Origin: a virus
Direction: 5' to 3' (one strand)
Length of the DNA: 42,390 bases
Virus record (IMG/VR): IMGVR_UViG_3300046007_006437
Location: 1-42,390 of that record
This document shows, in pieces, positions 1-42,390 of this stretch. Made by a program: the position numbers and the translations under genes. How positions within the stretch are numbered: position 1 is the first letter of the stretch; every line of letters starts with the position of its first letter. The notes under the pieces are model-generated. The model made no database searches. It had not been told where the DNA came from and worked only from the letters and a program-made list of their open reading frames with translations.

Positions 1-3000
1 GGAAAATATTCTGAACATATCAGCAGTCTCTTCTTTGGCAATTCGTTGCTTGACCAATATTCTGTTAGGTGAAAACTGCGGCATTCTGATATTGTCACAT
101 CTACACGCTTTGTCATCCTCTCTTTGAGCTCTCTCCCACTCAAGGTAGTCGAAATAGTACTTAGTGTCGTTGTACTTGAAGTTAAGCATATATGCACTAT
201 TCTCATGTACTCTTGTTGTCTTGATAGTACTTGTAATACCCAGCCTAGGTCCACGTGAACATAGAGGTTTGCTCTGATATAGAGGGATATCAAACGTATT
301 TTTAGGTAGAGGTTGGTCCTTCTTGATATCAGGTAACGTGTACCTTCTAACACCCGCAAATATTCCTTTTCTTATAGGTGCCTTAAAGTCACTGTATGAT
401 ACATTACTATGAGCAAACGAAGGTTCACGGTTGATACTCTTAGGTATTATACTACCTAAGATAGGTGTACCAGGTAAATGAGGTCCTCTAGGTATAGCTA
501 CTTTGTAATCTATTGTTTGAGGGTATGCATCTTTGTTGGCATAAGAAGGTGTTCTACCCGGTAAGTCACCATGTTTAACAGAGTACTTGATATCTCTTGC
601 ATAGGTGTCGGATATCTCATATCCTCTTAGACCGGCTTTACTAATGAATATCTCATCATGTTTTAACAAGTACTCATGATTGAAAGCCAGTTCGAACGTA
701 GGACGTCCTATAGCTGGAGGTATTTTATTAGCTTGTCCCCATTGCATGTCATATTTGTACACACCGGTGCTATAATTTAGGTGTCCATATCTGAACATCT
801 CAACTTCTTGCCTAAAGAAGTACGAGTACGATTTTTTTAGGTCACTTCTATCATAAGAATATATTTTAGGAGTGTTATCATATGCCATATCATAACGCTT
901 AGTACTATTAGCAACTGTTATTTTACTGTATATAATGTCCAAACGTCTAGATGTGACCGCCATTCTATTACTTAGGTATCGCCAGTTAGTACCTAAACTA
1001 ACGTATTGAAGCACTACATCACTTTTACTGTCCAGTAGCTTATCAACTAAAGGTCTAGACTTGCTATATGAATACCCGGTCTCGAATATCTTAGATATAT
1101 TAAACCTAGTTTTAAGGTCATAATAGTCACTTATGACAGCCTTTCTCTTATATGGATCCTTAATAAACAATAAACCTTCATATGTAGCTTTATAATCCCA
1201 TGAGTGCTTATAAACAGCCTTGTTATCCGCTATTATAAAATATTTGTCATCTTTTTCTTTCACATTTACAGGTTGGTAGTACTCTTTATGTGTAAGATTT
1301 GGCAAATACGTAAACGAAAACTTAGTCTTTTTAATGAATGGGTATTCAGCCTCTGTATTGAAATTGTTATAAGCAAACAATATTGTCTTAGTCGTAAGAG
1401 GTTTGTAATACAAGCTCTTATAAGCCGAAGTGAAGATATGTTTACGATCTCTTAATAGGCTGTCATTTTCAATGATAATACCATTATGTCTAAACAGTGA
1501 AGATATCAGCATACCTATACTGTTCTTAATCTGGACTTTCATATGAGGACTTAGCACATCTTTTTCGATGATAATAGCATTGCTTCTATAGAACTTACTA
1601 GATGAGTACTTAGAAGGTAAGCTACCCATAATGTTATAGAACAAGTTGTCTTTCTCAATTATAATAGCATTATGTCTATATAAAGATGCTACAAAAGCAC
1701 CCTTAGAATTTTTCACCAGATGAGTGATAGAAGCAGGTAATTTATCTTTTTCTATGATTATACCATTATGTCGATACAACGAATTAATAACTCTTTTATT
1801 CTTAATTAGGAGATGTTTATATGATCTGTTTACCGCATCCATTTCTATGATAATGGCATCATTTTTATATAGCTTACCTTTACTGTAATTATCCATGTAC
1901 TTTAGGTATGAAGGTGTAGTGTTTAAATCTATCACATGTACGTTATTTTTGTACATCCGACGAATCATATCAACATACTTAAACCCAGCATTCATAAGTA
2001 GATAATCTATAGATTTACCAGTATTTCTATAAAAATTGATATTTTTAAGTGTTATTTTTCTGTCGTACTTAGAGTACTCGACTTTATGCACTGATATGTT
2101 CTTAACATATATGGGTTTTAAGCCATCTCTTACCATTCTAATGTATGAGCTTACTCTTTCAGAAAGGACATCAGTTTTAGGTTTATACAGTCTTAAATCG
2201 TCCGATAACAGCAAACCTTGGTCATAATGAAACACATAATCTTTAAGCTTTATTTCTTTTTTACGATATATAGCCTTTTTGATGATGTTTTCTATCTTTA
2301 TGTTACTATATTTCACGTTTACAGATTTGTCAGGTCTAGTATAAAGGGTAGTATTACGATCCATTTCTATGGTGGTATAAGACGCCTTCATCTTAATTTT
2401 AGCTATATCGGATATGCTAGATTTATACAATTTCTCTTTTATTAAGGTTAAAATGAATGTATCAGTCTTGATGCCATCTGTTATAGTACTAGAGCTTTTA
2501 TACAAGGATTTAATATAAGTTATCAAGTTCAACTGTCGCTTATCGAATCTGCTTTCATCTGATATTACAGAATACACTGTGTTCTTCACACCCATGTCCT
2601 GTAATAATAAAGCACCTTGATTATAAACCGCCCATTTCATCAATATAGGTGCTTCCGCATAAGAATATAGGATCTCTTTTATTTTATCATACGGACCCAC
2701 AACTATAGGTGCTATAAGATTATTATAAGGTCTAGTTTTCTCTAATAATATACCAGTAAGGTCCTGAGCAAATACGGTGCTTTTAGATATAGTGTTTCTT
2801 AGTTGCTCAGCATCGTACATTGAACCTAAGTACTTGCTTATACCTAAAGCCTTATTATCTATCTCATTTTGAATAACTGTCTTTTTAGGTCTCTCGTAGT
2901 TGGTTTCTCTACCTAAAGGTCCACCCAATAGTTCTGGTTGGTATAACCAACCAAAGTACTCTTTGATACCTATATCTATATCTACAAGGACATGTCTATT

Positions 3001-5385
3001 AAATCTCGACAAATGTAATACATCACCAGTATCTTTATCTGAAGGTAAAGAATTTCTTAGCAAATGTCCAGGTCGGTATTCAGTTGACTCTATAGCATCG
3101 GATATTTCATTAACAGTGTGATATTGTACTGGATACACCCCATTTTTTCTATTTAATAACTTATTGAATGAAAATGTCGTTCTAACAACCATACTAGGTC
3201 TTGTTATGGCGTCTTTTAAGGCAATATCAAGCTCATCGTATTGACTAACTCTCTTATATACGCTCGTATTACCTTTCTTGATCGCAACTCTTAATGGTTT
3301 TATGAGTTCGTGATAATACAAAGGTTTTACTATGATTTGGTCGATATAACGTTCTCTTTTATATAGCTCATTCTCATCGAACGTTAATGGGTTGGGCGAT
3401 CTAATCACACCACCTTTAACATCCGGCATAATCAAATGTTTAGGTAGCTTCAGATAAAGAGAATCTTTACCTACCGATCTAATAAAGTTGATTAAACGAA
3501 GATTAAGCGTATTTAGTGTTGAGATATTAGTTAAAGTGATCTCATCTCCTATGACGTCCATTAACACGCTAACGATGTTTATTTTCTCACCATAATAATT
3601 GATTACGATTAGGTCTGAACCTTTAGAAGGTAAGGTCCTAGCTGTAGTATAAACCTTCTCATCTATAAGCTGTTTAGTCTCCATTAAGCTAAGAGTCTTA
3701 CCTGATGTTATAGTGGGAATGTTGAACACTTCAACTAGACCGTTGCTAGTGGTTACATAATTACTATCTAAATGTACAGTACCTCTAACCGAGGTGATTA
3801 CTTCAGGTTCTTTATATCGTCTACCACGACTGAAAATGCTGGCAAATACTCTACTTTTTATCCCTGAGTAGAAGCTTCGTCTGTAAAACTCACCTATGTT
3901 CTTAGTTAGGTTATAAACTTCTTGAACTGTACCATTTGAATCAGTTACTAATCTTTCGATTCTAACATCTTTATGCTCCACTGTTCGGACAATAAGCTCA
4001 TAAGGTTTCTCTTTAAGAAATATGTCCCTAGTGTCTACTATAACTCTCATATATGATGTGTTTTCATTAGAGTATTTTTTAATATTATCAAGGTCACTTT
4101 GCTTAATGTATACTTTAGCGACTCTTGATCTTAACGGTTCTCTTTTAATGAACGATATTTTATCTCTCACTTTGAAGTCGAGTGTATCAAATATCTTACC
4201 TACACGTTTTATCTTAGCAGTCTGATATGATGTGTTATATCTTAAAGGTTTACCGATAACTCTTATGTTGGATACTTGAACTACTTTGTTTCTGGTGTAG
4301 ATTTTATCTTCCTGATTCCAATCTATGTAGACTTTTTTAGAGTTGACATCTATAACATATAAAGCACCATATTTCTCATTGATACCTTTGTATAAATCAT
4401 CCGTTAATATAGGTTTGATGTTCTGAAATATTTTTCTCTTATGTGAGCCTTGCTTCACAAAAGAGTAAGCATTAAACTCACCTATTCTAGGTCCAGTAGA
4501 TGTCAGCGTAATCACGTTATATGGGATACTTGTAGATGTGACTGGTAAATCACTACCTATAAACATATCATTGATATAAGCTGAAGTTATAGAGTTATCA
4601 AGCCTAACAACTTCAACAATGAATCTATTGTCTATCTCGCCGTCTATTAACTTAGGTAATGATATACTGTGCTTGTCTATCTTTTTCTTTTCAAGTGAGT
4701 TGATTGTATCCGATGCAAGGCTTATACCGTCACTGCTTAGAATTAAATTAGATTGATATGTAGTACTTTTATCTAGCTCACCAAATTCACTACCGAACTG
4801 ATAAGGAGTTGAAACCCTTTTTTTACCTTCTAATACAGTCTCCACATTAAGTTTAGAGTCAATAGTGAAACCATCTTTTGTGGATGTACTAAGTTTAGTG
4901 TCATGGTGATATTTTTCATAAGAGTCATTTATGAACTTTAATGGTACACCTTCAGTCCAAAAGTCAAGCTCCATAGCTCTAAATGAGTTAGTATCAAGCA
5001 CTCTATATGAATCATCTATTTCACTTACAATTAAATCTACTGCTTTAAGTTCACCTTCTACAGTTTCAATCTCGGTGACACCCTTAAGCGTTTCTGAGAT
5101 GTTTCTAGGTTTAGGTTTCGTAACAGGTTGGTTCATTTCACCTACTACGTTAGCTATAGTCTTTGACGCACCTTTTTGATATAATGCTTTAGGGGCAAAT
5201 CCGGCAAATGTACTCTCACTTGATACTTCGACGCTATCAGAATCCTCGAAGTACTGAGGATAAGCATCCGTTAAAGGTCCTTCTTCAAAAATAGCACCCA
5301 TCGTAAGGAGGTACTTAACATCTTCTACAATTACTATTTTTTGTATGTCGGAGTCGGGAAACTTAACCTTTTTATAAACAGCCAT
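1..5385 (-). CDS. giant repetitive structural-type protein, C-terminus beyond window
   Basis: Reading the minus strand from the ATG at 5385 (MAVYKKVKFP) gives a frame with no stop found down to base 1, so at least 1795 codons are visible and the C-terminus lies outside the window. An ORF finder that needs a stop would miss it. The protein is rich in Tyr, Lys, Ile and Asn, with no signal peptide or membrane segment. Residues about 1170-1310 hold five tandem copies of a 30-32 residue unit with core (S/K)-(L/F)-(Y/F)-R-x-N-(A/G)-I-I-I-E-(K/N/M)-D, and looser versions occur upstream. A perfect late promoter (TATAAATA) lies at 5430-5437, so expression should be late. It follows the fibre-like gene ending at 5465. 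I do not recognise a family. A very long tail, fibre or virion-internal protein is inferred from size, repeats, promoter and neighbours only. Confidence 0.9.
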   Translation of the reverse strand, partial: MAVYKKVKFPDSDIQKIVIVEDVKYLLTMGAIFEEGPLTDAYPQYFEDSDSVEVSSESTFAGFAPKALYQKGASKTIANVVGEMNQPVTKPKPRNISETLKGVTEIETVEGELKAVDLIVSEIDDSYRVLDTNSFRAMELDFWTEGVPLKFINDSYEKYHHDTKLSTSTKDGFTIDSKLNVETVLEGKKRVSTPYQFGSEFGELDKSTTYQSNLILSSDGISLASDTINSLEKKKIDKHSISLPKLIDGEIDNRFIVEVVRLDNSITSAYINDMFIGSDLPVTSTSIPYNVITLTSTGPRIGEFNAYSFVKQGSHKRKIFQNIKPILTDDLYKGINEKYGALYVIDVNSKKVYIDWNQEDKIYTRNKVVQVSNIRVIGKPLRYNTSYQTAKIKRVGKIFDTLDFKVRDKISFIKREPLRSRVAKVYIKQSDLDNIKKYSNENTSYMRVIVDTRDIFLKEKPYELIVRTVEHKDVRIERLVTDSNGTVQEVYNLTKNIGEFYRRSFYSGIKSRVFASIFSRGRRYKEPEVITSVRGTVHLDSNYVTTSNGLVEVFNIPTITSGKTLSLMETKQLIDEKVYTTARTLPSKGSDLIVINYYGEKINIVSVLMDVIGDEITLTNISTLNTLNLRLINFIRSVGKDSLYLKLPKHLIMPDVKGGVIRSPNPLTFDENELYKRERYIDQIIVKPLYYHELIKPLRVAIKKGNTSVYKRVSQYDELDIALKDAITRPSMVVRTTFSFNKLLNRKNGVYPVQYHTVNEISDAIESTEYRPGHLLRNSLPSDKDTGDVLHLSRFNRHVLVDIDIGIKEYFGWLYQPELLGGPLGRETNYERPKKTVIQNEIDNKALGISKYLGSMYDAEQLRNTISKSTVFAQDLTGILLEKTRPYNNLIAPIVVGPYDKIKEILYSYAEAPILMKWAVYNQGALLLQDMGVKNTVYSVISDESRFDKRQLNLITYIKSLYKSSSTITDGIKTDTFILTLIKEKLYKSSISDIAKIKMKASYTTIEMDRNTTLYTRPDKSVNVKYSNIKIENIIKKAIYRKKEIKLKDYVFHYDQGLLLSDDLRLYKPKTDVLSERVSSYIRMVRDGLKPIYVKNISVHKVEYSKYDRKITLKNINFYRNTGKSIDYLLMNAGFKYVDMIRRMYKNNVHVIDLNTTPSYLKYMDNYSKGKLYKNDAIIIEMDAVNRSYKHLLIKNKRVINSLYRHNGIIIEKDKLPASITHLVKNSKGAFVASLYRHNAIIIEKDNLFYNIMGSLPSKYSSSKFYRSNAIIIEKDVLSPHMKVQIKNSIGMLISSLFRHNGIIIENDSLLRDRKHIFTSAYKSLYYKPLTTKTILFAYNNFNTEAEYPFIKKTKFSFTYLPNLTHKEYYQPVNVKEKDDKYFIIADNKAVYKHSWDYKATYEGLLFIKDPYKRKAVISDYYDLKTRFNISKIFETGYSYSKSRPLVDKLLDSKSDVVLQYVSLGTNWRYLSNRMAVTSRRLDIIYSKITVANSTKRYDMAYDNTPKIYSYDRSDLKKSYSYFFRQEVEMFRYGHLNYSTGVYKYDMQWGQANKIPPAIGRPTFELAFNHEYLLKHDEIFISKAGLRGYEISDTYARDIKYSVKHGDLPGRTPSYANKDAYPQTIDYKVAIPRGPHLPGTPILGSIIPKSINREPSFAHSNVSYSDFKAPIRKGIFAGVRRYTLPDIKKDQPLPKNTFDIPLYQSKPLCSRGPRLGITSTIKTTRVHENSAYMLNFKYNDTKYYFDYLEWERAQREDDKACRCDNIRMPQFSPNRILVKQRIAKEETADMFRIFS
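1462..1875 (-). repeat. five tandem 30-32 aa protein repeats inside the giant gene
   Basis: Core units encoded at 1837-1875, 1744-1782, 1648-1686, 1558-1596 and 1462-1500 read KLYKNDAIIIEMD, SLYRHNGIIIEKD, SLYRHNAIIIEKD, KFYRSNAIIIEKD and SLFRHNGIIIEND. Spacings are 90-96 nt, always a multiple of three. The DNA between cores is diverged, so selection appears to act on the protein motif. Confidence 0.9.
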
Positions 5386-5404
5386 TAAATATGCCTAAGG
5401 GTGA

Positions 5405-5430
5405 ATTTGTGAGAACTTAATCTCACAAAT
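5405..5430 (-). other. 10-bp perfect inverted repeat next to late promoter
   Basis: ATTTGTGAGA and TCTCACAAAT are separated by a 6-nt loop, directly downstream of and sharing one base with the late promoter at 5430-5437. There is no T-run after it, so it is a poor intrinsic terminator. A late start near 5424 would remove most of the 5' arm. It could be an mRNA leader hairpin or an operator. Confidence 0.6.
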
Positions 5431-5437
5431 ATTTATA
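5430..5437 (-). promoter_or_regulatory. T4-type late promoter for the giant gene
   Basis: The minus strand reads TATAAATA, identical to the T4 late -10 consensus recognised by gp55 and RNA polymerase. The expected start is near 5424, about 39 nt upstream of the ATG at 5385. Confidence 0.8.
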
Positions 5438-5456
5438 AAGGAATGTTGGGAGGGGT

Positions 5457-5482
5457 AGTACGGCTTAACTAGATGCCGTACT
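5457..5482 (-). other. hairpin spanning the stop codon of the preceding gene
   Basis: AGTACGGC and GCCGTACT form an 8-bp perfect stem around a 10-nt loop that contains the TAA at 5465-5467. No U-tract follows on the minus strand. It may protect the 3' end of the mRNA or act as a weak terminator. Confidence 0.4.
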
Positions 5483-8400
5483 TGTTGTAGTAGATATAGG
5501 TTCACCTGTATTATCAAGTTGAATAACTGACGCATAAGGATCAACGTAAATCTCACCTACAGTTGTAAAGTACTCGTAACAGATTGATAATGGAGCTGAA
5601 CAGTCTTGTCCTGCATCGATTATCATTTCAATTTTGTACTCTTTAGCATTTGGTACTTGTTCACCATTGATTAGCCACATACCTCTGTGATCTTCATCTT
5701 CAGAGATTCGTTGGATATTAGAGTATACACCTCTTGTTGTAGCAGTAACAACGTGTGGGTCACCCGGTGCTCTATCTTTATAACGACACTCTAACCAAAT
5801 ATCTTGATTCGTAAGAGGTTTTTCAACGTCTAATAAACGAGCCATAACATAAACTGTTACTTTATTTAACCCCATTATTAGGTTAAGATATTGAGTTTCA
5901 TCATTTGAGTTACCAAGAACGATAGTGCTTCTACCCAATAAGTTATCAATATAAGATTTGAATGACAATGAGAAACCTGCTTGTGGGTCAACAATACCTA
6001 TTTGACTGTTAAGAACAGCACTAGCTTTCTTAAATACAGCTGAAGTAGTAATAGAACCACCGATGTCTCTATATTCCCAAACACCTGAGAAACCTTTGTG
6101 AATGAAATATGCAGGTGACGAATACGTACCATGAATTTCTCTATTTGCCGCAAAGTGAGCGTTCTCTAAGTACAATTCAACGTTGTCACCTTTATAGATG
6201 TCAATGTCGTTTTTGATGTTTTTAAAGTACAAGTTTCTGAACGTCGCTTTATAAGGTGAATCATAAAGTTTGATACCAACAAGTGATCTTTCGATACCTT
6301 CTGCTTCAAGTACTTCATTTGATGTTGTCGAGTTGGCTGTTTGAATGAACGTACCAAAGTCGATTTTAGCTGGCATTGACTTAGGATCATATTTGATACC
6401 AGAACCACTTAATACGTGACAGTCATAAACTCTCCACATGTTAGTAGCGAACGGTTCAGGTAGTGTATTAGTCGGATTAGAATATCCATACTCATAACCG
6501 AAACCAGTATCAGATTCAGCAGTACAATCATATTGAACAGGTTTTAAACACGATTCAAATTTATAAACTGAGTTAGAAATTGTATGTCCCCATGAACCTC
6601 TAATTTTCGGATAATGAACATTTCTGAACAAATAACCTTCATCAATATACGTATCAACTCGACAATCTTCAAACTCTAGGTAATGTCTGTTAGTACAGTT
6701 ATCAGCAAAGAAACCGATACCTTCACCAAAGAATTCAGTACCTTTTACCAAGATAGATGATGACTGATTTGTAAAGTGGAACCCTTTTGGTTTCAACTCG
6801 TATTTTTCAGATGTCTTCCAAGGAGTTGCCCCTTCAGCCGCGAAATATGCTGTCTGTTTAGCAATCTTTGACGTATAAGCATTATATGCCGCAGTTGTTA
6901 CAGCTGAACCATATATATTATAAAGATCATTTTGAGCACCCATAGTGTATGCCGCAGTGATTGCTTCAGCTGAACCGAACATATCTATATATAAGTTGTA
7001 AAGACCTAAGTTACTTTGATAGTCTCTTAGAGCAGTAGTATGATTTGTATAAAAAGTCGACGCGTTAGGGTAAATGTTATAATCACAATGTAAACTATGT
7101 AGGTTCTCCGTATTGTGATAATATGTTTCCGCTCTCGATGCTAACACTTCAACGTTATCGGCATTTGATGTGTAAAGACATGTCTGACCGTAGTTAGCTT
7201 TGAAGTAACAATCATCAAACAAAATGTTACCAGATTCAAATACTTGTGCCGCCGCAATATAACCAACTTTTTGTCTTCCTATAGGTGCAGCGTTATTTGG
7301 TGCAACTAGACCCCCATTGTACTTACCACTGGTTCTAGTATCTCTGATACCAAAAATTCTGTTGTCTACATGATATTCTTCATCCCATGAATGGCTACCT
7401 GAAGTAGATCGATTCACAAATTCCATTCTATATATTACTTCTTTTTGTGTGGTCTTAACTTCGATATTACATTTTTTGAATACATTATCATATGAGTTGT
7501 TTTTGATAACAAGAGATGGTGCAACTTCAGTTGAACCGATGTAATCATATCTGTAACCATCCCAAATTGATAAGAAGTCACAATTATCAAACACCATACC
7601 TTGTCTCGAATCAATCATCAATGCAGGTGAGAATGAGTCACCGTCGTCTCTCCAGAACTTACAGTTGTAGTACTCGTTACCATCTCCAGGAATGAATGTA
7701 GAACCGAACCCAGCTACTTCTTGAGCATTTGGTGTCCATCCAACTGTACCTGTACTACTACTTGTAGTTAGATACGTAGGTGAATGTGTACACCATTTGA
7801 TAAGTTTACCGTCAATAATTCTAGCACCTGTAGAGCGTAATGCATTAGTACCTGTGTTTTGATCGGGAATAGCATGAGCCCCATTAGTATAGAAAGAGAA
7901 CTTAGGATATGAATTTCTAGCATCAGAATCCCAAGGAACTGTATTACCTTCAGCGTCTACTGACGGTTTCAAGAAGAAAAATGGGTCAGCATTGCTAAAT
8001 TTAGTAGCTCCACCAACTGTAACTTTAATGTCACATTGAGGCCAACCTATGAACTTAGCCATTGTAGGTTGCATATAGAAATTTGACGATCTTTGTACTG
8101 CTGTTCTATCAATAACTGTAGGGGTGCTTTTAGCACCTACATCGATCTTCTCTTGATCCATCGGCATCGCTGCATGTAAAACATATTCAGTACTTGGGAT
8201 TTTTGTTCTTTTACCCGCATCTGTATCAGCTGTCGCATCAGCTTTCAATGGGTTTCTATCAGGATACTTAGCCCATGTAAGTTTGTCTACACCACCACCC
8301 GCTTTTTTACGCATCCATACTAACGATTTGTTTTCAATAACATGAATGAACTCATCATGGAAGAAGTCAATGATAGGATACTTAATAGTCTTGAACATAT

Positions 8401-8977
8401 TAGCTTTATCTAAGACACTATATGCCGCGTGATTACCTTCATAGAACGTTCTCTTATTACTGATACCTGCTAATGTAGCATTAGAGAACAGATTTTCACC
8501 TTGACTATCAGTTGTGCTAGTGTTGTCAAAAAAGTACTGTAAGTACTCTCTGTTACCTTCAGGAGTTTCTGATTTCTCCCACGCATGATCGTAGTCAAGA
8601 AGTTTAATTGAGCTAATTGCCGCCTGAGTAGATGTCTCACTCATAGTCTGAACATCACTTGTTACAGTAGCAACACCTGGAATTTTCAGTGTGTACACAT
8701 AGAAAAAGTTCACTGTTTTTTCTTCTTTGATTACCTCTGCGGCAGTAATCATTTTACTGTCAGCATCAATATCAACGGCAACACCGATCAAAGAATCTAC
8801 TTTTAAAAGTGGTTTATCAATTTCGATAGAGAAGACAATCATACCATCTTCTGTTGTTTTGTAATAATCTACGGATTTTAGTTTATCACCGATAACACAA
8901 TCTAGGACTTTAAGACCTAGGTCGGTAAAATCGTAATCTTGTACGATTCTCGAAACTACGTTTACATTGTTTCCCAT
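5465..8977 (-). CDS. large tail-spike or fibre-like protein, probable parallel beta-helix
   Basis: 1170 aa starting MGNNVNVVSR. The start follows AAGGAATA and an exact late promoter at 9006-9013. The middle and C-terminal parts contain many short beta-rungs of the type 'NCDF', 'DNVFKKCNIEV', 'FDDCYFK', 'LEFEDCRVD' and 'FRNLYFKN', in which Asn, Asp, Cys and aromatic residues recur every 20-odd residues. This is the pattern of right-handed parallel beta-helix proteins (pectate-lyase-like fold) used in phage tail spikes. The N-terminal ~130 residues differ and may form the virion-attachment part. The C-terminal ~200 residues look like a beta-sandwich and end in a Thr/Ser-rich tail. No catalytic residues were identified, so enzymatic activity on host glycans is not claimed. 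It belongs to the late structural cluster and has its own promoter. Confidence 0.7.
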   Translation of the reverse strand: MGNNVNVVSRIVQDYDFTDLGLKVLDCVIGDKLKSVDYYKTTEDGMIVFSIEIDKPLLKVDSLIGVAVDIDADSKMITAAEVIKEEKTVNFFYVYTLKIPGVATVTSDVQTMSETSTQAAISSIKLLDYDHAWEKSETPEGNREYLQYFFDNTSTTDSQGENLFSNATLAGISNKRTFYEGNHAAYSVLDKANMFKTIKYPIIDFFHDEFIHVIENKSLVWMRKKAGGGVDKLTWAKYPDRNPLKADATADTDAGKRTKIPSTEYVLHAAMPMDQEKIDVGAKSTPTVIDRTAVQRSSNFYMQPTMAKFIGWPQCDIKVTVGGATKFSNADPFFFLKPSVDAEGNTVPWDSDARNSYPKFSFYTNGAHAIPDQNTGTNALRSTGARIIDGKLIKWCTHSPTYLTTSSSTGTVGWTPNAQEVAGFGSTFIPGDGNEYYNCKFWRDDGDSFSPALMIDSRQGMVFDNCDFLSIWDGYRYDYIGSTEVAPSLVIKNNSYDNVFKKCNIEVKTTQKEVIYRMEFVNRSTSGSHSWDEEYHVDNRIFGIRDTRTSGKYNGGLVAPNNAAPIGRQKVGYIAAAQVFESGNILFDDCYFKANYGQTCLYTSNADNVEVLASRAETYYHNTENLHSLHCDYNIYPNASTFYTNHTTALRDYQSNLGLYNLYIDMFGSAEAITAAYTMGAQNDLYNIYGSAVTTAAYNAYTSKIAKQTAYFAAEGATPWKTSEKYELKPKGFHFTNQSSSILVKGTEFFGEGIGFFADNCTNRHYLEFEDCRVDTYIDEGYLFRNVHYPKIRGSWGHTISNSVYKFESCLKPVQYDCTAESDTGFGYEYGYSNPTNTLPEPFATNMWRVYDCHVLSGSGIKYDPKSMPAKIDFGTFIQTANSTTSNEVLEAEGIERSLVGIKLYDSPYKATFRNLYFKNIKNDIDIYKGDNVELYLENAHFAANREIHGTYSSPAYFIHKGFSGVWEYRDIGGSITTSAVFKKASAVLNSQIGIVDPQAGFSLSFKSYIDNLLGRSTIVLGNSNDETQYLNLIMGLNKVTVYVMARLLDVEKPLTNQDIWLECRYKDRAPGDPHVVTATTRGVYSNIQRISEDEDHRGMWLINGEQVPNAKEYKIEMIIDAGQDCSAPLSICYEYFTTVGEIYVDPYASVIQLDNTGEPISTTTSTASS

Positions 8978-9005
8978 TACATTATTCCTTTATTGTAATT
9001 TTGTA

Positions 9006-9013
9006 TATTTATA
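9006..9013 (-). promoter_or_regulatory. T4-type late promoter for the beta-helix gene
   Basis: Exact TATAAATA on the minus strand, between the end of the upstream gene (9018) and the ATG at 8977. The expected start is near 9000. A 6-bp inverted repeat (8976-8981 with 8994-8999) then loops out the ribosome binding site AAGGAATA. Confidence 0.8.
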
Positions 9014-9017
9014 AGAA

Positions 9018-10703
9018 TTAAAAGTAAGGGTCAAAAATGGATTCCATATCATGTTTGTGTCTAATAGGGTCACAGCAGTCTGCTTTTATGACTTCACATT
9101 CAGTGTCAAATGTGATAAATGCACTAACGAAATTAAAAATGCCTTTAATTTGAAACCTAAGAGTACCGTCAAAAGGCATCTCGAACACGCTATTTGGGTT
9201 AAGAATATGTTTGTTACCTTCAAACACTAACATAGCTTGTTCGTATCCTACATTTTTGAATGAGATTAGATTTGCGTACTCTACATCAACCGCTTCATCC
9301 AGATATCTATAGTCACCTTTTGTATCTATTATAGTTGACTTGACATCGCTTATCCTCAAGTCTGAGCCTTTGTCACCGTGTCCAAGTTTAACATTTTCAA
9401 ACACCACAGTCCTATTGAGTCTGTGAGGATTAAACCCTTGTTTAAATACACTCCATGAGTTACCTGAGGCATCTTCTAGCTTATAATACGTATCTCTTGA
9501 TAGAACGTAACATAGCATACCAACTACTCTATGACTTCTAGGTATATTATTTCTCTCTGATAAGGTTTCAACTATCTTTAAGAAACCTATCTGAGTACCT
9601 AATAAGTTACCAATGTACTCCCATTGAGCCGTTTCACCATCATTAGTCAAGACCTTCCATTTATCGTCTTCATTAATCATGACACCACAGTCACTACCAC
9701 AAACGTTAATCTTGAACTTAGGCTCTATTATTTTAGCTTGGATATCAAAATTTGTTACATTGACGAACTCTTCTACCGGCTTAAGGGATACTTCAACACT
9801 TCGGGTTTCTACATTAGCTAAGTTTATTACTTCAGTAGGTGTAACCTGGATACTAATAGGAACTTTTTCTTCTAATGTAATAGTTCCGGTTGAAAAGTCT
9901 TTAGGATTGATAGTAACAAATGATTGATTCTCAGCAGTACCTTCGTAATCTTTGAACTCTTTCATAGCGGTAAGTATGAGTGATCTTAGCTCTACTATTT
10001 TGCTTAAATTGAAACTTACATTTAAAGTGTCTTGAATGTCACTTATTATGTTATCTATGATAGTAGGATCCATAGGTACTTTGGTTAGGTTTTTATCTAC
10101 TACTGCTCTTATATCAGCTTCTAATTTGTACCCTATAAGATCGACAAATGTAACAACCAAATTGTTTCTAAGGATGTTCCTTGATGTCGTTTCTTGAACT
10201 GAAGCAAACACGGCACTATGATTTATAGTATCCACTGTAAAACTCTGGTTTATTTTAGATAGTACAGGTTGTAAAGCATCATTGCTATAATTTGTAAGGT
10301 CTACTTTAGCTAACTCTCGATCTACTATAGCAGATAAATCAGTTGAGTACATCTTGTACTGAGCTTCAGTGATAGAATTATCCTTAAGCTTAGGTAATAG
10401 GATTGAATCATCAACTATCTTTAATGTAGCGTACTTAACGGTTTTTGTGTTCCTAGAACGTTGAACGTTAACAAGGCTGTTCCATACAGCTGTTACAATC
10501 ACATTGATGTTAGCGTTTAACCCAGTCACTGAGTCAATGAAACGCTCAGTGATAGTAACTACATCTGATTTGGTTATAGAGGCTAAAGGATATTCCTCTA
10601 TGACTTTTTCTAAGTTGACCTGGAAACGTTCATCTGAAACTACCTCTAAGAAAGCTTCTCGAACGTCTACCTTTGAAAGTACGTTGAGTACTATTGAATC
10701 CAT
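9018..10703 (-). CDS. unknown virion-type protein, helical N-terminus and beta-rich C-terminus
   Basis: 561 aa starting MDSIVLNVLS. No family recognised. The first ~250 residues are mostly predicted helix with many Val, Asn and Asp and no membrane segments. A central section (about 265-340) has beta-type alternation around 'SIQVTPTEVINLANVETR'. The C-terminal ~200 residues form a probable beta-domain ending near 'ECEVIKADCCDPIRHKHD', where adjacent cysteines and two histidines could bind metal. The start codon overlaps the stop of the upstream gene by one base, so the two are probably translationally coupled. The setting is the long late run that starts at 16847. It could be a baseplate or fibre-connector protein, by context only. 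Confidence 0.6.
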   Translation of the reverse strand: MDSIVLNVLSKVDVREAFLEVVSDERFQVNLEKVIEEYPLASITKSDVVTITERFIDSVTGLNANINVIVTAVWNSLVNVQRSRNTKTVKYATLKIVDDSILLPKLKDNSITEAQYKMYSTDLSAIVDRELAKVDLTNYSNDALQPVLSKINQSFTVDTINHSAVFASVQETTSRNILRNNLVVTFVDLIGYKLEADIRAVVDKNLTKVPMDPTIIDNIISDIQDTLNVSFNLSKIVELRSLILTAMKEFKDYEGTAENQSFVTINPKDFSTGTITLEEKVPISIQVTPTEVINLANVETRSVEVSLKPVEEFVNVTNFDIQAKIIEPKFKINVCGSDCGVMINEDDKWKVLTNDGETAQWEYIGNLLGTQIGFLKIVETLSERNNIPRSHRVVGMLCYVLSRDTYYKLEDASGNSWSVFKQGFNPHRLNRTVVFENVKLGHGDKGSDLRISDVKSTIIDTKGDYRYLDEAVDVEYANLISFKNVGYEQAMLVFEGNKHILNPNSVFEMPFDGTLRFQIKGIFNFVSAFITFDTECEVIKADCCDPIRHKHDMESIFDPYF

Positions 10704-11101
10704 TAGATATCCTTAGGTAATGTACATGTGCTTGTGTAACGTGCAGCTTTAGACCATATGTTATCTGATACTCTAGGTTTGACTAATACAGCACCTTCTA
10801 ATATCTTGTAGATTCTATTTGTATGAACCTCTTTTAGTCTTATATCATAGAAACCTGAAGTCCACTTGAATGTTGATGTCACGTCACCTGGAACTTCTAT
10901 TAGAATCCGGTTATCCGATGTGAATACCATATAAGGTGTACAATCAAAAAGCTTTTCCGACTCATAGTTCTCTAGCGCTCTAATCTGCATAATAGCCAAA
11001 CACTCTTTGATATCAAGGATATATCCCTCTTGATTGCTTATGCTCATAGACAGGAAAAATGTTGATCCTTGCTCTACTACTACATTATACGATTTGCCCA
11101 T
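10703..11101 (-). CDS. small beta-sandwich tail-associated protein
   Basis: 132 aa starting MGKSYNVVVEQGSTFFLSMS. The layout resembles a widespread phage and prophage tail domain. An opening 'x-V-x-Q-G-(S/T)-x-F' strand is followed by 'AIMQIRALENYESEKLF' (family form: MQIR...S..VL.), then a strand-rich middle with 'RILIEVPGDVTSTF', then 'SGFYDIRLKEVHTNRIYKIL' and 'EGAVLVKP' (family form: G.YDLEL....G.V.RLLEG.V.V.P). I judge this by pattern only. In other phages this domain sits among tail and adhesin genes, as it does here between the 561-aa and RCC1-type genes. It ends one base into the next gene. It probably mounts receptor-binding or baseplate parts, but the partner is unknown. Confidence 0.6.
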   Translation of the reverse strand: MGKSYNVVVEQGSTFFLSMSISNQEGYILDIKECLAIMQIRALENYESEKLFDCTPYMVFTSDNRILIEVPGDVTSTFKWTSGFYDIRLKEVHTNRIYKILEGAVLVKPRVSDNIWSKAARYTSTCTLPKDI

Positions 11102-11110
11102 AATTACTCC

Positions 11111-12940
11111 TTATTCTAGTACGTCAAGATCGACATATATTTTACTTATAGCTACGTCAGGTACATCAATCTCGATGTTCATATCAAACGCATCTCCGCT
11201 TAGTGTTCTCTTAATAAAATCTCTTTGTATAGTCATCTCACTATTCTTTAAGAGTACTATGTTATAATTACCCGCAACGAGTTTGTTATACTTCTGCAAA
11301 CCAGTTTGAGTAATATCCCCATAAGGTTTAAATGTATACGTAGATGTAAGAGCACCACCTCCCATATCGGTACATACAATGTCAATAACAGTTTCAGTGA
11401 TAGATGACGCATTTAACTGCTGTCTGTCATCATTTGAACCCCATATGTAGAACTTCCCATCTTCACCTATGGCACTAATATGATTCTTACCACATGCTAT
11501 ACGCTTAAATTTACCCGTAGGTATATTCGATCTTTGACCGTAGGTATCATCACCTATTATAATGATAGACCCGTCTATCTTCAGTACAGCTATAAATCTC
11601 TCACCTATAGCCACATCTAGAACATCAGTCATAACGTTGTCTACAGCTAGATGTATTGGGTCACCCCACACAAATAGGCGATCATCTGTAGTTATTGCTG
11701 CACTTAGATTATACTTGGCATATACTTTCTTAAACTCACCTGAAGGAGTATCTAGGACCTGCCTAAATTCATCTGTACCCCATGAGACTAGATTCCCGTT
11801 TGAATCGATAGCTACACTGTGATATAGACCACATGCCACTTGTTCAAAACGACCTGTTGGCTTCCTAGATATTTCACCTCTCATATCAGTACCAAAACTA
11901 TTTAGCTTACCTTGAAGATCGATATAGAACCCATGATGATCCCCTATACCCATAGAGGTAACATTAAGATTTACAGGTAAAGTACTGCTTATTGTATTAC
12001 TAGCACTTTTAATCTCTGTATTATATGTGTAATAAGGATGAATTATCTCTTCCTCATTCACTACTAGGTTAGTAATGTATCTGTACTTATCAGTCAATGA
12101 AGTCTTAACATTGATATGACCAGAGTACAGAACATCATCACCCGCTTTAGTTACAAACGTTAAAGGTAAGTACACTTTGTAATTCTTTGTGGTATTAGGT
12201 GATGCAGGTAATGGTTCAATTGTACATTCAATAGGTCTGATACTATTTTCTAGCGCGTTATACATATAGAACGTTCTTTTACTTACAGTCATATTATAAC
12301 TGTAAGGGACGTTTACATTGAAGTACCCATAAAAGTTCTTAGAGTGAAGAGAACCATTCTGTACGGTAGTCCCGTTAATTGATGTTATATTAGTCACTGA
12401 GGGTACGTAGTTGATAGACACTTTAACACCACTATAAAAAGCACTAGCGTTAGTTATTCTAGTAGTCTTTAGAATGTAGTCTACCACCTTATTAATCACT
12501 TTCCCATTGTAAATAACAACGTCTGTGTTCTGAAAGTAAGAACTAAGCATAGTAGACCCTTCATATCTCAAAGCCTCACCTTCTTGAACCTCATAAACAG
12601 ATGCCGGGAATATACTATCGTAGGTCTTCCATATAGCAGGTGAACTCAACCCTTGACCAACTAATACACTATCTTCTGCAGGAAAGTCAATGAACTTACT
12701 GAGTGCTATAGAATCAGTCTTAGGTGCTTTCAAAAGAATATCATTGGCAGTCTTCTTAAGACCATCTACAATGTATTCTCTCGATCTTAAAGATATCTTA
12801 TTAGAGATCACCACTCCAATCTCATCCTTAGGAGTAGCAGTAGTTACTAAATTATATGAGCTATCGTATGTGTAGAATTTATCATCACCATACTCAAGCT
12901 TAGTTCCGTCTTTCTTGTATAAATTAAATACTTTTCTCAT
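11111..12940 (-). CDS. RCC1-repeat beta-propeller tail or fibre protein (first copy)
   Basis: 609 aa starting MRKVFNLYKK. Residues about 320-560 carry consecutive RCC1-type blades: 'GIGDHHGFYIDLQGKLNSFG', 'ACGLYHSVAIDSNGNLVSWG', 'AITTDDRLFVWG', 'AIGERFIAVLKIDGSIIIIG' and 'ACGKNHISAIGEDGKFYIWG'. The repeat formula is (A/C)-x-G-x-x-(H/F)-x-x-A-(I/L)-x-x-(D/N)-G-x-(L/F)-x-x-W-G. In eukaryotes RCC1 propellers bind proteins; in phages similar repeats occur in adhesins. N-terminal to it is 'DSVLVGQGLSSPAIW', a collar motif shared with two neighbours, and a long beta-rich stretch. The gene is 3 nt from the 307-aa gene, inside the late run. A receptor-binding or display role is inferred. The second copy is at 14170-16017. 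Confidence 0.8.
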   Translation of the reverse strand: MRKVFNLYKKDGTKLEYGDDKFYTYDSSYNLVTTATPKDEIGVVISNKISLRSREYIVDGLKKTANDILLKAPKTDSIALSKFIDFPAEDSVLVGQGLSSPAIWKTYDSIFPASVYEVQEGEALRYEGSTMLSSYFQNTDVVIYNGKVINKVVDYILKTTRITNASAFYSGVKVSINYVPSVTNITSINGTTVQNGSLHSKNFYGYFNVNVPYSYNMTVSKRTFYMYNALENSIRPIECTIEPLPASPNTTKNYKVYLPLTFVTKAGDDVLYSGHINVKTSLTDKYRYITNLVVNEEEIIHPYYTYNTEIKSASNTISSTLPVNLNVTSMGIGDHHGFYIDLQGKLNSFGTDMRGEISRKPTGRFEQVACGLYHSVAIDSNGNLVSWGTDEFRQVLDTPSGEFKKVYAKYNLSAAITTDDRLFVWGDPIHLAVDNVMTDVLDVAIGERFIAVLKIDGSIIIIGDDTYGQRSNIPTGKFKRIACGKNHISAIGEDGKFYIWGSNDDRQQLNASSITETVIDIVCTDMGGGALTSTYTFKPYGDITQTGLQKYNKLVAGNYNIVLLKNSEMTIQRDFIKRTLSGDAFDMNIEIDVPDVAISKIYVDLDVLE

Positions 12941-12943
12941 GTT

Positions 12944-13867
12944 TTATCCTAAGAATTCTGAAGTATATAGGTCTATTTTTAGACTATTCAGTGATGTATT
13001 TTGCCTACCATATATTACCATATCAAGTACGTTACCTGCACATTCACGCATAGTAAACGTCAAGTCGATTTTGTCGTTCCCTAATACAAATGAGTCTATA
13101 TTCTGAGTCTTATAGTTTCTAGTACCTGAATGTATATCCAAGTCTATTTTAAGGTTGAATATATACAAAGCATATACTACAGAGAACATAGTGCTGGTTG
13201 TTATTTTCCCGTTCACACCGTCATACGTAGCAACCACATCTTTCAATATCAGGTCACCTCTGTCGGTACTAGCTACAATTATAGAGGTTGAATCTATATT
13301 GGAATCTGTTGTATATATTACACCCGCAACTACCTTACTGATTTGTAACTTAAGAGGTGTAACATTAGCCTTGATTTGATACATTGATGTGCTATGAATC
13401 GTATATGGTTTAAGTGTAACATAAGCACCAGGATCCGTGAAAGCTATATTAGACACGAAACCGTCGGCATTGACTGTCGTACTGAATAAATTCCGATTGA
13501 ATGTACTAGAATCTAAGATGAATTGCTCATTATCAACCCACTCGATGCTCTGCATACCTTCGATTACTTTAGTAGGATTTTCCCATATAGGAGCAGTACC
13601 ATTCCCATAAGATACTAAAACAAACCCTGAAGGACCGTACTCAATATCAGAACCCTTTAAGGTTCTACCTCTGTCCATTTTAGCATGTAGCTTATTTCTC
13701 AATACAGATAGATTACGATTTAGAGCCATCATATCATCCATACCGTTAGAGTTAATTATAAGCTCTTTCGATTTGTCTCTGGTGTCAAGTTCACTGTATA
13801 GGTATATATTATCCTTGTCTTTATAATACATAACTCCAGTGTCTAAAAAGTAATCATGATCTTTCAT
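12944..13867 (-). CDS. fibre-family protein sharing the N-terminal collar motif
   Basis: 307 aa starting MKDHDYFLDT. An N-terminal helical section (about 40-70, 'MDDMMALNRNLSVLRNKLHA') is followed by 'LKGSDIEYGPSGFVLVSYG' and 'GTAPIW'. This matches the 'G-x-V-L-V-x-x-G-x-x-x-x-P-I-W' element in the RCC1-type protein just downstream and a weaker form in the one upstream. The remaining ~200 residues are beta-rich, with no RCC1 blade, membrane segment or enzyme motif. The gene lies 3 nt from both neighbours in the same direction. It looks like a relative of the propeller proteins that lacks the propeller, perhaps an assembly partner in the same fibre. Function beyond 'probable virion protein' is inference. 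Confidence 0.6.
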   Translation of the reverse strand: MKDHDYFLDTGVMYYKDKDNIYLYSELDTRDKSKELIINSNGMDDMMALNRNLSVLRNKLHAKMDRGRTLKGSDIEYGPSGFVLVSYGNGTAPIWENPTKVIEGMQSIEWVDNEQFILDSSTFNRNLFSTTVNADGFVSNIAFTDPGAYVTLKPYTIHSTSMYQIKANVTPLKLQISKVVAGVIYTTDSNIDSTSIIVASTDRGDLILKDVVATYDGVNGKITTSTMFSVVYALYIFNLKIDLDIHSGTRNYKTQNIDSFVLGNDKIDLTFTMRECAGNVLDMVIYGRQNTSLNSLKIDLYTSEFLG

Positions 13868-13870
13868 GTA

Positions 13871-14158
13871 TTAAGCCTTTGGGTAGTATTTTTGTACGAT
13901 ATCATCCACAGTTTGCATTCGTTCTTTAAGCTTTTGTTCAAGGTCGATATCACCTTCTAAAGGTGCACCTTCAATTTTTCTATTGAGAAGCCATATCATT
14001 TTAGACATGTCAGCTAAAAGGTCGAAAATATCACCGACTTCGCTATCAATGTGGTATCTAACTAGGTCTTTTGGTGTGTCACCCGCCGGTGTTGAAGCCT
14101 TGTAGGCTCTTTTAAGATGAGGTCCCTCTTGGACAATAGTTCTTTCGATTTTAATCAT
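13871..14158 (-). CDS. small unknown helical protein in the fibre run
   Basis: 95 aa starting MIKIERTIVQ. No family recognised. The C-terminal half is strongly helical and acidic/basic ('KMIWLLNRKIEG', then 'LEQKLKERMQTVDDIVQKYY'), suggesting a short coiled coil. It lies between the two fibre-type genes with gaps of 3 and 11 nt, so it is co-transcribed with them. A chaperone or connector for fibre assembly would fit the position, but nothing in the sequence proves it. Confidence 0.65.
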   Translation of the reverse strand: MIKIERTIVQEGPHLKRAYKASTPAGDTPKDLVRYHIDSEVGDIFDLLADMSKMIWLLNRKIEGAPLEGDIDLEQKLKERMQTVDDIVQKYYPKA

Positions 14159-14169
14159 GATGTTATCCT

Positions 14170-16017
14170 TTATTCACCTATTCTTAATGAGTCCATATCA
14201 AACTGAATGTTTGTAGCGATCTCGTAAGGAGTTTTAACCCCATATAAGAAGGTTATTCTTGATGTATTTATTGAGGTTCGTTTAAATTTTATCTCGATTG
14301 TAGCATCAGATATAAGTGTTACAGTATCATACACCAAGGGAGTAAACTGGGTTTCATCTCTTATATCAGTTGTATAAGTGTGATATGCAGTTCTAGACGT
14401 GACTGGATAGAACACGTCGGCACTCAATGATTCACTTAACTTATATACGATTGTATAACCCTCTGTATATGTACCACCTTGCTTAGCCTTTGTAGTTGGT
14501 GCATTATTTTTCACTTGATCGTAAGGTGAACCCGTAGCTACTTTAGTAAAGGCTACAATGCTATAGTCAGATTTTACATACGCACCTATATAATCGTAAC
14601 TGTCGGTGTCAACAACTCCCGTTCTATATGTTCCTGTAATGTTAGTCAATGTACTGGTACCCCATGTGAAAAGATTACCTAATGATGAGATAGCCTGAAA
14701 AATGTATCTCCCCGCTATGACTTTAGTAATAGTCTCTCCTCTGAAGCTAGGAAGAGCATATGAAGTAACTCCCCACTGAACTACTGTACCGTCGGCTTTT
14801 AACGCTAAAGCAGTCTGATAGTTAACATCCACATCGATAAAATCTGAAGTAGTAGGTTTATTAGCTATTAAGTTACTGTAGTCTTTAACAGCAAAAGCTT
14901 CTATTCTACCATCACGTCTTAAAGCCATACCTATCTGATAACCTGCAGCAACTTTAATGAAGTCATCTGCACTTCTATCTGTCATACCGGCAGTCTTTGT
15001 AGTGTATCTAGAAGGAAGCAATGCAGGGTCGACTCTAGCTGTACTACCCCAATGAATAAGGTTATAATCGGCATCAATAGCTAATCCGTAGTCATATCCT
15101 ACAGCTATATGTCTAAATCCCGATGCAGTAGGACAGAACTCAATTATTTTACTAGATGTATACCCACCGTAGCCCCAAGCATAAATCTTTCCATCTTCAG
15201 TAAGACCCGCAAATGCATAATAGTCACTGGCAACTTGCTTGAAGTTTTTAACTGCTACAGGTGGGCGTATATCCGTAGTTTCAATTTGACCCCAATTATA
15301 TACACTTCCATCTTCTAATATGACGGATATAGATGTTCTTGTCGCCGCAACACCTTTTATAACACTACCAGTTTTAACTAGAGGTTCCTTGCTCACTTCA
15401 GATAAAACATTAACCAACTTACCGTTCGAACCTAATATTTTTTGACCTACTATGTTTAAGTCATCTTTTTTGTTATATACTGTTAGATTAGAGGTGTTAT
15501 CGGCATTTAAGACCTCGTTAAGCTTAGTGAACGCAGTACCCGTGAATGTAACTGTAGGAGTGACATATTGCCAAGCATTTTCACCTGTTTGTTGTTGTAG
15601 AAGTTTTGTCGTTACTCTACCACCTGTAACACCTGGAATGATTGAGTTAAGAGTGATAGATACACCATCAATCCAGTTGAAGTTACCCGTTATTAGTGTA
15701 GGACCTTGATACTTGAAAGACTCATCGAATCCAACTGCCGCTCGGTCAACACCTGTTACCTTTCGTGATATTTTCTGCCATCTCAATCCTGATGAACCAC
15801 CCATTAGAACTGATATTCTATCACCTGAACGATCTAGTCTGTTAAGGGGTATAGTACTGAAATTCTCTTCCCTTGTATAAAGGAAGTTGTCAAGGTTAGC
15901 CATATAAGCATATAAATCTTCATTACGGATGTCATCAGTTTTGAATGGTTCATCTTCCGATATTACAGAATACGTGGGATTAGTAACTAATACCATCTCA
16001 TAGCTAAAGTTTTCCAT
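14170..16017 (-). CDS. RCC1-repeat beta-propeller tail or fibre protein (second copy)
   Basis: 615 aa when started at the ATG at 16017 (MENFSYEMVL). A TTG one codon earlier is less likely, because the upstream stop and this ATG form the coupled TGATG arrangement. Residues about 220-480 carry RCC1-type blades: 'SISVILEDGSVYNWG', 'YYAFAGLTEDGKIYAWGYGG', 'AVGYDYGLAIDADYNLIHWG', 'AAGYQIGMALRRDGRIEAFA', 'VNYQTALALKADGTVVQWG' and 'IAGRYIFQAISSLGNLFTWG', enough for a six- or seven-bladed propeller. Near residue 75 the collar element appears as 'SVLMGGSSGLRWQ'. The overall plan matches the gene at 11111-12940, but the sequences are well diverged, so any duplication is old or the two bind different targets. 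An internal TATAAATA at 16201-16208 could give this gene extra late transcription. Confidence 0.8.
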   Translation of the reverse strand: MENFSYEMVLVTNPTYSVISEDEPFKTDDIRNEDLYAYMANLDNFLYTREENFSTIPLNRLDRSGDRISVLMGGSSGLRWQKISRKVTGVDRAAVGFDESFKYQGPTLITGNFNWIDGVSITLNSIIPGVTGGRVTTKLLQQQTGENAWQYVTPTVTFTGTAFTKLNEVLNADNTSNLTVYNKKDDLNIVGQKILGSNGKLVNVLSEVSKEPLVKTGSVIKGVAATRTSISVILEDGSVYNWGQIETTDIRPPVAVKNFKQVASDYYAFAGLTEDGKIYAWGYGGYTSSKIIEFCPTASGFRHIAVGYDYGLAIDADYNLIHWGSTARVDPALLPSRYTTKTAGMTDRSADDFIKVAAGYQIGMALRRDGRIEAFAVKDYSNLIANKPTTSDFIDVDVNYQTALALKADGTVVQWGVTSYALPSFRGETITKVIAGRYIFQAISSLGNLFTWGTSTLTNITGTYRTGVVDTDSYDYIGAYVKSDYSIVAFTKVATGSPYDQVKNNAPTTKAKQGGTYTEGYTIVYKLSESLSADVFYPVTSRTAYHTYTTDIRDETQFTPLVYDTVTLISDATIEIKFKRTSINTSRITFLYGVKTPYEIATNIQFDMDSLRIGE

Positions 16018-16847
16018 CAAGGTTCCTTAATCTTAATTATGATAAAATGATCTAAAACATCTTTGAACATAGGGAACTTTTTGTATAGCTCCTCATAAAC
16101 TTCTATGGATAGATTGTTAGGAAGATTCCTTAAAATCATCTTAAGGTCATCTATCGTTTTTATGTGCTCTAATATGTACTTGAAAGACCTATCTTTGTGG
16201 TATTTATAGATGACTTTAAGAGGTATGTTAGATGCCAATAAATTTGTTACCGTACTGTCATTAAAATATGTTATATTCATCATTAGATATGAGTCTACAA
16301 CGTCATGTTTAAGCATGTTATAATTTTTGTAGACGAATACGGCATCATTTAAACCTACTAGGTACTCTAATGCTTTGGGTTGAGTTAACCTCCATCGAGT
16401 GTACAATAGCTTTATATCGTCATTTACATACTTAGGAGGTACATCTATTTTGTTAGTAGTGAGTGTATTAATGTTATCTTTAGACAGCATAGTAAGACAC
16501 TTAAGCCTACATTTATCCGGCAGCATAAAGTACATGTTTAAGTAATTATTAAGATTACTTTTACTTATATCATTAAGTATCACATTATCATCGTACATAT
16601 CTAAATGACATATTATAGGATAATCTTCATAAGGTTGTGTCAGCTTACCAAACCTAGCTATAAGTTCGGATAAAAGAGGATGATTATGTACGATACAATA
16701 TTTTATTACATTATTGATATTAAATACCTTAAAAATATTTTCTAGATCGGTTTTGTAACCAAGTTTATAGGCTTCCATATCAGTGAAGAAGGTATTAAAG
16801 TTCTCTTCTAAGTGTTTAAGTGTTAATTGGATTTCTATTGTAGTCAT
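16017..16847 (-). CDS. unknown helical protein, first gene of a late run
   Basis: 276 aa starting MTTIEIQLTL. The sequence is almost wholly helical, rich in Leu, Asn, Tyr and Lys, with short repeated helical hairpins ('VIKYCIVHNHPLLSELIARF', 'TNLLASNIPLKVIYKYHKD'). This gives an ankyrin- or HEAT-like look without a clean consensus. No membrane segment or catalytic motif. A CATAAATA late-type box at 16872-16879 is 25 nt upstream, and the downstream propeller gene overlaps its stop codon (TGATG). It opens the run of genes that continues to 9018. The function is not recognised; a baseplate or fibre-assembly role rests on context. Confidence 0.6.
   Translation of the reverse strand: MTTIEIQLTLKHLEENFNTFFTDMEAYKLGYKTDLENIFKVFNINNVIKYCIVHNHPLLSELIARFGKLTQPYEDYPIICHLDMYDDNVILNDISKSNLNNYLNMYFMLPDKCRLKCLTMLSKDNINTLTTNKIDVPPKYVNDDIKLLYTRWRLTQPKALEYLVGLNDAVFVYKNYNMLKHDVVDSYLMMNITYFNDSTVTNLLASNIPLKVIYKYHKDRSFKYILEHIKTIDDLKMILRNLPNNLSIEVYEELYKKFPMFKDVLDHFIIIKIKEP
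16201..16208 (-). promoter_or_regulatory. internal match to the late promoter consensus
   Basis: Exact TATAAATA on the minus strand inside the 276-aa gene, about 180 nt upstream of the RCC1-type gene starting at 16017. It may be functional or chance in AT-rich coding DNA. Confidence 0.35.
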
Positions 16848-16871
16848 AGCACTCTTCTATATAAAGTGCTA

Positions 16872-16879
16872 TATTTATG
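16872..16879 (-). promoter_or_regulatory. late-type promoter, one change (CATAAATA)
   Basis: Minus strand CATAAATA lies between the ends of the 253-aa gene (16884) and the 276-aa gene (start 16847). The expected start is near 16866. Confidence 0.55.
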
Positions 16880-16883
16880 CGAG

Positions 16884-17645
16884 TTAGGAGATTGATTTTG
16901 GGAGTTTAACGTGTAGGCGTAATTTATCGATGTACTCTATTTTATTGAGCTGATCGTAAATGATATCAGCCGAACTATTTGGTTCTCCCATTTGAAATGC
17001 TAAGTATGAGCATTGCTCTGTACTTCCATTTATACCTGGATTGAAAAACATATGTAAAGGAGAGTATTTTCCATTTGAACTGAAAACGCTAGATGTCTTA
17101 CCATAATTAATGTTTATAAGTGAAGGGAACACCAAGTATAATTTTTCAAGTCCTATATTATTTTCGGCTTGGTATGGTTTAACAAGCTCTAACGGTAAGT
17201 CATATGTGAACACATACATATCTTCAGCTTCATCATATTTCTTATTGAACATATTAGGAGTAAAACCTGTAATGTTTGATGTTATAGACCTTATAGATGT
17301 ATTTTCATCTGCGGTAATAACCTTTATAGACTGTAAAAAATTTAAAACATTATTTCTAGCAGTCTCATTTGTCGATAATAATGTGTTTATTAAAAGATCA
17401 AGTGAATATGCACCGAGTCCCATTGAATTGGCATAATGCTTAGAGTTCAGTTTATCTATAACATCTAAGAAAGGTTCGGGTACAAATAGAACAACCGGAA
17501 ACACATCTTCTACAATGGTGCCATTCATGTCTTCATATATCATAAACGATTTTGAATCGAACAATCCACTATGCGGTTGTAAGGTGGTATCAATGTACTT
17601 ATGTAAATATTTTTGATTGAATACTGTATTGACTGCTATTTTCAT
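16884..17645 (-). CDS. unknown protein coupled to the 170-aa gene
   Basis: 253 aa starting MKIAVNTVFN. No family recognised. It is a mixed alpha/beta soluble protein with 'DVFPVVLFVPEPFLDVI' near residue 50 and a C-terminal beta-type end ('YIDKLRLHVKLPKSIS'). Its start overlaps the stop of the upstream gene by four bases, so the two are co-translated. Both are served by a middle-type promoter at 18181-18203, unlike the surrounding late genes. It may therefore be made before the structural proteins, or in both phases. No enzyme motif supports a specific role. Confidence 0.6.
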   Translation of the reverse strand: MKIAVNTVFNQKYLHKYIDTTLQPHSGLFDSKSFMIYEDMNGTIVEDVFPVVLFVPEPFLDVIDKLNSKHYANSMGLGAYSLDLLINTLLSTNETARNNVLNFLQSIKVITADENTSIRSITSNITGFTPNMFNKKYDEAEDMYVFTYDLPLELVKPYQAENNIGLEKLYLVFPSLININYGKTSSVFSSNGKYSPLHMFFNPGINGSTEQCSYLAFQMGEPNSSADIIYDQLNKIEYIDKLRLHVKLPKSIS

Positions 17646-18154
17646 GAAACCTCACTAGCACATGTATCTCTTAAGATAATTGATACATCTTTGAAAATAT
17701 TTACCTCATCTTTGTTACCTGATAACTTTTCCACGATGACAATCTTATCATCTTCTCCCCAGGTACCTATAGAGTTAGTGAATATCATAGGTCTTTCATC
17801 ACCTTCACTTAGATCATTAAGTATTATTGTAGCCCATCCTAAATCCCCATCGGACAAAAATGGCATGGACATTTCTTCTACTGGAACTTTTTTAACTATT
17901 TTAGTCTTAGTCTTCGGGTTATATGTAAACACTAATCTGAAGCTATTGATGACGTGAATAGGTTCGTATGTCTCTAACAATTCACTCTCGGTTTTTATTC
18001 TGTACAAGAGCTCATCCGAAGGAATAGGTCCTCTAAAGAATAAAATTTTGTTATCTAATCGATCTAAAATATCATAATTTACTGCTTCGTTTATATTAGG
18101 TAAAGGAGTTGGTGAGAAATAATAACTTATACCGTAGAAATTGCTTACTCTCAT
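17642..18154 (-). CDS. unknown protein under a middle-type promoter
   Basis: 170 aa starting MRVSNFYGIS. No family recognised. The N-terminal half looks beta-rich, the middle has a basic strand ('TYNPKTKTKIVKKV'), and the C-terminal half is acidic and loop-rich. No signal peptide, membrane segment or catalytic motif. The gene starts 20 nt downstream of the predicted start of the middle-type promoter at 18181-18203 and overlaps the 253-aa gene by four bases. This two-gene unit interrupts the late cluster and is insulated upstream by a terminator (18201-18226). Confidence 0.6.
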   Translation of the reverse strand: MRVSNFYGISYYFSPTPLPNINEAVNYDILDRLDNKILFFRGPIPSDELLYRIKTESELLETYEPIHVINSFRLVFTYNPKTKTKIVKKVPVEEMSMPFLSDGDLGWATIILNDLSEGDERPMIFTNSIGTWGEDDKIVIVEKLSGNKDEVNIFKDVSIILRDTCASEVS

Positions 18155-18180
18155 AAAGATACCTTAATTTATTTTGTGTT

Positions 18181-18203
18181 ATTATATCATAGAAGTACTT
18201 AAA
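18181..18203 (-). promoter_or_regulatory. middle-type promoter: TTTAAG-N11-TATAAT
   Basis: The box TTTAAG (18198-18203) is 11 nt from TATAAT (18181-18186), which is preceded by TGA (extended -10). The expected start is near 18174, 20 nt before the ATG at 18154. The box overlaps the T-tract of the upstream terminator. Confidence 0.65.
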
Positions 18204-18226
18204 AATGATCGGGAAAACCCGATCAT
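18201..18226 (-). terminator. intrinsic terminator after the 684-aa fibre gene
   Basis: On the minus strand a 9-bp perfect stem, ATGATCGGG and CCCGATCAT, with a TTTT loop is followed by TTTTT. It lies 11 nt after the stop codon at 18238. Confidence 0.85.
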
Positions 18227-18237
18227 AGTTACTAAGC

Positions 18238-20292
18238 TTACGCTTTAGTAACGATTGCTCTAATGTTCTTAGACTCTGTAAGTGAAAGAGAGAGCTCATT
18301 GTTTGTAGATTGAGTAACAGCACAAAGGTCGTTTTTGAACACACCTGGAGTGTCTTCTACCCATACTTGAACAGTGATGAATGGAGAGTTAAGGTTGTGA
18401 GTTACAGTGTGAGTACTCATAGCAACACTTGACTCGTATGTGAACACTTTCGCATTGATTGTGTTTACGTCACCTTTAACCTCATTGATTGCCGCAACCA
18501 AAGTCGCTTTATCAGTTGTAGTAAGTGATGTAAGAGTACCTTCAACACCTGTTGCTCTTGTAACTTCAGCGTTAAGCGCTGTAGTGATTGTTGACTCAGC
18601 CAACATAGCTCTTGCTACTTCAGTGTCAACGTGTGCGTCAACTTCATTGATAGCGCTAACAAGGTCAGTTTTGTCGTCTGTAGTCAAGTTATCAAGTGTA
18701 CCATCTGCAAGTGCTCTAGCGTTAGCTTCGTTACTGATAGACGATGACAATGCTTGTTCTGCATTAGTTGCTCTTGTTACTTCAGCGTTAAGAGCTGTTG
18801 TAAGTGTACTGTCACCAGTTGTTCTTGATGTGATCTCTTGGTTAAGTTGAGATTGTAGATCGTTTTCTGCCGCAGTTGCTCTTGCGATTTCAGCATCTAA
18901 CGCATCAGAACCACTTCCAGTTGCCGCTTTTACTTCGTTGATAGCGCTAACAAGATTAGTTTTTGCTGTAGTAGTCAATGAAGATAATGTACCTTCAACA
19001 CCCTTAGCTCTTGATACTTCACTTGCTAAATCAGCAGTCAATACACCTTCAGCAGTTGTTGCTCTTGCTAATTCATCGTCGATTGCATTTTGAAGATCAG
19101 TTTCAGAACCTTCAGCTCTTGCTACTTCATTTGCTAAATCAGTTGTCAATACACCTTCTGCAGCAGTTGCTCTTGTTACTTCAGCGTTAAGAGCTGTTGT
19201 AAGTGTACTGTCACCAGTTGTTCTGCTTGAGATTTCAGCATTGATCGCGTCCCAAAGTGCCTGTGTATTGTCTTCGAAAGAAGCAGCAGTTACAACTTGC
19301 TCAAGATTCCATTGTGTACCATCCCATACTGAGATTTTCACTTTGTCATCAGCTTCGTCAATCATGATAAGATCAAATAGACCTTCTGTACCTCTGTCGA
19401 TTTGGATACCAGCGTTTTGTGATGGAGCTCCTACAGTACCTTTTGAAAGAACGATTTTGTTGTCTTCGATTGAAAGGTCAGTCGAATTGATGATCGTTTG
19501 TGTACCATTAACAGTGAAGTTACCAGTGATTACAACGTCTTTAGCGAACGATACTTTACCTGCTACTGATTGGTCAGCACCAGTTGTTTTGTTCAAGAAA
19601 TTTGTATCTAGGTATGTTTTAGCGTCAGTGTCAGCTTGTGTTCTAGCTTCAGCTTCAGCGTCGATGTTATCTTGAAGAGTACCTTCTGCAGCTTCTGCTC
19701 TTGATGTCTCACTATCTAGGTTGCTTTGAAGAGTTGCTTCAGCACCTTGTGCTCTTGTAACTTCAGCAGTTAAGTTTGTTGTAAGTGTAGTCTCAGCAGT
19801 TGTTGCTCTTGTAACTTCAGCACTTAAGTTTGTCGTAAGTGTTGCTTCTGCGGCAGTTGCTCTTGCTACTTCTGCTTCAATAGCGTCAGTACCCAATGAA
19901 CCCATATCTTCACGAGCTTTTACTTCAGTGTCGATTGCTTGAGCGATAAGTTTAAGAACGCTATCCACTGAGTCAGCTTCAATGTCCATATTACCGTTTG
20001 TAGTTGTTGTACCCTCGAAACCTACTAATGTAGCCCCTGAAATACCAACCTCTTGTTCAGCAAACTCAATTTTGATGTTGTCTAGGTCAGTTTGTGACGC
20101 AATTGTATCTATGTAAAGAATACCATATTGATCTTTTTTAACTGTTTTGTAAAGAGACTCGGTACTGTTGTACCACATTTTACCTTCAACAAGTTCCGAA
20201 CTAGCGTAGTCAATTGAAACTACGTCTACAACTAAATTCTCAATGAATGAGTTATTTGCTAATTTAAGACCATGTGCTACTATATATGCCAT
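18238..20292 (-). CDS. long coiled-coil tail-fibre-like protein (paralogue A)
   Basis: 684 aa starting MAYIVAHGLK, with the strong ribosome binding site GGAGGA 8 nt upstream and an exact late promoter at 20324-20331. Domains: an N-terminal ~100-residue head; blocks of an 18-residue helical repeat ('AEVTRATTAETTLTTNLT' and variants) from about 135 to 220 and again from about 340 to 610; between them a beta module with 'GNFTVNGTQTIINSTDLSIE' and 'GIQIDRG', which resembles modules of T4-like marine-phage fibre proteins; and a C-terminal ~65-residue beta domain ('HNLNSPFITVQVWVED' and 'NDLCAVTQ'). The last domain recurs in the 771- and 310-aa proteins. This is the organisation of a trimeric fibre shaft with a tip domain. 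Near-identical internal DNA repeats allow in-frame length change. It is followed by an intrinsic terminator. Confidence 0.8.
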   Translation of the reverse strand: MAYIVAHGLKLANNSFIENLVVDVVSIDYASSELVEGKMWYNSTESLYKTVKKDQYGILYIDTIASQTDLDNIKIEFAEQEVGISGATLVGFEGTTTTNGNMDIEADSVDSVLKLIAQAIDTEVKAREDMGSLGTDAIEAEVARATAAEATLTTNLSAEVTRATTAETTLTTNLTAEVTRAQGAEATLQSNLDSETSRAEAAEGTLQDNIDAEAEARTQADTDAKTYLDTNFLNKTTGADQSVAGKVSFAKDVVITGNFTVNGTQTIINSTDLSIEDNKIVLSKGTVGAPSQNAGIQIDRGTEGLFDLIMIDEADDKVKISVWDGTQWNLEQVVTAASFEDNTQALWDAINAEISSRTTGDSTLTTALNAEVTRATAAEGVLTTDLANEVARAEGSETDLQNAIDDELARATTAEGVLTADLASEVSRAKGVEGTLSSLTTTAKTNLVSAINEVKAATGSGSDALDAEIARATAAENDLQSQLNQEITSRTTGDSTLTTALNAEVTRATNAEQALSSSISNEANARALADGTLDNLTTDDKTDLVSAINEVDAHVDTEVARAMLAESTITTALNAEVTRATGVEGTLTSLTTTDKATLVAAINEVKGDVNTINAKVFTYESSVAMSTHTVTHNLNSPFITVQVWVEDTPGVFKNDLCAVTQSTNNELSLSLTESKNIRAIVTKA
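18766..18825. repeat. 60-bp direct repeat, copy 1
   Basis: Identical over 60 nt to 19165-19224. The copies are 399 nt apart, a multiple of three, inside the 684-aa fibre gene. Recombination between them would remove or add 133 codons in frame. Confidence 0.85.
19165..19224. repeat. 60-bp direct repeat, copy 2
   Basis: Second copy of the repeat at 18766-18825. It codes for the same 'ALNAEVTRAT' coiled-coil section. Confidence 0.85.
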
Positions 20293-20323
20293 ATTGTTTG
20301 TCCTCCGTTAAGTCCAATTGATT

Positions 20324-20331
20324 TATTTATA
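20324..20331 (-). promoter_or_regulatory. T4-type late promoter for the 684-aa fibre gene
   Basis: Exact TATAAATA on the minus strand, overlapping the last codons of the 68-aa gene. The expected start is near 20318, 26 nt before the ATG at 20292. Confidence 0.8.
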
Positions 20332-20533
20332 CTGCCTTTTTCCATTTAGCAGCGGTTCTGTCTTTTTCAGCAATACATGTATTACAAATATGTTTTCCTG
20401 AATAGATGTCCTCTAGTTTTTTCATACCAACTTCGGCACATACCCATTCTCTACCACATTCGTCACATTGTAGTTTACTCATTCTAACAGATTTCCCAGC
20501 TTTAATTACGCTGAATCCATCAATTTTTGCCAT
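20327..20533 (-). CDS. small zinc-binding protein
   Basis: 68 aa starting MAKIDGFSVI. Two CxxC pairs, 'CDECG' (residues 24-27) and 'CNTC' (about 51-54), are spaced as in a zinc ribbon, with a basic start and end ('KSVRMSK', 'TAAKWKKAV'). Such small phage zinc proteins can bind nucleic acid or partner proteins, but no specific family is recognised. The leader of about 95 nt holds a 5-bp GGGAC/GTCCC hairpin, and a CATAAATA box lies at 20628-20635. It sits between two fibre-related units. Confidence 0.7.
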   Translation of the reverse strand: MAKIDGFSVIKAGKSVRMSKLQCDECGREWVCAEVGMKKLEDIYSGKHICNTCIAEKDRTAAKWKKAV

Positions 20534-20627
20534 TGTTATTACCTCTCTATAATGTAGGGTTGCAGGGACTTGTCACGTCCCACTCTGTTTAACGACATTT
20601 TGTAACAATAATCAAATTGTACAGTGG

Positions 20628-20635
20628 TATTTATG
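20628..20635 (-). promoter_or_regulatory. possible late-type promoter (CATAAATA)
   Basis: One change from TATAAATA, at the end of the 75-aa gene and about 95 nt upstream of the 68-aa zinc-protein gene. Confidence 0.4.
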
Positions 20636-20858
20636 TTAGTAGATTGTGATTGTAACCTTGTAGGAGGGCTTCGTTCATAAGTACTTTGCGGATGATACGG
20701 AGGTTGTTAAATTGTAATTCGATTTGATCGGCAAGAGCATCGTAATCTTTGAAATTTTCGTCTATGTTCTTTACAGTGTCTTCTATCTCTGCCACATGTC
20801 CATATACTTTGGTAAACCACATATCTAGGAGTTTTCTCTTAGTGTCATCAGATTGCAT
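20631..20858 (-). CDS. small unknown helical protein
   Basis: 75 aa starting MQSDDTKRKL. Nearly all helix, with heptad-like hydrophobic spacing ('VAEIEDTVKNIDENF', 'LADQIELQFNNLRIIRKVLM'), so probably a coiled coil. Its start lies inside the end of the 73-aa gene (11-nt overlap), so the two are translated together and may pair. No family recognised. Position between two fibre genes suggests an accessory or chaperone role, but this is only context. Confidence 0.6.
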   Translation of the reverse strand: MQSDDTKRKLLDMWFTKVYGHVAEIEDTVKNIDENFKDYDALADQIELQFNNLRIIRKVLMNEALLQGYNHNLLT

Positions 20859-21069
20859 ACTTATCTCCCATCGTTCTAATTGTAGTCTTAACGATCTCTA
20901 CCTGTCCTTGTACGGTTAATATAGCAGTATCCAATGTATCAAGATGCTCTTTAGGTTGAGTTAGGTCAATTGTGTTAAGTGTATTGTGAAAACTGTCAAG
21001 GAACTTACGTAAGTTCTCTACTTTTGTTGTTAAGTCTTGTTTATCTGTGTTGAATTCTGTGTTAGACAC
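20848..21069 (-). CDS. small unknown helical protein, GTG start
   Basis: 73 aa from a GTG at 21069 (MSNTEFNTDK), chosen because AAAGGA lies 5 nt upstream; the nearby ATG is in another frame. The whole protein is helical ('LTTKVENLRKFLDSFHNTL', 'ILTVQGQVEIVKTTIRTM') and is a probable coiled-coil partner of the overlapping 75-aa product. No promoter of either class was found directly upstream, so it may rely on read-through past the hairpin at 21108-21127. Confidence 0.6.
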   Translation of the reverse strand: MSNTEFNTDKQDLTTKVENLRKFLDSFHNTLNTIDLTQPKEHLDTLDTAILTVQGQVEIVKTTIRTMGDKYAI

Positions 21070-21107
21070 ATGAGTCCTTTAAAAGAGGTTTAAGAAGTGT
21101 TTAAGGT

Positions 21108-21127
21108 ATGAGAGGCGAACCTCTCAT
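21108..21127 (-). terminator. UUCG-loop hairpin after the 771-aa fibre gene
   Basis: On the minus strand, ATGAGAGG-TTCG-CCTCTCAT begins 5 nt after the stop codon at 21133. The 8-bp stem with a UUCG tetraloop is very stable, but the U-tract is poor. It is either a leaky terminator or a 3'-end stabiliser. Confidence 0.6.
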
Positions 21128-21132
21128 GAAGA

Positions 21133-23448
21133 TTAAAGTGCCGCTACTTTAGCAACAACTACTTTAACTTTTCTTGATTCAGAAAGAAGAACCACGATGT
21201 TGTTTGTATCAACTTGTTCTACAGCAACGATGTCATTTTTCCATCTTTCAGCAGTTTCGTCGTATACCCATACTTGAACACTGATAAGATCAGTTGCTAA
21301 GTTGTGAGCTACAGCAAACGATGTCGCTGGTGTTTCAGCAGTGTAAGAGTAGTACATGCTGTTGATGTTTGATTTAAGTGTAGAGATTGAACCATTGATT
21401 GTACTCTCTGCACCTGTCGCTCTTGCAGTTTCTGCAGCGATTGCGTCATCAAGATTTTTGATAGTGCTTGTTGAACCATCTTTAAGAGCAGTGATGCTGT
21501 TAACGATTGATGTGTCAGCGTTTTCTCTAGCAGTTTGCTCAGCTGATACTGCCGCAGTTCTGTTAGCGATTTCAGCATTAAGGTTAGAAACAGTTGTAGC
21601 AATTGCGTCATCAAGATTTTTGATAGTGCTTGTTGAACCATCTTTAAGTGCAGTGATTGAACCAGTGATAGTTGCTTCTGCAGCAGTTGCTCTTGATACT
21701 TCACTTGCTAAGTTAGTTGTTAATACACCTTCTGCTGCGATTGCTCTGTCGATTTCGTCTGAAAGATCAGATGTTAATGCGTCTTCTGCAGCAGTTGCTC
21801 TTGCTACTTCAGCATCGATATGTGCGTCAACTTCGTTAACCGCCGCTACGATTGTAGATTTAACATCAGTTGTAAGACTTGTAAGTTCACCGATTTTACC
21901 GTTAACTTGTCCTTCTACAGTTGTTACTCTTGCATCAAGTGCTGTGTCTGCGTCTGCTCTTGTTGAAGCTTCAGTTTGAATTGCACTGTCTAAATCTGCT
22001 TCAGCACTTTCTGCTCTTGCAGTTTCTGTAGCGATTGCGTCAGTGTTAACTTTAACTTGTGCGTCAAGTTTGTTATCAGCGTCTTTAAGAGATGTTGCAC
22101 TTGCGATGTAGTTTGCTGTAGCGTTAGCACTGTAAGTACCATTAGCTTGTAAACCTGCACCTGTTTGTGTAGCATCAAGTTCTGTTTGGATACCAGTTGA
22201 AGAAGATGCGAGTTGTGCGTTGATAGCGTCAATTTCAGTACTGAAAAGAGTCATACCTACAACTTCGTCTTGTCCAATGTCAAATGTACCGTCACCGTTG
22301 TCGATAAGGTCTTTAACTGGAATAGTTACTTTGTCGTTTGTTTCATCCCATGTAAGGATAGCAAGAATACCTTCGTCTCCTCTTCTAACAACAAGACCAG
22401 CATCTTCAGTAGCTTCACCAGTAATAACGTTTGAGTTCAACTCAAGGATGTTATCAGCAAATGTTACAACTTCAGCTTCAGTTACAAAGTTACCACCTTT
22501 AACAGTAAGGTCACCATCAACAACAAGTGAAGATTTAAGTTTAACTGGTGCTACAACTTCTTGGATAGCTGATGTAGTTTTGTTAAGGAAATTTGTGTCT
22601 ACTCTTGTTACTTCAGATTGAATAGAACTTTCGAGGTCTGCTTCTGCAGCTTCTGCTCTTGCTACTTCAGAATCGATATTATCTTGAAGAGTACCTTCAG
22701 CACTTTGTGCTCTTGAAGCTTCGTCATCAATACTTGATTGTAAAGTTCCCTCTGCAGCTGTAGCTCTTGTTACTTCAGCAGTCAAGTTAGAAGTGATTGT
22801 GCTCTCTGCACCTGTCGCTCTTGTTACTTCAGCATCAATGTGAGCATCAACTTCATTGATAGCACCAACAAGTGTTGTTTTGTGATCTGTAGTAAGAGTA
22901 GTCATATCACCTGTTGCACCACCTACGTTTGCTTCAAGTTCTGTGATTCTGTCACCTAGGTCAGCATCCATTGCATCTAAGTTAGCAATTGTGCTTGTTG
23001 AACCATCTTTAAGTGCTGTGATAGTAGCTTCGATAGCTGTATCTGCCGATGTTCTTGCTGATGTTTCAGTAGATTCAGCTGTTTTTGCTCTTTTGATTTC
23101 TGCATCAAGACCTGCTACGATAGCATTAAGATTTGTTTTAACTGTACCGTCAGTCGTGCTAAATTCACCATTAGAACCTGTGATTCCAGCAGATAAGACT
23201 AATGTAGATCCTGATAATGTTGATAGTTCGCTGACGAAAGATTGAGCTTCTTCAGCACTTGCTACAGTATATACTGTTGCAGTCCCATTATTCAGTTTAA
23301 CGTATTTCATCTGATTAGAAGTAGTATCGTAGTAAAGTCTACCGCTTTCTAATGAAGATGGAGCCGCATTTAATTTCTCGATTACAGCATTCTCGATTGC
23401 TCCGCCGTTGGCAATCTTGATACCATGTGCTTTAATGAAATTACTCAT
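21133..23448 (-). CDS. long coiled-coil tail-fibre-like protein (paralogue B)
   Basis: 771 aa starting MSNFIKAHGIKIANGGAIEN, which parallels the start of the 684-aa protein (AHGLKLANNSFIEN), so the two are paralogues. The order of parts is the same: an N-terminal head with 'LESGRLYYDTTSNQMKYVK', 18-residue helical repeats ('AEVTRATAAEGTLQSSID' type), a central beta module with 'VVDGDLTVKGGNF' and 'DAGLVVRRGDEG', a second repeat block with 'ALKDGSTSTIKNLDDAIA' units, and a C-terminal beta domain ('HNLATDLISVQVWVYDE'). It has an exact late promoter at 23511-23518 and a UUCG hairpin at its 3' end. Probably a trimeric fibre shaft with a tip. The two paralogues could make alternative or successive fibre segments. 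Confidence 0.8.
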   Translation of the reverse strand: MSNFIKAHGIKIANGGAIENAVIEKLNAAPSSLESGRLYYDTTSNQMKYVKLNNGTATVYTVASAEEAQSFVSELSTLSGSTLVLSAGITGSNGEFSTTDGTVKTNLNAIVAGLDAEIKRAKTAESTETSARTSADTAIEATITALKDGSTSTIANLDAMDADLGDRITELEANVGGATGDMTTLTTDHKTTLVGAINEVDAHIDAEVTRATGAESTITSNLTAEVTRATAAEGTLQSSIDDEASRAQSAEGTLQDNIDSEVARAEAAEADLESSIQSEVTRVDTNFLNKTTSAIQEVVAPVKLKSSLVVDGDLTVKGGNFVTEAEVVTFADNILELNSNVITGEATEDAGLVVRRGDEGILAILTWDETNDKVTIPVKDLIDNGDGTFDIGQDEVVGMTLFSTEIDAINAQLASSSTGIQTELDATQTGAGLQANGTYSANATANYIASATSLKDADNKLDAQVKVNTDAIATETARAESAEADLDSAIQTEASTRADADTALDARVTTVEGQVNGKIGELTSLTTDVKSTIVAAVNEVDAHIDAEVARATAAEDALTSDLSDEIDRAIAAEGVLTTNLASEVSRATAAEATITGSITALKDGSTSTIKNLDDAIATTVSNLNAEIANRTAAVSAEQTARENADTSIVNSITALKDGSTSTIKNLDDAIAAETARATGAESTINGSISTLKSNINSMYYSYTAETPATSFAVAHNLATDLISVQVWVYDETAERWKNDIVAVEQVDTNNIVVLLSESRKVKVVVAKVAAL
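21440..21486. repeat. 47-bp direct repeat, copy 1
   Basis: Identical to 21602-21648, with the copies 162 nt (54 codons) apart. It encodes 'LKDGSTSTIKNLDDAI'. A partial third copy lies near 22985-23020. Confidence 0.85.
21602..21648. repeat. 47-bp direct repeat, copy 2
   Basis: Second copy of 21440-21486 inside the 771-aa fibre gene. An exchange between copies would keep the frame. Confidence 0.85.
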
Positions 23449-23480
23449 GTTTTCTTTCTCCGGATATTAGATATGTGATT

Positions 23481-23503
23481 AATTAAGGATGGTGTCCTTA
23501 ATT
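23481..23503 (-). promoter_or_regulatory. 5'-terminal hairpin of the 771-aa fibre mRNA
   Basis: AATTAAGGA and TCCTTAATT form a perfect 9-bp stem with a 5-nt loop. The late promoter upstream places the transcript start near 23505, so the stem would form within 2-3 nt of the mRNA 5' end, a layout that can slow mRNA decay. It lacks a U-tract. Confidence 0.55.
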
Positions 23504-23510
23504 TCAACAC

Positions 23511-23518
23511 TATTTATA
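23511..23518 (-). promoter_or_regulatory. T4-type late promoter for the 771-aa fibre gene
   Basis: Exact TATAAATA on the minus strand, 63 nt upstream of the ATG at 23448 and just past the stop of the 310-aa gene. Confidence 0.8.
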
Positions 23519-23522
23519 TTGC

Positions 23523-24455
23523 TTATGACAATCTCATTAAGCAAATTCTTATGTATTGAGGTTCAGTGAGTGTAACTCTAACATTATTTGAGTCTATGAA
23601 TACAACTTTTCCTAGGTCATTAACCCAAACGTCATTGTCTTTCATGTAAATAGACCATACAAGATTGAAGCTACCCAATTTATGCTCAATATCAAAAACA
23701 TCTCCGTATCCCTCGTATATATGACTAACAAAATATTCAACTGCTGTCATAGTGAGCATAACATGACCAGGTTCTATTAAAGAAACCTTAACCGTATTCT
23801 CATCAAGAACTGTAAGATTGGCTAAGTCACGTTCCCACATCCCATCAGCATTCATCATGAGCGGGTCACCCATGAGTGTATAACTGTTAAGGTTATGTTG
23901 AATAATGTGTTCTAACAGAGGTTCAGTGGATTCGTATGTAAACGATGCAAATGATGAGGTTAGTATATGATCGGATACCGGTTCGTTATTAGCACAACAC
24001 ACTTCAACTTCAACCAATCTTTGATCGATGGTATTAATTACAGTTTCAAAGCTTGTTAACTTAACATTAATACTAGCTAAAGCATTATCTACTGTTTGTT
24101 GAATAGAGGTCTGAACCTCAGTTTTGAACGTATCTATGTTCTCTTTAAACGTCGTTTCTAAATTCTGAAAGTTTATATTTTGCTGTTCTTGTACATCGGT
24201 AATGTACATATCAAAATCAGATAATAGGAATTGAATGTCTTCTATTGTACCTTGAAGAGATAACAGTAGCTCTTTGTCTTCAATCGGATATAAACCGTAC
24301 TCTCTGTCAGTGTCCAATAATGGAACTAAGATTTCATCAAGTACTTCAAATGCACCTTGAACAGTATCCGTAGGATTTGTATTAAATATACCTACAAAGG
24401 ATTCTTTAAGTTTAACAAATTGTGCTTGTAAGGTTTGTGTGTAGAGATTAGCCAT
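23523..24455 (-). CDS. fibre-associated protein with two C-terminal tip-like domains
   Basis: 310 aa starting MANLYTQTLQ. Residues about 1-155 are helical with a coiled-coil run ('NIDTFKTEVQTSIQQTVDNA'). Residues about 165-310 contain two successive beta modules, 'IIQHNLNSYTLMGDPLM' to 'HVMLTMTAV' and 'IEHKLGSFNLVWSIYMKD' to 'YIRICLMRL'. These match the C-terminal module of the 684- and 771-aa fibre proteins: H-(N/K)-L, then a Trp-containing strand, then D-x-N-x-V-x-V-x-L-x-E. It overlaps the upstream RRXRR-domain gene by 8 nt. Probably a fibre tip, hinge or connector with a duplicated domain; the exact position in the virion is unknown. Confidence 0.7.
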   Translation of the reverse strand: MANLYTQTLQAQFVKLKESFVGIFNTNPTDTVQGAFEVLDEILVPLLDTDREYGLYPIEDKELLLSLQGTIEDIQFLLSDFDMYITDVQEQQNINFQNLETTFKENIDTFKTEVQTSIQQTVDNALASINVKLTSFETVINTIDQRLVEVEVCCANNEPVSDHILTSSFASFTYESTEPLLEHIIQHNLNSYTLMGDPLMMNADGMWERDLANLTVLDENTVKVSLIEPGHVMLTMTAVEYFVSHIYEGYGDVFDIEHKLGSFNLVWSIYMKDNDVWVNDLGKVVFIDSNNVRVTLTEPQYIRICLMRLS

Positions 24456-24639
24456 TCGTAGAATCCTTAGTAGCAGGATCTACTATCTTTTCATATGGCT
24501 CATCGATGTCTACTTTAAGTTTTATAGAGAAAGGTTTATAGTTAACTATTTTTGCGTAGTTCTCTCTAAGAAGTTTTCGTGCCATCGCATTACTACATGG
24601 CTGATATTGCCGGTTGTTTTTATCGTAAACGTATACCAT
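24448..24639 (-). CDS. stand-alone RRXRR/PLMP domain protein
   Basis: 63 aa from the ATG at 24639 (MVYVYDKNNR), preceded by GGAG at 8 nt. A TTG four codons earlier would put the start on that binding site, so it is less likely. Almost the whole protein matches the RRXRR (PLMP) domain known from the N-terminus of IscB and some HNH nucleases: 'VYVYDKNNRQYQPCSNAMAR', then 'KLLRENYAKIV', then 'YKPFSIKL'. The family form is V-x-V-x-D-x-x-x-x-P-L-M-P-C, then A-R-x-L-L-x-x-G-x-A-x-V, then P-F-x-I-x-L. PLMP reads YQPC here. No RuvC or HNH domain follows; the frame ends after a short acidic tail, overlapping the fibre gene by 8 nt. In IscB this domain contacts the guide RNA. A role for the isolated domain is unknown. 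Confidence 0.75.
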   Translation of the reverse strand: MVYVYDKNNRQYQPCSNAMARKLLRENYAKIVNYKPFSIKLKVDIDEPYEKIVDPATKDSTNG

Positions 24640-24675
24640 TGTTATCTCCAATCATCACACTTTTAAAAAAGTGGT

Positions 24676-24700
24676 AAAAAGAATCGCTCTCCGAAGAGAG
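24676..24700 (-). terminator. intrinsic terminator with UUCG loop
   Basis: On the minus strand, CTCTC-TTCG-GAGAG is followed within 5 nt by CTTTTT. It begins 26 nt after the stop at 24726. A second AT-rich inverted repeat (CACTTTT and AAAAGTG) lies at 24658-24673. Confidence 0.7.
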
Positions 24701-24725
24701 GTGGATTAAGAGTAACTAAAAAAGA

Positions 24726-25475
24726 TTACTTAAGATATGTTATAAGCGCTCTTTTACCCGCGTGTGTTACATCATTCAGGAATACCACATCAGATGTATC
24801 TGCTGTAAAATCCCATCCCTTGAGGATATCACCCCAATCTTCGATATAAACACGAATAATACCTTTAGCAGGTTCATCCAATGTCATAACTGAGTCAGTA
24901 CCGTCGTCTAATACATCAATCCAGTCTGAAACTACTACTGAAGATACACCTGTAACACTAGCAATAGCGTTAATCTCATCCATCAATTGAGTATTCAACG
25001 CATCTAAGCTAGTATCAACGTATGTTTTAACAGCTTTTTGTGAAGGAATCAAAGTATCAGAGTTAGCTGTTAACAAACCGTCAGTTGAAATAACAGTCTG
25101 TCTAAGAACTGCGGCATCAGACGAATTCTCGATCTTAACCCAGTGAGCAGATGATGTGGTACTTAAAACGTCTTCAATTGCGAAGATAACGTCACCTACG
25201 TCAAGAGTCATAGTGTCGATAATACCACCGACAGTAACTTTATATAACCAACCCGAGTCAGCATCTGCCGGGAAAGAACCTTGTGAAGCGTCAAATGTAC
25301 CTTTATTTTGAATTGGACTTTGTACGCTGTTTACTTTAGAAAGGACCCAGTCCAAATCTGTTGGAGCACTAACAGTAAGAAGATCGACTTTGCTTTTTTG
25401 ATCTGGTGTAACGAACACCCTATCAACGGTCTCAACGACATTACTGGCAGATATAGTTTGTGTTTCAATAGCCAT
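24726..25475 (-). CDS. fibre-type tail protein
   Basis: 249 aa starting MAIETQTISA. Residues about 70-120 carry 'NKGTFDASQGSFPADADSG', 'WLYKVTVGGIIDTMTLDVGD' and 'VIFAIEDV', a module common in phage fibre and tail-lysin proteins. It is followed by 'LIPSQKAVKTYVDTSLDALN', the 'S-Q-K-A-V-K-x-Y-V-D' helix typical of fibre and collar proteins of T4-like and other phages. The C-terminal ~75 residues are beta-rich ('IIRVYIEDWGDILKGW'), ending at 'RALITYLK', and may be a distant form of the tip module of the neighbouring fibres. An AATAAATA late-type box at 25503-25510 precedes it, and a terminator with a UUCG loop follows it. Confidence 0.75.
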   Translation of the reverse strand: MAIETQTISASNVVETVDRVFVTPDQKSKVDLLTVSAPTDLDWVLSKVNSVQSPIQNKGTFDASQGSFPADADSGWLYKVTVGGIIDTMTLDVGDVIFAIEDVLSTTSSAHWVKIENSSDAAVLRQTVISTDGLLTANSDTLIPSQKAVKTYVDTSLDALNTQLMDEINAIASVTGVSSVVVSDWIDVLDDGTDSVMTLDEPAKGIIRVYIEDWGDILKGWDFTADTSDVVFLNDVTHAGKRALITYLK

Positions 25476-25502
25476 AATATACCTCTACTAAATTATTTGT
25501 TG

Positions 25503-25510
25503 TATTTATT
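25503..25510 (-). promoter_or_regulatory. late-type promoter, one change (AATAAATA)
   Basis: Minus strand AATAAATA lies 28 nt upstream of the ATG at 25475 and outside coding sequence. The single change is at the first base. Confidence 0.5.
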
Positions 25511-25512
25511 CT

Positions 25513-26076
25513 TTACCAGAAGTAGCTTACATCACAAAGCTTACCATCCATCTCATCACCGTCTAAGATAATGTTCTTACCGTTGATATTAAGAATGGAT
25601 TTAGATAATACAACACCGATGTTATGAATATAAAGCTCTTCGACACGTTTAATGTTATGATTATTAACCGATATCCTATCACCTTCAATTTTAAGGTTAT
25701 ATTCAGTGTCCGTAGAGTACACTTGGTCTGATATGTTAGGTAATGTTAAATCACGATTTTTTATGTCAGTAGCATTGATTATTTTGTCAATTGAACCATT
25801 TTCACGCTTTTCAATGATGAATAACAACTTCCTATTTGCTAGGTTCTTAAGTAGAATATCACTCACCTCATATTTTTCATTGAAGATATCGTAATAAAGA
25901 TAATTTATACCTATAACAGGTAAATCTACAACGGACTCTTTGATTACATGAGCGCGTCCTGTTGTATGATCTAGTAGAGCACCAGCTGATATATAAGCTA
26001 CACCCGATATAGAGGTCCTATAGGCGTCGATTGTCAACCCTTTAAGGTCGATCTGAGATATTGGAATAGCATCCAT
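25513..26076 (-). CDS. unknown beta-rich, probably virion-associated protein
   Basis: 187 aa starting MDAIPISQID. No family recognised. The N-terminal ~90 residues ('ISGVAYISAGALLDHTTGRA', 'VIGINYLYYDIFNEKYEVS') resemble a beta-sandwich or barrel, and the C-terminal half is beta-rich and Asn/Ile/Asp-rich ('NHNIKRVEELYIHNIGVVLS'). An AATAAATA box at 26102-26109 is 26 nt upstream. Together with the fibre gene that follows, this puts it on the late structural side of the boundary with the replication genes. It could be a head-decoration, baseplate or fibre protein. Confidence 0.55.
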   Translation of the reverse strand: MDAIPISQIDLKGLTIDAYRTSISGVAYISAGALLDHTTGRAHVIKESVVDLPVIGINYLYYDIFNEKYEVSDILLKNLANRKLLFIIEKRENGSIDKIINATDIKNRDLTLPNISDQVYSTDTEYNLKIEGDRISVNNHNIKRVEELYIHNIGVVLSKSILNINGKNIILDGDEMDGKLCDVSYFW

Positions 26077-26101
26077 AAATACTCCTTTCTTTAGTTAGAA
26101 G

Positions 26102-26109
26102 TATTTATT
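26102..26109 (-). promoter_or_regulatory. late-type promoter, one change (AATAAATA)
   Basis: Minus strand AATAAATA overlaps the last codons of the 141-aa gene, 26 nt upstream of the ATG at 26076. Confidence 0.45.
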
Positions 26110-26530
26110 TGATTCCTTCTATGAACTCTTCAACTTTAGCTCTATCATAGAAGTCAAGATGATATAGCTCTTTTGTAGGTTCTTTGATGATAAGAACGTC
26201 ACGATCAACGTCATATACATAGATATAAGGTACAACATCTTCTTTTAGGTAATCGTCCAGCTCTTTTAGTGTCATCTCATTTCGATTAGACCCTGCAAGT
26301 GATTTATCAACTTTGATAAAGTCATCGTCGATATACACTAAGCTAAAGTATGATTGAGTAGCATAAAAGTCACCGATGAATTGATGTCTATCTCTTAAAA
26401 TCCGCTTAATGACACTAAGACCAGTATACTTCATTTCAGGATCTCTCTGTACAATGATGTAATATATTTTGCCATTATCATATAGACATAATAGGCATTG
26501 TTCGTCAAATTCTCTCTCATATTCGTACAT
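26105..26530 (-). CDS. unknown protein downstream of the helicase gene
   Basis: 141 aa starting MYEYEREFDE, with AAAGGA at 7 nt. Mixed alpha/beta, acidic, with strands 'CLLCLYDNGKIYYIIVQRD' and 'PYIYVYDVDRDVLIIKEP' around a helical middle. No catalytic motif and no known family. It starts 10 nt after the gp41 stop, so it is expressed with the replicative helicase. A replication-related or nucleotide-metabolism role is possible but unproven. Confidence 0.55.
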   Translation of the reverse strand: MYEYEREFDEQCLLCLYDNGKIYYIIVQRDPEMKYTGLSVIKRILRDRHQFIGDFYATQSYFSLVYIDDDFIKVDKSLAGSNRNEMTLKELDDYLKEDVVPYIYVYDVDRDVLIIKEPTKELYHLDFYDRAKVEEFIEGIK

Positions 26531-26540
26531 ATTTATTCCT

Positions 26541-27926
26541 TTATTTGAAATTAAGGACAGAAAAGTCTAAGCTATTTTCTTGTCCTTTATTAGATAACAT
26601 ATCAAGTCCTACAGTCTCCGGGAGGCTCATACCCGAGTTAATCGTTTTTGCAGCTTCCATATCTTCTTCAACATCAAAGAATCTAGCTCTTGTATAATCG
26701 ATCCCTACCATCTGAGATTTCAGGATACCAGTGTTACGATTCTTAAGGAACTTCCAATACATTCGCCCATTCTCTTTAAGCACATCGTCAGTAATCATCG
26801 CAATGAATACGTCAGCTGTTTGAACGATACCTAATGAATCGGCGATAGTCTCTAACCCAGCCTCTTTATTACCATAAGCTGAACGATTTAACTGTGCAGC
26901 AGTCAATACTGGAACGTTATATTTTTTTGATAGAGCATGTAGTTCTTCGGCTATAGCTTTATAGAACGCATATCCTCCACCTGCTTGTGCTATAGTCAAC
27001 CTAGCAGAACTCATCAATGTCAGGTAGTCGATTACAATAATGTCAGGTACGAATCCTTTATTGACAATCAAGTCCTCTAATAGAGCTTCTAGTTTGAAAG
27101 TGTTAAGAACACCTGCTGGATACTCTTTAATAATCATATCACCCAAATAGTCTTTGATGCTATTAAACTTTTGTCTAAACACATCAAGTTCAATATTCTT
27201 GATCTCATTTGAATTGATATCCAGGATGTTCGAGTCAATACGCTTACCGATCTCTTCTTCACTCATTTCAAGAGGTAAGAACAATACCTTTTTCTTTTTA
27301 AGTGCTAGAGCAGATGCTATAGATATAAGACCCATAGATTTACCTACGTGTGATGGAGCACCTAAAACGTTAAGAGTCTTAGGTTTGAAACCACCACCTA
27401 GGATTTTATCAATTGTCTCCATACCAGATGTAAGACCGATGTTCTTTTTGTGGTAGTACTCAAGCCGATGTTCTAACGATTCATTATAATTCAAACCTAC
27501 ATCAGTGTCGAATCGTATCTTAAGGGCATCGGAAACAAAACCCAAAATACGTTCAAATTGACTCTCACCTTTTTGAATCATATCAGCCGACTTAAGAATG
27601 GCATCAGTCATCTCTACACGTTGTACATATTTTTCAGTTTCATTTAACAAAAAATCATTATTTTCTACTTTATCATCTGTTAGAACTTGCTTGTAAAAAG
27701 AGATGACGCTATCTTTAACCTTGTCATTCAAGCTTGTTGAGTTCTTAAGAATCAACCCTAACTCTTTTTTATTGGGTGCTTTACCATATTCAGTAGAAAA
27801 ATCTTTAATGGCTTTAAATAACTCTTGAGCTTCGATGCTTTGAAAATGTTTAGAGGTTAAGAAAGGAAGTACTGTTCTATAGTACTCCGAATTGTCTAGC
27901 AGATTACGTAAGATGATTTCTTGCAT
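26541..27926 (-). CDS. 41: replicative DNA helicase, DnaB family, gp41-like
   Basis: 461 aa (T4 gp41 is 475). It unwinds the lagging-strand template at the replication fork as a hexamer. The N-terminal helical domain (1-165) is followed by the RecA-type core. Walker A is 'GAPSHVGKS' (189-197), the helicase acidic strand is 'VLFLPLEMSEEE' (about 214-225), and Walker B is 'PDIIVIDYLTLM' (about 294-305). 'PVLTAAQLNRS' is DnaB motif 4, with the sensor Gln, and the arginine-finger region lies near 'KFLKNRNTG'. The C-terminus is Asn/Ser-rich. A middle-type promoter (27954-27976) puts the start of transcription about 21 nt upstream of the ATG, so it can be made independently of the operon from gp46. 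The 141-aa gene follows at 10 nt. The gp61 primase is not in this window. Confidence 0.95.
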   Translation of the reverse strand: MQEIILRNLLDNSEYYRTVLPFLTSKHFQSIEAQELFKAIKDFSTEYGKAPNKKELGLILKNSTSLNDKVKDSVISFYKQVLTDDKVENNDFLLNETEKYVQRVEMTDAILKSADMIQKGESQFERILGFVSDALKIRFDTDVGLNYNESLEHRLEYYHKKNIGLTSGMETIDKILGGGFKPKTLNVLGAPSHVGKSMGLISIASALALKKKKVLFLPLEMSEEEIGKRIDSNILDINSNEIKNIELDVFRQKFNSIKDYLGDMIIKEYPAGVLNTFKLEALLEDLIVNKGFVPDIIVIDYLTLMSSARLTIAQAGGGYAFYKAIAEELHALSKKYNVPVLTAAQLNRSAYGNKEAGLETIADSLGIVQTADVFIAMITDDVLKENGRMYWKFLKNRNTGILKSQMVGIDYTRARFFDVEEDMEAAKTINSGMSLPETVGLDMLSNKGQENSLDFSVLNFK

Positions 27927-27953
27927 AATATTCCTTTGTGAGAATTATAATGT

Positions 27954-27976
27954 ATTATACACGAATCTTTGTTAAA
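27954..27976 (-). promoter_or_regulatory. middle-type promoter of gp41: TTTAAC-N11-TATAAT
   Basis: The box TTTAAC (27971-27976) and TATAAT (27954-27959) are separated by 11 nt. It ends one base before the stop of the DHH gene (27977). The expected start is about 21 nt upstream of the ATG at 27926. Confidence 0.65.
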
Positions 27977-28915
27977 TTATTGGATGCTTTCTTGTATGAA
28001 GGATATTAGTTCATCGATTTGATCTTCTACACTTGAACCATTTGAATTGAAGCCGAAGACCTGACGATGAGCATGATAAAATGTTATATTATGACTTTCA
28101 AAGAACTTGAAGAAAAGCTCAGTATAATCCTTGACCTCATAGTCTTTCAGTTTATTGGATAATCGTACACTGAAATTTAGGTTTGAACTGATAATGATGC
28201 TAATAGGTCGATTTAAACTATTCTGTAACAATGATTTATATCGATCTATATGTGCTACACATATCTTATCATCGTAATATATAAGAGAGTTATTATCAAT
28301 ATTAGACACGAAGGTATTCATTTTATCTCTAACCTTAAGCTCTTTGTTCTTTAGATAATCACTAATCTTACCGTAGTTGCTAATATTGTTTAGGAAGTCC
28401 CAATGGTCTACACTCTCATATAGCTCATTCAGTACAAGAGCATCATAAAACATCGAGCTATCATCTATCCACATGTCATATACATTGATTAGATCAATAA
28501 TCTCCTTTAGTCTGTTAGCATTGATGTTATAGTAGTAGTACAGTATTGAAGCAGAACATCTTTTATCGTCAAACACATCTATGAAGTTCTTAGGTGCCAT
28601 CTTTACAATGGCATTCTCTTTTTGGGTCCTTATATGATGATCGGCATATACGAACTTTACAAGAGGGTTCATAGTAGCAATATGAACGAGTTTATCGAGT
28701 TCTATATGGGTCATTGATATATCGCTAATTATTATGAGATTTTTGCTTTTATCGTAAGAGAGAAGGTCTTCTAAATCTGTGAGGGTTTGTTTTAAAATGT
28801 TATATGAAGTAGTATGGAAGTGTACATCTTGAAATTGATGTCGCAGGATGAGTTGACACCCTACCCCATCAAGGTCTTTATGTGTAATAGATATAATGCT
28901 TTTCGATGTCTCCAT
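27977..28915 (-). CDS. DHH-family phosphoesterase
   Basis: 312 aa starting METSKSIISI. The DHH motifs are in order: 'THKDLDGVGC' (H12, D14, D16), 'IISDIS' (D65), 'YADHHIRT' (DHH 92-94) and 'FDDKRCSAS' (D116/D117). These bind the two manganese ions in RecJ, nanoRNase and pAp-phosphatase enzymes. The C-terminal region ('LNFSVRLSNK', 'VFGFNSNGSSVEDQIDEL') may be a diverged DHHA1 substrate domain, but the usual GGGH element is not seen. Likely activities are 5'-3' exonuclease, oligoribonuclease or 3'-phosphonucleotide phosphatase. The setting between gp62 and gp41 favours DNA or nucleotide metabolism at the fork. Its start codon lies within a 9-bp hairpin (28912-28936), suggesting translational control. 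Confidence 0.85.
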   Translation of the reverse strand: METSKSIISITHKDLDGVGCQLILRHQFQDVHFHTTSYNILKQTLTDLEDLLSYDKSKNLIIISDISMTHIELDKLVHIATMNPLVKFVYADHHIRTQKENAIVKMAPKNFIDVFDDKRCSASILYYYYNINANRLKEIIDLINVYDMWIDDSSMFYDALVLNELYESVDHWDFLNNISNYGKISDYLKNKELKVRDKMNTFVSNIDNNSLIYYDDKICVAHIDRYKSLLQNSLNRPISIIISSNLNFSVRLSNKLKDYEVKDYTELFFKFFESHNITFYHAHRQVFGFNSNGSSVEDQIDELISFIQESIQ

Positions 28916-28936
28916 AAAACTTCTTTCGTTTTATGG
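28912..28936 (-). promoter_or_regulatory. hairpin sequestering the start codon of the DHH gene
   Basis: CCATAAAAC and GTTTTATGG pair perfectly over 9 bp around a 7-nt loop (GAAAGAA on the mRNA). The ATG at 28915 lies in the 3' arm and the purine-rich loop is the only ribosome binding site candidate. A transcript from the GATAAATA box would start near 28932 and lose four base pairs. Confidence 0.6.
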
Positions 28937-28937
28937 T

Positions 28938-28945
28938 TATTTATC
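28938..28945 (-). promoter_or_regulatory. possible late-type promoter (GATAAATA)
   Basis: One change from TATAAATA, in the gap between gp62 and the DHH gene. Its location relative to the start-codon hairpin resembles the T4 genes e, soc and 49, where late starts remove an inhibitory arm. Confidence 0.35.
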
Positions 28946-29417
28946 ATGCCCGTCCGTGACGATACATGTCTTTAATTCGTTTAACCTCTTCTTCAGGTAA
29001 TACTTCTAAGTACTCTAATGCTTGTCTATCATTACATTTATAGTAGTGGCATAGGTTCTCTAGGAACTGTTCATCTTCGAACTTATCCTTCTTGTTAAAA
29101 CGAATGTATCGTATCGACTCTGGCATCATATATCTCATGAACCAGTATTCCCATTTCTTAGGAATGTTTTTCCTGACGTTCAGCTCACTTACTAAAATCA
29201 ATCCAGTAGGATCATTAGAGAAATATCTAAGGAAAAGATAAGGTGGGATTTTATCATATTCATCCTCTGCCGGTATGAACTTACGATCTACGGCAGATGA
29301 GATAATGTGAAACACATTATGCTCTTGAGCTTTCTTCTCTGCCTTTTGTTCTTCAATCTCTTCTTTGATCTTGTCCTGAACAGTCTGTTGTTTTACACCT
29401 AGACCCCAATCATCCAT
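28944..29417 (-). CDS. 62: clamp-loader small subunit, gp62-like
   Basis: 157 aa (T4 gp62 is 187). In T4, one gp62 with four gp44 subunits opens and loads the sliding clamp. Family-like features, in order: a charged N-terminal helix, 'NVFHIISSAVDRKFI' (family: FFeIIgAINnKk), 'PPYLFLRYFSNDPTGLILVS' (family: FmvnraLSyFpd.I), 'NVRKNIPKKWEYWFMRYMMP' (family: Y.yL...vpkrkR), and 'NLCHYYKCNDRQALEYLEVL' (family: i...Y.vn..kA.ey..iL). The pattern matches across its length, but identity is low. It is 8 nt after the AAA gene, which separates it from gp44; in T4 44 and 62 are adjacent. Confidence 0.75.
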   Translation of the reverse strand: MDDWGLGVKQQTVQDKIKEEIEEQKAEKKAQEHNVFHIISSAVDRKFIPAEDEYDKIPPYLFLRYFSNDPTGLILVSELNVRKNIPKKWEYWFMRYMMPESIRYIRFNKKDKFEDEQFLENLCHYYKCNDRQALEYLEVLPEEEVKRIKDMYRHGRA

Positions 29418-29425
29418 ATATCACC

Positions 29426-30616
29426 TCAAATTCCTATAGTTCTTCTTTTGTTTCTGAAAGAATGAATTTTAGATATGCCATCTCTGAGCAAGTATTCACC
29501 CAACTCTTCTTCACGTTCATTCATCTTAATTTTAAGCTTGATCTCTGCACCTAATTCAGAAGGTAGTATAACATCTTTTTCCTTAAACAACTCTTCAAAA
29601 TCGTCATCGGTTAGATTTTTACTTAGCCAAATTTCTTTTGCTTCATCATGTGATAGAGCTTGAAGTTCCAAAATATCGAATGTTCTTCCTCTACGTAGTA
29701 CAGCAATATCAATGTCGTCTACACTTCTATTAGTAGTGATTATCAATTTTGTTGAGTTCTCATTAATCCCGTCTGTAAATGATAATAGCTGACTAATGAA
29801 CTTCTTACGGTTGACATCTTCATTTGTCATCGTATCCGAATCTCTAGGTAGAAGACAGTTATCAGCGTCATCCAGGAATATTAAGTTATAGCTTAGTTTG
29901 TTAATCGATTCCCAAAAAGAGTCACTTGCTAAAATGTCTTCGTTCTTGATGTATGCTACTTTGAAGTATGATTCGGATGTAACTGAATCTACATTTAGTT
30001 CGAATAAGTCTGGGTTCTCAAACATAAATTTCTCGTACAAAGCTACGAGTTTAGTTTTACCCACACCGGGTTGACCTACTAACATAAGGATGCTTTCAGA
30101 GCTTAGGCTAAACTTCTTGAATAGCACATCAGTATTGAGATATGGATAATATGCCTTAGTAGCATCGACAATATCAATATAGTTTTTAAACTCTTTACGA
30201 GTCTGCAATCCAGACTGAGGATCGGCATAGAAGCTATCAACTTCAAGATATACATCCGATGACCCAGGTTCAAAATTTCTCATCATTTTATACAGGTCAT
30301 TTGCTATATGATATTCACTTGCATATATGTTACACGTATATGCTTTGTTCTTATGTTCCAATACAGCTTCGATAAAAAACTTACCTTTATCTTCAATATA
30401 GTAGTACTTAGAGACGGTGTTTAGGTCGATAAAGTCAATCTTTACATCTGTATGTTCAGTCCTAATGTAATCCACAAGTTCGCTTATCTTCTCATCTGAT
30501 ACCGATGCATTGACAATCGGAAAAGAATAGTGATCCGCTATATAATTCTGTAGTATCACATCTTCTAATGCCGCATAGCTATCACATACTACACTAATTC
30601 TTGATTTATTGTTCAT
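29426..30616 (-). CDS. AAA+ ATPase inserted between clamp-loader genes
   Basis: 396 aa from the ATG at 30616. An ATG two codons earlier (30622) overlaps the AAGGA binding site, so the second start is preferred. The N-terminal ~170 residues are of unknown fold. An AAA+ module follows (positions counted from 30622): Walker A 'GQPGVGKT' (183-190), Walker B 'LIFLDDAD' (about 247-254), sensor 1 'LIITTNRS' (about 293-300), and 'LRRGRTFDI' with the paired arginines of the classic AAA family (309-317). It resembles proteasome-ATPase or FtsH-type AAA domains more than clamp loaders, but has no protease motif. It sits in one operon between gp44 and gp62. It may remodel replication or recombination complexes. 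Substrate unknown. Confidence 0.8.
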   Translation of the reverse strand: MNNKSRISVVCDSYAALEDVILQNYIADHYSFPIVNASVSDEKISELVDYIRTEHTDVKIDFIDLNTVSKYYYIEDKGKFFIEAVLEHKNKAYTCNIYASEYHIANDLYKMMRNFEPGSSDVYLEVDSFYADPQSGLQTRKEFKNYIDIVDATKAYYPYLNTDVLFKKFSLSSESILMLVGQPGVGKTKLVALYEKFMFENPDLFELNVDSVTSESYFKVAYIKNEDILASDSFWESINKLSYNLIFLDDADNCLLPRDSDTMTNEDVNRKKFISQLLSFTDGINENSTKLIITTNRSVDDIDIAVLRRGRTFDILELQALSHDEAKEIWLSKNLTDDDFEELFKEKDVILPSELGAEIKLKIKMNEREEELGEYLLRDGISKIHSFRNKRRTIGI

Positions 30617-30618
30617 TT

Positions 30619-31587
30619 TCATCCTTGATTGAATTTAATATTCATATCCATCATCATTTTAGTACAAAATGCAGCGATGTTAATATGCTCGTCTCTTGCT
30701 CTTGATGCCAAGTCCATATAAGTTGACAGTAACAATATGACATGAGGTATTGATGCTTCAGGGAACAACTCTTCCATGTGTTTGTAAATATATGTAAACA
30801 ACGAACTAGGATCTGTAAGATCGTTTGTAAGTTTAAGCATAGTCTTGAAGTTTTTCTCTTTGATAGAATCCATGATGTCTTCTTTAAGCTTATCAATTTC
30901 AATGTACTTAGAGTCTAGGACAAGTTTGCTATCAATTACCGACTTCTGCATAAACATAGTCATTTCACGAATAGAAGGATAAAAGTTCTTGATGATTTTT
31001 TGAATGTCGGCTTTATCGTACTCGACCTTCTCATTCTCTAAAATCCAAGTCAATCGCTGATAAATTGCTACACCCAATTCTTTTTTATGTTTGGCAAAAA
31101 TCTCATCAAAGTCAAAGTTACTTAAACGATTCTGAACAGGTTTAATTACTCGTTCCTTATAGTTACCAGTAAGGATGAAACGGCAGTTTTTAGCATATGT
31201 CTCAATATCTCCACGGACGGCATATTGAGCACCATTAACAACCGATGTTAGATTGTCAGCCTCATCCAGTACAACTATCTTAGGTCTACCATCCATTGAT
31301 ACTGAAGATGCGAAGTTAGCGATCTTACCACGAAACGTTTCAACCCCACCATCTTTAGATGCGTTAATCCAAAGAATGCTAGCACCGATCTCTTTTGTGA
31401 GTGCGTTTGTCATAGATGTCTTACCCAAACCAGGTGTGTTACCCCAAATACCCAAGTTAGGAATCTGTCCATCAGCAATCCATGTATGTAACTGTTTTTT
31501 GATACTTTCAGGTATGATTAAGTCATCAATAGTCTGAGGTCTGTATTTCTCAGCCCAAATGTAATGTTTCGTATCTATAACTTTCAA
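30619..31587 (-). CDS. 44: clamp-loader large subunit, gp44-like (TTG start)
   Basis: 322 aa (T4 gp44 is 319). An AAA+ ATPase that loads the sliding clamp with gp62. 'WAEKYRPQTIDDLIIPE' (11-27) is the clamp-loader N-terminal box, followed by Walker A 'GNTPGLGKT' (49-57), Walker B 'IVVLDEADN' (about 104-112), sensor 1 'RFILTGNY' (136-143) and 'IKPVQNRLSNF' (148-158). In gp44 and other clamp loaders the last motif carries Ser-Arg-Cys; here it is Asn-Arg-Leu, so only the arginine finger is kept. The only start with a good binding site (AAGGAG at 5 nt) is a TTG at 31587, and there is no ATG nearby. It overlaps the AAA gene region by four bases at 30619-30622. No gp45 gene precedes it. Confidence 0.92.
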   Translation of the reverse strand: MKVIDTKHYIWAEKYRPQTIDDLIIPESIKKQLHTWIADGQIPNLGIWGNTPGLGKTSMTNALTKEIGASILWINASKDGGVETFRGKIANFASSVSMDGRPKIVVLDEADNLTSVVNGAQYAVRGDIETYAKNCRFILTGNYKERVIKPVQNRLSNFDFDEIFAKHKKELGVAIYQRLTWILENEKVEYDKADIQKIIKNFYPSIREMTMFMQKSVIDSKLVLDSKYIEIDKLKEDIMDSIKEKNFKTMLKLTNDLTDPSSLFTYIYKHMEELFPEASIPHVILLLSTYMDLASRARDEHINIAAFCTKMMMDMNIKFNQG

Positions 31588-31596
31588 TGTTTCTCC

Positions 31597-32181
31597 TTAT
31601 AAATCAGTGTTCAAGTCTAGTTTTTCGATGAGAGTTTCTTTAACCTTCTCTAAATTACTCTCTTTAAATGTTAGGAAGAGGTTCATTTGTTTAATCGCTC
31701 TGATAGTTGAACCTTTAATCCTATGTTTACACAAAGTGTCGATATCAGCTCCCGAGTAAACTAGATACCACCACAATGTGTAGAATTTTATGCTTTTATC
31801 TGTATATAACTTGAACATAGTATCAACCGATACTTTTTCACTGTATCTCTCTACAATCAAATTTACATCTTCTACAATGTAACTTTTGTAGTTCATAATT
31901 ATATCTTTAAATCTCTTAACTTTGTCATCTATGTCATCTTCAATCAAATGAGATATCATACCGTTAAAAGAAGAAGGTCTTTTATCTAGCATAATCATAA
32001 GACCTAGGAGTACCATATTCTCTTTTGTCCATGTTTCGTATCTCTTGTACGGGTACATAACCTGATACTTTTCTCTCGTATCCCATTTATGTTTAGATAC
32101 TAACAACCGTCTTTTAGAGTTCTGAGAAAATGTGATATATATCCCATGTAGGACGTTGTATTGTTCGTTAAATGCTAACAT
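31597..32181 (-). CDS. possible helicase-loading protein, gp59-like
   Basis: 194 aa from the ATG at 32181, coupled as TGATG to the upstream stop; a GTG three codons earlier is the alternative. The protein is all-helical and basic. Features that fit T4 gp59 (217 aa, loads gp41 on gp32-coated DNA): an early 'LLVSKHKWDTREKY' (gp59: VIKYNWCMRVSDAAY), a central 'MVLLGLMIMLDKRPSSFNGM' (gp59: ELALIFISNLVANQDAW), 'KDIIMNYKSYIVEDVNLIVE' (gp59: GRLKQIKFKFEEDIRNIY), and a helical end. In T4, 59 and 33 are adjacent, as they are here. Identity is low and the call depends on position and pattern. It is not a sliding clamp, because clamps are beta-rich. Confidence 0.45.
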   Translation of the reverse strand: MLAFNEQYNVLHGIYITFSQNSKRRLLVSKHKWDTREKYQVMYPYKRYETWTKENMVLLGLMIMLDKRPSSFNGMISHLIEDDIDDKVKRFKDIIMNYKSYIVEDVNLIVERYSEKVSVDTMFKLYTDKSIKFYTLWWYLVYSGADIDTLCKHRIKGSTIRAIKQMNLFLTFKESNLEKVKETLIEKLDLNTDL

Positions 32182-32432
32182 CAGCTCCACTCATCAAGCA
32201 AAGACAATTTCTCTTCTACTTGCCCCCGTATAAATTTGTTTCTCTTAAAATCATCTTCAATGATTCTTAAAAAATTCTTATTTTCTTTTAACATATACCC
32301 TACGTCTTCTATTCGATATTCATTCTCGTCGCAAAATTCAAGTATGGCATCCATCCATGTCATACCTTCATTCTGTTTAAGTTTGTGTATACCGGCAAGA
32401 ACCTCATTAAAGTCCTTTGGTAACCTTTCCAT
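32181..32432 (-). CDS. late-transcription co-activator, gp33-like
   Basis: 83 aa (T4 gp33 is 112). In T4, gp33 bridges RNA polymerase and the sliding clamp at late promoters with gp55. The middle part, 'MTWMDAILEFCDENEYRIED' then 'VGYMLKENKNFLRIIEDDFK', follows the gp33 pattern M-(T/S)-(Y/W)-x-(D/E)-A-(I/V), E-(E/K)-N, (I/L)-E-(D/L)-(V/I), then a second helix ending 'FKRNKFI' (family: A..L.FL...). The C-terminus 'EKLSLLDEWS' is short, acidic and aromatic like clamp-binding tails, and shares D-E-W with gp43 and gp55 of this phage. The gene follows gp46 by 3 nt and overlaps the gp59-like gene. Its presence fits the TATAAATA late promoters in the window. Moderate confidence. Confidence 0.5.
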   Translation of the reverse strand: MERLPKDFNEVLAGIHKLKQNEGMTWMDAILEFCDENEYRIEDVGYMLKENKNFLRIIEDDFKRNKFIRGQVEEKLSLLDEWS

Positions 32433-32435
32433 TTC

Positions 32436-34190
32436 TCACTCCACTGTTAGTTTTGAATAGTTGTCATGTTCAACCTTGATGACTCGGTTAAAATCTTCAA
32501 CGTTTTGCACAATATCAGGATTGTGCGATATAATTATAACATTTTTTGACTTAGAAAAGTCATCAGTTAGAATTTTAATCAATTCAAACTTACCTTCAGT
32601 GTCAGATGAACTATCTAGCACTTCATCTAAAATGAGTAGGTTTGTAGTGATACCATTTTTCTCTTCGACAAGCTTAAGAAACGCAAACAAAATACTGAAT
32701 GTGAATCTTTGTTTTTGCCCGTTAGACATAGCATTGAACTCTTTTTCTTCATTACGGGAGATAATTCTTTCTTTAAAGCTGGTATCTATGACAAAGTTGT
32801 ACTCAAACGCATTGAATCGCTCGATAAATTGATTGATATACCGATTCAGTAATGGAATCTGCTGAGATAGTGTATATCCCTTAAGTTCATCATCACCCAC
32901 AATAGAGTTAAGAGTGGTTAGATTATTCATCTCTTCCTTGAGACTTAGGATAATGCTCTTTTCATCCTCTAGTTCGAGTTCTAGTTTATGAATGTAGCTA
33001 TAATCGATATCTAGCTCTTTCCATTGTCTTTTCGACTCGATTTCTGTACCTAACTGATCTATTCTAGCTAGGTTTTGATTTCTGTTCTCACCTATTCGTT
33101 TTGAGTTCAGGAGCTTTTCTTTCTTGGCATTTACAGATGCTTCTATATCTCGAATATCTGTATGTAGCTGAGTAAGAGTAGCTTCAAGTGATACCTTCAT
33201 CTCATTCAATTGACTTTCTCGGTCTTCAGAAATGTCTATCCCACTTCGATTTATCACATTAGAACACTTATCACATTCTATAGCTCCTTGTTTAGCTAAA
33301 TGTAAGTGATGTAGTTCATCAAGCACTTTTCTATGTTCAGTAGTAGCTTCCGTTGTTTCATATTTTTTAACGTTTAGCTGATTTAGTTCTTCATCATACT
33401 TTTCTTTTAACTCTTTTAGGACTTGAATGGCTTTATCGTACTCTGGGACTTTTGATCCACACGATGACAGTTCATCTTCTAGCTGTGATATGATAGTCTC
33501 TTTGTCCATCTTAATGATAGCGTTTTGTTGTTCCATGGAAGCAATGTTACGTTTTTCAGTTTCAAGAGTAGTGGCTAATATGCTAACTTTGTACTCATGT
33601 TCCATTACATAAGTATTGGCTAAGCTAATCTTTTTCTTGATAAGCGATCTAAGGTCGTTGAAGACACTTGTATCGGTTATAATCTGAAACACTTCCTCTT
33701 TTTCTTTTGATGTCAGGTCCATGAAGTTCTTCGATGTACTAATATTGGCACCTAATACGATAAGTTGGCGATACACGTTTTCATTCATCTTGAGGATTTC
33801 TTCCTCAAGTAGATCCTGATAATCTTTTACTGTAGCAGACTGTGGCACTAAGTTCTTATCAGTGAATATAGGTTCTTTTTTGTTATGATATATCTCAAAC
33901 ACATTAGGTTTCATACCTCTAACAATTTGATAATACCCAGCATTCTCTACACTTAAAACAACCTTAACAAGTAACTCTTTGTTATTATGATGATTTATAA
34001 GAGAGCTGTTCTTAATCTTCCTAAAAGCCTTTCCATACAACCCATATGTAAGGGCGTCAATAAAAGACGATTTACCTGCACCATTCTTGGCGTTTATTAA
34101 GTCGATACCATTTTTAAATTCGAATACAGTAGGTGAGTTACCATAACTTAGAACATTCTTAAACTCTAACCGTATGAAGTCTATTTTCAT
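32436..34190 (-). CDS. 46: recombination nuclease ATPase subunit, gp46-like (SbcC/Rad50)
   Basis: 584 aa (T4 gp46 is 560). With gp47 it resects double-strand breaks for recombination-dependent replication. ABC-ATPase Walker A 'NAKNGAGKSSF' (33-43) is followed by a long coiled coil (about 190-400) with the zinc-hook 'CDKC' (306-309) near its middle. After that come the signature 'SNGQKQRFTFSI' and Walker B 'LLILDEVLDSSSD' (about 525-537) with the D-loop and 'VIIISHNPD' (switch His). All key residues are present. It has its own middle-type promoter (34216-34238) inside the upstream 69-aa gene, and heads an operon 46-(33-like)-(59-like)-44-AAA-62. In T4 gene 45 lies between 46 and 44; here it does not. 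Confidence 0.95.
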   Translation of the reverse strand: MKIDFIRLEFKNVLSYGNSPTVFEFKNGIDLINAKNGAGKSSFIDALTYGLYGKAFRKIKNSSLINHHNNKELLVKVVLSVENAGYYQIVRGMKPNVFEIYHNKKEPIFTDKNLVPQSATVKDYQDLLEEEILKMNENVYRQLIVLGANISTSKNFMDLTSKEKEEVFQIITDTSVFNDLRSLIKKKISLANTYVMEHEYKVSILATTLETEKRNIASMEQQNAIIKMDKETIISQLEDELSSCGSKVPEYDKAIQVLKELKEKYDEELNQLNVKKYETTEATTEHRKVLDELHHLHLAKQGAIECDKCSNVINRSGIDISEDRESQLNEMKVSLEATLTQLHTDIRDIEASVNAKKEKLLNSKRIGENRNQNLARIDQLGTEIESKRQWKELDIDYSYIHKLELELEDEKSIILSLKEEMNNLTTLNSIVGDDELKGYTLSQQIPLLNRYINQFIERFNAFEYNFVIDTSFKERIISRNEEKEFNAMSNGQKQRFTFSILFAFLKLVEEKNGITTNLLILDEVLDSSSDTEGKFELIKILTDDFSKSKNVIIISHNPDIVQNVEDFNRVIKVEHDNYSKLTVE

Positions 34191-34215
34191 CTTGTTCCTT
34201 CATATAATTTGACTG

Positions 34216-34238
34216 ATTATAACGTACCATTACTTAAA
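34216..34238 (-). promoter_or_regulatory. middle-type promoter of gp46: TTTAAG-N11-TATAAT
   Basis: The box TTTAAG (34233-34238, in the run TTTTAAG) is 11 nt from TATAAT (34216-34221). The expected start is about 19 nt before the ATG at 34190. It overlaps the 3' end of the 69-aa gene. Confidence 0.65.
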
Positions 34239-34439
34239 ATCACCTTTAATAGTAATTTCGTTAGTGTCACGCCTCATTCTAGTACCCATATCAGGTAGAT
34301 ACGTGCTGTTATTGGGGTAACTTATCTTCATAATCATAGCAATAGCAAATGCTGTTATATGAGCTCTAATTCGATATAAGACATCCTTAAAAGAGGATGC
34401 CTTATTATAACCTTTGATAATACCTTCTACATTCATCAT
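34230..34439 (-). CDS. small unknown protein between gp47 and gp46
   Basis: 69 aa starting MMNVEGIIKG. No family recognised. The first ~40 residues are helical and moderately hydrophobic ('VLYRIRAHITAFAIAMIMK'), too polar for a sure membrane span. The C-terminal part is basic ('GTRMRRDTNEITIKGDFK'). It overlaps the gp47 stop by four bases (ATGA), so it is translated with gp47. T4 also has small genes of unknown function (46.1, 46.2) at this position, but I cannot say that they are homologous. Confidence 0.65.
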   Translation of the reverse strand: MMNVEGIIKGYNKASSFKDVLYRIRAHITAFAIAMIMKISYPNNSTYLPDMGTRMRRDTNEITIKGDFK

Positions 34440-35560
34440 GTGTTTACCTCGTCAAGTTCTCTGAATAGTTCTTCAAGAACAGGAACCAACGTTGGGTGTT
34501 TTTTCTTAATCGTTTCTTTAATAAGAGTTTTTGATGATGAAGGAATCGAGTGATGATCTTCAGTCTCAATGTAACTCTCACCTATGATGTTACTTATCTC
34601 TACATTGTTTGTTATTTCAAACTCTAAACCTTGCTGTTTAAGAGAGTAAATATATTCCTCATGTGTATTGTCAGCACTGTCGTTAATAAACAGTTTCAAT
34701 TTATGAGGTTTTAGTTGGTCACTGAATAAAGGAATCTCATCTTCATTGATCTCAATGTCTTTTAGGTTTAGTCCCGAGATAGTTAAAGGTTTTGTTTTTT
34801 TATCAGAGTACTTAAGCTTAATGAACTTTGTGCTTTGACTGTTCGATATAAACGTCTCTTTAAAATCCTTATCCAGTACAAAGAAGCCTCTATCAGTCCC
34901 ATAATCACCCCAATCTAACCAGTAAGGTGTACCTAGGTATGATATCGTCTCTTTTTCAGCCTTGATATGATAATGCCCTGAATATACTTTTTTAAGTGAC
35001 CTCTTCTTCTTAAAGAACTCAGGTGATAGCATAGAGTGGTCGTCTAAGTGCCCTTTTGTCATCTCAAAGTTTCGAATCTCGAAATGACCAAAAACATAGT
35101 TAATCCCAGTCAATTCATCGGATGTCAATGTCTCATTAGGTAATATCCAAGGTACAAAATAACATCGCTTGTTATTGATTAGAATCTCACATCTATCATT
35201 AATGACATGAACATTTTCATATAACCTAGATATCAGGTTAAGTATTGTATACTCTCTTGTAGATTTGTGATATATGTCATGATTACCTACTATACAAATG
35301 AATGTTATATTTTTAGACCTAAGAGCATCAAAAAACATCTTCATTATATTCTGTAGATATTCGATGTCAACGACTATCCTATTATCAAAAATGTCACCGA
35401 CTTGAACTATAGTTTTACAACCATTCTCTTCCATATAAGGGAAGAGCTGATTGTCAAAGAATCTCATCTGAGATTCGAGTGTCGTTTTTGAAAACTTATT
35501 CTTACCAAAGTGCAAGTCACCTAAAAGAACAATTTTATCAGTATCTAAAGTTTGAATCAT
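34436..35560 (-). CDS. 47: recombination nuclease subunit, gp47-like (SbcD/Mre11)
   Basis: 374 aa (T4 gp47 is 339). The calcineurin-type phosphoesterase motifs are complete: 'LLGDLHFGKN' (12-21; D and H), 'VQVGDIFDNR' (about 51-60), 'CIVGNHDIYHKS' (GNHD, about 95-98), 'VFGHFEI' and 'YSGHYHIKA' (GHxH). Acts with gp46 as the nuclease at DNA ends. The C-terminal ~150 residues would include the capping and gp46-binding region and end in a charged tail ('PVLEELFRELDEVNT'). It overlaps gp55 and the 69-aa gene by four bases each, so 55-47-small form a tightly coupled unit from the promoter at 36361-36383. In T4, 55 and 47 are in the same neighbourhood. Confidence 0.95.
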   Translation of the reverse strand: MIQTLDTDKIVLLGDLHFGKNKFSKTTLESQMRFFDNQLFPYMEENGCKTIVQVGDIFDNRIVVDIEYLQNIMKMFFDALRSKNITFICIVGNHDIYHKSTREYTILNLISRLYENVHVINDRCEILINNKRCYFVPWILPNETLTSDELTGINYVFGHFEIRNFEMTKGHLDDHSMLSPEFFKKKRSLKKVYSGHYHIKAEKETISYLGTPYWLDWGDYGTDRGFFVLDKDFKETFISNSQSTKFIKLKYSDKKTKPLTISGLNLKDIEINEDEIPLFSDQLKPHKLKLFINDSADNTHEEYIYSLKQQGLEFEITNNVEISNIIGESYIETEDHHSIPSSSKTLIKETIKKKHPTLVPVLEELFRELDEVNT

Positions 35561-36330
35561 ACAGCCTCTTCTTCGTAGTCTTCCAAGACATCTTCATCTA
35601 AGAACTCGGACCACTCATCAATATCGGTTCTAAAGAAGTCCTCTTCAATCTCTTCGATTTCGTCTTCTTTTTTCTTTTGCTTATACGTTTTTCTAGTTAG
35701 ATCGAGATAATCAAAGAAACCAATTTTACTTATCTCTTCAAACTCATCCATTGTGATGATATATTTTTTAGGATACTCAATCTTAAGTTTACGTGAACCC
35801 TTTTCCCATAAGTGTTGTAACAAGTCTTTCAGTGTATCGAATTTGATACCATCCACCTCTAGCTTTTTGAGGTTGAAAAACTCAATGCCTTCTTCCTCGT
35901 CTTTGTAGTACGTTGACATCCTATCGATATTTTTGTATGCCGCACTAACAAGCTTTTCAAGCTCATGGTATTGTACAGTCTCTTTTATATAAGACTCTTC
36001 CTTTTTTCTTTTGTTGATGACTTCAAAAAATGCAGCTTTGGCAATCTGAGTCAAATACGCAAAAGGTGATACCGGCTCATTTGTGATCTTTGAAATTCTT
36101 GTGTGATCGAAATTGTGAATGTATTTAAGCATTTTATAGATCGAATTGGAAACATAATCCTCTGTCCAGTTAGTGGTGTATCCCGAAAACTGAGGACGTT
36201 TTTTTAAGTTGTTGATTATTAACATACACTGAGTAGCAAATTTAGTCTTATCGGCTTTTGGGTCCGTTTGAATCTTTATAATCTCTGCTAACAGTTCGTC
36301 TTTATCAAGGTAATGTACTTGATCCTTCAT
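35557..36330 (-). CDS. 55: late transcription sigma factor, gp55-like
   Basis: 257 aa (T4 gp55 is 185). Replaces the host sigma factor at TATAAATA late promoters. 'ELLAEIIKIQTDPKADKTKF' to 'CMLIINNLKKRPQFSGYTTN' (T4: [20 protein letters not shown]) and 'YVSNSIYKMLKYIHNFDHTR' (T4: [20 protein letters not shown]) are clear matches. They are followed by 'SPFAYLTQIAKAAFFEVINK' (T4: [20 protein letters not shown]). These correspond to sigma region 2, which binds the -10 element. About 90 extra residues follow, including a charged lysine-rich stretch and a very acidic end with 'DIDEWSEFLDED', perhaps the clamp-binding motif (T4: SLDFLYE). It is transcribed from a middle-type promoter that overlaps a divergent late promoter. 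Confidence 0.92.
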   Translation of the reverse strand: MKDQVHYLDKDELLAEIIKIQTDPKADKTKFATQCMLIINNLKKRPQFSGYTTNWTEDYVSNSIYKMLKYIHNFDHTRISKITNEPVSPFAYLTQIAKAAFFEVINKRKKEESYIKETVQYHELEKLVSAAYKNIDRMSTYYKDEEEGIEFFNLKKLEVDGIKFDTLKDLLQHLWEKGSRKLKIEYPKKYIITMDEFEEISKIGFFDYLDLTRKTYKQKKKEDEIEEIEEDFFRTDIDEWSEFLDEDVLEDYEEEAV

Positions 36331-36351
36331 TGAAAACCTTTTCTCTAAATT

Positions 36352-36359
36352 GATAAATA
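36352..36359 (+). promoter_or_regulatory. plus-strand late-type promoter (GATAAATA)
   Basis: Plus strand GATAAATA, one change from TATAAATA, lies 41 nt upstream of the tail-tube-like ATG at 36400. The expected start is near 36365, inside the -10 of the divergent gp55 promoter. Confidence 0.55.
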
Positions 36360-36360
36360 G

Positions 36361-36383
36361 ATTATAATTAAAAGTTACTTAAA
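36361..36383 (-). promoter_or_regulatory. middle-type promoter of gp55: TTTAAG-N11-TATAAT
   Basis: The box TTTAAG (36378-36383) is 11 nt from TATAAT (36361-36366). The expected start is near 36354, 24 nt before the ATG at 36330. It overlaps the start region of the plus-strand late promoter. Confidence 0.65.
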
Positions 36384-36399
36384 TTCTATAGGATTCTAT

Positions 36400-37014
36400 A
36401 TGGACACAAATTTTAACAACTACAACCTGACGACTAATATAGTTTTTGGAACTACATTGTTTGGTGAAGAGATGACATTTAACGTTCAATCAGTCAATCT
36501 TCCAGGTATAGCTATTGCTTACAGTAAAGCAAACTCCAGGTACGACGTTTTAAACCCAACTATAGCATATGAATCATTAGAGTTCCCAGCTCTACAAGTC
36601 ACGTTCCTTTCGGATGAAGACATGAAAATATGGATGCAATTCATTACGCTTATAGTATCGTCTAGGGACGTTGACTTCTTTAACAATCATCATGATGCTT
36701 GGATTGCTATCAAGACAAATAATGGTAAACCAGTAGCCAAGATAAACTACATCAACATAGTGGTGACCAACATATCAGACTTAACATATGACTTTGGAAG
36801 TGATAATACAGAGCAGACATTTACAGTCGATATACAGTACGATTATTACGAGATAGAAAACGTGATGCTAATACGAGATAGAGCTATAGCGATTGACATC
36901 ATGCAGAGTGAGATAGATAAAGCGGTTGAGAATAGAAGTGTAGACGGTACAATGGAAAGAAGTGTATCAGGAACTTCAGGTATGACTGAAAACGGAGATT
37001 TAGTAGTAGAGTGA
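36400..37014 (+). CDS. tail-tube-like protein, only plus-strand gene
   Basis: 204 aa starting MDTNFNNYNL, with AGGA at 6 nt and a plus-strand late-type promoter. It follows the T4 tail-tube (gp19) fold pattern: an N-terminal strand 'TNIVFGTTLFGEEMTFNVQS' (gp19: NLFQVEISYLGQNFTFQCKA), then 'VNLPGIAI' (TALPAGIV), 'LQVTFLSDEDMKIWMQF' (WTVTVMNDEAHDARQKF), and 'EQTFTVDIQYDYYEIE' (IQTFEVTLALDYWE). A C-terminal extension of ~45 residues is Ser/Glu/Gly-rich and absent from gp19. The T4 tube initiator gp54 and cap proteins use related folds, so it could be the tube, its initiator or a paralogue. It ends at 37014, directly abutting the convergent polymerase stop at 37015. Confidence 0.65.
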   Translation: MDTNFNNYNLTTNIVFGTTLFGEEMTFNVQSVNLPGIAIAYSKANSRYDVLNPTIAYESLEFPALQVTFLSDEDMKIWMQFITLIVSSRDVDFFNNHHDAWIAIKTNNGKPVAKINYINIVVTNISDLTYDFGSDNTEQTFTVDIQYDYYEIENVMLIRDRAIAIDIMQSEIDKAVENRSVDGTMERSVSGTSGMTENGDLVVE

Positions 37015-39777
37015 TTAACACCACTCATCTACTGTGATTTTCTTTTGATGTGACCATCCTAGAGGTCCTATCATAATATCTAATGCTTGAATGAAGAACC
37101 GATCCCACATAGATTCTCTGTCTATGTACTTAGTAAGACCTGCCCTATCAATGATAGTGCTATTCATGTAACCGAATACATCAGAATTGACCGTATTAGG
37201 TGTCTTTAGCAACAAGTACTTCATTTTATCTTTTTCATTGATGTAATTATACTCTTTTTGTAATCCAGCTACTAAAATAGACATGTTATGTACAACTGCC
37301 GCACGTGAGTTGATAGGTATAGGAGAACATTCAGCCTTCCCGTCAGGTGAGTCAAAAAATAACGAGTGATTAAACACTTTAAAACCAATGTTTTTGATGT
37401 CAGCACCCGGATATACTGATTCTAAGCCTTTGAACTTTTTAGCACCTGTAGTAGAGTCTTTACCGTCAGGTATCTTAAAGTTAAATGAGACTTTATTAAC
37501 CCCGGTTACCCTTGATACTTCATCAATAGGTGCAGACATGAATTTCTTCTTGACATCAGACGTCCATGTTTGAAGGCTAGATTCGTCACCATCTAGTAAG
37601 ATGTCAATAGAATCCTTGAGATACTTCCTACAGAACATAGGAGTACTGGACCTAACGATTTCAAGACCCATGACTTTCTTTTTAGGTTCTTTTAAGCGAA
37701 CACCTTCTGTATCGAGAACACGAGCAATATAACGTTTCTTAGCAATGAAAATGCCAGAGTCAGCGATGATTTCTCTATCCATTGCCATAGCGTCAGCTTC
37801 AAGTACATTGAGAGACTTACCTACTTTATCAGTCATTATATTAACATAAGGTTGTACTACTTTCTCACAAACGTTATTACAAAAATCAATAGTTTCAGTG
37901 AATGAAAGCTCAGACTTTGAACGTTTTGCTTGTACAAAATTGTCAACTGTCAAATAAAATGAGTCGGTATCCCCATAAACTAAGTAAGGTTTCTTACTGG
38001 GTAGCTTCTCTCGCAACATACCGTCAACTGAGAACGCCATTGTTTTGTTTGTGTATCGTCCATTACCTGTGATTGCTGCGGCAATCTCATTATTGAACAG
38101 TACGAAATATTGATTACCTAGGGCGCCATAAAGACTGTTTAGAAGAATCTTTTTTGTCATCTGTGCAGTGTCCCAAAATGCTTCGAGATATTCTTCTGCT
38201 TTAATCTCTTCGGGTGTAGCACCACTAGTTTTTAGTGTTTGAATATGTTGTGAGTGTACAAACATCTGCTTCTTATCAGCTTTACGCTCAGCATACAACT
38301 GCTTAATCAGCCTAGGAATCAATCCCACCTCGTCTCTACGATAAAATGACCCATTTATTCCAGCCGACACGTTGTATTTCTCTAATAGAGGTGTCACTTT
38401 CTCTATAAGCTCATCTACTCTGTTAATTAGCAAGTCTTCGTCATCTATAAACACGTTAGTTTTCAGATGCATCAACTCAGGAGGTAAATCTTTTGTGTTG
38501 ATATACGTTTCAGGACTGAAGTTACACCAACGAATGATAGACGGATATAGGGAAGCCCAGTCGAATGACACAATCCAGTTATGTTTACCCACTTCAGGAT
38601 CGGCAACCCAAGCACCTTTAATTTGATCGTGGGAACCTCTACTCCCACCATCATTAGGTAGAATGAATCCTTCAGAATATGCTATGTTTGTGATGTACGT
38701 ACCCCAAGGTTTAACAGTACCTAAAGCATCATCTAAACAAATTCCCATCTTGTAAGCAATTGACTTAACAAGATTGATTAGATTTAGTTTTTTATCGATA
38801 CCTAAAATAAGCTCAACGTCAACGATACCGTAACGAACAAATGTGACATAATCCTCTACCATCAAATGATCTAGGTTATCATATTCTGAGTACTCTACTT
38901 TTTCAGCACCTAATTCTACACTAGCAATGTTATTGAGTGAGAAGCTAGTTTGAGGTGTGAATGTGAACTTCTTATACAACTCCATCAAGTCAAGCAAATA
39001 GATACCTGAAATAGTAGTATTGTACACATCAGAGTTCCCAACCTTTTTATACTCACATTTAACATCCTGAACAGGTGAAAGGTCATTGGAGTTCAACCCT
39101 ATCTTATCTGCTCGATTGATAATGTAAGGAAAGTCGAACAGGTCACCGTTCCAAGCTGTCATGATAGTAGGGTTCTTAACCTTTATCAGCTTGAACATGT
39201 ACTTAAACATTTCAGCTTCATCGTTTACTTGAAGGTACGTCGTCTTCTCCGGGAACGAGTATTTGGCATTGTACTCCTTGACACGTTCCAAATTCTTAGG
39301 ATCTTCATGACCTTCTATAGGTTTGTACCCTATGATGTAGTACTTATCATCAAATGAATCATAAATCTGAATGAGTGTTACAGGTGCTTTAGCCTCATTA
39401 GGAAACGGGAACCCGAACTCCTGAGAAACCTCAATGTCTAGGTACCATATTCTCATGGCATGATCGTTGTTGACGTACTGATTGTTATTGAAATAATAAG
39501 CATCTCTTATGTATTGATACTTAGGAGTAGTCTTACCGAAGTAAGGCATGTTCATCTCATCCATCGATTTACACCAAGCATTCATATCTTGAGCACTTTC
39601 GAACCGCTTCTCTGTAAGTGATATTGACTTATCTAAGAAGTATTTGAGTGAACCGTTACCGGGAATATAGACTGTAGGAGTTAGATTTATCTCTCTAATT
39701 TCTGATTTTTTTGTGTCAGGATTGTAAACCCTCTCGTAGGTTTTACTCTTGACATTGAACACATTTTCATATAGCAT
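37015..39777 (-). CDS. 43: family B DNA polymerase, gp43-like
   Basis: 920 aa from the ATG at 39777 (MLYENVFNVK), with AAGGA at 6 nt; an ATG two codons earlier overlaps that site. T4 gp43 is 898 aa. The proofreading exonuclease has ExoI 'WYLDIEV' (D114, E116), ExoII 'AWNGDLFDFPYI' (about 208-219) and ExoIII 'YGIVD' (316-320). Polymerase motifs are A 'FDWASLYPSIIR' (405-416), B 'KKILLNSLYGALGN' (542-555) and C 'VYGDTDSFY' (600-608), with 'KKRY' at 680-683. All catalytic aspartates are present and there is no intein or split. The C-terminus 'QKKITVDEWC' occupies the place of the clamp-binding tail of T4 gp43 and shares D-E-W with the late transcription factors. A middle-type promoter is at 39802-39824. 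Confidence 0.97.
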   Translation of the reverse strand: MLYENVFNVKSKTYERVYNPDTKKSEIREINLTPTVYIPGNGSLKYFLDKSISLTEKRFESAQDMNAWCKSMDEMNMPYFGKTTPKYQYIRDAYYFNNNQYVNNDHAMRIWYLDIEVSQEFGFPFPNEAKAPVTLIQIYDSFDDKYYIIGYKPIEGHEDPKNLERVKEYNAKYSFPEKTTYLQVNDEAEMFKYMFKLIKVKNPTIMTAWNGDLFDFPYIINRADKIGLNSNDLSPVQDVKCEYKKVGNSDVYNTTISGIYLLDLMELYKKFTFTPQTSFSLNNIASVELGAEKVEYSEYDNLDHLMVEDYVTFVRYGIVDVELILGIDKKLNLINLVKSIAYKMGICLDDALGTVKPWGTYITNIAYSEGFILPNDGGSRGSHDQIKGAWVADPEVGKHNWIVSFDWASLYPSIIRWCNFSPETYINTKDLPPELMHLKTNVFIDDEDLLINRVDELIEKVTPLLEKYNVSAGINGSFYRRDEVGLIPRLIKQLYAERKADKKQMFVHSQHIQTLKTSGATPEEIKAEEYLEAFWDTAQMTKKILLNSLYGALGNQYFVLFNNEIAAAITGNGRYTNKTMAFSVDGMLREKLPSKKPYLVYGDTDSFYLTVDNFVQAKRSKSELSFTETIDFCNNVCEKVVQPYVNIMTDKVGKSLNVLEADAMAMDREIIADSGIFIAKKRYIARVLDTEGVRLKEPKKKVMGLEIVRSSTPMFCRKYLKDSIDILLDGDESSLQTWTSDVKKKFMSAPIDEVSRVTGVNKVSFNFKIPDGKDSTTGAKKFKGLESVYPGADIKNIGFKVFNHSLFFDSPDGKAECSPIPINSRAAVVHNMSILVAGLQKEYNYINEKDKMKYLLLKTPNTVNSDVFGYMNSTIIDRAGLTKYIDRESMWDRFFIQALDIMIGPLGWSHQKKITVDEWC

Positions 39778-39801
39778 ATACATTCCTTATTTGGGTATAA
39801 A

Positions 39802-39824
39802 ATTATATCAAACAATTAGTTAAA
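39802..39824 (-). promoter_or_regulatory. middle-type promoter of gp43: TTTAAC-N11-TATAAT
   Basis: The box TTTAAC (39819-39824) is 11 nt from TATAAT (39802-39807), which carries an extended -10 (TGA before it). It overlaps the stop codon of dda (39820). The expected start is near 39795. Confidence 0.7.
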
Positions 39825-41136
39825 TTAATATGCTAATATTTTGACTTGCTCTAGTTACTGCTACGTATAGTAGACGATAGATGAATTCAGCATCCTGAAA
39901 CCCAAAGAACTTATTAAGCTCTCTCATATCGATGTATGCTGTTTTAAACGTACTACCTTGAAGTTTATGAATTGTACTTGCGAATGCGTACTTGACGTTT
40001 TGGTACTTAGTTTTCTCTTCATAATAACGTTGCCATAATACTTTCTTTTCAAGCTTTTCGGCTCTACCCGCAGACTTGGCAATAGACTCCAAAAAGGTAT
40101 TGTACTTTTGTGTGCTTATAGGATCGATCACTTTAAACCTAGACCCGGTATCATCTTCACAATCCCAATACCAGCAGTAGTTATCTTCATCCATAAGCTT
40201 TTGAGCCTTTGTTACTTGAACAATATCATTATTCGCGTGTATTACAGTATCATTCTCAATATGGGCTTCCTGGAAGATGATAGTATCACCTTCTTTTAGG
40301 TACTCAATCTCACTAATTCCTTTTTCAGTCCAGTACTTCTTACGTACCGCTTTATTGTACTTATCTACAGTAGCATTAGTATATGCGGCAATGACTTGAT
40401 CTTTATCGTACCAATTAGTCTCATCATACCCAAAGTAATCCCTCATAAAGGCGTTACCATCTGAAGTGATTGTTATAGTATCACATAAATGGGGTACTAC
40501 TACGTCCAATAGAGGAATGAACTGCTTAGTTTCAATTCTTCTCCGAATGTCAGTAGCCAATGATATAATGGGGTTATCTTTCGCTTGGCGAACAATCTCT
40601 TTCAACTGATACTGTGACTTCATGTTAAACACCGGGTTCACGTCTCCATCTACTGGTGGTAGTTGAAAATAGTCTCCAACAAATAGAACACATTTAGCTC
40701 GTCTATAACGTATAGCAGTCTCAATGTGCTCAAACAGCTCGGCACTTACCATAGAAGACTCATCTACTACTAGGACGTCGGTACGAACTTTATTCTTAGA
40801 GAACTCTTCCGATATAAGCTCTTGTAAACCATTTTCGAAGTTAGGTTTAAGCTTCAAGTTTAAGAACGAATGGATAGTACTACAGGCTATATTAATGCCT
40901 TGGGTGTCCATCATATCTTTTGCTACTTTAAGAGCCTTGTGAGTAGGCGTTGTCATTATTACACGATAGTTCATGGAGATAAGTTGTTTGATAATCTGAA
41001 CAGTCATGAAAGTCTTACCGACACCTGCGGCACCTATCAAGGAGACTACATTATCCCATTGCCCACCTGACTGTACTATGGTATCGATATCAAGTATAAT
41101 TTTGTCAAAACATTCTTGTTGATGTGGAGTTAGCAT
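39820..41136 (-). CDS. dda: Dda-like DNA helicase (SF1B)
   Basis: 438 aa (T4 Dda is 439). A 5'-3' helicase used in replication initiation and protein displacement. Motifs in order: an N-terminal 'LTPHQQECFDKI' Q-type element, Walker A 'GAAGVGKT' (35-42), Ia 'MTTPTHKALKVA' (about 61-72), Walker B 'VVDESSMV' (about 123-130), motif III 'VGDYFQLPPVDG' (153-164), motif V 'ASTIHKLQGST' (about 387-397) and motif VI 'YVAVTRAS' (about 424-431). Its length and motif spacing are very close to T4 Dda. A middle-type promoter (41163-41185) with -10 TACAAT precedes it. It is followed directly by gp43. Confidence 0.95.
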   Translation of the reverse strand: MLTPHQQECFDKIILDIDTIVQSGGQWDNVVSLIGAAGVGKTFMTVQIIKQLISMNYRVIMTTPTHKALKVAKDMMDTQGINIACSTIHSFLNLKLKPNFENGLQELISEEFSKNKVRTDVLVVDESSMVSAELFEHIETAIRYRRAKCVLFVGDYFQLPPVDGDVNPVFNMKSQYQLKEIVRQAKDNPIISLATDIRRRIETKQFIPLLDVVVPHLCDTITITSDGNAFMRDYFGYDETNWYDKDQVIAAYTNATVDKYNKAVRKKYWTEKGISEIEYLKEGDTIIFQEAHIENDTVIHANNDIVQVTKAQKLMDEDNYCWYWDCEDDTGSRFKVIDPISTQKYNTFLESIAKSAGRAEKLEKKVLWQRYYEEKTKYQNVKYAFASTIHKLQGSTFKTAYIDMRELNKFFGFQDAEFIYRLLYVAVTRASQNISILI

Positions 41137-41162
41137 ATTAAACCTTTTAATGATGTTGTCGA

Positions 41163-41185
41163 ATTGTACAACGTCATTACTTAAT
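41163..41185 (-). promoter_or_regulatory. middle-type promoter of dda: ATTAAG-N11-TACAAT
   Basis: The box ATTAAG (41180-41185) is 11 nt from TACAAT (41163-41168). Both hexamers have one change from the consensus. The expected start is about 20 nt before the ATG at 41136. Confidence 0.5.
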
Positions 41186-41389
41186 TCTTACACCTTGCTC
41201 AATCTTAAACGTGATTAAGCATTCGATCTCACGGATCATTTGGGTAATTTCTTCGTCAGTGAAGTCTAATAAAACACATGTATCACGTGTAATATCAGCC
41301 AACGTATCCCGAGAAGGCACAGTCTTACCTACTACACTTTTAACCAACTTAGACACTAACTCGACTTGAAATTGACTTACTTTCTTCAT
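41177..41389 (-). CDS. small unknown protein upstream of dda
   Basis: 70 aa starting MKKVSQFQVE, with AAGGAG at 6 nt. It is mostly helical; 'QFQVELVSKLVKSVVGKTVP' and 'TDEEITQMIREIECLITFKI' are amphipathic. No family recognised, no cysteine pair or membrane segment. It has its own middle-type promoter (41415-41436, with a 10-nt spacer). Position and promoter class point to a small regulator or accessory factor made before the late phase; there is no further evidence. Confidence 0.6.
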   Translation of the reverse strand: MKKVSQFQVELVSKLVKSVVGKTVPSRDTLADITRDTCVLLDFTDEEITQMIREIECLITFKIEQGVRIK

Positions 41390-41414
41390 AATGAACTCCT
41401 TGTTTGTTATTATA

Positions 41415-41436
41415 ATTATATCATAATAACCTTAAG
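41415..41436 (-). promoter_or_regulatory. middle-type promoter: CTTAAG-N10-TATAAT
   Basis: CTTAAG (41431-41436) is 10 nt from TATAAT (41415-41420), with TGA before the -10 (extended -10). It is the only member with a 10-nt spacer. The expected start is about 19 nt before the ATG at 41389. Confidence 0.5.
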
Positions 41437-41441
41437 GTAAC

Positions 41442-41918
41442 TTAAATCCCTTTGACTATTCTATCAAATACTGCTCTATTAGGAGTGTAACGAGGGTTTT
41501 CCTTGACATCACTATAACCGGTCATGAAACCATAAACGTCACCTTCAAAGTTTATTAAACACTCAACGGCAAGTCCAACACCCGCAGATCGACTTTTACC
41601 AGCAGTGCAATGTATTAAGAAGCGTTTATCTTTGTTATTAATGATGAATTCTCGAATTTCATTTGCGATCTCATGTGAAATAACAGGAGTTCTTTCGCTA
41701 TCGTGTTCAGTATCCCAAAATTTGACCTGCAAAACATCAGCAAACCCTTGAATTTTTGTGTCAGGGTGTACATTAGCGTATGGGTAGTGGATACTAATGA
41801 GACATAAGTTGTCTTTATCGATCCAGTCATTGTTGTAAGCGTGGAGATATTCATCGACCCCTATAATGGCATAGATAAGATCATTGCTGATAGTGTTGAA
41901 TTTATTGAAGTAAGTCAT
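41442..41918 (-). CDS. protein tyrosine / dual-specificity phosphatase-like protein
   Basis: 158 aa starting MTYFNKFNTI. The catalytic loop 'IHCTAGKSRSAGVG' is the full H-C-x5-R-(S/T) signature (C104, R110). 'VKFWDTEHD' supplies the likely general-acid Asp (D69) upstream, as in the small cysteine phosphatases. The fold length of ~150 residues suits a compact dual-specificity phosphatase. Likely reaction: hydrolysis of phosphotyrosine or phosphoserine/threonine in host or phage proteins; an RNA 5'-phosphatase or phosphoinositide-type substrate is also possible. No partner kinase is in the window. It has a middle-type promoter (41940-41962) about 15 nt before the ATG, so it would act before late synthesis. 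Confidence 0.85.
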   Translation of the reverse strand: MTYFNKFNTISNDLIYAIIGVDEYLHAYNNDWIDKDNLCLISIHYPYANVHPDTKIQGFADVLQVKFWDTEHDSERTPVISHEIANEIREFIINNKDKRFLIHCTAGKSRSAGVGLAVECLINFEGDVYGFMTGYSDVKENPRYTPNRAVFDRIVKGI

Positions 41919-41939
41919 GTAATCTCCCTTTGATGAGAG

Positions 41940-41962
41940 ATTATAACATGATTATGCTTAAA
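41940..41962 (-). promoter_or_regulatory. middle-type promoter of phosphatase: TTTAAG-N11-TATAAT
   Basis: The box TTTAAG (41957-41962) is 11 nt from TATAAT (41940-41945), with TGT before the -10 (extended -10). The expected start is near 41933. Confidence 0.65.
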
Positions 41963-41968
41963 CGGAGA

Positions 41969-42390
41969 TTAATAGAGGATATTTGCCTCTTGGAAGAGTT
42001 GTTTAGATGAGATTGAATCTTTTGGTATTACACCATATATCCCTTCAAATACGATATTAGCGCTTCTACCTTTCTTACGTAACTTTGATAACTCGGAATA
42101 CCCTTGTACATTGACAATTTTCTCGAACCCCGATGACAATGACGATTTAGAGGCATCACCTAAGTCAGCCCACTCTGAACCATCTTTACCATTAAGCGTG
42201 AGTTTACCATTTAAACGTATGACATAAGCGTCTTGCTCATATTTTCGTGCCACTTTTTTAGCAATCTCATTGAACTCATCTGAACTCATTGTATCAGGTT
42301 TAGTAATGAGCCATGTTTCTTCAAGACTGTTTTGTACTGAACCTTTACAGTCAGCAATCGTTTCACCGTCGTTGAGTTCATCAGAGCTCC
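41969..42390 (-). CDS. unknown protein, N-terminus beyond window
   Basis: The frame ending at 41969 stays open to the right edge: before the internal ATG at 42289 the codons read '...ETIADCKGSVQNSLEETW' and 'LITKPDTMSSDEFNE' with no stop. The true start probably lies outside the window, although the ATG at 42289 cannot be excluded. At least 140 residues are visible. The visible part is alpha/beta, with 'YVIRLNGKLTLNGKDGSEWA' and a basic stretch 'LSKLRKKGRSANIVF'. No family is recognised. It is the last gene before the phosphatase in the same direction. Confidence 0.6.
   Translation of the reverse strand, partial: SSDELNDGETIADCKGSVQNSLEETWLITKPDTMSSDEFNEIAKKVARKYEQDAYVIRLNGKLTLNGKDGSEWADLGDASKSSLSSGFEKIVNVQGYSELSKLRKKGRSANIVFEGIYGVIPKDSISSKQLFQEANILY

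What the first reader, a model, noticed from the sequence alone, without database searches (positions are those of the whole stretch)
24448..24639. Orphan RRXRR/PLMP domain next to fibre genes
The 63-aa product is little more than the domain that begins IscB and some HNH nucleases, with PLMP changed to YQPC and no RuvC or HNH part following. It overlaps a fibre gene by 8 nt, so this does not look like a decayed IscB; a selected small protein is more likely. Possible roles: RNA binding, an inhibitor of host IscB/OMEGA systems, or a protein-binding module. All of these are speculation.
Basis: partly seen in the sequence, partly recalled or inferred. Interest (0 to 1): 0.75.

Follow-up and report, generated by a model that had tools for sequence, protein, structure and literature searches.

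The report
Free-standing IscB PLMP domain in phage
A large phage carries, between its tail-fibre genes, a tiny intact gene for only the first domain of the RNA-guided nuclease IscB, and a second phage keeps it in the same place, so a piece of an ancestor of Cas9 seems to have become a protein in its own right with a job still unknown.

Summary
The 63-aa product on the minus strand (24448-24639) matches Pfam RRXRR above its cut-off (5.1e-10) and the N-terminus of NCBIfam IscB (7.3e-12). It covers only the roughly 48-residue PLMP domain; the RRXRR/bridge-helix, RuvC and HNH parts are absent. It is not a decayed IscB. A second phage contig (IMGVR_UViG_3300007623_000006) encodes a 60-aa homologue (45% identical) in the same gene order, abutting the same fibre gene. 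Codon positions show protein-level constraint, and no IscB remnant lies in either contig. A fold predicted from these two sequences alone matches solved IscB PLMP domains best (1.8 A). Every other viral hit is a nuclease gene. Short PLMP frames in the sampled bacterial genomes are mostly broken IscBs, with one exception: two related genomes carry a separate free PLMP-like gene ending a tad-pilus operon. All four free domains lost L-M of the PLMP motif (Leu kept in 42 of 43 nuclease-linked domains) while keeping the core, as expected if docking on RuvC is gone. Most likely mechanism (inferred): a small basic domain binding structured RNA or the ribosome during late expression. A fibre-partner role is nearly as likely; an anti-OMEGA role is unlikely. 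No function was tested.

The parts
24448..24639 (-). gene of the 63-aa free-standing PLMP (RRXRR N-terminal) domain protein
   Evidence: Pfam RRXRR 5.1e-10 and NCBIfam IscB 7.3e-12; syntenic free homologue L005:13316-13498; fold
24508..24636 (-). PLMP domain core (residues 2-44): strand 2-5, helix 17-25, strands 29-35 and 38-43; the motif PLMP reads QYQP (residues 11-14)
   Evidence: AlphaFold models; alignments
24451..24507 (-). acidic, low-confidence C-terminal tail (residues 45-63) whose DNA also holds the ribosome-binding site of the next gene
   Evidence: pLDDT falls to 53 and 38 in the last blocks of residues; sequence
24646..24649 (-). Shine-Dalgarno GGAG of the PLMP gene
   Evidence: read directly from sequence
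24464..24468 (-). Shine-Dalgarno AAGGA of the downstream fibre gene, inside the PLMP gene
   Evidence: read directly from sequence
23523..24455 (-). downstream fibre-like gene (310 aa), overlaps the PLMP gene by 8 nt; its homologue in the second phage overlaps by 1 nt
24687..24700 (-). UUCG hairpin with T-run, terminator-like, between the upstream gene and the PLMP gene; one such site is about what chance gives
   Evidence: scan; the region as a whole does not fold better than shuffles
24726..25475 (-). upstream gene (249 aa, weak tail-fibre PHROG match), 52% identical in the second phage

Best explanation
The gene encodes a free-standing, selected PLMP domain that descends from the N-terminus of an IscB-type (RRXRR) protein and is kept in the late fibre operon of a T4-like phage lineage (shown to the extent that sequence can). 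Having no nuclease to dock on, it has lost the L-M of the PLMP strand, which packs against RuvC, and kept the beta-alpha-beta-beta core and its net positive charge. Most likely (inferred) it works as a small RNA-binding protein: it sits on structured RNA or on the ribosome, as PLMP sits on the terminal hairpins of the guide RNA and as the related N-domain of initiation factor IF3 sits on the small ribosomal subunit, and so tunes translation or stability of phage late messages, perhaps that of its own fibre operon. Likelihoods: free selected PLMP protein about 0.93; RNA or ribosome binding as the mechanism about 0.4.
For: Family. Fold from the two free sequences alone: pLDDT 79.6, nine IscB/IsrB chains are the best PDB matches, then IF3 N-domains far weaker. 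Selection and synteny: 45% identical free homologue in the same gene order; nucleotide identity by codon position 0.52/0.72/0.38. Not a remnant: no other IscB part in either contig; both sequences form one clade on a long stem (96/93). Motif loss only in free domains: Leu of PLMP kept in 42 of 43 linked or decayed domains and Pro in 43 of 43, Leu and Met lost in 4 of 4 free ones, other core columns kept. RNA: core net charge +7 and +4, like most IscB PLMP domains; PLMP binds the terminal hairpins of the guide RNA in IscB and IsrB, including the one with the Shine-Dalgarno sequence, and resembles IF3-N (PMC9640706, PMC9581776). Late context: exact TATAAATA sites just before several fibre genes, none before the PLMP gene, which overlaps its neighbour.
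Against: No RNA partner is visible: the upstream regions of the two phages share no evident structure (the window's folds no better than shuffles, z -0.5; the other phage's z -3.1) and Rfam finds nothing. In IscB the PLMP strand itself also touches the guide RNA, so its loss could mean that RNA binding is lost too. Only two phage sequences are known, both uncultured contigs. TATAAATA is not over-represented as a whole (5 found, 7.1 expected), so late expression rests on position only.
Confidence: 0.45

Rival explanations
1. A fibre-linked protein-binding module: the freed PLMP domain binds the fibre protein encoded directly downstream, as an assembly factor, chaperone or small virion component.
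For: Both phages keep it directly upstream of the same fibre gene with overlapping ends. In IscB and IsrB the domain also serves as a protein-protein scaffold with RuvC and TI (PMC9581776). A separate free PLMP gene in bacteria likewise sits in an appendage (tad pilus) operon.
Against: The strand that makes the known protein contact is the part that was lost. Other small genes between the fibre genes (20327-21069) show that small neighbours are common there. No co-variation test is possible with two sequences.
Confidence: 0.3
2. A counter-defence protein: a PLMP mimic that competes for the guide RNA or RuvC of host IscB/IsrB and blocks it.
For: It is a phage-encoded fragment of an RNA-guided nuclease; a dominant-negative fragment is conceivable.
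Against: The motif that contacts both RuvC and the guide RNA is lost in both phages (PMC9640706). It sits with late structural genes, not with early genes. No PADLOC match. No paper in the searched library (one query) describes an IscB inhibitor of this kind. The host is unknown.
Confidence: 0.08
3. A leftover of an inserted and decayed IscB gene that happens to stay open.
For: Short PLMP frames in the sampled bacterial genomes are mostly of this kind: G653, G688 and G040 carry broken IscB pieces or stop-interrupted frames.
Against: Those keep the PLMP motif and, where looked at, the remnants; here both are gone, the gene is conserved at the protein level at 45% identity in the same place of another phage, it has a good ribosome-binding site and it overlaps the next gene.
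Confidence: 0.04
4. The free domain is ancestral rather than derived: an IF3-N-like RNA-binding module that existed before it was joined to RuvC to make IsrB/IscB.
For: PLMP resembles the IF3 N-domain (PMC9581776). Free forms occur in two unrelated settings.
Against: The free forms nest among nuclease-linked domains on long stems and as two separate groups, which fits two derivations better, though 52 columns cannot root the tree.
Confidence: 0.08

Closest known systems
PLMP domain of IscB/IsrB (OMEGA RNA-guided nucleases; Pfam PF14239 RRXRR, NCBIfam NF040563)
   Same: Sequence (Pfam 5.1e-10), gapless alignment over about 48 residues, predicted fold within 1.8 A of solved IscB PLMP domains, basic core, conserved V-x-V, A-R-x-L-L, P-F-x-I-x-L
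   Different: Free-standing: no bridge helix, RuvC, HNH, WED or TI; motif PLMP is QYQP; no guide-RNA family found nearby
Free PLMP-like gene at the end of a tad/Flp pilus operon in two related bacterial genomes (G800, G843)
   Same: 54-59 aa, free, PLMP motif lost, overlaps the gene before it
   Different: Different lineage in the tree (100/100, apart from the phage pair), motif replaced in another way (P-RGR, P-KGK), bacterial chromosome
[quoted passage not shown]
   Same: Reported by others as the remote relative of PLMP (PMC9581776); appears in the fold search behind the IscB chains
   Different: No sequence match to the IF3 family at E up to 1 in Pfam; weak fold score (prob 0.2-0.3)
TldR (TnpB relatives exapted by phages as RNA-guided transcription factors)
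   Same: Part of an OMEGA system re-used by phages (PMC13418256, abstract)
   Different: TldR is described as an RNA-guided transcription factor; here only one 48-residue accessory domain remains

Membership tests
Pfam PF14239 RRXRR | score above the curated cut-off | tested here: met
   39.9 bits against 25; second phage 35.8 bits
Pfam PF14239 RRXRR | Arg-rich RRXRR region and RNase H-like part (rest of the 174 positions) | tested here: not met
   only positions 1-48 of 174 match and the protein ends
PLMP domain | beta-alpha-beta-beta fold of the IscB N-terminus | tested here: met
   model from free sequences only; IscB/IsrB chains rank 1-9 in PDB
PLMP domain | the PLMP motif itself | tested here: not met
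   QYQP and TTEP; only the last Pro is kept
IscB/IsrB OMEGA nuclease | RuvC (and HNH) domains in the same protein or nearby | tested here: not met
   no match in window or second contig beyond the PLMP domain at significant E; the contigs may be fragments of larger genomes
IscB/IsrB OMEGA nuclease | adjacent guide RNA | tested here: not met
   no Rfam family in the window; upstream regions of the two phages not alike by eye
IF3 N-domain | sequence match to IF3_N | tested here: not met
   RRXRR is the only Pfam match at E up to 1
anti-OMEGA inhibitor | blocks IscB activity | not testable with these tools
   needs a biochemical or interference assay
RNA-binding protein | binds RNA | not testable with these tools
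   only charge and relationship are known

The most novel reading that the evidence does not exclude
The PLMP domain of the Cas9-ancestor family is an independent RNA- or ribosome-binding module that has been set free at least twice, in a phage fibre operon and in a bacterial tad-pilus operon, each time losing the RuvC-docking motif and taking up a new regulatory role in the expression of surface appendages.
Probability: 0.3. Interest if true: 0.75.

Novelty: new variant of a known kind. Interest (0 to 1): 0.52.

Why it matters
Deleting PLMP abolishes nicking by IsrB, and the domain is held to be important for assembly of the IscB complex, yet it was lost on the way to Cas9, and no study of it in isolation turned up in the literature searched here. 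A naturally free 60-residue version, kept by selection without any nuclease, makes it possible to ask directly what the domain binds, and shows that OMEGA parts can be re-used by phages one domain at a time.

Tried and rejected
Scans of viral contigs with the single protein and with the fibre gene directly downstream found no further relative; scans with the helicase, the second upstream gene and several alignments found only the same second phage, a short contig that ends before the locus, distant helicases, or full-length IscBs. A six-row alignment was too divergent to scan. tblastn of annotated phages gave only full-length or cut RRXRR-HNH proteins, plus chance hits such as an antisense one in Vibrio phages F95/F99/F100. 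Distant helicase loci L032-L035 hold no PLMP. A conserved RNA upstream of the gene was looked for and not found. Fold search in viral proteins gave no significant match. Short PLMP frames in bacteria were considered as further free members and rejected where the rest of IscB lies broken beside them or the contig ends; some below-cut-off or partial short frames (G126, G322, G532, G755) were not resolved further.

Full report
Check of the observation. The frame 24448-24639 on the minus strand reads MVYVYDKNNRQYQPCSNAMARKLLRENYAKIVNYKPFSIKLKVDIDEPYEKIVDPATKDSTNG. Pfam-A gives one family, RRXRR (PF14239), E 5.1e-10, 39.9 bits against a cut-off of 25, over profile positions 1-48 of 174. NCBIfam gives IscB, 7.3e-12, over positions 1-50 of 314. 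In the PDB the best chain is TbaIscB (2.8e-4), then other IscBs. With about 110 frames of at least 50 aa in the window this is far from chance. The window is a virus record of its own, with T4-like replication genes (polymerase, clamp loader, gp46/47-like, Dda-like and DnaB-like helicases, sigma factor, tail tube) and fibre genes. Its polymerase is only about 32% identical to the nearest annotated phages, so it belongs to a little-known lineage.

A second phage. The helicase gene led to contig IMGVR_UViG_3300007623_000006 (111 kb). The same run of genes is present there: helicase 82%, 26105-gene 64%, 25513-gene 82%, 24726-gene 52%, then a 60-aa PLMP protein (45-46%), then the homologue of the 23523 fibre gene, which begins on the last base of its stop codon. 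That protein also passes the Pfam cut-off (35.8 bits). Identity by codon position between the two genes is 0.52, 0.72 and 0.38: second positions are kept and third positions randomised (synonymous change is saturated, so no ratio is given). No other part of IscB is found in either contig.

Are homologues free or nuclease-linked? The other clear viral hits looked at run on into bridge helix, RuvC and HNH, or are cut only by a contig end or one frame break. In about 390 genomes of the class of C. difficile, nearly all matches above the cut-off lie in long frames, the exceptions being fragments or a frame with a stop. With a PLMP-only profile on 399 genomes of its phylum several short frames appear. 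In G653 (twice) and G688 the rest of IscB lies broken downstream, and in G628 and G613 the match lies near a contig end: these look like decay products or cut genes, and most keep the PLMP motif. One is different: in G800 a 54-aa gene is the last of a tad/Flp pilus operon (RcpC/CpaB, T2SSF and T2SSE genes before it), overlaps the RcpC gene by one base, and has no IscB remains; its Pfam score, 21.8 bits, is under the cut-off of 25. A 77% identical homologue sits in the same place in G843 of the same order. So a free PLMP-like gene exists at least twice.

What changed. On an alignment of 43 linked or decayed domains and four free ones, the linked ones keep Pro at the last motif position 43 of 43 times and Leu at the second 42 of 43 times; 31 read PLMP exactly. 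The free ones read QYQP and TTEP (phage) and P-KGK and P-RGR (tad). Other core columns (V2, V4, R21, L23, L24, A29, P36, F37, L41) are kept in all four. The four are two lineages, not four events. In a tree of 52 columns the phage pair is one clade (96/93) on a long stem, the tad pair another (100/100), and they do not join; with so few columns deeper placement is unsafe.

Fold. AlphaFold on the seven-row alignment gives strand-helix-strand-strand with pLDDT 76.5. To avoid bias by IscB rows it was repeated with the two free sequences only: pLDDT 79.6, same elements. Against the PDB, IscB and IsrB chains take ranks 1-9 (best rmsd about 1.6-1.9 A over 48 columns), and IF3 N-domains appear at ranks 15 and 22 with low probability. 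Foldseek E-values are modest (7e-3), as can be expected for so short a domain. The tail from about residue 50 is of low confidence.

How it probably works. Published structures show that the PLMP motif packs on RuvC and touches the guide RNA, that the domain as a whole recognises the terminal hairpins of that RNA mostly without sequence preference, that in IsrB one of these holds the Shine-Dalgarno sequence of the IsrB gene, that deletion of PLMP abolishes nicking, and that the domain resembles the IF3 N-domain (PMC9640706, PMC9581776). Loss of the RuvC-facing strand with retention of the core and of net positive charge (+7 and +4) fits a domain that no longer docks on a nuclease but may still bind RNA or the ribosome. 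Position among late fibre genes fits late expression: exact TATAAATA boxes lie 36-70 bases before three fibre or tail genes, while the PLMP gene has none and probably shares a transcript with its neighbours; overall the box is not enriched. This mechanism is inference. A role as partner of the adjacent fibre protein is nearly as likely. An anti-OMEGA decoy is unlikely, since a decoy should keep the contact motif.

What is known. The literature held here describes PLMP only as part of IscB/IsrB; a search for a standalone PLMP domain returned only the IsrB structure paper. Subscription papers and most preprints were not searched. [quoted passage not shown] I file this as a free-standing PLMP domain, a new variant of a known domain family, and not as an IscB.

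Limits. Only two phage sequences, both uncultured, both contigs possibly incomplete, host unknown; the metagenome collection could not be scanned; the bacterial survey covers parts of two phyla only.

Noticed in passing
L062:4378-4542 (minus) and L072:1501-1680 (plus), genomes G800 and G843: A 54-59 aa free PLMP-like gene ends a tad/Flp pilus operon in two related bacterial genomes, start overlapping the stop of RcpC/CpaB, PLMP motif replaced by P-RGR or P-KGK.
   Followed up: partly
L058:9677-9856 and 11787-11951 (G653); L059-L061 (G688): Broken IscB copies that leave short open PLMP frames; they show what decay looks like and that it mostly keeps the PLMP motif.
   Followed up: yes
window 5430, 9006, 16201, 20324, 23511 (all minus): All five exact TATAAATA boxes are on the minus strand and three lie 36-70 bases before large fibre or tail genes, like T4 late promoters; the total number is not above chance.
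   Followed up: partly
window 11111-12940 and 14170-16020 (minus): Two tail-region proteins of about 610 aa contain RCC1 repeats (Pfam 6.9e-27 and 7.3e-14), which seem unusual in a phage fibre cluster.
   Followed up: no
window 20327-20533 (minus): A 68-aa CxxC...CxxC protein between fibre genes, about 70% identical in the second phage (L005:17009-17209), without a clear family.
   Followed up: no
window 36400-37014 (plus): The tail-tube-like gene is the only gene with a family match seen on the plus strand, standing alone between replication genes.
   Followed up: no
window 37015-39783 (minus): The DNA polymerase is only about 32% identical to the nearest annotated phages (Campylobacter and Vibrio phages), so the lineage has no close named relative.
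   Followed up: no
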